This document shows, in pieces, positions 1-41,416 of a stretch of 41,416 nucleotides of DNA. Within the stretch, counting starts at the first letter, position 1. Each line of letters begins with the position of its first letter. The position numbers and the translations under genes are program-made. The notes under the pieces are model-generated. The model made no database searches. It saw nothing but the letters and a program-made list of their open reading frames with translations, and was not told the origin of the DNA. Source of the DNA: Motilibacter deserti (GTDB lineage: Bacteria; Actinomycetota; Actinomycetes; Motilibacterales; Motilibacteraceae); the NCBI RefSeq assembly GCF_011250635.1, contig NZ_JAANNP010000003.1, positions 100,697 to 142,112 on the forward strand, in the 5' to 3' direction.

Positions 1-2
1 CG

Positions 3-602
3 TACGGCCAGCCCCAGTACGGGGCACAGCAGTACGGCCAGCAGTACGGCCAGCCCGGCTACGGCTACCCGTCCGCCCCGGGCTACGGCGGCGGCTACGG
101 GCAGCAGGCGTACGTCGGGACCCCGGCCTCGATGGGCAAGCGGCTCGGCGCGCGGCTGCTCGACGGCCTCATCATCGGCGTCCCGGCCCTCGTCGTCCTC
201 ATCGTGCTCTGGGTGCTGCCCTTCGCGGCCGGCTCCTCCACAGAGGAGCTGGACGAGTTCGGCGACACGACCACCAACTACGACCCCAACATCCCGCTGC
301 TGCTGCTCGCGATCCTGGCGACGCTGGTGGTCTTCGTCCTCGCGTTCCTCTACGAGCCGGTGCTGACCGCACGGCGGGGGGCGACGTACGGCAAGAGCAT
401 CCTCGGCATCAAGGTCACGATGATCGACGGGCAGCCGATCACGTCCTCGGCCTCGTGGATCCGCTGGGCGGTCTTCCAGCTGCCCGGGATCATCGTGCCG
501 TTCTGGCAGCTGGTGTTCGCGATCAGCCCGTTCTTCGACGGCGACCGCCGCCAGGGCTTCCACGACAAGGTCGCGAAGACCCTGGTCGTCGAGTCGCGCT
601 GA
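3..602 (+). CDS. RDD family membrane protein, 5'-truncated
   Basis: The frame is open to the left edge, so the true start lies outside the window. The first ~43 visible codons read as a Tyr/Gly/Gln/Pro-rich low-complexity segment (YGQ and PGYG units), a cytosolic N-terminal tail common on actinobacterial RDD proteins. The RDD domain follows from about position 132 (KRLGARLLDG, the R and D of the family name), with a first membrane helix near 168-233, a second near 291-360, the conserved YGKSILGIKV segment at about 388-417 and a third hydrophobic stretch near 462-530. RDD proteins are small integral membrane proteins of largely unknown role, some implicated in ion or compatible-solute transport. 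The ATG at 132 is inside the domain's tail and is unlikely to be the real start. Confidence 0.85.
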   Translation, partial: YGQPQYGAQQYGQQYGQPGYGYPSAPGYGGGYGQQAYVGTPASMGKRLGARLLDGLIIGVPALVVLIVLWVLPFAAGSSTEELDEFGDTTTNYDPNIPLLLLAILATLVVFVLAFLYEPVLTARRGATYGKSILGIKVTMIDGQPITSSASWIRWAVFQLPGIIVPFWQLVFAISPFFDGDRRQGFHDKVAKTLVVESR

Positions 603-626
603 GAGCGGCCGGCCGCTCCAGCCTCG

Positions 627-670
627 AGAGGCGCCCCGGGCACGCGATCTGCGTGCGCGGGGCGCCTCTT
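627..670. terminator. Bidirectional hairpin terminator
   Basis: A long inverted repeat: left arm from 627 (AGAGGCGCCCCG) pairs with the right arm ending at 670 (CGGGGCGCCTCTT), and an inner GCACGC/GCGTGC pair extends the stem, leaving a loop of about 5 nt. It lies between the convergent RDD gene and MFS gene, so one element can stop both. A second perfect 16-bp palindrome (GAGCGGCCGGCCGCTC) sits just before it at 603-618. Confidence 0.85.
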
Positions 671-687
671 CGCACCAGGGGCAGGCG

Positions 688-2160
688 TCAGGCCGCGTCG
701 GCAGCTGGGCGGCCGGAGCCGCGCAGCGCGGAGGCCAGCGCGCCGAGCACGCAGAGGGCGAACAGCACCAGCAGGGCGACCCGGTAGCCGTCGACGAAGC
801 CGTCGAGGTCCTGGCCGGGCAGCGCGGAGAGCGTCCCGGCGTACGCCGCCCGCTTCTCCGCCTCGGCGAGCGGGCTGGTCACGATGGCGAGCGACATCGC
901 GGTGCTGACGACGAAGCCGGTGTTCTGCAGCATCGACCGCACCCCGTTGGCGATGCCGCGGCGGGCCGGCGGGACGCTCGACATGATCGCGCTGGTGTTG
1001 GGCGTCATGAACAGCCCGGTCCCGACACCGACCGCGAGCAGCGCGGGGGCGATGACGAGGCCGGGCAGCGTGGGGCGGACCGACACGGCGAGCACGAGCA
1101 GCCCGGCAGCCGCCAGCAGCAGGCCGGACGTCGCCAGCACACGGGCCGGGACGCGCCGGGCGAGCCGGCCGGCGAAGGGTGACACGAGCATCATCCCGAG
1201 CGCGACCGGCAGCACCCGGACCCCGGCCTCGAGCGCGTCGAGCCCCTGGGCCGCCTGCAGGAAGAGCGAGATCAGCAGCACGACCGCGAACCGCGCGACC
1301 GCGAGCAGGAAGACCGCGAGGTACGCCATGGCGCGCTCGCGGTCGGCGAAGAGCCGCAGGTCCACGAGCGGGTCGCGGCCGCGCCGGGCGGAGGTCTGCT
1401 GCAGGTGCAGGAAGGCGGGCAGCGCGACGGCCGCGGCCGCGGCGCCGGCGAGCACCGCGGGGCTGGCCCACCCGCTCGCGCCGCCCTCGGACAGGGCGAG
1501 CACGAGCCCGCCGAGGGCGACGGCCGAGAGCACGGCCCCGCGCAGGTCGAAGCGCTCTCCGGGCGCGGTCGGCGGCGCCGGCCGCAGGGTAAGGGCGGCC
1601 CAGGCCAGGCCCAGCACCCCGACCGGCACGTTGAAGAGGAAGACCGCCCGCCAGCCGAACGTCTCGACCATCGCCCCGCCGACGACGGGCCCGGCGACCT
1701 GGGCTGCGGAGATGATGGTGATGTTGAGCCCGAGCCCGGTGCTGAGCAGCTCGCGGGGGAAGGCGTCGGTCAGCAGCGCGGTCGTGTTGGTGATGATCGC
1801 GGCGGACCCGACGGCCTGGGCGGCGCGCAAGCCGATGAGCCACGCCGCGTCGGGGGCGAAGCCGCACCCGAGGCTGGCCAGGGTGAACACCGCGAGCCCG
1901 GCGACGTAGAGCCGTTTGCGCCCCACGAGGTCGGCCAGCCGGCCGAACACCAGGATCAGCGTGGTGTTGACCAGCATGTAGGCCAGCAGGATCCAGTTGG
2001 CCTGCGACGGGGTCGCCGAGAAGTGCCGGGAGACCGCAGGCAGCGCGACGTCCAGCGTGCTGGTGTTGAGCCCGGTGAGGATGACGCCGAGGCTGGTGAC
2101 GGAGAGGACCTGCCACGCGTAGCGGGTGTCTGGTGAGGACGAGGGGGAGCCGGGCTGCAC
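688..2160 (-). CDS. MFS exporter, DHA2 (EmrB/QacA) type
   Basis: Proton-coupled drug/solute exporter of the inner membrane, 490 residues, a length fitting the 14-helix DHA2 family. The first helix carries the family-typical TGLNTSTLDVALP segment (residues ~29-41), and the loop 2-3 motif A reads GRLADLVGRKR at residues 73-83. The frame stays open further upstream, but the codons there look like the antisense of the neighbouring gene; the GTG at 2160 has GGAG about 9 nt upstream and immediately precedes the protein-like sequence, so it was chosen. The gene stands alone, convergent with the RDD gene; no regulator is adjacent. The substrate cannot be told from sequence. Confidence 0.9.
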   Translation of the reverse strand: MQPGSPSSSPDTRYAWQVLSVTSLGVILTGLNTSTLDVALPAVSRHFSATPSQANWILLAYMLVNTTLILVFGRLADLVGRKRLYVAGLAVFTLASLGCGFAPDAAWLIGLRAAQAVGSAAIITNTTALLTDAFPRELLSTGLGLNITIISAAQVAGPVVGGAMVETFGWRAVFLFNVPVGVLGLAWAALTLRPAPPTAPGERFDLRGAVLSAVALGGLVLALSEGGASGWASPAVLAGAAAAAVALPAFLHLQQTSARRGRDPLVDLRLFADRERAMAYLAVFLLAVARFAVVLLISLFLQAAQGLDALEAGVRVLPVALGMMLVSPFAGRLARRVPARVLATSGLLLAAAGLLVLAVSVRPTLPGLVIAPALLAVGVGTGLFMTPNTSAIMSSVPPARRGIANGVRSMLQNTGFVVSTAMSLAIVTSPLAEAEKRAAYAGTLSALPGQDLDGFVDGYRVALLVLFALCVLGALASALRGSGRPAADAA

Positions 2161-2231
2161 CGCACCAGTCTCCGGCGTGGCGCCCACGCCGGGCCCGGCA
2201 CCCCGTGCCCGAGCGGGCTCCGAAAGGGCGG

Positions 2232-2564
2232 TCAGCCGCGCGGGGCGTACATGATGAGCCCGACGCCGGCCAGGCAGACGAGCGCGCCGGCCACGTCGTA
2301 GCGGTCGGGGCGGTAGCCGTCCACGGCCATGGCCCAGGCGAGCGACCCGGCGACGAACACCCCGCCGTATGCGGCCAGGACCCGGCCGAACGCCGCGTCC
2401 TGCTGCAACGTGGCGACGAAGCCGTAGAGCCCGAGCGCGATCACCCCGGCGCCGGCCCAAGCGAGGCCGCGGTGCTCGCGGACGCCCTGCCAGACCAGCC
2501 AGCAGCCGCCGATCTCCGCGACCGCCGCGAGCAGGAACAGCGCGACGGAGCGGGCGAGGCTCAC
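2232..2564 (-). CDS. YnfA/UPF0060 family small membrane protein
   Basis: A 110-residue protein with four hydrophobic helices, matching the usual length of the YnfA (UPF0060) family, which belongs to the drug/metabolite (SMR-like) superfamily; its physiological substrate is unsettled. Recognisable family segments are [12 protein letters not shown] (residues ~14-25), [10 protein letters not shown] and [17 protein letters not shown]. Start is GTG at 2564, which overlaps the stop of the upstream ceoC-like gene in a GTGA arrangement, implying translational coupling with the potassium genes, although a functional link is not obvious. Confidence 0.85.
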
Positions 2565-3235
2565 GCCCGTCCGGACACGCCCGGGGCGAGCAGGTCCTCC
2601 AGCGCGGGCGCCGCCTCCGACACGGCTACGAAGAGCAGCTCGTCGCCGCCCTCGAGCGGGTCGTCCGGGCTCGGCGGGATCGGCCGCCCGCCGCGCAGGA
2701 TCGCGACCAGGGCGGTGTCGGCCGGCCAGGGGACGTCGCCCACCCGCGTCCCGACGATGGGGGAGTCGGCGGGCAGGGTGAGCTCGACGAGGTCGCTGCC
2801 GGACTGCTGGAAGGTCATGATGCGGACGATGTCGCCGACGCTCACGGCCTCCTCGACGAGGGCGGTCATGAGCCGGGGCGTGGAGACCGCGACGTCGACA
2901 CCCCAGGCCTCGTCGAACATCCACTCGTTCTTCGGGTTGTTCACCCGGGCGACGGTGCGGGGGACGGCGTACTCCGTCTTGGCGATCAGCGAGATGACCA
3001 GGTTGGCCTTGTCGTCACCGGTGGCCGCGACCACGACGTTGCAGCGGTTGAGGCTCGCCTCGTCCAGCGAGGACATCTCGCAGGCGTCGGCGAGCAGCCA
3101 CTCGGCCTCGGGCACGGTGTCGGCTCGCACGGCCCGCGGGTCGCGGTCGATGAGGAGCACCTCGTGACCGTTCTGCAGCAGCTCGTTGGCGATGGACCGG
3201 CCGACGCTGCCGGCCCCGGCGATGGCGACGCGCAT
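2561..3235 (-). CDS. ceoC: TrkA/CeoC potassium-uptake regulatory subunit
   Basis: Cytosolic NAD-binding (TrkA_N) domain followed by a TrkA_C (RCK_C) domain, 224 residues, the common size of KtrA/CeoC proteins that gate K+ transporters. The Rossmann motif GAGSVG is at residues 7-12 with the adenosine-binding Asp in LLIDRDP at about 27-33. The C-terminal half from ~residue 135 is the RCK_C type domain that in several actinobacteria and firmicutes binds cyclic di-AMP. It lies 4 nt downstream of its paralogue ceoB, and the pair is divergent from a KimA-like permease. The names follow the mycobacterial ceoB/ceoC pair; no membrane channel subunit is encoded next to them. Confidence 0.88.
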
Positions 3236-3239
3236 GGGC

Positions 3240-3905
3240 TCAGGCCTCCGCTTCCGGTCCGCGGGCGAAGACGCTGGTCACCCGCGACGTGTCCGTCTCG
3301 CGCATGACCACGTGCACGAGGTCGCCGTCCTGCACGAGCGTCTCCTCGTCGGGGAGCACGCCCTCGCCGAACCGGGTGAGGAAGGCCACCCGGGCTCCGG
3401 ACTGCTCCTCGAGCCGCCGGACCGAGGAGCCGATCCAGGCCGGGGCGACGGCGACCTCGGCGAGGCGCATCGTCCCCGTCTCGTCGTGCCACTCGGCCTG
3501 CGCGCCCTCGGGCAGCAGCCGGCGCAGCACCTGGTCGGCGGTCCAGCGGACGGTCGCGACCGTGGGGATGCCGAGCCGCTGGTAGACCGCGGCCCGGCCG
3601 GGGTCGTAGATGCGGGCCACGACGTGGTCGACGCCGAAGGTCTCGCGGGCCACGCGGGCGGCCAGGATGTTGGAGTTGTCGCCGCTGCTCACGGCGGCCA
3701 GCGCGGCCGCGCCCTCGATGCCCGCCTCGAGCAGGGTGTCGCGGTCGTAGCCCTCGCCCTCGACCCGCTTGCCGGCGAAGCCGGCCCCCAGGCGTCGGAA
3801 CGAGTCCGCGCGGCGGTCGATGATGGCCACGCTGTGGCCCATCTCCTCCAGGCTGTGGGCCAGGGTCGAGCCGACCCGGCCGCAGCCCATGATCACGAAG
3901 TGCAC
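3240..3905 (-). CDS. ceoB: TrkA/CeoB potassium-uptake regulatory subunit
   Basis: 221-residue paralogue of the downstream gene with the same TrkA_N-TrkA_C layout. The nucleotide-binding motif is GCGRVG at residues 7-12, followed by AIIDRR. The start is GTG at 3905, placed by an AGGAGG Shine-Dalgarno about 6 nt upstream. It is the first gene of a minus-strand unit ceoB-ceoC-ynfA-like, with a 4-nt gap to ceoC. Having two different single-RCK proteins suggests a hetero-oligomeric gating ring (inference). The divergent partner across 125 bp is an APC permease likely to carry K+. Confidence 0.88.
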   Translation of the reverse strand: MHFVIMGCGRVGSTLAHSLEEMGHSVAIIDRRADSFRRLGAGFAGKRVEGEGYDRDTLLEAGIEGAAALAAVSSGDNSNILAARVARETFGVDHVVARIYDPGRAAVYQRLGIPTVATVRWTADQVLRRLLPEGAQAEWHDETGTMRLAEVAVAPAWIGSSVRRLEEQSGARVAFLTRFGEGVLPDEETLVQDGDLVHVVMRETDTSRVTSVFARGPEAEA

Positions 3906-4018
3906 GCCCGTCCTCCTGCGGCGGTGCCGACCGGTGCCGAGGTGGCGCCGGGCGAACGCTCGCGAACGCTACACGGCACCGGCCGGGCGCGGTGCGCCCG
4001 TCCACAGACCCGCGCACC

Positions 4019-4030
4019 TAGCATCGGCGC
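4019..4030 (+). promoter_or_regulatory. -10 element for leaderless permease transcript
   Basis: TAGCAT at 4019-4024 ends 6 nt before the GTG at 4031, and no Shine-Dalgarno is present, so transcription probably starts at the start codon itself. The 125-bp divergent region (3906-4030) is too short for, and does not show, a ydaO/c-di-AMP riboswitch. Confidence 0.55.
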
Positions 4031-6079
4031 GTGGCTCTCCTCTCGGACCTGTCGAAGCGCCTGCTCGTGGGGCGGGCGCTGCGCAGCGACCGCCTCGGCG
4101 AGACGCTCCTGCCCAAGCGCATCGCCCTGCCCGTGTTCGCCAGCGACATGCTCTCCTCCGTCACCTACGCGACGCAGGAGATCATCCTCTTCCTGACCCT
4201 GGGCGGGCTGGCCTACCTCTACCTGACCCCGTGGCTCGCCGGTGGCGTCGTCCTCCTGCTCGCCGTGGTCGTCGCGTCCTACCGGCAGCTCGTGCGGGCC
4301 TACCCGACCGGCGGCGGCGACTACGAGGTGGCGAGCAAGAACCTCGGCCGCGGCGCGGGCCTCACGGTCGCCAGCGCCCTGCTCGTCGACTACTGCCTGA
4401 CCGTCGCGGTGTCGATCTCGGCCGGCGTCGACAACATCCTCTCCGCGGTCCCGGGGCTCGCGCACTACCGGGTCCCGCTGGCGGTGCTCTTCGTCCTCGT
4501 CCTGACGACGATCAACCTGCGCGGGCTCAAGGAGTCGGGGACGGCGTTCGCCGTGCCGACGTACGCGTTCATCACCGTGGTGCTGCTGCTCATCGGCACC
4601 GGGCTGGTGCGGGTGCTGTTCGGGGACACCCCCGAGTCCGAGAGCGCCGGCTACTCGATCCACCCCGAGGTGGAGAACCTCGCCGGCTTCGCGCTGGTCT
4701 TCTTCGTCCTGCGCGCGTTCACGTCCGGCTGCACCGCGCTGACCGGGATCGAGGCGATCGCGAACGGCGTCCCGGCGTTCCGCAAGCCGAAGGTCCGCAA
4801 CGCCCGCCTGACGCTGCTGATGATGGCGATCCTCTCGACCGTGATGTTCGGCGGCATCACGACGCTGGCCATCATCACGGACGTCCACTACGTGGAGAAC
4901 TCCTGCGACCTCGTCGGCTTCGACTGCGACAACGAGGTCCAGCGCACGGTCATCGCCCAGGTCGGCGCGGCGGTCTTCGGCGAGAACGTGCTGTTCTTCG
5001 CCCTGCAGGCCGTCGCGGCGCTGATCCTGGTCCTGGCCGCGAACACGGCCTTCAACGGGTTCCCGCTGCTGGGCTCGATCCTCGCCCAGGACCGCTTCCT
5101 GCCGCGCCAGCTGCACACCCGAGGCGACCGGCTCGTCTTCAGCAACGGCATCCTGCTGCTGTCCGGCTTCGCCATCGTGCTGATCGTGGCGTTCGAGGCG
5201 TCGGTGACCCGCCTCATCCAGCTCTACATCGTCGGCGTGTTCACCAGCTTCACGCTCGGCCAGATCGGGCTCATCAAGCACTGGAACCGCGAGCTCGCGG
5301 CCGAGCAGGACCCGGCCGTACGCCGCCGCATCCGCAACTCGCGGGTGATCAACACCGTGGGCGCCGCGTCGACCGGCACGGTCCTGGTCATCGTGCTGCT
5401 GACCAAGTTCCTGGCCGGCGCGTGGATCGTCTGCCTCGCCATGCCGGTGATCTTCCTGCTCATGCGCGGCATCAGCTCCCACTACGAGGCCGTGGCACGC
5501 GAGCTCGCCGTCGAGGAGGGCGAGGAGACGACCCTGCCCTCGCGCACCCACGCCATCGTGCTCGTCTCCAAGATCCACAAGCCGATGCTGCGGGCGCTCA
5601 ACTACGCCCGCGCGTCGCGGCCGTCCACGCTCGAGGCTGTGACCGTCAACGTGGACCCGGTGGAGACGGCCGCGCTGCAGGCCGAGTGGGACCGCCGCAA
5701 CCTGCCCGTGCAGCTGAAGGTCCTGGACTCGCCCTACCGCGAGATCACGATGCCGATCGTGAAGTACGTCCGCAGCGTCCGCCGGGCCAGCCCGCGCGAC
5801 ATCGTGATGGTCTACATCCCCGAGTACGTCGTGGGCCACTGGTGGGAGCAGCTGCTGCACAACCAGAGCGCGCTCCGGCTGAAGACCCGCCTGCTGTTCA
5901 CCCCCGGGGTCATGGTCACGAGCGTGCCGTGGCAGCTGCGCTCGTCGATCTACGCCGAGATCCGCCCCGAGGTACGCCCCGGCAGCCCCGTCGTGAACGA
6001 CGCCCGGCGCGGGATGACCAAGCCCGCCGACCATCCGCCGGAGGCCGTGAGCGCCGAGGGCGACAGGAGCCACCCGTGA
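4031..6079 (+). CDS. APC-family permease, probable KimA-like K+ importer
   Basis: 682-residue membrane transporter with about 12 hydrophobic helices over residues ~35-490 and a cytosolic C-terminal domain of roughly 190 residues, the arrangement of KimA (YdaO-type) proteins, high-affinity potassium importers regulated by cyclic di-AMP in firmicutes. The N-terminus (LPVFASDMLSSVTYATQEI, residues ~37-55) and the GGGDYEVASKNLG segment are typical of this branch of the APC superfamily. Annotated homologues are often just called 'APC permease'. The divergent ceoB/ceoC genes support a K+ role (inference). The stop overlaps the next gene's GTG by 4 nt (GTGA). Amino-acid transport cannot be excluded from sequence. 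Confidence 0.82.
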   Translation: MALLSDLSKRLLVGRALRSDRLGETLLPKRIALPVFASDMLSSVTYATQEIILFLTLGGLAYLYLTPWLAGGVVLLLAVVVASYRQLVRAYPTGGGDYEVASKNLGRGAGLTVASALLVDYCLTVAVSISAGVDNILSAVPGLAHYRVPLAVLFVLVLTTINLRGLKESGTAFAVPTYAFITVVLLLIGTGLVRVLFGDTPESESAGYSIHPEVENLAGFALVFFVLRAFTSGCTALTGIEAIANGVPAFRKPKVRNARLTLLMMAILSTVMFGGITTLAIITDVHYVENSCDLVGFDCDNEVQRTVIAQVGAAVFGENVLFFALQAVAALILVLAANTAFNGFPLLGSILAQDRFLPRQLHTRGDRLVFSNGILLLSGFAIVLIVAFEASVTRLIQLYIVGVFTSFTLGQIGLIKHWNRELAAEQDPAVRRRIRNSRVINTVGAASTGTVLVIVLLTKFLAGAWIVCLAMPVIFLLMRGISSHYEAVARELAVEEGEETTLPSRTHAIVLVSKIHKPMLRALNYARASRPSTLEAVTVNVDPVETAALQAEWDRRNLPVQLKVLDSPYREITMPIVKYVRSVRRASPRDIVMVYIPEYVVGHWWEQLLHNQSALRLKTRLLFTPGVMVTSVPWQLRSSIYAEIRPEVRPGSPVVNDARRGMTKPADHPPEAVSAEGDRSHP

Positions 6080-7389
6080 CCGTTCCCCCGACGACGCCCG
6101 CGCAGCTCACGCTGGGCACGGAGGTCGAGCTCGAGGTCGGCCCGGTCGCGCACGGCGGCCACTGCGTCGCGCGCCACGAGGGCCGGGTCGTGTTCGTGCG
6201 GCACGCCATCCCCGGCGAGCGGGTGCGCGCCCGCATCACCGAGGGCGGAGAGGGCTCGCGCTTCCTGCGCGCCGACGCGGTGCGGGTGCTCGAGCCCTCG
6301 CCGGACCGGGTGGAGCAGCCCTGCCCCTACGCCAAGCCGGGGCGCTGCGGCGGCTGCGACTGGCAGCACGTCGCGCTGCCGGCCCAGCGCCGGCTCAAGG
6401 CCCAGGTCGTGCAGGAGCAGCTGCGCCGGCTCGCGGGGCTGGACGTCCCGGTCGAGGTGGAGGCGGTGCCCGGCGACGACGACGGCCTGGGCTGGCGGAC
6501 GCGGGTGCGGTTCGCCGTGGACGCCGAGGCGCGGCTGGCGCTGCGCAAGCACCGCTCTCATGAACTGGTGCGCATCGACCGCTGCCGGATCGCGTCGCCC
6601 GGCGTGGACGAGGTCGGCGCCAACGACCGGTCGTGGCCGGGCGCCGCGGAGGTCGAGGTCGTGGCGGCCGCTTCGGGCGACCGGGCCGTCCTGGTCTCCC
6701 CGCAGCCGGGCCGGCGGCTCAGGCTGCCCGGGGCCGCAGACCTGGCCGACGGGACGGCGGTGCTCGTCGAGGGCGAGCAGGGCACGGACCGCGTCCGCGG
6801 CAGGACCTGGCTGCGCGAGCAGGCGGCGGGGCGGGAGTGGCGCGTCGGGGTGGGCGGCTTCTGGCAGGTGCACCCCGGGGCGGCCGACGCCCTGGTCGGC
6901 GCGGTGCTGCTGGGGCTGGAGCCGCAGCCGGGGGAGACGGTGCTCGACCTCTACGCGGGTGTCGGCCTCTTCGCCGGAGCGCTCGCGCACCGGGTCGGCG
7001 AGGCCGGCCAGGTCGTGGCGGTCGAAGGGGACCGGCGGGCCGTCGCCGACGCACGGCGCAACCTGCACGGCCTTCCGCAGGCCCGGATCCTGGACGGCTC
7101 GGTGGACCGGGTGCTCGCCGCCCCCGCCCGGCTGGGCGTGGACCGCGCGGACCTGGTCGTCCTGGACCCGCCGCGGGTGGGGGCCCGGGCAAAGGTCGTG
7201 GGGCAGGTGGCCGGGCTCGGGCCGCGGGTCGTCGCCTACGTCGCGTGCGACCCGGCCGCGCTCGCCCGCGACCTCGCGCTGTTCGCCGAGCGTGGCTACG
7301 TGCTGAGGTCGCTGCGGGCCTTCGACATGTTCCCGATGACCCAGCACGTCGAGTGCGTCGCCGTGCTGGCGCAGGCGCCGGCGGATTGA
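6076..7389 (+). CDS. TrmA/RlmC/RlmD-family RNA 5-methyluridine methyltransferase
   Basis: SAM-dependent methyltransferase of 437 residues acting on uridine-C5 in tRNA or rRNA. An N-terminal TRAM RNA-binding domain (residues ~10-70) is followed by cysteines C83, C91, C94 and C170 positioned as the [4Fe-4S] ligands of this family. The catalytic domain has the SAM motif DLYAGVGLF starting at D291, LDPPRVGA, the nucleophile C391 in VACDPAAL and the general-base glutamate E426 in HVECVAVL. Start GTG at 6076 has ACAGGAG upstream and overlaps the permease stop, so translation is coupled. Permease plus TRAM methyltransferase next to ceoBC is a conserved actinobacterial order (from memory of the mycobacterial locus). 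Which uridine is modified is not decidable here. Confidence 0.92.
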   Translation: MTVPPTTPAQLTLGTEVELEVGPVAHGGHCVARHEGRVVFVRHAIPGERVRARITEGGEGSRFLRADAVRVLEPSPDRVEQPCPYAKPGRCGGCDWQHVALPAQRRLKAQVVQEQLRRLAGLDVPVEVEAVPGDDDGLGWRTRVRFAVDAEARLALRKHRSHELVRIDRCRIASPGVDEVGANDRSWPGAAEVEVVAAASGDRAVLVSPQPGRRLRLPGAADLADGTAVLVEGEQGTDRVRGRTWLREQAAGREWRVGVGGFWQVHPGAADALVGAVLLGLEPQPGETVLDLYAGVGLFAGALAHRVGEAGQVVAVEGDRRAVADARRNLHGLPQARILDGSVDRVLAAPARLGVDRADLVVLDPPRVGARAKVVGQVAGLGPRVVAYVACDPAALARDLALFAERGYVLRSLRAFDMFPMTQHVECVAVLAQAPAD

Positions 7390-7419
7390 GGCCGGGGCGG
7401 CCGCGGGTAGGAGGCCGCC

Positions 7420-7503
7420 GTGCTGAAGGTGATCCTGGTCCTGGCCGTCGTCGCAGTCGTGCTCGGCGTGGTCTACGTGCGCAGCGGCGCGGGCCGACGC
7501 TGA
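7420..7503 (+). CDS. 27-residue single-helix membrane microprotein
   Basis: A GTG at 7420 is preceded at 7 nt by a strong TAGGAGG Shine-Dalgarno, and 27 codons with strongly GC-biased third positions follow to TGA at 7501-7503. The product is one hydrophobic helix (roughly residues 4-20, mostly V, L, A) followed by a short positively charged tail ending RSGAGRR, so it should sit in the membrane with the tail inside. It starts 30 nt after the methyltransferase stop and could be its operon partner. No family recognised; very short hydrophobic ORFs with this layout are often unannotated. Confidence 0.6.
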   Translation: MLKVILVLAVVAVVLGVVYVRSGAGRR

Positions 7504-7524
7504 CCGGCGCTGACCGGCGCTGAG

Positions 7525-7734
7525 TCAGGCGGCCGCGGCGAGCCCCGGGGCGGCGGCCGCGGCGACGTACTCGCCCGCCGTCAGCCGGGGGTGGGCCTCC
7601 GGCTCGGTGAACGACTGCTCGACCAGGGCGTACGCACGCTCGCGCACGGCCTGCTCGTCGGTGGCGCGGGCGACCTCGCAGCGGGTCGCGATGAACCAGT
7701 CGATGTCTTGGCAGCTGATCGTCTCGGGGCGCAT
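7525..7734 (-). CDS. Hypothetical 69-residue protein
   Basis: Small acidic protein starting with ATG at 7734 and ending in an Ala-rich tail (AAAAAPGLAAAA). Third codon positions are almost all G or C, unlike antisense shadows, which supports real coding. The body contains CQDIDWFIATRCEVARATDEQAV and two cysteines (residues 8 and 19). There is no clear Shine-Dalgarno before the ATG. It is convergent with the microprotein and divergent from the FkbM gene. No function recognised. Confidence 0.55.
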   Translation of the reverse strand: MRPETISCQDIDWFIATRCEVARATDEQAVRERAYALVEQSFTEPEAHPRLTAGEYVAAAAAPGLAAAA

Positions 7735-7864
7735 AGGACGTGAATCGGCGCCTGGTCGTCCGACTGGAGGACTCTGCCCCCATCGGGGCCCCGTTCCGTG
7801 CCTTCGAGAGACCGGAGCTGGCTACGCTGCGGCGGACGTACCGACCGTCCGGAGGGACCCGCCC

Positions 7865-8683
7865 GTGGCCGCGCCGCTGTCCTACTATCCGCGGCTGCTG
7901 CGCGCGTACTGGCGCGAGACGGGCACGCCGGCCTCGTTCGCCCGGCTGCTGCGGGTGCGCCTGGCCCGGTCCAAGGGCGTGGGGAAGCTCGCCTATCCGA
8001 CCCCGGGCCTCGCGCAGGTGCGCGTCCGCTCGCTGGGGGGCGACGTCGCGCTGCGCAGCCACAGCACCGACATCAGCGTCCTCGGCGAGCTGGTCGTGTC
8101 CGACGGCTACGAGCCCGTCGTACGCCTCCTCCCGCCGCCGTCGACGATCGTCGACCTCGGCGCCAACACCGGCCTCGCGGCGCGCTGGCTGCTCGACGCG
8201 TACGCCCGGGCGGGCCGACGCCCTCGTGTGCTCGCGGTCGAGCCGGAGCCCGGCAACCTGGAGGTGCTGCGGCGCAACGTCGGTGCCCTGCCCGAGGTCG
8301 CGATCGCACCGGTCGCGGTCGCTGCGGACGCCCGCGAGGTGCGACTGCGGACCACCAGCGGCGAGCACGGCTTCACCATGCTCGGCGACGGCCCGGGCGG
8401 CGTCCCCGTGCCCGCCCGCCCTCTGGTCGATCTCCTCGACGAGCACGGGTTCGCCGAGGTCGGGCTGCTGAAGGTCGACATCGAGGGCGGGGAGCGCGAG
8501 GTCTTCGCCGACTGCGCGGCCTGGATCGGGCGGGTCCGCTCGATGGTCGTCGAGTGCCACGCGGGCTACACGGTGGAGGCGCTGCTCGCCGACATCGAGC
8601 GAGCGGGTGGCAGGTTCGAGGTGCTGGACATCGACCGCAAGCCGGCGTGGGGCTTCGAGGTCGCTGTGCTGCAGGCGGCGTAG
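7865..8683 (+). CDS. FkbM-family methyltransferase
   Basis: 272-residue SAM-dependent methyltransferase of the FkbM family, whose members O-methylate sugars, polyketides or other small molecules. The SAM-binding motif VDLGANTG lies at about residues 96-103, the acidic second strand motif AVEPEPGN follows, and the family hallmark KVDIEGGE begins at K203. The ORF is open upstream, but the GTG at 7865 has GGAGGG about 9 nt before it and begins the conserved sequence. The gene is monocistronic in this view; the neighbours do not point to a substrate. Confidence 0.85.
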   Translation: MAAPLSYYPRLLRAYWRETGTPASFARLLRVRLARSKGVGKLAYPTPGLAQVRVRSLGGDVALRSHSTDISVLGELVVSDGYEPVVRLLPPPSTIVDLGANTGLAARWLLDAYARAGRRPRVLAVEPEPGNLEVLRRNVGALPEVAIAPVAVAADAREVRLRTTSGEHGFTMLGDGPGGVPVPARPLVDLLDEHGFAEVGLLKVDIEGGEREVFADCAAWIGRVRSMVVECHAGYTVEALLADIERAGGRFEVLDIDRKPAWGFEVAVLQAA

Positions 8684-8747
8684 CTTTTCGCTGAAGCGTG
8701 CTGCGTGAACGGCGCTGCGCCGAAGTGACTGCTCCCGAAGCCGACTG

Positions 8748-9566
8748 CTAGGAACTGAGCTTCCGGAACCGAGCGACGGACAACGGCAGGAACACGGCGA
8801 CGAGGAGCGCCGGCCAGGCGAGCGCGAGCTCCACGGCGTGCTCCGCGGCGAACGACGTCCCGCCGAAGCCGGGGTTGCCGAAGAGCTCCCGGCAGGCGGC
8901 GACCGTCGCCGACAGCGGGTTCCACTCGGCCAGGGCGCCCAGCCAGCCGGGCATGGTCGAGGGGTCGACGAAGGTGCTGGACAGGAAGCCGACCGGCCAC
9001 ACGAGGATCTGCACGGTGACGATGGACTCCGGCCCCTTGGCGAGCAGCCCGAGGTAGACCCCCACCCAGACCAGCGCCCAGCGCAGCAGCAGGAGCAGCG
9101 CGACCGCGGCGAGCGCCCGGAGGGCTCCGCGGTGCGGCTCCCACCCGACGAGCAGGCCGCAGCCGAGCATGACGGCGAGCCCGAGCGCGGCGTTGAGCAT
9201 GTCCGCGGCGCTCCGGCCGACGACCACGGCCGCGGGGTGCATCGGCAGCGAGCGGAACCGGTCGGTCACGCCCCGCGCGGCGTCGGTCGCCACGGAGATC
9301 ATCGTCACCTCGAGCCCGAACGCCATCGTCAGCGCGAAGAGCCCGGGGAGCAGGAACTCCCGGTAGCTCCCGCCTCCCGGGACGACCATCGCGCCGCCGA
9401 AGACGTAGCCGAACATCAGCACCATCAGGACGGGGAACAGCAGTCCGACCGCGAAGGCGACGGGCTGGTTGGCCCAGTGCTGCACGTCGCGGCGAGTGAT
9501 CACGTACGCGTCGGAGAGCGCCCAGCGCAGCCGGGCCCTCGGTGCCGCCGCTGTCACGGTGCTCAT
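8748..9566 (-). CDS. ABC-2 type exporter permease, DrrB-like
   Basis: 272-residue integral membrane permease with six hydrophobic segments, typical of ABC-2/DrrB exporters. Typical features are the N-terminal RRDVQHWANQPVAFAVGLLFP segment, GGSYREFLLPGLFALTMAF, the coupling region DRFRSLPM and the C-terminal EWNPLSATVAACRELFG. The start ATG at 9566 overlaps the stop of the ATPase gene (ATGA), so the two subunits should be made together. The pair probably exports a hydrophobic drug or metabolite; the substrate is unknown. Confidence 0.9.
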   Translation of the reverse strand: MSTVTAAAPRARLRWALSDAYVITRRDVQHWANQPVAFAVGLLFPVLMVLMFGYVFGGAMVVPGGGSYREFLLPGLFALTMAFGLEVTMISVATDAARGVTDRFRSLPMHPAAVVVGRSAADMLNAALGLAVMLGCGLLVGWEPHRGALRALAAVALLLLLRWALVWVGVYLGLLAKGPESIVTVQILVWPVGFLSSTFVDPSTMPGWLGALAEWNPLSATVAACRELFGNPGFGGTSFAAEHAVELALAWPALLVAVFLPLSVARFRKLSS

Positions 9567-10516
9567 GCCGCCACCTGCGCGGGCCGGCCGGTGAGGGAGA
9601 CGAAGACCTCGTCGAGAGTGGGCCGGCGCAGGCCGACGTCCTCGACCTCGACGCCCGAGCGCCCGAGCGCCTCGAGCACGGCCGCCAGCGTCGCCACCCC
9701 GCTGCGTGCAGGCACCCGCACCCGCCGGGTCGCGACGTCCACCTCGGGCTCGGCTGCCGCAGCGCCGCCGACGAGGGCGGACGCGGTGCCGAGGTCCTCG
9801 GTACGCCGCACGACCGCCTCGACCCGGTCGGCCCCGAGGCGCGCCTTGAGCTGCTGCGGGGTGCCCTCGGCGACGACGTGGCCGCCGGCGACCACGCAGA
9901 CCCGGCTCGCCAGCTGGTCGGCCTCGTCGAGGTACTGCGTCGTCAGGAGCACGGTCGTCCCGTCCGCGACGAGCCGGCGCACGGCCTGCCACACGTCCAG
10001 CCGGGCCGCCGGGTCCAGCCCCGTCGTCGGCTCGTCGAGGAAGAGCACGGCCGGCGCCAGGATCAGCCCGGCGGCCAGGTCCAGCCGGCGCCGCATCCCG
10101 CCCGAGTAGGTCGAGACGGCCCGGCCTGCGGCGTCGGCCAGGCCGAACCTCTCGAGCAGCTCGCTCGCGCGGGACCGGGCGGGTCGCCGGCCGAGGTGGT
10201 GCAGCCGGCCGAACATCTCGAGGTTCTGCCGGCCGGTCAGGGCCTCGTCGACGGCGGCGTGCTGGCCGACGAGGCCGATGGACGCGCGCACGCGGGTGGG
10301 CTCGCGGGCCACGTCGAACCCGGCGACGGCCGCGCGCCCGGCGTCCGCGCGCAGCAGCGTGGTGAGGATGCGCACGGCGGTCGTCTTGCCGGCACCGTTG
10401 GGGCCGAGCAGGCCGCACACCGTGCCTGCGGGGACCGCGAGGTCGAACCGGTCGAGGGCCTGCACGGTGCGGAAGGACTTGCTGAGCTCCTCGGCGAGGA
10501 CGGCGGGGGGCGACAT
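9563..10516 (-). CDS. ABC exporter ATPase, DrrA-like
   Basis: 317-residue nucleotide-binding subunit of an ABC-2 exporter. Walker A GPNGAGKT is at residues 38-45, the signature YSGGM at 138-142 and Walker B VLFLDEPTTGLDP from residue 158. The ~90-residue C-terminal extension after the ATPase core is the DrrA type found on daunorubicin-resistance transporters. The ATG at 10516 has AGGAGG 6-7 nt upstream. It is divergent from a TetR gene over a 77-bp region holding GTAC palindromes, so repression by that TetR and induction by the exported compound is the likely logic (inference). Confidence 0.92.
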   Translation of the reverse strand: MSPPAVLAEELSKSFRTVQALDRFDLAVPAGTVCGLLGPNGAGKTTAVRILTTLLRADAGRAAVAGFDVAREPTRVRASIGLVGQHAAVDEALTGRQNLEMFGRLHHLGRRPARSRASELLERFGLADAAGRAVSTYSGGMRRRLDLAAGLILAPAVLFLDEPTTGLDPAARLDVWQAVRRLVADGTTVLLTTQYLDEADQLASRVCVVAGGHVVAEGTPQQLKARLGADRVEAVVRRTEDLGTASALVGGAAAAEPEVDVATRRVRVPARSGVATLAAVLEALGRSGVEVEDVGLRRPTLDEVFVSLTGRPAQVAA

Positions 10517-10531
10517 CGGAGCCTCCTGACT

Positions 10532-10571
10532 GAGTACGGCGTACTCGGTTGCGCTACCGCGTACTGCATAC
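10532..10571. promoter_or_regulatory. Candidate TetR operators between drrAB and tetR
   Basis: GAGTACGGCGTACTC at 10532-10546 is a perfect inverted repeat with a GGC centre. A second, weaker copy of the same plan, GTACTGCATAC, lies at 10561-10571. The first is adjacent to the exporter's ribosome binding site, the second lies between the probable -35 and -10 (TAGGAT, 10579-10584) of tetR, a placement suited to controlling both directions. Confidence 0.6.
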
Positions 10572-10593
10572 CCAGTTCTAGGATGGCTGTCAA

Positions 10594-11358
10594 ATGACCG
10601 AGTACACCGGCCGCGGCGACCCGACGCTCGGCATGCAGCTGCTGTGGGGGACGCGCGAGGCGCCGAGCCGCGGCCCGAAGCCGAAGCTCGACGTGGAGGC
10701 GGTCGTCCGGGCCGCGATCGCCGTGGCCGACGCCGAGGGGCTGCCGGCGCTCTCGATGCGCCGCATCGCCGACGAGCTCGGCACCGGGGTGATGTCGCTC
10801 TACCGCTACGTCCCGGGCAAGGCCGAGCTGCTCGACGTCATGCTCGACCGGGTGTGCGCGGAGACCGCGCGACCCGAGCAGGTCGAGGGTGGGTGGCGTG
10901 CACGGCTGGAGCTCATCGCGCGCGAGGAGTGGGCGCTCTGCCTGCGCCACCCCTGGCTGCTGCAGCTGGCCACGTCGCGCCCGCCGCTCGGGCCGAACGT
11001 CACGGCGAAGTACGACTACGAGCTGCGCGCCGTCGACGGCATCGGGCTCACGGACCTGGAGATGGACGCCGTCGTGACGCTGGTGTCCGTCTTCGTGCAC
11101 GGGGTCGCGCGCGGGGCGGTCGAGGCGGCGGCCGCGCCGGCGCGTACGGGCATGAGCGACCTCGAATGGTGGGAGGCGCACGCGCCGCTGATCGACCGCG
11201 TGCTCGACCCCGAGCGGTTCCCGCTGGCCGTGCGGGTCGGCGCCGCGGCGGGGGAGGAGTACCAGGCGGCCGGCAGCCCGGAGGCGACGTTCGAGTTCGG
11301 GCTCGCCCGGCTGCTCGACGGGGTCGCCGTGCTCGTGGACGGTCGCGGCGCGGGCTGA
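10594..11358 (+). CDS. TetR-family regulator, TetR_C_1 type
   Basis: 254 residues with an N-terminal helix-turn-helix (about residues 32-80: VVRAAIAVADAEGLPALSMRRIADELG followed by LYRYVPGKAELLDVML, here split across the two halves) and an all-helical ligand-binding domain of the tetracycline-repressor-like C-terminal type. It has an unusually long ~30-residue N-terminal arm rich in Gly, Pro and Lys before the HTH. No Shine-Dalgarno is seen; TAGGAT ends 9 nt before the ATG, so a very short leader is likely. It probably represses the divergent DrrAB exporter and itself. Confidence 0.88.
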   Translation: MTEYTGRGDPTLGMQLLWGTREAPSRGPKPKLDVEAVVRAAIAVADAEGLPALSMRRIADELGTGVMSLYRYVPGKAELLDVMLDRVCAETARPEQVEGGWRARLELIAREEWALCLRHPWLLQLATSRPPLGPNVTAKYDYELRAVDGIGLTDLEMDAVVTLVSVFVHGVARGAVEAAAAPARTGMSDLEWWEAHAPLIDRVLDPERFPLAVRVGAAAGEEYQAAGSPEATFEFGLARLLDGVAVLVDGRGAG

Positions 11359-11376
11359 CCGCCCCAGACGGCCGAA

Positions 11377-11399
11377 GTCAGGTTCGGTCGATTCCTGAC
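11377..11399. repeat. Inverted repeat after tetR
   Basis: GTCAGG at 11377-11382 pairs with CCTGAC at 11394-11399 across an 11-nt loop, 18 nt after the tetR stop. It could be a weak terminator; no T-run follows. Confidence 0.35.
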
Positions 11400-11417
11400 G
11401 GGATCTCAACGCAACGT

Positions 11418-11452
11418 GGCCGGATCACCGCTGGCCTGCGACCGATCCGGCC
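11418..11452. promoter_or_regulatory. 9-bp-arm inverted repeat upstream of the cyclase gene
   Basis: GGCCGGATC (11418-11426) and GATCCGGCC (11444-11452) are perfect inverted copies separated by 17 nt. The right arm ends 15 nt before the GTG start at 11468, and CAGAGT (11456-11461) lies 6 nt before that GTG, so if transcription is leaderless the repeat covers the promoter and could be an operator rather than a terminator. Confidence 0.4.
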
Positions 11453-11467
11453 CGGCAGAGTGCGGGG

Positions 11468-12163
11468 GTGACGACTCCGCGGCGTGCCCTGCTCGACCTC
11501 AGCCACCCCATCGCCGACGGCATGGTGACCTATCCGGGGATCGCCGCCCCGGTGCTCCGCACCGTCGTCGACCGGCACGAATCCGCGGCCCGGCTCGCGG
11601 CGGGGGTGTCGTTCGAGATCCTCGCGGTCGACATGGTGGCCAACACCGGCACCTACCTCGACGCGCCCCGCCACTACGACGCCGACGGCGCCGACATCGC
11701 CTCGCTGCCGCTGGAGCGCCTCGTCGACGTCCCGGTGACACTGGTCGACGTGCGCGGCGACGGGCCGGTCGACGCGGAGCGGCTGGCCTCGGTGGCGTGG
11801 GCGAGGGGCAACGCGGTCCTGCTGTGGACGGGATGGTCGCGGCACTGGGGCACCCCGGCGTACGCGGCCGGCGGGCCGTTCGTCGCCGCGGACGCCGTGG
11901 AGGTGCTGCTGGCCGCCGAGCCCGCTCTGGTCGGGATCGACGCGCTCAACATCGACCGGCCCACGGACCCGAGCCGCCCCGCCCACCACCGCCTGCTGCA
12001 CGCGGGCGTGCCGATCGTGGAGCACCTGACGGCGCTGGACGAGCTGCACGCGCTGACGGGCGGCGAGCCTGGGCGGGCGCGGTTCACGGCCCTGCCCGCA
12101 CCGTTCCTGCAGCTCGGGACGTTCCCGGTGCGGGCGGTGGCAAGCGTCGCCGTCGACCGCTAG
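11468..12163 (+). CDS. Cyclase-family protein (kynurenine formamidase-like fold)
   Basis: 231-residue protein of the 'putative cyclase' family (PF04199), metal-dependent hydrolases that include kynurenine formamidase. The N-terminal DLSHPIADGMVTYPG segment and the C-terminal LPAPFLQLGTFPVRAVA are family features. The usual metal motif HxGTHxDxPxH here reads NTGTYLDAPRH, so the first His is Asn and the second is Tyr, while the Asp and last His remain. This NTGTY variant is a recurring subgroup; its chemistry is probably different or unknown. No kynurenine pathway gene is near. The start has no Shine-Dalgarno, consistent with a leaderless message. Confidence 0.82.
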   Translation: MTTPRRALLDLSHPIADGMVTYPGIAAPVLRTVVDRHESAARLAAGVSFEILAVDMVANTGTYLDAPRHYDADGADIASLPLERLVDVPVTLVDVRGDGPVDAERLASVAWARGNAVLLWTGWSRHWGTPAYAAGGPFVAADAVEVLLAAEPALVGIDALNIDRPTDPSRPAHHRLLHAGVPIVEHLTALDELHALTGGEPGRARFTALPAPFLQLGTFPVRAVASVAVDR

Positions 12164-13317
12164 GCCGCCGGCAGCAGCCCCAGCCGCTCCTTCGCCCGCA
12201 GCACCCGCAGGGCGGCGTCGTCCACCCGTCGGGCAAATCCCGAATCAGCCTTCACCTTCGCGAGCACGGCGCGCACCATCGCCGGGACGACCTGTGGGTT
12301 CACGGTCAGCACGATGTCCCCGCCCGCGGTCACGAACTTGACCGCGCGCTCGCCCGGCGACCAGTCCGACACCTGCACCGCGTTGCCGATGTCGTCGCTG
12401 ATGACGACGCCGTCGAAGCCGAGGTCCCGGCGAAGCATGCCGCCGATCACGGTGGGCGAGAAGACTGCCGGGTTGGACGGGTCGATCCGCCGGTAGTAGG
12501 CGCTCGACACCATGACGAACGGCGCCCCGGCGCGGACCGCGGCGGCGAAGGGCCGCAGGTACGCGTCCTGCCGCGTGGTCGTCCGGTCGGTCACCCGGCG
12601 CGCGGTGTCCGTGTTCGCGGTCACCCGCCCGAGCCCCGGGAAGTGCTTGACCGCCGGGTCCACGCCGGCCGCCAGCATGCCCTGGGCCACAGCGACCCCG
12701 TCGACGCCGACCGCGGCGGGGGTGTAGCCGTACTGCCGGCGCCAGAAGCCGATCGGTGCGTTCGCGGCCGCCGCGGCCGCGCTCGGCACGGTGTCGAGGA
12801 CCGGCGCCAGGTTGACGTTCACGCCGGCGTCGCGCAGCTGGCGGCCCCAGCCGCGCGCCCGCGCGCGCAGCGTGGCGACGGGGAGCCGGCCCTGCTCGAG
12901 CGCGCTCGGCATGGCGGGAAAGCCCGGCCCCTGCAGGACCTGCACGGCCCCGCCCTCCTGATCTGTGGCGACGAAGAGGGCCGCCGACCCGCGCCGGACC
13001 GACGACTGCAGGCGGGTCGTGACGCGCGCCGTCGCCTCCACCCCCGCATGGCTCCGTCCGGTCAGCATCACACTGCCCACTGCGAAGCGCTTCACGAGGT
13101 CGATCCCGGGGAGCGGGTCGGTCGCCGGCGTCCCGGCCATGAACAGCTGGCCGACCCGCTGGGCCGGGGTCATCGCGGCGAGCAGCGCGGCGGCCTGGTC
13201 CCGGGGCGCCGGGGCGGCCGTCGCCGGTGCCGCTGGCGGTGCCATGACGAGCAGGCCCGCCGCGAGGGCGGCGCTCAGCAGGCACGGCGCGCTCCGTCGT
13301 CCTCGCACCGCATCCAC
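12160..13317 (-). CDS. Secreted glycoside hydrolase family 3 (NagZ-like)
   Basis: 385 residues with a Sec signal peptide (hydrophobic core ~12-28, Ala-rich cleavage zone near residues 32-37) followed by a single GH3 N-terminal barrel. Family motifs are TDQEGG (119-124), KHFPG (224-228) and the nucleophile loop VISDD (305-309). NagZ enzymes continue KHFPGHG...DSH with a catalytic His; here it is KHFPGLGRVTANTDT, lacking that His, as in many actinobacterial relatives. It likely cleaves beta-N-acetylglucosaminyl or similar bonds outside the cell. Start is uncertain: GTG 13317 and GTG 13308 are both possible, with an AAGGG stretch serving either. Its 3' end overlaps the convergent cyclase gene by 4 nt. 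Confidence 0.85.
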   Translation of the reverse strand: MDAVRGRRSAPCLLSAALAAGLLVMAPPAAPATAAPAPRDQAAALLAAMTPAQRVGQLFMAGTPATDPLPGIDLVKRFAVGSVMLTGRSHAGVEATARVTTRLQSSVRRGSAALFVATDQEGGAVQVLQGPGFPAMPSALEQGRLPVATLRARARGWGRQLRDAGVNVNLAPVLDTVPSAAAAAANAPIGFWRRQYGYTPAAVGVDGVAVAQGMLAAGVDPAVKHFPGLGRVTANTDTARRVTDRTTTRQDAYLRPFAAAVRAGAPFVMVSSAYYRRIDPSNPAVFSPTVIGGMLRRDLGFDGVVISDDIGNAVQVSDWSPGERAVKFVTAGGDIVLTVNPQVVPAMVRAVLAKVKADSGFARRVDDAALRVLRAKERLGLLPAA

Positions 13318-13359
13318 CCCTTCCCTCGTGCTTCCGGCCCCATCCTGCCGTGCCGCCTG

Positions 13360-13379
13360 CCCTGTGCGCAGGGCATGCT
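13360..13379 (+). promoter_or_regulatory. Short palindrome and -10-like element before cobF
   Basis: CCCTGTGCGCAGGG (13360-13373) is a 5-bp-arm inverted repeat directly before CATGCT (13374-13379), which ends 6 nt before the cobF GTG. Only 68 bp separate cobF from the divergent GH3 gene, so the site could act on either. Confidence 0.35.
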
Positions 13380-13385
13380 TGCGGC

Positions 13386-14156
13386 GTGCGGAACCTCCTC
13401 GTCATCGGCATCGGCGCGGGCGACCCCGACTACGTGACGATCCAGGCGGTCAAGGCGCTCAACCGGGTCGACGTCTTCTTCGTGCTCGACAAGGGCGAGG
13501 CCAAGCACGACCTGGTCGCGCTGCGGCAGGAGATCCTCGAGCGCCACGTCGAGCGCCCCTACCGCGTCGTCCACGGGCGCGACCCCGAGCGCGACGTGCG
13601 GTCCGGCCCGTACGCGGAGGCGGTCGAGGACTGGCGGCGACGCCGTGCCGACGTCTGCGAGCGGATGGTCCTCGACGAGCTGGCCGACGGGGAGTGCGGC
13701 GCGTTCCTCGTCTGGGGCGACCCGTCGCTCTACGACAGCACCCTCGGCATCGTCGAGGACATCGTCACGCGCGGCAACGTCGAGCTCGACTACGAGGTGG
13801 TCCCTGGCATCAGCAGCGTGTCGGCGCTCGCCGCGCGGCACCGCACGGTGCTCAACCGGGTCGGCGGGGCGTTCCAGGTCACGACGGGCCGGCGCGTGTC
13901 CGAGGGGCTGCCGGAGGACGTCGACGACGTGGCGGTGATGCTCGACGTGCGCCCCATGACCCGGCTGCCCGCGCAGGGGGTCGACGTCTACTGGGGCGCC
14001 TACGTCGGCACGCCGGACGAGGTCCTCGTGGCCGGGCCGCTGGAGCAGGTGGCCGCCCGCATCGACGCCGTCCGCGAGGAGGCGCGCGCCCGCAAGGGCT
14101 GGATCATGGACACCTACCTGCTGCGCCGCCACGTCGACGGCGACGCCCGGGGCTGA
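13386..14156 (+). CDS. cobF: Precorrin-6A synthase (deacetylating)
   Basis: 256-residue SAM-dependent tetrapyrrole methylase of the aerobic cobalamin pathway, which methylates C-1 of precorrin-5 and releases acetate to give precorrin-6A. The N-terminal VIGIGAGDPDYVTIQA (residues ~6-21) and the central FLVWGDPSLYDSTLGIV are characteristic of CobF rather than CobI/CobM. The GTG start at 13386 follows a -10-like CATGCT by 6 nt and has no Shine-Dalgarno. It is followed after 3 nt by cobK, the next enzyme but one in the pathway, a sensible pair. No cobalamin riboswitch is visible upstream. Confidence 0.92.
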   Translation: MRNLLVIGIGAGDPDYVTIQAVKALNRVDVFFVLDKGEAKHDLVALRQEILERHVERPYRVVHGRDPERDVRSGPYAEAVEDWRRRRADVCERMVLDELADGECGAFLVWGDPSLYDSTLGIVEDIVTRGNVELDYEVVPGISSVSALAARHRTVLNRVGGAFQVTTGRRVSEGLPEDVDDVAVMLDVRPMTRLPAQGVDVYWGAYVGTPDEVLVAGPLEQVAARIDAVREEARARKGWIMDTYLLRRHVDGDARG

Positions 14157-14159
14157 CCC

Positions 14160-14906
14160 GTGGCCCTGACCGTGCTGCTGCTCGGTGGCACGGCCGAGGC
14201 GCGGGAGCTGGCCGGCCGCCTCGTGGGCGTGCCGGGGCTGCGGGTGGTGACCTCGCTGGCCGGGCGGGTCGCCGAGCCCCGCCTGCCCCGGGGGGAGGTG
14301 CGGGTCGGGGGGCTGGGCGGCGCCGACGGCCTGCTCTCGTGGGTCGCCGAGCACGCGCCCGCTGTCCTGGTCGACGCGACCCACCCGTTCGCCGAGTCCG
14401 TCAGCCGCTCTGCGGCGGCCGCCGCCGAGCGCGGCGGCTTCCCGCTGCTCCGGCTGGCCCGGCCGGGCTGGAGCGAGCGGGCGGGCGACCGGTGGCACCG
14501 CGTCCCCTCGCTCGCCGCGGCCGCCGATGCCACGCCCGCGCTCGGCGCGCGCCCGTTCCTCACCACGGGCCGGCAGGGGCTGGAGGTCTTCGCCGGGCAC
14601 TCGACCTGGTCCCGGCTCGAGGTGCTCGTCCGCACGGTCGACCCGCCGGAACTGAAGCTGCCTCCGGGCTTCCGGCTCCGGTGCGACCGCGGCCCCTACT
14701 CGGTGGACGGGGAGCTGGCGCTCCTGCGGGCCGAGCAGGTGGACGTGCTCGTCACCAAGGACAGCGGGGGCACGTCCACCGCCGCGAAGCTCGACGCCGC
14801 GCGGGCGCTCGGGCTGCCGGTGGTGGTCGTGGACCGGCCCGTGCTGCCGGACGTGCCGTGCGTGGTGTCGGTCGACGACGCGGTGGCGTGGGCCCGTACG
14901 TTCTAG
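14160..14906 (+). CDS. cobK: Precorrin-6A reductase
   Basis: 248-residue NADPH-dependent reductase converting precorrin-6A to precorrin-6B (dihydro-precorrin-6). Diagnostic segments are LLGGTAEARELA (residues 7-18), VDATHPFAESVS (~76-87), the RPGWSER region, FLTTGRQGLE and VTKDSGGTSTAAKLDAA near the C-terminus. Start is GTG at 14160, 3 nt after the cobF stop. Other corrin genes are absent apart from a sirohydrochlorin chelatase ~15 kb away, so the B12 pathway is dispersed in this genome. Confidence 0.92.
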   Translation: MALTVLLLGGTAEARELAGRLVGVPGLRVVTSLAGRVAEPRLPRGEVRVGGLGGADGLLSWVAEHAPAVLVDATHPFAESVSRSAAAAAERGGFPLLRLARPGWSERAGDRWHRVPSLAAAADATPALGARPFLTTGRQGLEVFAGHSTWSRLEVLVRTVDPPELKLPPGFRLRCDRGPYSVDGELALLRAEQVDVLVTKDSGGTSTAAKLDAARALGLPVVVVDRPVLPDVPCVVSVDDAVAWARTF

Positions 14907-14909
14907 GTC

Positions 14910-14944
14910 TTGCTTATATAAGCGTGCGCTACTAGCTTTGCCTC
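14910..14944 (+). promoter_or_regulatory. arsR promoter with palindromic operator over the -35
   Basis: TTGCTT (-35, 14910-14915), a 17-nt spacer and TAGCTT (-10, 14933-14938) form a good promoter whose -10 ends 6 nt before the arsR GTG, so the transcript should be leaderless. A perfect 12-bp palindrome GCTTATATAAGC (14912-14923) overlaps the -35. It is an AT-rich island in very GC-rich DNA and is the obvious autoregulatory operator. Confidence 0.75.
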
Positions 14945-15277
14945 GTGCACGCGTTCGAGGTCCTCGGCGACCCGGTCCGCCGCCGGATCGTGGAGCTGCT
15001 GGCCGACGGCGAGCGGTCGTCCGGGGACATCACCACCACCGTCCGCGAGGAGTTCGGCATCTCCCAGCCGGCGGTCTCCCAGCACCTGCGCGTGCTGCGG
15101 GACAACGGCTTCGCCTTCGTGCGACCGGAGGGGGCGCGCCGGCTCTACGCCCTCGACGCAGGCCCGCTCGCGGAGATCGACCAATGGCTCGGGCGCTACC
15201 GCCGCTTCTGGGCGCAGCGCCTCGACGCCCTCGACACCGAGGTCCGGCGGGGACGCCGGGACAGGAGGACACCATGA
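14945..15277 (+). CDS. ArsR-family winged-helix regulator (SdpR-like)
   Basis: 110-residue winged-helix repressor: FEVLGDPVRRRIVELLADGE (residues ~4-23) opens the domain and SQPAVSQHLRVLRDNGF (~40-56) is the recognition helix, followed by the wing FVRPEGARRLYAL. No cysteine metal site typical of ArsR/SmtB is present, so it is of the type paired with AHSA1/SRPBCC proteins. Its stop overlaps the downstream ATG (ATGA), so the two are co-translated. It probably represses its own operon through the palindrome at 14912-14923. Confidence 0.9.
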   Translation: MHAFEVLGDPVRRRIVELLADGERSSGDITTTVREEFGISQPAVSQHLRVLRDNGFAFVRPEGARRLYALDAGPLAEIDQWLGRYRRFWAQRLDALDTEVRRGRRDRRTP

Positions 15278-15777
15278 CGACAGCGACCACCCCGCTCGGC
15301 CAGGTGCTGCGGGACAAGGACGGCGTGCGGCTCGAGTTCGTCCGGACGTTCGACGCGCCGCCCGCCGACGTGTGGGACGCGCTCACGGACCCGGTGCGCA
15401 TGGACCGGTGGATCGGCACCTGGACGGGCGACCCCTCCACGGGGAGCGTGCTCTTCGCGATGACGAGCGAGGGCGACGTCCAGCCGGAGCCCGTGCGCAT
15501 CGTGCGCTGCGAGCCGCCGAGCGTGCTGCAGCTGGAGATGACGACCGGCGACGGGCCCTGGCCGGTGACGGTCACGCTGCGCGAGGCGGGGGACCGCACC
15601 GAGCTGACGTTCGTCCACGAGCTCGCCGAGCCGTACGACGCGAGCGCCATCGGCCCGGGCTGGCAGTACTACCTGGACCGGCTCGACGCCGTCGTCGCCG
15701 GCGGCGAGCCCCCGGCGGACTTCGAGCCGTACTACCCGGCGCTCAAGGACGCCTACCCGATCCCGGCCGCGGGCTAG
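15274..15777 (+). CDS. SRPBCC/AHSA1-domain protein
   Basis: 167-residue protein with the START-like helix-grip fold (AHSA1 family): FVRTFDAPPADVWDALTDP at residues ~22-40 and the C-terminal helix GWQYYLDRLDAVVAGG near 129-144. Such proteins bind small hydrophobic ligands; exact roles are usually unknown. The ATG is placed by an AGGAGG at 15263-15268. In the ArsR-AHSA1 pair, the second protein is commonly thought to act in the same stress or ligand response as the regulator (inference). Confidence 0.88.
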   Translation: MTTATTPLGQVLRDKDGVRLEFVRTFDAPPADVWDALTDPVRMDRWIGTWTGDPSTGSVLFAMTSEGDVQPEPVRIVRCEPPSVLQLEMTTGDGPWPVTVTLREAGDRTELTFVHELAEPYDASAIGPGWQYYLDRLDAVVAGGEPPADFEPYYPALKDAYPIPAAG

Positions 15778-15781
15778 CCGG

Positions 15782-16558
15782 CTACTGCTCGGGAAGCTCG
15801 ACGCCGGTCAGCTGCGCGCACCGGTCGAGCAGCTCGTCCTGCACCCGCTCGTCGGACGCGGCCGGGTGGGCGCGCTGCGGGCGCTGGTGCCGGAGGTACG
15901 TCCCGGTGACCCGCGCCCCCTCGTCCTCGCCCGCCGCCAGCCAGGCCTGGGTGACGGCGCCGAGGCGCAGGTCGTCCGGTGCGCCCGGCCCGCCCATCCG
16001 GGTCGGGACCCAGCCCGGGTCCACGGCGTTCGAGCGCACCTGCGGCCAACGGCGGGCCACCGCGAAGGCGAGGACGACGTCGAGCAGCTTGCTGTCGGCG
16101 TACGCCTGGGAGCCGTCCCATCGCCGGCGCTCCCACTGCAGGTACCCGAGGTCGGGGCTCCCGCCGCGGTGCATGCCGGACCCGAGGTAGACCAGCCGGT
16201 CCGGCGCGGGGACCAGCGCGGTCAGCAGGTAGGCCGAGAGCACGTTGACCGCGAAGACCTGCGCCAGCCCGTCGACGGTCTCGACCCGGCGCCGCTCCCG
16301 GTAGCCGATCGCTGCGTTGTGGATCACCGCGTCGTAGCGGCCGAGCCGTTCGGCCTGCGCCGCGACGTCCCGCGTCTCGGCGAGGCTCGCCAGGTCGCCC
16401 ACGACGACTCCCTCGGCCTCCGGCAGTGCCCGCAGCGCGTCGTCCCGGCGGACTGCGTTGCGGGCGTGCAGGGTGACGGCGTGGCCCTGCTCGGCCAGGA
16501 GCCGTGCGGCGAGCAGGCCGAGGCCGTCGCTGGAGCCGGTGACGAGGACGCGTGCCAT
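15782..16558 (-). CDS. Short-chain dehydrogenase/reductase
   Basis: 258-residue NAD(P)-dependent oxidoreductase. The cofactor motif TGSSDGLG is at residues 7-14, the NAAIG segment at 81-85, and the catalytic Tyr and Lys are Y153 and K157 in QAYADSK, with a Ser near 127 (LGSGMH). The ATG at 16558 has AAGGAGC upstream; the longer reading to 16687 gives no protein-like sequence. Convergent with the AHSA1 gene, 4 nt apart. Substrate unknown. Confidence 0.9.
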   Translation of the reverse strand: MARVLVTGSSDGLGLLAARLLAEQGHAVTLHARNAVRRDDALRALPEAEGVVVGDLASLAETRDVAAQAERLGRYDAVIHNAAIGYRERRRVETVDGLAQVFAVNVLSAYLLTALVPAPDRLVYLGSGMHRGGSPDLGYLQWERRRWDGSQAYADSKLLDVVLAFAVARRWPQVRSNAVDPGWVPTRMGGPGAPDDLRLGAVTQAWLAAGEDEGARVTGTYLRHQRPQRAHPAASDERVQDELLDRCAQLTGVELPEQ

Positions 16559-16762
16559 GGGGCGCTCCTTCCCCGCCGGCGGGCGTGGGCACCCGCGCGA
16601 CGCGGTGTCCGCTCGCCGCGGGGTGGTCGCGTGCGCGGGATGCTGCGCCGGTGGCTTGCTGGAGGCGTGGAGCGCTGACCGCGTCATAGCGCGGCCACCG
16701 CTCCACAGGTCGAGCGCGGAGCAGCCCCGGGAGCCCGGACGCCCCGTCCCCGCCTGCCGGCC

Positions 16763-17137
16763 TCAGACGCTCGACGCGTCGGGGGTGGCCGGTGTCGTGG
16801 GCGTGCTCGGCGTCGTGGGCGCGCTCGGCGTCGTGGGCGTGCTCGGCGTCGTGCCGCTGTCCGGCGTGCCGCTCCCGGTGCCGCTGCCACCGCCCGAGCC
16901 GGCGGCGCCCTCGGGGCAGTCGGCGCCTCCGCGCCGGCCCCACCCGTCGCCGGCGCCCGGTTGCGCGTCGCCGGGCGTCACGGCGCCGGAGTAGCCCGAT
17001 GTCGTCTCCGGCGTCGTCGCGGCACTGGCGCTGAGCGTCCCGGCGAGCACCCCGCCGGTGACGAGCCCGCCGGCGAGCAGCGCGAGCCCCGCGGCGTACC
17101 TCGTCCGGCTGTGGCGAGGGGTGGTCTGCTGGTCCAT
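16763..17137 (-). CDS. Secreted or membrane-anchored Thr/Pro/Ser-repeat protein
   Basis: 124 residues. A hydrophobic segment (about 15-40, ending SASA) acts as a signal peptide or anchor after a short charged N-terminus; the rest is low complexity: Gly-rich (GSGGGSGTGSGT) then a Thr-Pro tail of repeated TTPSTP/TTPSAP hexapeptides. No catalytic domain. Such tails look like cell-wall-spanning or O-mannosylated stalks. Start ATG at 17137; the ribosome binding site is weak. Confidence is reduced because low-complexity ORFs can be spurious, but the signal peptide favours a real gene. Confidence 0.6.
   Translation of the reverse strand: MDQQTTPRHSRTRYAAGLALLAGGLVTGGVLAGTLSASAATTPETTSGYSGAVTPGDAQPGAGDGWGRRGGADCPEGAAGSGGGSGTGSGTPDSGTTPSTPTTPSAPTTPSTPTTPATPDASSV
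16791..16853. repeat. 18-bp tandem repeat inside the Thr/Pro tail
   Basis: About 3.5 copies of an 18-bp unit (GGCGTCGTGGGCGTGCTC with one G-to-C/T change per copy) encode the TTPSTP/TTPSAP hexapeptides on the minus strand. Copy number may vary between strains. Confidence 0.8.
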
Positions 17138-17428
17138 GGAGCCTTTTCTGTCCCGGCCTCCGATCGAGGCCGTTGCCTTCAGGGTGGGAGCTGTGCATGT
17201 GGCCGCGATGAGCTGGTGCTGTGGGGTTCTTGTGAGCCGCAGTGCAGTTCACTGAACCCCAGATCACTGAAGAACAGGCGCAGGGAGGGCGCTCGGCCAG
17301 CGACCGGGGCCGGTGCCGGCAGGGCGGCCGGTGTGTCGCGCGCGTGGACGGGTACCACGAGCGGAGCCGGGTGCGCCACCGTGGCGGAACGGCTCGGCCC
17401 GCAGGTGGGACGGCACGGAGGGGAAGCG
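17138..17428. other. 291-bp divergent intergenic region
   Basis: Lies between the repeat-tailed protein (minus) and the FRG gene (plus). It holds a hairpin-forming inverted repeat GGCCTC/GAGGCC at 17155-17171 and a locally less GC-rich stretch near 17240-17275 with two similar units (TTCACTGAA and ATCACTGAA). No clear promoter pair or RNA gene seen. Confidence 0.4.
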
Positions 17429-18292
17429 ATGGCGGACGTCGAGGTCAACAGCTGGGTCGACCTGATCGACGCGCTCTACGACATCCCGCAGACGAGCCTC
17501 GGCCGCTACCGCTCCAGCCTGCTCTACCGGGGCGTCTGCGACAGCTCGTGGAGCCTGGAGACGAGCCTCTACCGCCTCGGCCCGCACCACGCCAGCGTCG
17601 AGGAGCCGCTGCTGCGCAGCTTCCGCAAGTACGCCGAGCCGGGCTCGCTGGGCGCGGACTCGCTGTGGATGATGCTGTCGATGGCGCAGCACCACGGCGT
17701 GCCGACGCGGCTGCTCGACTGGACGCTGGCCCCGCGCGTCGCCGCCCACTTCGCCACCTCGAACGAGCAGCGCTACGACCGCGACGGAGCGATCTGGTGC
17801 GTGGACGTCGTGCGCGCCCGCGACCTGCTGCCGAAGCGGCTGCGCGACATCCTCGACCGGGAGGACGCGTTCTACTTCTCGGTCGAGATGCTGTCGGGCA
17901 TCGGGTCGCTGCAGGAGCTGGACGCCTACGCCGCGGACGGCGAGTTCGCGCTGTTCTTCGAGCCGCCCTCGCTCGACGCGCGGATCGTGAACCAGGCCGC
18001 CGCCATGTCGGTGATGCCCGGGGCGAGCCTGTCCATCGCCGGCTTCCTGGAGGCTCATCCCGACCTCTGGTCGCGCATCATCATCCCGGCCAAGCTCAAG
18101 TGGGAGATCCGGGACAAGCTCGACCAGGACAACGTGACCGAGCGGCTGCTCTTCCCCGGGCTGGACGGGCTCGCCCGCTGGCTGACGCGCTACTACGGCC
18201 GCGGCCCGGCCGACGACGTCGACCGGGCCGGGAGCGAGGTGCCGCGTGAGGTGCCGGGCGAGGCGAGCCCCGGCCAGCCCGGCCCGCGCTGA
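17429..18292 (+). CDS. FRG domain-containing protein
   Basis: 287 residues matching the FRG domain (PF08867): LLYRG at 31-35 followed by the conserved serine/leucine-rich stretch with SLYR, the Glu-containing EEPLLRSFRKY (58-68) and the most conserved signature QHHGVPTRLLDWT at 87-99, then AAHFAT. FRG proteins are widespread, scattered among mobile and accessory regions, and their activity is not established. The ATG at 17429 has GGAGGGGAAG upstream; the longer frame to 16961 is not protein-like. The ~25 C-terminal residues are Pro/Gly/Glu-rich linker. It stands alone, so no partner suggests a function. Confidence 0.85.
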   Translation: MADVEVNSWVDLIDALYDIPQTSLGRYRSSLLYRGVCDSSWSLETSLYRLGPHHASVEEPLLRSFRKYAEPGSLGADSLWMMLSMAQHHGVPTRLLDWTLAPRVAAHFATSNEQRYDRDGAIWCVDVVRARDLLPKRLRDILDREDAFYFSVEMLSGIGSLQELDAYAADGEFALFFEPPSLDARIVNQAAAMSVMPGASLSIAGFLEAHPDLWSRIIIPAKLKWEIRDKLDQDNVTERLLFPGLDGLARWLTRYYGRGPADDVDRAGSEVPREVPGEASPGQPGPR

Positions 18293-18332
18293 CCTTCGCG
18301 GTGCGGCGGGCCCGCGGGGTGCCGGCGGGGCG

Positions 18333-19286
18333 TCAGACCGCCCGCGGCGACCAGGCGATCGCGCTCCCCGCCGCAGCGACGGCCGCCAGCAGGCCGAGCC
18401 CGGCGACCCCGCCGGCCACGCCGCGACGTTCGGTCGTGTAGCCGACCTGGCTGCCGATGTCCTCGTAGACGCCCTGCAGCTCGCTGCCGCTGGCCGCCTC
18501 GTAGGCCTGGCCGCCCGTCTCCTGCGCCAGCGTCGCCAGCGACGGCGCGTCGACCGGCACCCGCACCATCCCCTGGCCCGTGCTGACCACGCCGTCCTCG
18601 GTGCCGTAGGCGATGGTCGAGACGGGTACGCCGGCGGCCTTGGCCTGCTCGGCCGCCTCCGCGAGCGAGCGGCCGGTCGTGTTCGCCCCGTCGGACAGGA
18701 GCACGAGCCGGGCCGGCGCGGCCGACTGCCCCGCGGCGCCCGGGACGGCGGCGACGGCGTCGAGGCCGGAGAAGACCGCCTCGCCGATCGCCGTGCCGTT
18801 GCCGAGCTGCAGCGCGTCGATGGCCGCCTCGACCTCGGCGTGGTCCTGCGTCGCCTCGACCACGGTCGCGGCCGACCCGGAGAAGGCGACGAGCCCGACG
18901 TTGAACTTCTCCGGCAGCCCCTCGACGAAGTCCCGGGCCGCGGCCTTCGCCGCGGTGATGCGGTCCGGGCTCACGTCCTCGGCGGCCATCGACAGCGACA
19001 CGTCGAGCGCGACGATGACGGTGGCGCGCTCTCGGGGGATCTGCACCTGCGCGGTCGGCGCGGCGAAGGCCGTCGTGGTGGTCGCCAGCGCGGCCAGCAT
19101 GAAGCCGGCGGCCACGTGCTTGCGCCACCCGAGGCGGGGGAGCGACGCGGCGAGCAGGCCGAGGCCCGGCAGCGTCACGGCGTCACGGGACCGCCGCCGC
19201 TGCAGCAGCACGTACGCCACGGCGAGCGCGGCGACGGCAGCCAGCAGCCACAGCCGGATCGGCTCGTCGAACCCGAGTCCGGACAT
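18333..19286 (-). CDS. VWA-domain membrane protein (BatA/BatB-like), copy 1
   Basis: 317 residues: N-terminal helix (~10-28), second helix (~57-76), a von Willebrand factor A domain with MIDAS motif DVSLSM at 95-100, and a C-terminal helix (~290-310), so the VWA domain faces one side of the membrane. Last gene of a four-gene minus-strand operon with two VWA proteins, MoxR and DUF58. Its ATG shares one base with the DUF58 stop (TGATG), implying coupling. Homologous over its whole length to the gene at 21266-22240. Confidence 0.9.
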   Translation of the reverse strand: MSGLGFDEPIRLWLLAAVAALAVAYVLLQRRRSRDAVTLPGLGLLAASLPRLGWRKHVAAGFMLAALATTTTAFAAPTAQVQIPRERATVIVALDVSLSMAAEDVSPDRITAAKAAARDFVEGLPEKFNVGLVAFSGSAATVVEATQDHAEVEAAIDALQLGNGTAIGEAVFSGLDAVAAVPGAAGQSAAPARLVLLSDGANTTGRSLAEAAEQAKAAGVPVSTIAYGTEDGVVSTGQGMVRVPVDAPSLATLAQETGGQAYEAASGSELQGVYEDIGSQVGYTTERRGVAGGVAGLGLLAAVAAAGSAIAWSPRAV

Positions 19287-20218
19287 CAAGCCCTCCCAGC
19301 GGGGACGACGGCGCGCGTGCGCCGCCGTCGGGTCAGGTAGCGGGCGAGCTGGGGGAGCCAGTCGTCCTCCGTGCGCACCTCGACGTGGTCGGCGCCGGCG
19401 GAGCGGACGGCCGCACGCTGCGCCTCGGCACGGGCGGCGGCAGCCTCGGCGTACCGCTCGCGGGTCTTCGCGTTCGTTCGGACGTCGACCTCGCGGCCGG
19501 TGTCGGGGTCCACCAACCGCAGGACGCCTACCGCCGGCAGCTCCCGCTCGCGGCGGTCGACGACCTGGACGACGACCACGTCGTGCCGGGCGGCAACCGT
19601 GCGGAGCGGGCGCTCCCACTGCTCGACCGGCTCGAGCAGGTCGCTGACGACGACCACGAGGCCACGTCGCCGCTGGCGGGCGCCGGCCGCCCGCAGCGCA
19701 GCCGCCAGCCGGTCGCCGGACGGGCCGGTCTCGCGAGGCTGCCGGAGCATCGCGCTCAGGGTGGCGTACGCCCCGGCCGACCCCGCCCGGGGTGGCAGCG
19801 CGCGGATGCCGTCGTTGCCGACGAGCAGCGCGCCGACCCGGTCGCCCGGGCCCTTGGCCATGTGGAGGAACGCCGCGGCGACCGCGATGCCGACGTCGCG
19901 CTTCTCGGCCGTCGCCGTCCCGAAGGACATCGACGTCGACAGGTCGAGGACCAGCGTCGTCTCGAGCTCGCGCTCGGCGATCGTGGTGCGGATGTGCGTC
20001 TCGCCGGTCCGCGCGGTGATCGCCCAGTCGATGCGGCGCACGTCGTCACCGGCCTGGTAGGACCGCGCGTCGGCCGCCTCGGTGCCCGGGCCGGGCAGGA
20101 AGCCGAGGTGGTCGCCCTGCAGCAGGCCGTCGAGCCGACGCGTCACCTTGAGCGAGAGCCGGCGGACCGTGGCCGCCGGGACGATCGGCGGCGGGGGGAG
20201 CTGGGCCGGCTCGCTCAC
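19286..20218 (-). CDS. DUF58 domain protein
   Basis: 310 residues with the DUF58 signature ARSYQAGDDVRRIDWAITAR at 51-70 followed by a VWA-like fold with LVLDLSTSM (MIDAS-type). DUF58 proteins almost always accompany MoxR ATPases and VWA proteins and are thought to act with them in metal insertion or protein maturation. The GTG start at 20218 overlaps the MoxR stop (GTGA). The C-terminal Arg-rich tail (TRRRRTR) could lie near membrane lipids or nucleic acid. Confidence 0.9.
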   Translation of the reverse strand: MSEPAQLPPPPIVPAATVRRLSLKVTRRLDGLLQGDHLGFLPGPGTEAADARSYQAGDDVRRIDWAITARTGETHIRTTIAERELETTLVLDLSTSMSFGTATAEKRDVGIAVAAAFLHMAKGPGDRVGALLVGNDGIRALPPRAGSAGAYATLSAMLRQPRETGPSGDRLAAALRAAGARQRRRGLVVVVSDLLEPVEQWERPLRTVAARHDVVVVQVVDRRERELPAVGVLRLVDPDTGREVDVRTNAKTRERYAEAAAARAEAQRAAVRSAGADHVEVRTEDDWLPQLARYLTRRRRTRAVVPAGRA

Positions 20219-21216
20219 GCCGCGCTCGCGGCCTGGGCGGGGGCGACCACGGGCGGGGCAACGACGGCGAGCGCCTTCTCCACGATCGAGCGGGCGGGCA
20301 CCGCGTCGGCGAGCGCGTCGTAGCTCAGCACGATCCGGTGCGCGAGCACGTCGACCGCGAGGTCGGTGACGTCCTGCGGCAGCACGTAGCGGCGGCCGCG
20401 CAGCAGGGCGAGCGCCCGCGCGCCCTGCACCAGGCCGAGCGACCCGCGCGGGGACGCTCCGCTGGCGATCAGCGGGGCGAGCTCCGGCGCCTTCCACGCC
20501 GCGGGGTCACGGGTGACCATGACCAGGCGGACGGCGTACTCCGAGACCGCGTGGTGCACGAAGACCGAGTCCACCTCGTCCTGGGCGGCCAGCAGCTGTG
20601 CGGTGTCGAGCACCTGGGCGGCCCTCGGGGGGCGGACGGACATGCGGCGCACGATCTCCAGCTCCTCGCTCATGCCCGGGTGCGGCACGTCGACCTTGAG
20701 CAGGAACCGGTCGCGCTGGGCCTCGGGGAGCAGGTAGACGCCCTCGCTCTCGATCGGGTTCTGCGTCGCGAGCACGAGGAACGGCTTCGGCAGCGGGTAC
20801 GTCATGCCGCCGATCGAGACCTGGCGCTCGGCCATCACCTCGAGCAGCGCGGACTGCACCTTGGCGGGCGCCCGGTTGATCTCGTCGGCGAGGACGAGGT
20901 TGGCGAAGACCGGGCCGAGCTCGACGTCGAAACGCTCGGTCGACGGCCGGTAGACGCGGGTGCCGACGATGTCGGACGGCACGAGGTCCGGCGTGAACTG
21001 CAGCCGGGCCGAGGTGCCGCCGACGACGGTCCCGAGCGTCTCGACCGCGAGCGTCTTCGCGACGCCGGGGACGCCCTCGAGCAGGACGTGGCCACGCGCC
21101 AGCAGGGCGACGAGCATGCGCTCGATCATCCGGTCCTGGCCGACGATGACCTTCTTCATCTCCATGAGCACCTGCTCCAGCAGGTGGCTGGTCTCGGTCG
21201 GCTCGGTGACGTGCAT
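20215..21216 (-). CDS. MoxR-family AAA+ ATPase
   Basis: 333-residue AAA+ chaperone-like ATPase. Walker A GVPGVAKT is at 48-55, Walker B LVLADEINRAP at 107-117, followed by QSALLEVMAERQVSIGG and the sensor segment FLVLATQNPIE. MoxR proteins remodel partner complexes through VWA proteins. Two starts are possible: ATG at 21255 has no ribosome binding site, whereas ATG at 21216 has AGGAG six nt upstream, so 21216 was chosen. The gap to the upstream VWA gene is 49 nt and includes a short duplicated GTGAAGTGGA-like unit. Confidence 0.93.
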   Translation of the reverse strand: MHVTEPTETSHLLEQVLMEMKKVIVGQDRMIERMLVALLARGHVLLEGVPGVAKTLAVETLGTVVGGTSARLQFTPDLVPSDIVGTRVYRPSTERFDVELGPVFANLVLADEINRAPAKVQSALLEVMAERQVSIGGMTYPLPKPFLVLATQNPIESEGVYLLPEAQRDRFLLKVDVPHPGMSEELEIVRRMSVRPPRAAQVLDTAQLLAAQDEVDSVFVHHAVSEYAVRLVMVTRDPAAWKAPELAPLIASGASPRGSLGLVQGARALALLRGRRYVLPQDVTDLAVDVLAHRIVLSYDALADAVPARSIVEKALAVVAPPVVAPAQAASAA

Positions 21217-21265
21217 CGGGTCTCCTGAAGTGGACTGGGGTGAAGTGGATTGCATGTCTTGGCCG

Positions 21266-22240
21266 TCAGGCGAGGCGGCCGAACCAGACGAGGGAGGGGA
21301 GGGCGGTCCCCATGAGCAGCACCAGGCCGATGCCGGCGACGGCGTCGGAGACGTCCTTGCGCTCGGTCTTGGGCACGATCTGCTGGCCGATGTCGGTGTA
21401 GACGTCCTGCAGCTCGGCCGCGCCGGCCGCGCGGTACGCCGTCCCGCCCGTGCCGTCCGCGATCTGCTGCAGAAGCGCGAAGTTGACCGGCGCCGTCACC
21501 TCGCGGCCGTCGAACACCGTGCCCTGGCCGCTCTCGGTGCCCAGGCCGATGGTCGACACCGGGATCTGCGCGTCGGCCACGGCCGACACCGCCTCGTCGA
21601 CGGGGGTTCCCGTGGTGCTGTCGCCGTCGGAGAGCAGGACGAGCCGGGCCGCGGGCGGGTCGCCGGCCGCAGCGCTGGCTGCCGTCAGGCCCAGGGACCG
21701 GAGGGCCGCGTCGAGGGAGAGCTGCAGTGCACTGCCCATCGCGGTGCCGCCGTCCATCGACAGCGTGTCGACCGCGGTGGCGACGGACTCGTGGTCGGCC
21801 GTCGGGGTGGCGACGAGGCGGGCGCTCGCGCTGTAGGCGACGAGCCCGACGTCGATGTCGTCGGGCAGCTCGCGGATGAAGGCCTGCGCGGTCTGCTTGG
21901 CGACGGTGAACCGGTTGGGGGCGACGTCGTCGACCTGCATGGAGGTCGACGTGTCGAGGGCGATGACGACGACGGCGCGCTCGTCCTTCGACGTCGCGAC
22001 GACGGACGGCCGCGCGAACGCCGTCGTCAGCGCGACGATCCCGAGGACGAGGCCGATGGCCGCGAGCCTCCGTCGCCATCCTTGGCGCTTCGGCGCGACG
22101 GACGGGCGCAGGGCGCTGTCGGCGTACTGCTCGCTCGTGCGGCGTCGCCAGAGGATCAGCGCGGCGGCGAGCGCCGCCAGCAGCAGGCCGGCGAACGCCC
22201 AGAGCCGGCCGGGGGACTCGAAGGCGAGGTCGTGGGGCAC
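21266..22240 (-). CDS. VWA-domain membrane protein (BatA/BatB-like), copy 2
   Basis: 324 residues with the same design as the other VWA gene: two N-terminal hydrophobic helices (~11-31 and ~58-76), MIDAS motif DTSTSM at 96-101 and a C-terminal helix. First gene of the VWA-MoxR-DUF58-VWA operon. The start is uncertain; GTG 22240, GTG 22249 and GTG 22282 are in frame, but codons upstream of 22240 (GCT, GAT, AGG, AGG) are unlike the gene. No good Shine-Dalgarno for any of them. Confidence 0.87.
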   Translation of the reverse strand: MPHDLAFESPGRLWAFAGLLLAALAAALILWRRRTSEQYADSALRPSVAPKRQGWRRRLAAIGLVLGIVALTTAFARPSVVATSKDERAVVVIALDTSTSMQVDDVAPNRFTVAKQTAQAFIRELPDDIDVGLVAYSASARLVATPTADHESVATAVDTLSMDGGTAMGSALQLSLDAALRSLGLTAASAAAGDPPAARLVLLSDGDSTTGTPVDEAVSAVADAQIPVSTIGLGTESGQGTVFDGREVTAPVNFALLQQIADGTGGTAYRAAGAAELQDVYTDIGQQIVPKTERKDVSDAVAGIGLVLLMGTALPSLVWFGRLA

Positions 22241-22358
22241 ATCAGCCACTGTTCGTGGCGGACCTGCCCTCTGCCTGGGCACAACCTGGGCGTTTGCTGT
22301 GATCTAGGTTGCCGCGGGCAAGGTGGCTGCGGCAGCCGGAGTCCGCTGTCATGGGGGC

Positions 22359-22820
22359 ATGGCAGACGACAGCCTGGCGCTCGCGCGCGCGATCCTCGAC
22401 GCCAATGCCTACATGGTCCTCGCGACGGCGGACGGGAGCGGCGCCGCATGGGCCTCGCCGGTGTGGTTCGCGACCGACGACCACCGGCACCTGTTCTGGG
22501 TCTCATCGCCGCATGCGCGGCACTCGCGCAACCTCGCCGCCCGGCCACGGCTGGGCATCGTGGTCTTCGACTCGACGGTTCCTCCAGGCCAGGGGCAGGG
22601 CGTCTACATGTCGGCGACGGCGGCCGAGCTCGGTGGGGTCGATCTGGACGAGGGGCTTCAGGTGTACGCCCGGGGCTCGTCGGCCGCCGGGCTCCGGACG
22701 TGGTCCCGCGAGGACGTCACGGCCCCCGCACGGCACCGCATCTACGGCGCGGTGGTCGACGAGCACTTCGTGCTCGACGATCACGACGAGCGCGTCCTCG
22801 TCGACCTCCGCATCGTCTGA
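22359..22820 (+). CDS. Pyridoxamine 5'-phosphate oxidase-like (split-barrel flavin/F420) protein
   Basis: 153-residue single-domain protein of the PNPOx-like split-barrel fold, with ANAYMVLATADGSGAAWASP (residues ~15-34) and VSSPHARHSRNLAARP typical of the family. Actinobacterial members use FMN, F420 or heme; none is assignable from sequence. The ATG at 22359 has GGGGG immediately upstream; another ATG 8 nt earlier is in a different frame. Divergent from the MoxR/VWA operon. Confidence 0.82.
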   Translation: MADDSLALARAILDANAYMVLATADGSGAAWASPVWFATDDHRHLFWVSSPHARHSRNLAARPRLGIVVFDSTVPPGQGQGVYMSATAAELGGVDLDEGLQVYARGSSAAGLRTWSREDVTAPARHRIYGAVVDEHFVLDDHDERVLVDLRIV

Positions 22821-22864
22821 GCATCGGGCCCCGGAGCCGACCCGAGCGGCCCGGCCCGCCGGGA

Positions 22865-23263
22865 TCAGGCCACGGCCGTCGCCTCGAGCTCGACCATCAG
22901 GACGGGGATCGCCAGCCGCGTGACGCCGAGCATCGTCGTGGCCGGGGCGACACCGGCGGCCCCCAGGCGGGACGCCAGCACGCCGTAGTGCTCGAACAGC
23001 CGGTCGACGTCCGTGGTGTAGACGGTGAGCCGGACCAGGTTCGCCAACGTCATGCCGGCCTCGCCGAGGACGGCCTCCAGGTTGTCCAGGCTGAGCGCCA
23101 GCTGTGCCGCCATGTCACCGGGATGGCGAGGCTGGCCGTCGCTGCCCATCGCGGCCTGGCCCGAGCAGTAGAGGGTCCGCGCAGGCCCGTGGACCAGCTC
23201 CGCCTGGTTGTAGCCCAGCTCCACCGACCATGCCCACGGGTTGACCGCCGCCCGTTCGACCAT
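22865..23263 (-). CDS. RidA (YjgF/YER057c/UK114) family protein
   Basis: 132 residues with RidA family features: AVNPWAWSVELGYNQAELV at the N-terminus, LYCSGQAAM, the GxxQ-like AQLALSLDNLEAVL and the LVRLTVYTTDVD strand. Canonical RidA deaminates reactive enamines/imines using a conserved Arg; here the equivalent region is LVRLTVYTTD, while the C-terminal segment lacks the PxxxRxxVxV arginine (reads LAIPVLMVELEATA), so deaminase activity is doubtful. ATG at 23263 with AAGGAA upstream. Divergent from a WYL regulator over 112 bp. Confidence 0.85.
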   Translation of the reverse strand: MVERAAVNPWAWSVELGYNQAELVHGPARTLYCSGQAAMGSDGQPRHPGDMAAQLALSLDNLEAVLGEAGMTLANLVRLTVYTTDVDRLFEHYGVLASRLGAAGVAPATTMLGVTRLAIPVLMVELEATAVA

Positions 23264-23375
23264 CACGCCGTTCCTTCCGTCGAGTCGGGGCCCACCGGAT
23301 GCGAGCCCTCCACGACGGCCAGCCTCCCGGCGAAGGACGACATCTCCTGTCACGTATTCCTGCGAGAATCGGTCC

Positions 23376-24374
23376 ATGCGGGCCGACCGCCTCGTCGCGC
23401 TGGTGCTGCTGCTGCGCCAGCGCGGCAGGCTGTCCGCGGCGACCCTCGCCCGTGAGCTCGAGGTGTCCCCGCGGACCGTGCTGCGCGACATCGAGGCCCT
23501 GTCCGCGGCCGGTGTGCCGGTGTACGCCGAACGCGGCAGGCACGGAGGCTTCGCCCTGCTGCCCGGCTTCCAGTCCGAGCTCACCGGGCTGGGCCACGAC
23601 GAAGCGCTCGCCCTGCTGGTCGCCGGCACGCGCCGCGGCGCACAGGTTCTCGGGCTGGGCTCCGCGCTCGCCTCGGCCGTGCTCAAGGTGGTCGATGCGC
23701 TGCCTGCGGCGGCGCGTGGCACGGCCGTCGCCGCCGCCCGCCGCGTGCTCATCGAGCCGGAGACGGACCTGCTCGCGCGCCGGCTACCCGACGAGGAGCT
23801 GCCGCACGGCGTGGCGGCCCAGGTCCGGAAGGCGGTGTTCTCCGGGCACAAGCTGCGGATCTCCTACGCCGCCGTGGGCCAGCCCCCGCGCGAGCGCGTG
23901 GTGGACCCTGTCGGGCTCGTGGCCGTGCGTGGCCAGGGCTACCTGCTGGCGACCCGCTCCGGCGAGGACCGCACCTACCGGATGTCGCGGATCCTCGACG
24001 CGCAGGAGCTCGACGAGCCCGCCCACCGGCCGGACACCGTCGACCTGGAGCGCACCTGGCAGGCGCGCAGCACGCAGTTCCGCACGGGCGGCGACTCGGT
24101 GCACGTACGCCTGCGCGTCGCCGCGGCCCGACGGCAGGAGGTGATGAGCACCGCGCTCGCGGTCGACGCCGTCGAGCCCGACGGAGACGGCTGGGCACGG
24201 CTCGAGGCGGTCTTCCAGGACGCGAGGCACGCCACCTGGGCGCTCTGGCAGCTCGGGGTGCACGCCGAGGCGCTCGAGCCGGAGTGGCTGCGTGCGGCGC
24301 TGCGCGAGCGCGCTGCGGCGCTCGCCGCACGCTACGGAGCACCGGGTGTGACGGGCGTTCAGGCCGAGCCCTGA
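23376..24374 (+). CDS. YafY-type HTH/WYL-domain transcriptional regulator
   Basis: 332 residues: N-terminal HTH_11 domain (RLVALVLLLRQRGRLSAATL, then ELEVSPRTVLRDIEALSAAGVP), a central WYL domain (around residues 150-215 with GLVAVRGQGYLLATR and TYRMSRI) and the C-terminal WCX extension. WYL domains sense nucleotides or other ligands and many regulate stress or defence genes. The start ATG at 23376 has GAGAAT 6 nt before it and no Shine-Dalgarno. It likely controls the divergent ridA-like gene (inference from arrangement). Confidence 0.9.
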   Translation: MRADRLVALVLLLRQRGRLSAATLARELEVSPRTVLRDIEALSAAGVPVYAERGRHGGFALLPGFQSELTGLGHDEALALLVAGTRRGAQVLGLGSALASAVLKVVDALPAAARGTAVAAARRVLIEPETDLLARRLPDEELPHGVAAQVRKAVFSGHKLRISYAAVGQPPRERVVDPVGLVAVRGQGYLLATRSGEDRTYRMSRILDAQELDEPAHRPDTVDLERTWQARSTQFRTGGDSVHVRLRVAAARRQEVMSTALAVDAVEPDGDGWARLEAVFQDARHATWALWQLGVHAEALEPEWLRAALRERAAALAARYGAPGVTGVQAEP

Positions 24375-24384
24375 GGCTGCGCCG

Positions 24385-25815
24385 TCACCGCTGGCGGTCA
24401 CGTACGAGGCCGTCGGCCAGGGGCACGGAGGCGTCCTCCTCTATCGGCTTGCGCTGCTCGGGCGGCGTGTAGATCCCCGTGGCCTGCGCCGCGGCGAGCC
24501 GTGCGTCCTCCGGCCGGACGACCGACAGCTGCGTCGACTCCGGCGGGAGCACGCTCTGCCACAGCCAGTCCGCCGCGACGCGCAGCCGGTTCGCGGCGGC
24601 CGGGAGGGCGTACAGGTGATAGGCCCGGGTGACGACCTTGGCCAGCGGGCCGGTGACCGGGATCCCGAGCGGCTTCGCGACCGCGTCCCAGCCGCCGAGG
24701 TCGGCGACGAGGCCGAGGTCCTTGTGCTTGTACGCCCGCGGCCGGCCGACCCCGAGGCTGGCCGCGAGGTTGCGGCCCAGCACGGTCCCCTGACGCTGGG
24801 CGTGCTGCGCCGTCGGGGGAGTGGCGGGCCGCTCCGCGTCGAGCGCCGTCACGGTGAGGTCGGGGACGGCCGCGGCGTCACCCGCCGCCCAGAGCCCGGG
24901 AACGCCCGGCACCGACAGGTCGGGCTCGACGATCAGCCGGCCGCGCCGGGCCGGCAGGCCGAGGCTCTCGATGAGCGGGCTGGGGGCGATGCCCGCGCCC
25001 CAGAGCAGCGTCCGGGTGGCGACGACGGTGCCGTCGGTGAGGCGGACGCTGCGCTCGTCGGCCGACGCGACGGAGACCCCCAGCCGGACCTCGACCCCGC
25101 GCCGTTCGAGCAGGCGCAGGGCCCGCCTGCCGAGGCTCGGGCCGAGCTCCGGCAGCACCGTGGGCGAGACGTCGACGAGCACCCAGCGGACGTCCTCGGC
25201 GTGCGTGCGGCTCCACCGCCGCTCGATGCGCCGCAGCCAGCGCTGGGTCTGGGCGACGACCTCGGTGCCGGTGTAGCCCGCGCCCACCGCGACGACGGTG
25301 AGCAGCGCGCTGCGCTCCGCCCGGCCTTCGGGCGTGTCGGGCTGGGCGTCGGCGAGGTCGAGCTGCTGGAGCAGGTGGTCACGCAGATAGACCGCCTCGA
25401 CGAGCGTCTTGAGCCCGCGCGCGTTCTCCGGCACGCCGGGGATGGGGAACTGGCGAGTCACCGAGCCCGGAGTGAGGGCGAGCCGGTCCCAGCCCAGCGT
25501 CTGCGCGGTCGTGCCACCGGCCGCGTCGACCGCCTGCACCGTCACGGTCCGCCCGGGCAGGTCGACGGCCGTCACGCGGCCGAGGACGAGGCGCACGCCC
25601 GGCAGCGCCCGACGCAGCGAGACCGCGATGTGGCGGGCCTCGACCACGCCGGTGGCGACCTCGGGCAGCAACGGGCTGTAGAGCAGGTAGTCCGTCGGGT
25701 TGACGAGCGTGAGCTCGGCCGTGCCCGCGGGCAGGTGGCGCTGCAGGTGGCGCAGGGCGTAGAACCCGGCGAACCCTCCGCCCACGACGACGATGCGGTC
25801 CCGGTCGCGGCTCAT
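24385..25815 (-). CDS. Type II NADH dehydrogenase (NDH-2-like FAD oxidoreductase)
   Basis: 476 residues, the size of NDH-2, which passes electrons from NADH to quinone at the membrane without pumping protons. The FAD motif GGGFAG is at residues 12-17, the NADH motif GAGYTG at 178-183, and the second FAD contact is the LWAAGDAAAVPD segment. The C-terminal region (around HLYALPAAANRLRVAADWLW) is the amphipathic membrane-binding part. ATG at 25815 has AGGAGG upstream. A perfect ECF41-type promoter at 25869-25895 reads toward it, with ~50 nt leader. Confidence 0.9.
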   Translation of the reverse strand: MSRDRDRIVVVGGGFAGFYALRHLQRHLPAGTAELTLVNPTDYLLYSPLLPEVATGVVEARHIAVSLRRALPGVRLVLGRVTAVDLPGRTVTVQAVDAAGGTTAQTLGWDRLALTPGSVTRQFPIPGVPENARGLKTLVEAVYLRDHLLQQLDLADAQPDTPEGRAERSALLTVVAVGAGYTGTEVVAQTQRWLRRIERRWSRTHAEDVRWVLVDVSPTVLPELGPSLGRRALRLLERRGVEVRLGVSVASADERSVRLTDGTVVATRTLLWGAGIAPSPLIESLGLPARRGRLIVEPDLSVPGVPGLWAAGDAAAVPDLTVTALDAERPATPPTAQHAQRQGTVLGRNLAASLGVGRPRAYKHKDLGLVADLGGWDAVAKPLGIPVTGPLAKVVTRAYHLYALPAAANRLRVAADWLWQSVLPPESTQLSVVRPEDARLAAAQATGIYTPPEQRKPIEEDASVPLADGLVRDRQR

Positions 25816-25868
25816 GGTGCCTCCTGGCGTTCCTTCCGGCGCCCCGGTCGGGGTGCTCGCACTGCTAG

Positions 25869-25895
25869 GACGGGAGTGCGCCCGAAGGTGTGACA
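25869..25895 (-). promoter_or_regulatory. ECF41-type promoter for the NADH dehydrogenase gene
   Basis: On the minus strand TGTCACA (25895-25889), a 16-nt spacer and CGTC (25872-25869) match the published ECF41 promoter plan exactly. The -10 lies about 54 nt before the dehydrogenase ATG. Confidence 0.75.
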
Positions 25896-25939
25896 TGCCG
25901 CCAGGTGCCGGCTGTGTGACGTGGACGACGCTCCCGTCA

Positions 25940-25966
25940 TGTCACACCACGGACGCCTCGACCGTC
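25940..25966 (+). promoter_or_regulatory. ECF41-type promoter for the epimerase-sigma operon
   Basis: TGTCACA (25940-25946), exactly 16 nt, then CGTC (25963-25966), 44 nt before the ATG at 26011. Together with the minus-strand copy it forms a divergent pair separated by 44 bp between the two -35 elements. Confidence 0.8.
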
Positions 25967-26010
25967 CACACCTCGCAGGGCAAGGACGCAACGACAGTGG
26001 AGGTGGCGGG

Positions 26011-26772
26011 ATGAAGGTCGCGGTCGCCGGTGGCACCGGCCTGATGGGCAGACTCGTGGTTCAGGAATTGGGCAGCAGGAGTCACGACACCGTCGTGGTC
26101 TCGCGCTCCACCGGCGTCGATCTCACGACGGGCGCGGGGCTCGACGCCGCCCTGGCCGGCGCGGACGCCGTCATCGACGTGGGGAACGTGACGACGACGA
26201 GCCGCGCGAAGTCGCTCGCCTACTTCGGCCCCGCCACCGAGCACCTCCTGCGCGCGTCCGAGCGGGCGGGCGTACGCCACCTGGTGGCGCTGTCGGTCGT
26301 CGGAGCGGACCGCGTCGGCCTCGGCTACTACGCGGGCAAGGTCCGCCAGGAGGAGCTGATCGCCGCGGGCGGCGTGCCGTGGACCGTGCTCCGGGCGACG
26401 CAGTTCCACGAGTTCGCCGGGCAGCTGCTCGCGGGCGGGCGCGGCCCCGTCGTGCCGGTCCCGCGGATGCTCAGCCGCCCGGTCGCGGCGTCCGAGGTGG
26501 CCGCCGAGCTCGTACGGCTCGTGGCCGGGCCGGCACAGGGGATGGCCACGCCCATCGCGGGGCCGGAGCCGCTCTGGATGCACGACATGGTCCGCCGCTT
26601 GCTGCGTGCGCGGGGGTCGCGGCGGCTCGTCGTCCCGCTTCCCTTGCCCGGCGCGACGGGGCGGGCCTTGTCGTCGGGCGGCCTGTTGCCCGAAGGTGGC
26701 TTCGTGCACGGGAAGCAGTCCTACGCCGACCACCTCGCCGGTCCGACCGCGCCGGCTCCCGCTTCCCGATGA
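26011..26772 (+). CDS. NAD(P)-binding epimerase/NmrA-like protein
   Basis: 253 residues with an atypical short-chain-dehydrogenase fold: Rossmann motif GGTGLMG at 7-13, the VIDVGNVTT strand and LVALSVVGADR, then Y with AGKVRQEE (YxxxK-like YYAGK). These proteins bind NAD(P) and may be redox sensors or act on carbohydrate or quinone substrates. The ATG is preceded by GTGGAGG. Its stop overlaps the sigma factor ATG (ATGA). An epimerase or oxidoreductase beside the sigma factor is the usual ECF41 'COE' arrangement. Confidence 0.86.
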   Translation: MKVAVAGGTGLMGRLVVQELGSRSHDTVVVSRSTGVDLTTGAGLDAALAGADAVIDVGNVTTTSRAKSLAYFGPATEHLLRASERAGVRHLVALSVVGADRVGLGYYAGKVRQEELIAAGGVPWTVLRATQFHEFAGQLLAGGRGPVVPVPRMLSRPVAASEVAAELVRLVAGPAQGMATPIAGPEPLWMHDMVRRLLRARGSRRLVVPLPLPGATGRALSSGGLLPEGGFVHGKQSYADHLAGPTAPAPASR

Positions 26773-27665
26773 CGCGGGAGGAGGAGCTGGCGGCGCAGTT
26801 CACCCGGGCCCGCTCGCGCTTGGTGGGGATCGCGTACGCCATCGTCGGCACCGTCGCGGAGGCGGAGGACGTCGTGTCCGACTGCTGGCCCCGGCTCGTC
26901 GCAGCGGACGGCGAGGAGCGCGTGCGCGACGTCGAGGCGTGGGCGGTCGTGGCCGTCTCCCGCCGCGCGCTGGACGTGCTTCGCTCGGCTCGCGTGCAGC
27001 GGGAGGCGTACGTCGGGCCGTGGCTGCCCGAGCCCGTCGTCGGTGCGCTGCCCCAGCCCTCGGCCGGCGTCGCCGACCCGGCGGACCGCGTCACGCTCGA
27101 CGACTCGGTGAGCTATGCGCTGATGGTCGTGCTCGAGACGCTGTCCCCGGCCGAGCGCGTGGTGTGGGTGCTGCACGAGGTGTTCGGCATGCCGCTGTCC
27201 GAGGTGGCCGGCGTCGTCGGCCGGACTCCGGCGGCCGTCCGCCAGCTGGCCGTCCGCGCACGGGCGCACGTGCGCTCGGGCGCGCCACGGGTGGACGTCA
27301 GCGCGCAGGACCACGGGCGTACGGTCGCCGCCTTCCTCGCCGCCGCCGGGAACGGCGACCTCGCGGGCCTCGTCGCACTCCTCGACCCGGACGTGGTCCT
27401 GACCAGCGACGGCGGCGGCGTCGTCAACGCGGCCCGGCGGCCGGTCACCGGAGCGGAGCGGGTCGCGCGATTCCTGCTCGGCGTGGCCCAGAAGCGCAAG
27501 TGGGGCGCCGGCGACCGCGTCGAGCCCACGGTGGTCAACGGAGGCCCCGGGCTGGCGTTCTACGCCGAGGGCGAGCTCAGCTCGGTCGCCGCGCTCACCG
27601 TGGCCGACGGTCGCGTGCTCCGGGTGGACATCGTCCTCGCGCCGGCGAAGCTGCGGCGGGCGTAG
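26769..27665 (+). CDS. ECF41-family RNA polymerase sigma factor with SnoaL-like C-terminal domain (SigJ-like)
   Basis: 298 residues: sigma region 2 (about 10-78) and region 4 (about 112-168) are joined by a linker carrying WLPEP (85-89), and a C-terminal SnoaL-like domain (about 185-298) contains DGGG (214-217) and ends APAKLRRA. WLPEP, DGGG and the terminal NPxKL-like motif are the hallmarks of ECF41 sigma factors, in which the extra domain controls activity instead of a separate anti-sigma factor. Translationally coupled to the upstream epimerase. Perfect ECF41 promoters at 25940 and 25869 predict autoregulation. Confidence 0.92.
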   Translation: MTREEELAAQFTRARSRLVGIAYAIVGTVAEAEDVVSDCWPRLVAADGEERVRDVEAWAVVAVSRRALDVLRSARVQREAYVGPWLPEPVVGALPQPSAGVADPADRVTLDDSVSYALMVVLETLSPAERVVWVLHEVFGMPLSEVAGVVGRTPAAVRQLAVRARAHVRSGAPRVDVSAQDHGRTVAAFLAAAGNGDLAGLVALLDPDVVLTSDGGGVVNAARRPVTGAERVARFLLGVAQKRKWGAGDRVEPTVVNGGPGLAFYAEGELSSVAALTVADGRVLRVDIVLAPAKLRRA

Positions 27666-27708
27666 AAACCCGCGGGCATTTGCAGCGGGCCGCGGGAGAT
27701 CATGGCCC

Positions 27709-28221
27709 GTGCCTGTCGACAGGACCCTCGCGCGGGTCGACGCGGACCTCGCCGCCGGCGACGCGCGGATGGCCACGCAGCGGCTGCGCGGGCTGGTGGC
27801 GTCGTACCCGTGGCGGATGGACGTGCGCGAGCGCCTCGCCGCCGCGTACCGGATGACCGGCGACGCCGCGCAGGCCGGCCGCTGGGGCTACCTGCCCGGC
27901 GTCGCGACACCCGAGGAGCTGCAGGCGTTCGCACACGCGACCCCCGACCCGTTGAACCGCATGCGTGCTCTTCGATGGGCTGCCGCTGAGGACAGCGCCG
28001 AGCCGGACGTCCGGGCCAGGCTGCGGAGGCTGCGGGACGAGGCCGAGGCGACGTACGAGCGCGAGCTGCGCTACGAGGCGCTCCCGGCCACTCTCGCCGA
28101 GCCGTACGAGAGCAACAAATGGCTCGACCGGCTCGTCGTCGCTGCGATCGTGGCGACGATCCTGTTCTTCGTCCTGGGCGTGGCCAACGGCGTCGTCACC
28201 GTCGTGCGCTGGCTGCTCTGA
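27709..28221 (+). CDS. Conserved hypothetical membrane-anchored protein (DUF6584-like)
   Basis: 170 residues: an N-terminal tetratricopeptide-like helical repeat region (LARVDADLAAGDARMATQRL, then LVASYPWRMDVRERLAAAYR) and one C-terminal membrane helix around 142-165 (VVAAIVATILFFVLGVA). The repeat region resembles the actinobacterial DUF6584 family. GTG start at 27709 with GGGAG about 10 nt upstream. No function known. Confidence 0.8.
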   Translation: MPVDRTLARVDADLAAGDARMATQRLRGLVASYPWRMDVRERLAAAYRMTGDAAQAGRWGYLPGVATPEELQAFAHATPDPLNRMRALRWAAAEDSAEPDVRARLRRLRDEAEATYERELRYEALPATLAEPYESNKWLDRLVVAAIVATILFFVLGVANGVVTVVRWLL

Positions 28222-28244
28222 CCGGCCGACGGTCCGTCGACCGC

Positions 28245-28293
28245 TGTCACACCTTGGCGGCCGCGTCCGCGCTGCCCGAGGCGGGGTGTGACA
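28245..28293. repeat. Inverted repeat built from TGTCACACC
   Basis: TGTCACACC at 28245-28253 and GGTGTGACA at 28285-28293 are perfect inverted copies 31 nt apart, 23 nt after the preceding stop and upstream of the monooxygenase gene. The arms contain the ECF41 -35 heptamer but no CGTC at 16 nt in either direction. It could be a terminator stem or an operator. Confidence 0.45.
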
Positions 28294-28313
28294 GGGCGCC
28301 CGCAGGCCCCTTC

Positions 28314-28326
28314 TAGCATCGAGCGC
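28314..28326 (+). promoter_or_regulatory. -10 element for leaderless monooxygenase transcript
   Basis: TAGCAT (28314-28319) ends 7 nt before GTG 28327, with no Shine-Dalgarno. GTGACA at 28288-28293 could be a distant -35 (20-nt spacing). Confidence 0.5.
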
Positions 28327-28656
28327 GTGATCCTCATCGTCGTGAAGTGGCACGTCCGGGACGAGTACGCCGACCGCTGGCCTGAGCTGGTCCGCGAGTT
28401 CACCGAGGCCACCCGGGCCGAGCCCGGCAACCGGTTCTTCGAGTGGTCGCGCAGCGTCGACGACCCGTCCACGTGGGTGCTGGTCGAAGGGTTCGCCGAC
28501 TCCGCCGCCGGCGCCGAGCACGTCGGCGGGGCGCACTTCCAGAAGGCGATCGCGCAGTTCCCCGACTACGTCAGCCGGACGCCCGAGATCATGTACGTCG
28601 ACTCCGCCGATCTCGACGGGTGGGGGCCGATGGCCGAGGTGCAGCCGCGCGGCTGA
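28327..28656 (+). CDS. Antibiotic biosynthesis monooxygenase (ABM) family protein
   Basis: 109 residues with the dimeric alpha-beta barrel ABM fold: IVVKWHVRDEYADRWPELVREFTEATRAEPG at the start (shown in pieces: IVVKWHV, EFTEATRAEPGN), FFEWSRSVDDPSTWVLVEGF, and a conserved His in the AEHVGGAHFQKAI segment. Family members include quinol monooxygenases such as YgiN; activity here is not assignable. GTG start with a leaderless promoter. Confidence 0.85.
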   Translation: MILIVVKWHVRDEYADRWPELVREFTEATRAEPGNRFFEWSRSVDDPSTWVLVEGFADSAAGAEHVGGAHFQKAIAQFPDYVSRTPEIMYVDSADLDGWGPMAEVQPRG

Positions 28657-28677
28657 CGCCTCCGAATCCTCTGCAGG

Positions 28678-28721
28678 CATGCGGCGTCTGCTGTCGTGGG
28701 GACGGCAGCAGGCGCCGCATG
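28678..28721. terminator. Bidirectional hairpin terminator
   Basis: CATGCGGCG/CGCCGCATG outer arms and CTGCTGTC/GGCAGCAG-like inner arms close a 4-6 nt loop, between the convergent ABM gene and the cbiX gene. No long T-run. Confidence 0.8.
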
Positions 28722-28729
28722 TTCCCGGT

Positions 28730-29728
28730 CTAGTCCGGCTGGCCGTGCGTGTGCGAGTGGCTGTGCCCGTGCGAGTGCCCGTGGCCGTCCCTGTGCGCGT
28801 GGCCATGGCCGTGCGAGTGCGGGTGCGCCGGGTCGTCCGGGTGGTCGTGCGGGGCCTGCGGCAGCCCGACCTTGGCTTCGCGCCCCGGCAGCGGCGTGCG
28901 GTACATGCACGTGTCGCAGTTGTTGCGGATCCCGCCCGCGACGGCCTCCTCGTAGCGCGCGATGACCACGTCGGCGAGCAGGTCGCAGTCACCGATCAGG
29001 TCGGCGCACCGCACCTCGACCTCGGGGTGCTCGGCCGCCCACCCCTCCGCCTGGCTGACGATCCGGTCCGGCAGGACGCCGGCGAACATGAAGTACGGCA
29101 GCACGACCACCCGTGTCGCGCCGAGCAGCCGGCAGCGCTCGAGCGCCGCGGGCACACCGGGCTGCGCGAGGCTGATGAAGCTCGACTCGACCCCGGCCAG
29201 CCCCCGCCCTTCTGCGAAGAGCCGGCCGGCGCGGAACACCTCGGCGTTGGCGTCCGGGTCGGTGGACCCACGGCCGACGAGGACGACGTGGGTGCCCGCC
29301 CGCTCGGCGTCGTCGAGCACCGCCGACAGCCGCTCGTCGAGCGCGGCCAGGATGCGCGGGTCGGCTGCGAGCGGGCGGCCGTACGCGTACGTCAGCTGCG
29401 GGTGGCGCTCCCGCTCGCGGTCCATCGCCGCGGGGATGTCGCCCTTCGCGTGCCCGGCGGCCACGAGCATGAGCGGGACCGCGACCAGGTGGCGGTGGCC
29501 CGCGTCGACGAGCGAGGCGACCGCGTCCATGAGCGGGGGCGGGGCGAGCTCGATGAGGCCGCCGCCGACCGCCACTCCGGTGCCGGCCATGCGCTCGGCC
29601 ACCCGCCGCGTGAAGCTCGTGAACTGCTCGACGCCGGCCGCGTCTCGCGTGCCGTGCCCGACGATCAGCAGCGGGGGAGCGGAGCGGGCGGAGTCTGCGG
29701 GCAGGGCGGCGACGGCGGGGGCGGGCAC
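28730..29728 (-). CDS. cbiX: Sirohydrochlorin chelatase, long CbiX type
   Basis: 332 residues. Two chelatase half-domains: GHGTRD at 24-29 and AGHAKGDIP (His93) in the first, FMFAGVLPD in the second. The C-terminus carries a C271-x2-C274 pair (NNCDTCMYRTPLPG) typical of long CbiX enzymes that hold a [4Fe-4S] cluster, followed by a His-rich tail (residues ~293-332, HSHGHGHAHRDGHGHSHG-like), a metal-buffering region. It inserts metal (cobalt or iron) into sirohydrochlorin. GTG 29728 is preceded by CACACT and 6 nt, with no Shine-Dalgarno. Divergent from acnA. Confidence 0.92.
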   Translation of the reverse strand: MPAPAVAALPADSARSAPPLLIVGHGTRDAAGVEQFTSFTRRVAERMAGTGVAVGGGLIELAPPPLMDAVASLVDAGHRHLVAVPLMLVAAGHAKGDIPAAMDRERERHPQLTYAYGRPLAADPRILAALDERLSAVLDDAERAGTHVVLVGRGSTDPDANAEVFRAGRLFAEGRGLAGVESSFISLAQPGVPAALERCRLLGATRVVVLPYFMFAGVLPDRIVSQAEGWAAEHPEVEVRCADLIGDCDLLADVVIARYEEAVAGGIRNNCDTCMYRTPLPGREAKVGLPQAPHDHPDDPAHPHSHGHGHAHRDGHGHSHGHSHSHTHGQPD

Positions 29729-29764
29729 GCGGACAGTGTGGCCCGCGAGCGGCTACAGTGAAAG

Positions 29765-29782
29765 TATCTCGACGTCGAGATA
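29765..29782. promoter_or_regulatory. 18-bp perfect palindrome between cbiX and acnA
   Basis: TATCTCGACGTCGAGATA is fully symmetric; an additional ATATCTCG repeat follows at 29780-29787. Its A+T-rich ends and position 37 nt upstream of cbiX and 113 nt upstream of acnA suit a dimeric repressor acting on one or both genes. Confidence 0.7.
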
Positions 29783-29795
29783 TCTCGCCGGGTCC

Positions 29796-29813
29796 AAGTA
29801 AGCCTCGCCTTAC
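29796..29813. promoter_or_regulatory. Iron-box-like (DtxR/IdeR) element upstream of acnA
   Basis: Read on the minus strand the site is TAAGGCGAGGCTTACTT, close to the DtxR/IdeR consensus TTAGGTTAGGCTAACCTAA but with several mismatches. Half-site symmetry is GTAAG/CTTAC around a 6-bp centre. Control of an iron-sulfur enzyme gene by an iron regulator would make sense; unproven. Confidence 0.4.
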
Positions 29814-29894
29814 TGCCTGGCGGGGGCGGGAGCGGGGCAGGATGAACGAGATTGCCTTGGTCCCGCACCGGGACGCACTGGGAGGAGAGCGCTC

Positions 29895-32735
<2,841 letters not shown>

Positions 32736-32829
32736 CGGTCAGTCAAGACCATCCGCCGACGGCGGGTCGCCCGGGTGCTCGCGCCCGGACGGCCCGCCGT
32801 CGCCGTTCCCCGTCGAGAAAGGTCCTGCG

Positions 32830-33201
32830 ATGACCGAGGGGTACGCCCCGCCCGGCTGGCCCGCCGAGGTCCGTCCGCCCGGCGCGCCGGACTGGGAGAA
32901 GACCGCCGTCGCGTGGCTCTTCGACCTCTGCCCGCCGGACTACCGCGCGCACGAGGTGCTGCGGCGCTACCCCGCGGTGCTCGCGCGGTTCGCCGCGTAC
33001 GCCGTGGCTGCCGGGATCGAGGCCTCCCGCCGCGGCCTGTCGACGGCCCGGGACGACCTGCGCGGCGTCGTGCCGCCGCAGGCCGTGGAGGCGGCACTGG
33101 CCGCGTACGAGCGCGAAGGGGCGCGGCTGCAGGCGTCGGCCCGTGCCGTCGCGCTGGTCGAGGAGGCGCTGCGCGGGCGGCGGTTCACGCAGCGGATGTA
33201 G
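32830..33201 (+). CDS. Conserved hypothetical protein, 123 residues
   Basis: Mainly helical, Ala/Arg/Glu-rich cytosolic protein with no signal or membrane segment. Core segments are WEKTAVAWLFDLCPPDYRAHEVLRR (in pieces) and RFAAYAVAAGIEASRRGLSTAR, ending in a basic RGRRFTQRM tail. The ATG has GAAAGG about 8 nt upstream; it begins 94 nt after acnA and ends before a strong terminator, so it may be cotranscribed with acnA. Function unknown. Confidence 0.78.
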   Translation: MTEGYAPPGWPAEVRPPGAPDWEKTAVAWLFDLCPPDYRAHEVLRRYPAVLARFAAYAVAAGIEASRRGLSTARDDLRGVVPPQAVEAALAAYEREGARLQASARAVALVEEALRGRRFTQRM

Positions 33202-33233
33202 CCGGCGGGCCGACGCCGGCACCGGGAACGCGG

Positions 33234-33266
33234 AAGGCGGGCCGCCCCGAGGGGCGGCCCGCCTTT
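33234..33266. terminator. Strong rho-independent terminator, bidirectional
   Basis: AAGGCGGGCCGCCCC (33234-33248) and GGGGCGGCCCGCCTT pair over a GA-type minimal loop and end in TTT; the AAAGG start supplies a T-run for the minus strand. It separates the acnA unit from the convergent sugar ABC operon. Confidence 0.9.
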
Positions 33267-33284
33267 GCTCGCGTGTCGCGGGAG

Positions 33285-34175
33285 CTAGCTCTTGACCGAC
33301 CCGGCCATCAGGCCGCCGACGAAGTAGCGCCCGAGGACGATGTAGACGATCAGCGTCGGGATCGACGCGATCATCGCACCGGCCATCGAGGCCGAGTAGT
33401 TCGTCAGCTGGCCGCCGGCCAGCGCGTTCAACGCGATCGTGATCGGCCCGTTCCTGGTGTTCGAGAGGAAGATCGCGAACAGGTAGTCGTTCCAGGCCGA
33501 GGTGAACTGCCAGATGATCGTGACCACGAAGCCCGGGCCCGACAGCGGCAGGATGATCGACGCGTACGTGCGGAACATTCCGGCGCCGTCGACCTGTGCC
33601 GCCTCGACGAGCTCGTGCGGCACCGAGGCGTAGTAGTTGCGGAAGATCAGCGTGCAGATCGGGATGCCGTAGATGATGTGCACGAAGATCAGCGTGGGGA
33701 TGCCGTTCGGCAGGCCGATCCAGACCGTGAGCTGGCGCAGCGGGATGACGACGGCCTGGTACGGGATGAACATCCCGAACAGGAACAGCGTGAACAGCAC
33801 GTCTGCACCGGGGAAGCGCCACCGCGACAGCACGAAGCCGTTGATCGAGCCGATCGCCGAGGAGATCAGCGCGGCCGGGATCGCCAGCTGGAACGTACGC
33901 CAGAGCGAGGGGCTCAGGCTGTCCCAGGCGGTCTTCCAGCCCTCGGTCGTCCAGTTCTGCGGCAGGAGCCACGCACGGTCGGCCGAGGTCTCCGCCGACG
34001 GCTTGAAGCTCGTCACGAAGAGCACGTAGGCCGGCAGCAGCACCATGAGCAGGAAGAGGACCAGCAGCACGAACCGGACCGTCCGGGCGGTCTGCGAGCG
34101 GGGCGAGGACTTCTTCTTGCGCGGGCGCGGAGCGGCCGCCGAGGTCGCCGGCGCCGGGATCGTCTGAGTGCTCAT
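33285..34175 (-). CDS. Sugar ABC transporter permease, MalG type
   Basis: 296-residue membrane permease of the carbohydrate uptake (CUT1) class with six helices. The EAA loop that contacts the ATPase reads EAAQVDGAGMFRTYASIILP near residues 193-212. A basic linker (PRPRKKKSSPRSQ) precedes the first helix. ATG 34175 overlaps the stop of the MalF-type gene (ATGA). Third gene of the operon; no ATPase follows, so a shared ATPase such as MsiK elsewhere is expected. Confidence 0.93.
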   Translation of the reverse strand: MSTQTIPAPATSAAAPRPRKKKSSPRSQTARTVRFVLLVLFLLMVLLPAYVLFVTSFKPSAETSADRAWLLPQNWTTEGWKTAWDSLSPSLWRTFQLAIPAALISSAIGSINGFVLSRWRFPGADVLFTLFLFGMFIPYQAVVIPLRQLTVWIGLPNGIPTLIFVHIIYGIPICTLIFRNYYASVPHELVEAAQVDGAGMFRTYASIILPLSGPGFVVTIIWQFTSAWNDYLFAIFLSNTRNGPITIALNALAGGQLTNYSASMAGAMIASIPTLIVYIVLGRYFVGGLMAGSVKS

Positions 34176-35062
34176 CGGCGCTTCTCCGCCCGGGCGTTGG
34201 AGATGAGGTACGGGACCACGACGATCGCGACGACGACCAGCAGGATGACCGCGATCGCACAGGCCTTGGCGTAGTTCGACCCGAGCAGCGTGGTCCACAG
34301 GTAGACCGCCGGCACCTCGGTGAGGTACTGCGCGCCGGAGACGGCCATGATCAGGTCGAACATCTTCATCGACATGTGGCCGACGATGATGAGCGCCGAC
34401 AGCGCGACGGGGGACAGCTGCGGGAAGATCACGTGCCGGTACATCTGGAACTCGGACGCGCCGTCGACCCGAGCGGCCTCGCGCAGCTCGCCGGGGATGC
34501 CGCGGAAGCCGGCCAGGAAGAGCGCCATGACGTAGCCCGACAGCTGCCAGATGGCGGGGATCGCCATCGCGGCCATGCCCCAGTCGGGGTCGTTCCACCA
34601 CGGGTTCTGCAGGAAGCCGAGGTGCAGGCTGTCGAAGAGCTTGTTCAGGCCGCCGGCCTCATCGCCCTGTGCGCTGTTGAGCAGCCAGCGCCAGACGACG
34701 CCCGAGGCGATGAACGAGACGGCCATCGGGAACAGGTAGATCGAGCGGAAGATGCCTTCGCCTTTGAAGCCGCGCTCGAGGAGGAGGGCCCACAGGAATC
34801 CCAGGACCATGGTGCCGACGATGAAGACCACCGTCAGGATGCCCAGATTCTTCAGGGAGTGGATGAACCGGTCGTCCTGGAAGAGGTTGGTGAAGTTCTC
34901 CAGACCGACGTAGCCATCCGCCGGCAGCGCCGTCGTCCGGTCCGTGAGGGACGTGTTGACCGTCCACCCGATGAGCCCGTAGACGAAGACGGCGATGACG
35001 ACGATCGAGGGGATCATGACCAGCAGGCCAGGACCCCATTTTCTGATTCCTATGTGGCGCAC
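34172..35062 (-). CDS. Sugar ABC transporter permease, MalF type
   Basis: 296-residue partner permease with six helices and the EAA loop EAARVDGASEFQMYRHVIFP. The frame stays open to GTG 35104, but codons there are unlike the gene (AGG, AAT, CCC, AGT), whereas GTG 35062 has GGAG 7 nt upstream and starts the conserved HIGIRKWGPGLLVMIPSIV, so 35062 was chosen. The 35040-35100 segment is unusually A+T-rich for the window. 116 nt downstream of the solute-binding gene's stop. Confidence 0.92.
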   Translation of the reverse strand: MRHIGIRKWGPGLLVMIPSIVVIAVFVYGLIGWTVNTSLTDRTTALPADGYVGLENFTNLFQDDRFIHSLKNLGILTVVFIVGTMVLGFLWALLLERGFKGEGIFRSIYLFPMAVSFIASGVVWRWLLNSAQGDEAGGLNKLFDSLHLGFLQNPWWNDPDWGMAAMAIPAIWQLSGYVMALFLAGFRGIPGELREAARVDGASEFQMYRHVIFPQLSPVALSALIIVGHMSMKMFDLIMAVSGAQYLTEVPAVYLWTTLLGSNYAKACAIAVILLVVVAIVVVPYLISNARAEKRR

Positions 35063-35178
35063 TACGTGACTCCAAAAGGCGGAATGTCCGGGATTCGCCC
35101 TCACGCACCGAGGCGGGGCCAGCCGGTCCCCGGCTGACCCCGCCGCAGCGTAGGCCCGTTCGAGCTAACGGGAGGAGG

Positions 35179-36501
35179 TCAGCTCTGGAGGTTGTTCGAC
35201 GCAGCCTGGGTCAGGCCGCTCTGGAGCTCGGACACGGCCCCGCTGTCGAACTTCGACGTGCCGAACTTGCCGACCGCCGAGGTGATGTCGTTGAGCCAGG
35301 AGATCGAGGCCGCGGCGCCGTGCGCGAGCGACGGGACGATCGTGTCGGTGCTGAAGTCCTTGATCGCCGACTGCTGGTAGGTCGGGTAGTCGGCTGCGGA
35401 GGCGTCCGTGCGGGCCGGGATCGAGCCCTTGACCGTGTTGAACGCCTTCTGGCCCTCGGCGCTGCCGACGACGCGCAGCCAGTCCTTGGCGCCCTCGGGG
35501 TTCTTCGCCCCGACCGGGAGCGTGAAGGAGTCCGAGAGGAAGTCGAACGTGCCCTGCGAGCCCGGCACCGGGAAGTAGATGTAGTCGGTGCCCTCCTCAA
35601 GCTTCTCGCCCTGCCAGTTGGCCGCGACCCAGTCACCCATGACGTTGTAAGCGGCCTTGCCGTCGCGCACCATGTTCGCCGCGTCCGGCCAGTCGAGGCT
35701 CGAGCGGTTGCTGTTGGTGTAGCTCATGAGCTTGGCGTAGTCGTTCAGCGCCGTGGTGACCTCGGCCGAGTCCCACTTGGTGTCCCCGGTCCAGAGGCCC
35801 TTGTAGGCGTCGGCCTTCAGGTCCGAGATCAGGACGGTCTCGAGCAGCTGGACCTGAGTCCAGTCGGTCGCGATCGAGAGCGGGGTCTCGACGCCGCTGG
35901 CCTTGACCTTGTCCAGCTGGGTGATCCAGTCGGCGATCGACGCGGGGGGCTCGGCCGCGGGGTCGATGCCGGCCTTCTCGAGCACGCTCGGGTTCGCCCA
36001 CACGACGTTGGCGCGGTGCACGTTCGACGGCACCGAGTAGATCTTGCCCTCGTAGGTGATCGCGTCGATCAGCGTCTTCGGGAAGACGTCGGACCAGCCC
36101 TCGGACTGGTAGAGGTCCGACAGGTCCTCGAGCTGGCCGGCCTTGATGTAGTCGGACAGCTCGCCACCCGCGTGGCCCTGGAAGGTGTCCGGCGGGTCCT
36201 GGGTCTGCAGCCGGGACGCGAGCACTGCCTTCGCGTTGCTACCGGCGCCACCGGCCACCGCGCCGTTGACGAACTTGAGGTTCGGGTACTTCTCGCCGAA
36301 GACCTTGACCAGGCCGTCGAGGCCCGCCTTCTCGCCACCCTCGGTCCACCAGGTGAAGACCTCGACGTCGCCGGAGGCCTCGGTGCCGCTGCCCGAGTTG
36401 CCGCCGGTGTCGCCGGCCGAGTTGTCCGAGTCGTCTCCGCCGCATCCAGCCAGGGCGAGCCCCAGCGCCGCGATGCCGGCGACGAGCGAGAGTCGTCGCA
36501 T
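35179..36501 (-). CDS. Sugar ABC solute-binding lipoprotein, glucose/mannose (GtsA-like) type
   Basis: 440 residues. A lipoprotein signal with lipobox LALAGC puts the lipidated Cys at 20, followed by a Ser/Gly/Asp-rich linker. The mature part resembles the glucose/mannose-binding branch: FTWWTEGGEKAGLDGLV near residue 49, VAGGAGSNAKAVLASRLQ, DPPDTFQGHAGGEL and YSVPSNVHRANVVW. Substrate therefore probably glucose or a related hexose (inference from family resemblance). ATG 36501 has GGAGG ~9 nt upstream. First gene of the operon; upstream region holds LacI-like palindromes. Confidence 0.9.
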   Translation of the reverse strand: MRRLSLVAGIAALGLALAGCGGDDSDNSAGDTGGNSGSGTEASGDVEVFTWWTEGGEKAGLDGLVKVFGEKYPNLKFVNGAVAGGAGSNAKAVLASRLQTQDPPDTFQGHAGGELSDYIKAGQLEDLSDLYQSEGWSDVFPKTLIDAITYEGKIYSVPSNVHRANVVWANPSVLEKAGIDPAAEPPASIADWITQLDKVKASGVETPLSIATDWTQVQLLETVLISDLKADAYKGLWTGDTKWDSAEVTTALNDYAKLMSYTNSNRSSLDWPDAANMVRDGKAAYNVMGDWVAANWQGEKLEEGTDYIYFPVPGSQGTFDFLSDSFTLPVGAKNPEGAKDWLRVVGSAEGQKAFNTVKGSIPARTDASAADYPTYQQSAIKDFSTDTIVPSLAHGAAASISWLNDITSAVGKFGTSKFDSGAVSELQSGLTQAASNNLQS

Positions 36502-36648
36502 GCCGCTTTGCCTCCGTGATGTAACGAGCCTGGGGGCAGGACCGCCGCCCAGGGGAGGTAGCACACGCCAGAGAGCGTGGCCACCGGAAGTTCAGTGTTG
36601 CGCGTTAGTTAAGGCCCTGCTCCGGTTGGCGGTCAATCGAACCCGCCG

Positions 36649-36680
36649 AACCGCAACTGGATCGTGATCCGTTTGCGGTT
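36649..36680. promoter_or_regulatory. Imperfect 32-bp palindrome
   Basis: AACCGCAA (36649-36656) mirrors TTGCGGTT (36673-36680), and the inner GGATC/GATCC (36659-36663, 36666-36670) is also symmetric, with mismatched 2-bp joints. Lies ~150 bp upstream of the solute-binding gene. Confidence 0.5.
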
Positions 36681-36708
36681 GCGAAGGCTCTCCCTTAGCG
36701 TTTCGTAA

Positions 36709-36720
36709 GACAACGTTGTC
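36709..36720. promoter_or_regulatory. LacI-type operator, GACAACGTTGTC
   Basis: Perfect 12-bp palindrome with the central CG and A/T flanks expected of LacI/CcpA-class operators, 208 bp upstream of the solute-binding gene. No LacI regulator is encoded in the window. Confidence 0.65.
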
Positions 36721-37069
36721 AGAAGCGCCCTCACTTTGCCCCCTTCCGAAGCAGCGTCGCCCCTCCACCGCCGGCTCGCAATCGATGCGGCGAGGAGGCC
36801 GGGGAAGCCACCCGGACGGCCCTGTAGCGCGCGGTGCCGTCCGTCAGTCGTGCTCTTGCCGTGCTCTCAGCGGCCTCTGCCGTGCTCGCGCCGACGGCGC
36901 TTCCTCGTGCCGACGTGCGGTGCTCGGGCAACTTCCCACGTGGAGAGTACTGCCGTCGACAGCACCTCCGCGTACCATCGTGCTGCCTCGATGGTGAGGC
37001 GGGACGACGGGGGGCAGCGGCCCCCGCGGGGGTCATATTCGGGCTGCGGCCCGGGAAGCGGGGACGTGC

Positions 37070-38983
37070 GTGGGTCTGCTCGACTCGATCCGCGGGCCGC
37101 GCGACCTCCGGTCGCTCGACCGCGCGCAGCTCGACGAGCTCGCGGCTGAGATCCGCACCTTCCTCATCTCCTCGGTCTCCCGCACCGGCGGGCACCTCGG
37201 GCCGAACCTCGGCGTCGTCGAGCTGACGATCGCTCTGCACCGGGTGTTCGAGTCCCCGCGCGAGCCGATCGTCTTCGACACCGGCCACCAGTCCTACGTC
37301 CACAAGCTGCTCACGGGGCGGCGCGAGGGCTTCGCGACCCTGCGCCAGAAGGGGGGCCTGTCCGGCTACCCCTGCCGGGACGAGTCCGACCACGACCTCG
37401 TGGAGAACAGCCACGCCTCCACCGCGCTGTCCTACGCCGACGGCCTCGCCAAGGCGTACCAGCTGCAGGGCCGCTCGGACCGCACCGTCGTGGCGGTCGT
37501 CGGCGACGGCGCGCTGACCGGTGGCATGGCCTGGGAGGCGCTCAACAACATCGCCGCCAGCGACCGCCCGGTCGTCATCGTCGTCAACGACAACGAGCGG
37601 TCGTACGCCCCGACCATCGGCGGCCTCGCCCGCCACCTCGCCACCCTGCGCACGACCCGCGGCTACGAGCGCTTCCTGGAGTGGGGCAAGCACGTCCTCG
37701 GCCGCACCCCGGTCGTCGGCGCGCCGATCTACGACACCCTGCACGGCCTGAAGAAGGGCGTGAAGGACATCGTCGCCCCACAGGGGATGTTCGAGGACCT
37801 CGGGCTGAAGTACGTCGGGCCCGTCGACGGGCACGACGTCGAGGAGGTCGAGCGCGCGCTCCGGCTCGCCCGCAGCTTCGGCGGCCCCGTCATCGTCCAC
37901 GCGCTCACGCAGAAGGGGCGGGGCTACGCCCCCGCCGAGGCGTTCGAGGCCGACCTCTTCCACGCGGTCGGTGTCATCGACCCCGAGACGGGCGAGCCGC
38001 TCGCCGCGTCCGGGACGTCGTGGACCAGCGTCTTCGCCGAGGAGATGGTGGCCGCCGGCGCCGAGCGCACCGACGTCGTCGGCATCACCGCCGCGATGTG
38101 CATCCCGGTGGGCCTCGACGCCTTCGCCCAGGCCTATCCGGACCGCGTGTTCGACGTCGGCATCGCCGAGCAGCACGCGGTGACGAGCGCGGCGGGCATG
38201 GCCACCGCGGGCCTGCACCCGGTCGTGGCGGTCTACGCGACCTTCCTCAACCGGGCCTTCGACCAGGTGCTCATGGACGTCGCGCTGCACAAGTGCGGCG
38301 TGACCTTCGTGCTGGACCGCGCCGGCATCACCGGCGACGACGGACCGAGCCACAACGGCATGTGGGACATGTCGATGCTGCAGGTCGTCCCCGGCCTCCG
38401 GCTCGCCGCCCCGCGCGACGCCCAGACGCTGCGCGCAGAGCTGCGCGAGGCGCTCGACGTCCACGACGCCCCGACCGTGGTGCGGTTCCCCAAGGGCAAG
38501 ATCCCCGCCGACGTCCCGGCCGTCGGGCACGTGGGCACCGGCGACGTGCTCCGCCGCGACGGCGACCCGGACGTGCTGCTCGTCTCGGTCGGCGCGATGG
38601 CCGAGCTCTGCCTCGAGGTCGCGGACCGGCTGGTCGCGCAGGGCGTCGGGGTGACCGTCGTGGACCCGCGCTGGGTCAAGCCGGTCGACCCCGAGCTGGT
38701 CACGCTGGCCGGCCGGCACCGGCTGCTGGTCAGCGTCGAGGACGGCGTACGCACCGGCGGCGTCGGCGCGCGCCTCGCCCAGGCGCTGCGCGACGCCGGC
38801 ATCCCCACCCCGGTGCGCGACTTCGGCATCCCGGAGCGGTTCCTCGACCACGCCAAGCGCGCGGAGGTGCAGGCCGAGGTCGGGCTCACCGCCCAGGAGG
38901 TCAGCCGCCAGGTCATCGAGGCCGTCGCCGGGCTGCCCGAGGCGTACTCGCCAGAGGCGGGCGCCTCCGCCGGCCGAGGCTGA
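37070..38983 (+). CDS. dxs: 1-deoxy-D-xylulose-5-phosphate synthase
   Basis: 637 residues; condenses pyruvate with glyceraldehyde 3-phosphate to begin the MEP pathway to isoprenoids. Thiamine diphosphate site: GDGALTGG from G145, NDN further on, and the catalytic Glu E367 in GIAEQHAV. The N-terminal [14 protein letters not shown] is highly conserved. Start GTG at 37070 begins MGLLDSI; a GGGGAC stretch precedes it weakly. Proximity of dxs, acnA, sugar ABC genes and the TRAM methyltransferase recalls conserved actinobacterial neighbourhoods (from memory). Confidence 0.97.
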
Positions 38984-39070
38984 GCCCAGGGGCGTCGCCC
39001 GGAGCGGAAGCGTGCGGGCACACAGCGGCAGCCCGAGCGCCGCTCGCCCAGCCCGCGGTCCCGGATCCGC

Positions 39071-39943
39071 TCAGCTCGTCATGCCCGGCCCGGTCGGCAG
39101 CCGGGCGGGCCGCAGGTCCACCACGTCGCGCAGCGGCAGCGCGGCCGGGCGCCCGCCGGCGGCGGCCAGCACGACCTCGTCGACCGTGACGAGCAGCGGC
39201 CGCGGGAAGCCGCGCGCGTCGTCGTCCACGAGCGCGGCCGCCGCCACGGCGAACGCCGGGTCCAGCTGGGACGGGTCGACCCAGCCCCGGCGCCGCATCG
39301 GCACCACCACCGCGCGCATGCCGATCGGGCACCCCGCGGCGAGCGCGGCCCGGAACGGCCGGGTGGCGAGCAGGGTCACGACGTCGCAGTGGCCCACCGG
39401 GGCGAGCAGCCGCGGCTCGCGGACCAGCCGCTCGGCCGCCAGCTCGCCCATCGCGTCCGCGTGCTCGAGCGCGTCCGTCCACACGTCGTCGACGTCGCCT
39501 CCGCGCCCGGAGGCCGCGAGCGTGACCGGCGGGACGGGGACGAGCTCGGGGCCGGGCAGAAGCCCGAGCAGGCCGGGGCCGACCTCGACGGCGCCGCCCA
39601 GCACCCGCGTCCGCGCCCACCCGGGGCCGGGGGAGGCCGTCGATCCCGAGGGCAGCGCAAGGGCACGTACCCGGTCGCGCGCCGTCGGGTCGTCGAGGGC
39701 ACGGCGCAGCCGCAGGTGGCGCCGGAGCCGCCGACGGGCGGGGGACGCAGGGACGCCCGGCTCGAGGGAGGGCAGGCCCTCGGGGCCGCGTACGACAGCG
39801 GCCAGCTCGGCCCAGGCCACCTCGAGCGGCCGGCCGTCACGCAGCACCACGCCGCCGGCGTACGGCTCGAGGTCGATCCCGTCCAGCACGCTCACCGCGA
39901 GCGTCAGGCGGCGCAGGGCGGCCCGGTCGGTGAGCTCGTGCAC
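39071..39943 (-). CDS. Conserved hypothetical protein, 290 residues
   Basis: No signal peptide or membrane helix; Arg/Ala/Leu/Pro-rich. The N-terminal DRAALRRLTLAVSVLDGIDLEPY and VWAELAA/VVRGPEGLPSLEPGV (in pieces) look like a beta/alpha domain; a central VGHCDVVTLLATRPFRAALAAG and C-terminal LPLRDVVDLRPARLP follow. I do not recognise the family. The GTG at 39943 is preceded by TAAGGT ending 6 nt upstream, a leaderless-type start. Divergent from the Dam gene over 97 bp. Confidence 0.75.
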   Translation of the reverse strand: MHELTDRAALRRLTLAVSVLDGIDLEPYAGGVVLRDGRPLEVAWAELAAVVRGPEGLPSLEPGVPASPARRRLRRHLRLRRALDDPTARDRVRALALPSGSTASPGPGWARTRVLGGAVEVGPGLLGLLPGPELVPVPPVTLAASGRGGDVDDVWTDALEHADAMGELAAERLVREPRLLAPVGHCDVVTLLATRPFRAALAAGCPIGMRAVVVPMRRRGWVDPSQLDPAFAVAAAALVDDDARGFPRPLLVTVDEVVLAAAGGRPAALPLRDVVDLRPARLPTGPGMTS

Positions 39944-39949
39944 GCCAGG

Positions 39950-39955
39950 ACCTTA
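39950..39955 (-). promoter_or_regulatory. -10 element for leaderless transcript of the 290-residue protein
   Basis: TAAGGT on the minus strand followed by CCTGGC and GTG: a 6-nt gap and no Shine-Dalgarno. Confidence 0.45.
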
Positions 39956-39990
39956 GGCCCGGAACGCCCCGTTCGGCCGCCCGCCGGCCG

Positions 39991-40015
39991 GGTGAACGCC
40001 TGAACGGGTGAACGC
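39991..40015. repeat. Direct repeat GGTGAACGC before the Dam gene
   Basis: GGTGAACGC occurs at 39991-39999 and 40007-40015 (16-bp period), with a related TGAACGG between them, just upstream of the -10 TAGCCT (40027-40032). A possible tandem regulator site. Confidence 0.4.
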
Positions 40016-40040
40016 GCGCGGGCTTGTAGCCTGCCCCGCG

Positions 40041-40916
40041 ATGCCTCCTTCCGCCGATGGCGCGCCCGTGGTGGCGCCGTTGCGCCTGCAGTTGCTCAAG
40101 TGGGTGGGCAACAAGCAGCGGTTCGCCCACGAGATCGCCGGGCGCCTGCCCGACCTCGGGGGCGGCACGTACTTCGAGCCCTTCCTCGGCAGCGGGGCCG
40201 TCCTCGGCACGTTGGCTCCGGCCCGTGCGGTCGCCTCCGACGCGTTCGCCCCGCTGGTCGGGATCTGGCAGACGCTGCACGACGACCCGGACACGCTGAC
40301 GGGCTGGTACGTCGACCGGTGGCAGCGCTACACCGAGGCCCCCGACCGGGTCGTCGCGTACGAGCAGGTCAAGGCGTCCTACAACGCCGCGCCCAACCCG
40401 GCGGACCTGCTCTTCCTCTCCCGCGCCTGCTACGGGGGCGTCGTCCGCTTCCGCAAGGCCGACGGCCACATGTCGACGCCCTGCGGCGTGCACCGCCCCA
40501 TCGCACCGGACGCGTTCGCCGCGCGGGTGGCCGTGTGGCGAACGCGCACGGCGGGGGCGAAGTTCGAGCACATGGACTACCGCGAGGCGCTCGCGTTGGC
40601 CGCCGACGGCGACGTCGTCTACTGCGACCCGCCCTACACGCACACCCAGACGATCCTCTACGGGGCGCAGGCGTTCCGCCTCGCCGAGCTGCTGGCAGAG
40701 ATCGCCGCCGCCAAGCGACGTGGCGCGCGGGTCGCGCTCAGCATCGACGGGAGCAAGAAGTCCGGCGACGTGCTCTGCAACGTCCCGCTCCCGCCGGGGC
40801 TCTTCGAGCGCGAGGTGCTGGTGAACGTGGGCCGCTCGATGCTGCGCCGCTTCCAGCTGCCGGGCGGCGACCTGCGCGGGGAGGGCGTCGTGGACCGGCT
40901 GCTGCTGACCTACTGA
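40041..40916 (+). CDS. Dam-family (D12 class) adenine-specific DNA methyltransferase
   Basis: 291 residues. The order of motifs is that of Dam enzymes: motif X KWVGNK at 20-25, motif I FEPFLGSG at 45-52, and catalytic motif IV DPPY at 196-199 in VVYCDPPYTHTQ. It methylates adenine N6 in duplex DNA; target sequence unknown (Dam relatives often use GATC). ATG 40041 has no Shine-Dalgarno, and TAGCCT lies 8 nt upstream. No restriction endonuclease is adjacent: downstream is a convergent HTH gene 4 nt away, so this looks like a solitary methylase. Confidence 0.9.
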   Translation: MPPSADGAPVVAPLRLQLLKWVGNKQRFAHEIAGRLPDLGGGTYFEPFLGSGAVLGTLAPARAVASDAFAPLVGIWQTLHDDPDTLTGWYVDRWQRYTEAPDRVVAYEQVKASYNAAPNPADLLFLSRACYGGVVRFRKADGHMSTPCGVHRPIAPDAFAARVAVWRTRTAGAKFEHMDYREALALAADGDVVYCDPPYTHTQTILYGAQAFRLAELLAEIAAAKRRGARVALSIDGSKKSGDVLCNVPLPPGLFEREVLVNVGRSMLRRFQLPGGDLRGEGVVDRLLLTY

Positions 40917-40920
40917 CGCG

Positions 40921-41142
40921 TCAACCGTTCGCGGGCCCGCGCCCGCGCGTGGAGCCGCCCCGCCCGCGCAGCGGGATGCCGCTCTCGACGAGGAGGTTGC
41001 GGCTCAGCCCGATGCTCAGCGAGTGCTGGACGGCGAGGTCACGGATGCTCTTGCCGGAGCGGTACTCCTCGACCAGCACACCGATCATCTGCTTGCGCTC
41101 GTCGCCGGTCAGGCGCTGGCCCTTGCGCCGCTGCTGCTCCAT
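40921..41142 (-). CDS. Small helix-turn-helix DNA-binding protein
   Basis: 73 residues, very basic. N-terminal QRRKGQRLTGDERKQMIGVL precedes a helix-turn-helix (SGKSIRDLAVQHSLSIGLSR, about residues 29-48), and the tail LRGRGGSTRGRG is Arg/Gly-rich. This is a conserved short HTH family seen across actinobacteria (similar to proteins with ESGV-LRGRGG ends). ATG 41142 has GGAGGGAG upstream. May bind DNA broadly; target unknown. Confidence 0.85.
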   Translation of the reverse strand: MEQQRRKGQRLTGDERKQMIGVLVEEYRSGKSIRDLAVQHSLSIGLSRNLLVESGIPLRGRGGSTRGRGPANG

Positions 41143-41280
41143 GGCAACTCCCTCCGCCCCCGCACCGCCGTCCGCGACTGCTTACCCCTTGATCACCGCA
41201 CTACTCGCCGCCGCCGGCAACGCCCGCGCCGGCGCCGAATGCGCGTGCGGGCGGGGGCGGGGGGTCGGCAGGATGCTGCG

Positions 41281-41416
41281 GTGACAAACGGCACCGGCGG
41301 CGGCACCGACACCGACAGCGGCACCGCCGCCAACACGGACACGGACACGGACACGGACAGGGGCACCGGCACCGCCACCGGCACCGGCACCGGCACCGGC
41401 ACCGGCACCGGCACCG
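41281..41416 (+). CDS. 5' part of a Thr/Gly/Asp-repeat protein, truncated at window end
   Basis: GTG 41281 follows CAGGAT by 6 nt. The frame reads as TG, TD and AT dipeptide repeats throughout the visible 45 codons (TDTDTDTD then TGTGTGTG), so only an unstructured N-terminus is seen. The opposite strand also lacks stops (Val-Pro/Ser-Val) because the repeat is symmetric, so the reading strand is judged from the leaderless start pattern. What follows is outside the window. Confidence 0.4.
   Translation, partial: MTNGTGGGTDTDSGTAANTDTDTDTDRGTGTATGTGTGTGTGTGT
41334..41416. repeat. Hexanucleotide tandem repeats
   Basis: (ACGGAC)n at 41334-41358, about four copies, then (GGCACC)n from about 41362 to the edge, interrupted once by CGCC. 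Both units are in-frame with the GTG at 41281 and can change by slippage without shifting the frame. Confidence 0.85.

Follow-up and report, generated by a model that had tools for sequence, protein, structure and literature searches.

A gap of 195 bp, counted from one start codon (ATG, 25815) to the other (ATG, 26011), separates two divergent transcription units in the window, as the whole analysed stretch of 41,416 bases is called here, and carries in each direction what looks like an ECF41-type promoter. The question raised by this locus is whether one sigma factor drives from this gap both its own operon and a gene of the type II NADH dehydrogenase (NDH) kind, and which signal such an arrangement would serve. 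The reading proposed here, to which we assign a probability of about 0.85, is a local, self-activating divergent ECF41 circuit that would drive the epimerase-sigma operon together with the NDH-2 gene.

Promoters and genes around the gap

The original prediction placed one TGTCACA-N16-CGTC on each strand of the gap, with equal spacing, and a pattern search of the window agrees. On the minus strand, towards the NDH gene, the match occupies 25869..25895, with the -35 box TGTCACA at 25895-25889 and the -10 box CGTC at 25872-25869, 53 nt before the ATG, and is followed by an AGGAGG ribosome-binding site at 25820..25825 (read as 25825-25820); on the plus strand, towards the epimerase and sigma genes, it occupies 25940..25966, with the -35 box at 25940-25946 and the -10 box at 25963-25966, 44 nt before the ATG, and is followed by a GGAGG ribosome-binding site at 25999..26003. 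Both are exact matches, and both are kept in the single other genome of the genus returned by the searches (G001, hereafter the congener). Widening of the spacer to TGTCACA-N14-18-CGTC gave exactly two matches in the window, both with N16. The published plan that had been claimed for the motif is indeed found in the available text of PMC3426412, where TGTCACA-N16-CGTC is defined as the ECF41 promoter and the COE-sigma operon is driven from the COE promoter; here each site joins TGTCACA and CGTC by a spacer within 16 +/- 1 and stands before a COE or ECF gene. A longer NDH reading frame from 25896, which would bring the -35 box inside the gene, was rejected since the upstream frame is not conserved in the congener, where, by eye, it stops at a TGA overlapping the NDH start.

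The plus-strand unit (26011-27665) is composed of a gene for a predicted NAD(P)-binding epimerase/NmrA-like protein of 253 aa (26011..26772), assigned by translation and Pfam, and a gene for an ECF41/SigJ-type sigma factor of 298 aa (26769..27665), assigned by translation, Pfam, NCBIfam and a solved relative. Since the start codon of the sigma gene shares an ATGA with the stop of the epimerase gene, both are very probably transcribed as one operon. The epimerase passed the Pfam cut-offs for NAD_binding_10 (1.2e-12) and Epimerase (3.6e-05; PF01370, 23.8 bits, cut-off 20.9), the latter placing it among the COE partners, and stayed under the cut-off for NmrA (3.7e-04). That the downstream gene encodes an ECF41 sigma factor is supported by the full-length model NF007214 SigJ (306.6 bits, cut-off 271), by the match to the best solved relative, SigJ 5xe7 (E 1.1e-47), and by the WLPEP linker within the stretch YVGPWLPEP, a feature attributed to ECF41 in the accessible part of PMC3426412; TIGR02957 SigX4 reached 289 bits, under its cut-off of 323.25, and in Pfam Sigma70_r2 and Sigma70_r4_2 were over their cut-offs and SnoaL_2 under it (23.6 bits, cut-off 27). 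The search of the own genome (G000) with the sigma protein gave four matches, the next best of which (L208) fits SigX5/PRK08241, not SigJ, and was rejected as a second ECF41; the sigma factor is apparently the only one of the ECF41/SigJ type found in this genome. Control of activity by the C-terminal extension is described for the ECF41 group in the sections at hand of PMC3426412 and PMC8999054, with the extension, according to the latter, restraining the sigma factor until a conformational change, which a small ligand probably brings about, sets it free. In PMC8103513 a role in oxidative stress is attributed to only some of the ECF41 members.

The minus-strand gene (24385..25815) encodes a type II NADH dehydrogenase-like protein of 476 aa (P0003), as judged by translation, Pfam and solved relatives. 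The enzymes of the NDH-2 family re-oxidise NADH with quinone. Its Pyr_redox_2 domain (PF07992) scored 3.8e-40, or 138.6 bits at a cut-off of 26.1, and its best solved relatives are NDH-2 enzymes, with 9mqy at E 2.6e-41 (residues 3-414), the yeast Ndi1-type 4g6g at E 4.2e-23, and further 9pxk, 4nwz, 5na1 and Ndi1-type entries, so that the likeness covers the flavin and NADH domains of solved enzymes and the divergent target may well be called NDH-2-like, as had been predicted. The NCBIfam search with this protein gave no model over its cut-off, and its stretch PTAQHAQRQG resembles what we take to be the AQxAxQ quinone-site motif. The own genome also encodes two more NDH-2-like proteins (41% and 38% identity) and has two matches to the 30-kDa subunit of complex I, for which reason the NDH under study would be an accessory enzyme, and these other NDH-2-like proteins and complex I genes could mask any effect of it.

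Chance, conservation and other sites in the genome

Dinucleotide shuffles of the window (n=100) gave a mean of 0.14 matches and reached two matches in 2 of 100; the match count in the window is by itself modest evidence. The original prediction also depended on the motif being infrequent in the source genome, which stood in part: on both strands of its 4,993,991 bases in 269 contigs the exact TGTCACA-N15-17-CGTY has just five sites, two of them in the 195-bp gap, yet this number is near background, the reversed-pattern control having two. The N16 spacer occurs in four of the five sites (~4e-7 per strand position), and two divergent matches in one given 195-bp gap would arise by chance at ~1e-8, an arithmetic estimate that leaves out the adjacency of the gap to the sole ECF41-type gene found. 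The five related genomes have 4, 0, 4, 1 and 7 exact sites against 3, 2, 3, 0 and 11 for the control; counts of the exact motif are close to those of the control in each of the six genomes searched, and the motif alone predicts no regulon. A promoter pair arisen as a chance match, which these shuffle and control counts would favour, is nevertheless very nearly out of the question, because the pair is co-located beside the only ECF41-type gene found in the genome, and orientation, equal spacing and conservation speak against it as well. The two exact N16 promoters out of five genome sites, with the sole ECF41/SigJ-type sigma gene directly downstream, rather argue for the divergent circuit.

None of the other sites of the own genome was accepted as part of a regulon. 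The amt site (L002 1501-1527), which has a counterpart in the congener (L191 1501-1527), overlaps GTCAC-n6-GAAAC, matched by eye in both species to the GlnR a-site/b-site plan, and an exact ECF41-like match at this ammonium transporter gene is a false positive for motif scans. At L006 (1501-1527) 47 nt separate the exact motif from what may be the ATG of a gene for a short-chain dehydrogenase (adh_short), and no counterpart is evident among the four sites of the congener, of which L200 is unplaced relative to genes; for L001 (N17) and L003 (N18, found by the wider pattern only) no fitting placement before a gene was seen.

The TGTCACA boxes of the window outside the gap are limited to an inverted pair, TGTCACACC...GGTGTGACA, at 28245 (+) and 28293 (-), which precedes a small gene near 28328, by eye of the antibiotic-biosynthesis-type monooxygenase kind, and neither box has a -10 at N15-17; in a 12-kb stretch of the congener TGTCACA boxes are absent except for the main pair. 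This inverted TGTCACACC pair lacking a -10, together with the TGTCACA that forms part of GlnR-like boxes at the ammonium transporter gene, might mark the boxes of the gap as binding sites for some other regulator instead of promoter elements, which is most improbable in view of the -10 CGTC at exactly N16 at both sites, directed outward to the start codons beside an adjoining ECF41 gene, and of the retention of the -10 boxes in the congener.

The congener keeps the order of the NDH gene divergent from the epimerase-sigma unit, along with both promoters, and its sigma protein is 88% identical. When paired by position without gaps, the motif bases of the promoters are identical in 22/22 cases and the spacer bases in 16/32, and the -35 boxes are 20 bp apart in the congener against 44 in the window; the keeping of both promoters with changed spacers argues for the circuit supposed in the original prediction. 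When the whole gap is aligned globally with gaps allowed, the NDH-side -35 box of the congener falls on the neighbouring TGTGACG (25915-25921) instead of the corresponding box, which makes the history of this box uncertain. The NDH gene of the congener (L026 7005-8365) has an early frame shift in the assembly, about codons 57-60, and therefore NDH may not be needed there.

Among the fetched sigma loci of relatives, the congener included, 7/15 have the exact TGTCACA-N16-CGTC before the sigma gene or its operon, which is a further reason for the circuit, as is the finding of no sigma-70-like promoter in the 195-bp gap. The nearest sequenced sigma relatives with the motif have it mostly on one side only, and three predicted extra sites were inactive in B. 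licheniformis according to the portion of PMC3426412 consulted; both points, and the broken NDH frame in the congener assembly, would suit a state in which activity is confined to the epimerase-sigma promoter, the motif on the NDH side being weak or silent and NDH constitutive from an unrecognised promoter. We consider such a one-sided arrangement improbable, as the match on the NDH side is no less perfect than the other and persists in the congener with a changed spacer, and the gap offers no sigma-70-like promoter in its place. The reading of both promoters by the sigma factor, as in the divergent circuit, is very probable and strongly supported.

Partners of ECF41 in the literature and in public genomes

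In the available part of PMC3426412 the divergent <ECF< >COE> arrangement is given for 55 loci and the motif is placed before 36 ECF and 41 COE genes. The locus under study shares with those ECF41 loci the sigma group, the promoter, the COE-sigma operon and the motif on both divergent sides, and differs in that the COE gene of the operon is an epimerase and that a second divergent target, the NDH-2-like gene, is added. The original prediction had put NDH outside the usual partners of ECF41; this novelty claim is weakened and cannot be kept as worded, because Pyr_redox/_2 products are counted in the usual oxidoreductase class in that text (with NmrA or Epimerase forming the epimerase class), and NDH, with PF07992 over cut-off, belongs to the COE partners; an NDH-type partner beyond the COE classes was accordingly rejected. 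A true NDH-2 partner of ECF41 seems unreported in the literature searched, which for PMC3426412 covered sections of its text. The divergent promoter pair is judged to be real and probably functional, its arrangement being a known one and its NDH partner the unusual part.

For the survey of divergent pairs, a genome collection described as holding 84,980 species was searched with GACG-N16-TGTGACA-N14-44-TGTCACA-N16-YGTC, TGTC being allowed as one -10 box, and at least 118 near-perfect pairs were obtained, of which all 118 listed were analysed, including 11 in which one side or both could not be classified or were too short. A like sigma gene is adjacent in 92/118 listed pairs, lies elsewhere in the fetched DNA in 17, and was not seen there in 9; this adjacency, together with the promoter and autoregulation plan in the text at hand of PMC3426412, is another argument for the circuit. 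Among the matches listed, with the partner classes assigned by phmmer to seeds named by eye and a few of them Pfam-checked, the genes opposite the 92 sigmas are carboxymuconolactone decarboxylase-like (44), ClpP (15), DoxX-like (8), MFS (8), SDR/epimerase (5), FMN-reductase-like (4), MMPL (2), Pyr_redox_2 (2) and cytochrome b (1), with two too short and one unclassified.

A close likeness in plan is that of the sphingomonad loci L152 and L099, in which a divergent pair separates a redox-type gene from an epimerase gene with the sigma downstream on the same strand; in contrast to the window, a carboxymuconolactone decarboxylase-like gene takes the NDH place, and ~0.5 kb separates the matched epimerase and sigma stretches. 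A Pyr_redox_2 gene stands beside an ECF41-like sigma divergently in L084 (Pseudonocardia alaniniphila) and L122, and upstream on the same strand in L037 and L040, and these four loci are thus a precedent for a Pyr_redox_2 partner of ECF41. Their proteins are, however, shorter than NDH here, those of L037 and L040 being ~30% identical to it and phmmer finding no match between it and that of L084; for the L037 and L084 proteins the best relatives with solved structures are NDH-like.

Several other partners were seen in the same survey. Behind a divergent ECF41-type pair, a cytochrome b gene was noted in L061 (599-2281, Haloactinopolyspora) with the sigma adjacent, as well as in L073 (1327-2943, Nonomuraea candida) and L126 with no sigma in the fetched DNA; the predicted cytochrome b is another respiratory-type partner in the survey. 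The ECF41-like sigma faces clpP in 15 of the at least 118 pairs (L053, L054, L069, L120 and 11 more), the four named loci being of Burkholderiales and ClpP being Pfam-checked in L120 only. The MFS (8) and MMPL (2) transporter genes found opposite ECF41-like sigmas across near-perfect pairs (L063, L064, L080, L090, L143 and others) lie outside the published COE classes. A DoxX-like gene diverges from a carboxymuconolactone decarboxylase-like one in 12 listed loci (L041, L042, L045, L072 and 8 more), the named ones mostly of Streptomyces; in most of the 12 the sigma gene lies at another place within the fetched DNA.

The RsrR-like regulator in sister genera and the possible signal

The ECF41 signal is called unknown or likely a small molecule in the consulted parts of PMC3426412 and PMC8999054, and the relatives of the NDH gene offer a comparison that bears on it. 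Of the 30 homologue loci fetched from a longer list, each with ~1.5 kb beyond the match, the ECF41 motif lies next to NDH in two, both of this genus, and the idea of a conserved ECF41-NDH link across the class was dropped, as no motif lies next to NDH in the other 28. Within 393 genomes of the class, the NDH homologues that come nearest after that of the congener belong to G002 and G003, which represent two other genera of the same family; these homologues are 76-77% identical. The NDH gene in both comes next after an NmrA-like gene on the same strand in one operon, no ECF41 motif or matching sigma was found in the fetched DNA, and an Rrf2 gene (Pfam 4.8e-31 for the G002 protein) diverges from the operon. 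The nearest solved relative of this Rrf2 protein is 6hsd (E 6.1e-65, 154/159 residues aligned), presumably the S. venezuelae RsrR.

The gap between the Rrf2 gene and this operon in G002 and G003 holds two TGTCCGAG half-sites, compared by eye with the nmrA-rsrR probe of PMC5015018, which in the part seen also holds two, so that an RsrR-like Rrf2 gene diverges from an NmrA-like one with repeated TGTCCGAG in between, as expected of an RsrR-type module. According to the same source, RsrR is a [2Fe-2S] protein that binds DNA under control of its redox state; its gene diverges from one of the NmrA type, and its class 1 targets belong to NAD(P)H metabolism. No phenotype of the rsrR mutant was seen there, and the NmrA gene alone among those targets changed significantly in expression. 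The likeness of G002 and G003 to the Streptomyces venezuelae locus, as documented there, is that of a redox regulator divergent from an NmrA-type gene, whereas this genus has no RsrR-like protein and has ECF41 in that position. At E 1e-15 the RsrR-like protein was found in G002 and G003 only, among the five family genomes searched, and not in G000, G001 or G004; the last of these possesses a sigma of the ECF41 type together with a promoter of its own, and no close NDH homologue (best E 1.5e-82). The two regulators are complementary beside NDH within the family, ECF41 occurring in this genus and the RsrR-like protein in G002 and G003, and the presence of the RsrR-like gene beside the NmrA-NDH operon there, with none in G000 and G001, also argues for the divergent circuit.

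It seems from this comparison that ECF41 replaced a redox-poise regulator beside NDH, and on the simplest reading, the direction of which is inferred, the NDH-2 gene was taken over by a cassette of epimerase and ECF41, with loss of RsrR-NmrA. A tree of 25 epimerase proteins groups both members from this genus with the ECF41-linked one of G065 (98/98) and not with the RsrR-linked ones of G002 and G003; the G065 branch is long (row G065_L027 flagged), and linkage must have switched between ECF41 and RsrR at least twice on this tree.

The divergent circuit would work as follows. On a signal sensed by the fused C-terminal domain, the sigma-bound RNA polymerase would start at both TGTCACA-N16-CGTC promoters, and the epimerase-sigma operon would be raised in what we infer to be positive autoregulation, while the divergent output would raise the accessory NDH-2, by which NADH would be re-oxidised with quinone and with no proton pumping. 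This NDH-2 would belong to a module that in the relatives is run by the RsrR-like regulator with a different NmrA-like protein, the epimerase-ECF41 cassette occupying in this genus the RsrR-NmrA place. Of the original prediction of a redox-linked circuit, the redox link is still conjecture, but it gains unexpected support from the RsrR comparison, on the basis of which redox poise is put forward as a hypothesis for the ECF41 signal. A fuller version, in which ECF41 would be the functional substitute for RsrR, the signal would lie in the redox status of NAD(P)H or quinone, and NDH-2 would feed back on it, is tentative and, with its parts taken jointly, rather unlikely; the NDH-2 and NmrA-type output, under a [2Fe-2S] Rrf2 in the sister genera, would be here under the ECF41 sigma, redox status would possibly be read through the SnoaL-like domain, and the consumption of the signalling NADH by NDH-2 would close a negative feedback loop.

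ECF41 factors are widespread. The apparent exchange of ECF41 at this locus with a regulator reported to be redox-responsive is a testable lead to the ECF41 signal, and the hypothesis that the NAD(P)H or quinone redox state acts on the two promoters is concrete and cheap. With this locus, the targets that ECF41 probably controls would extend to a respiratory-type one, next to the cytochrome b and ClpP partners from the survey.

The RsrR-like loci of the class number 28, from 28/393 genomes, with flanks of ~1.5 kb beyond the match; within these flanks an NmrA-like neighbour is present in 18/28 and an NDH-like one in 8/28, seven of these at 49% identity or more, and 20/28 have no NDH within the fetched flank. 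The RsrR-like Rrf2, NmrA-like and NDH-2 genes were observed together as a recurrent actinobacterial module in L205 (3769-6452), L206 (4759-7418), L223-L226 and L230.
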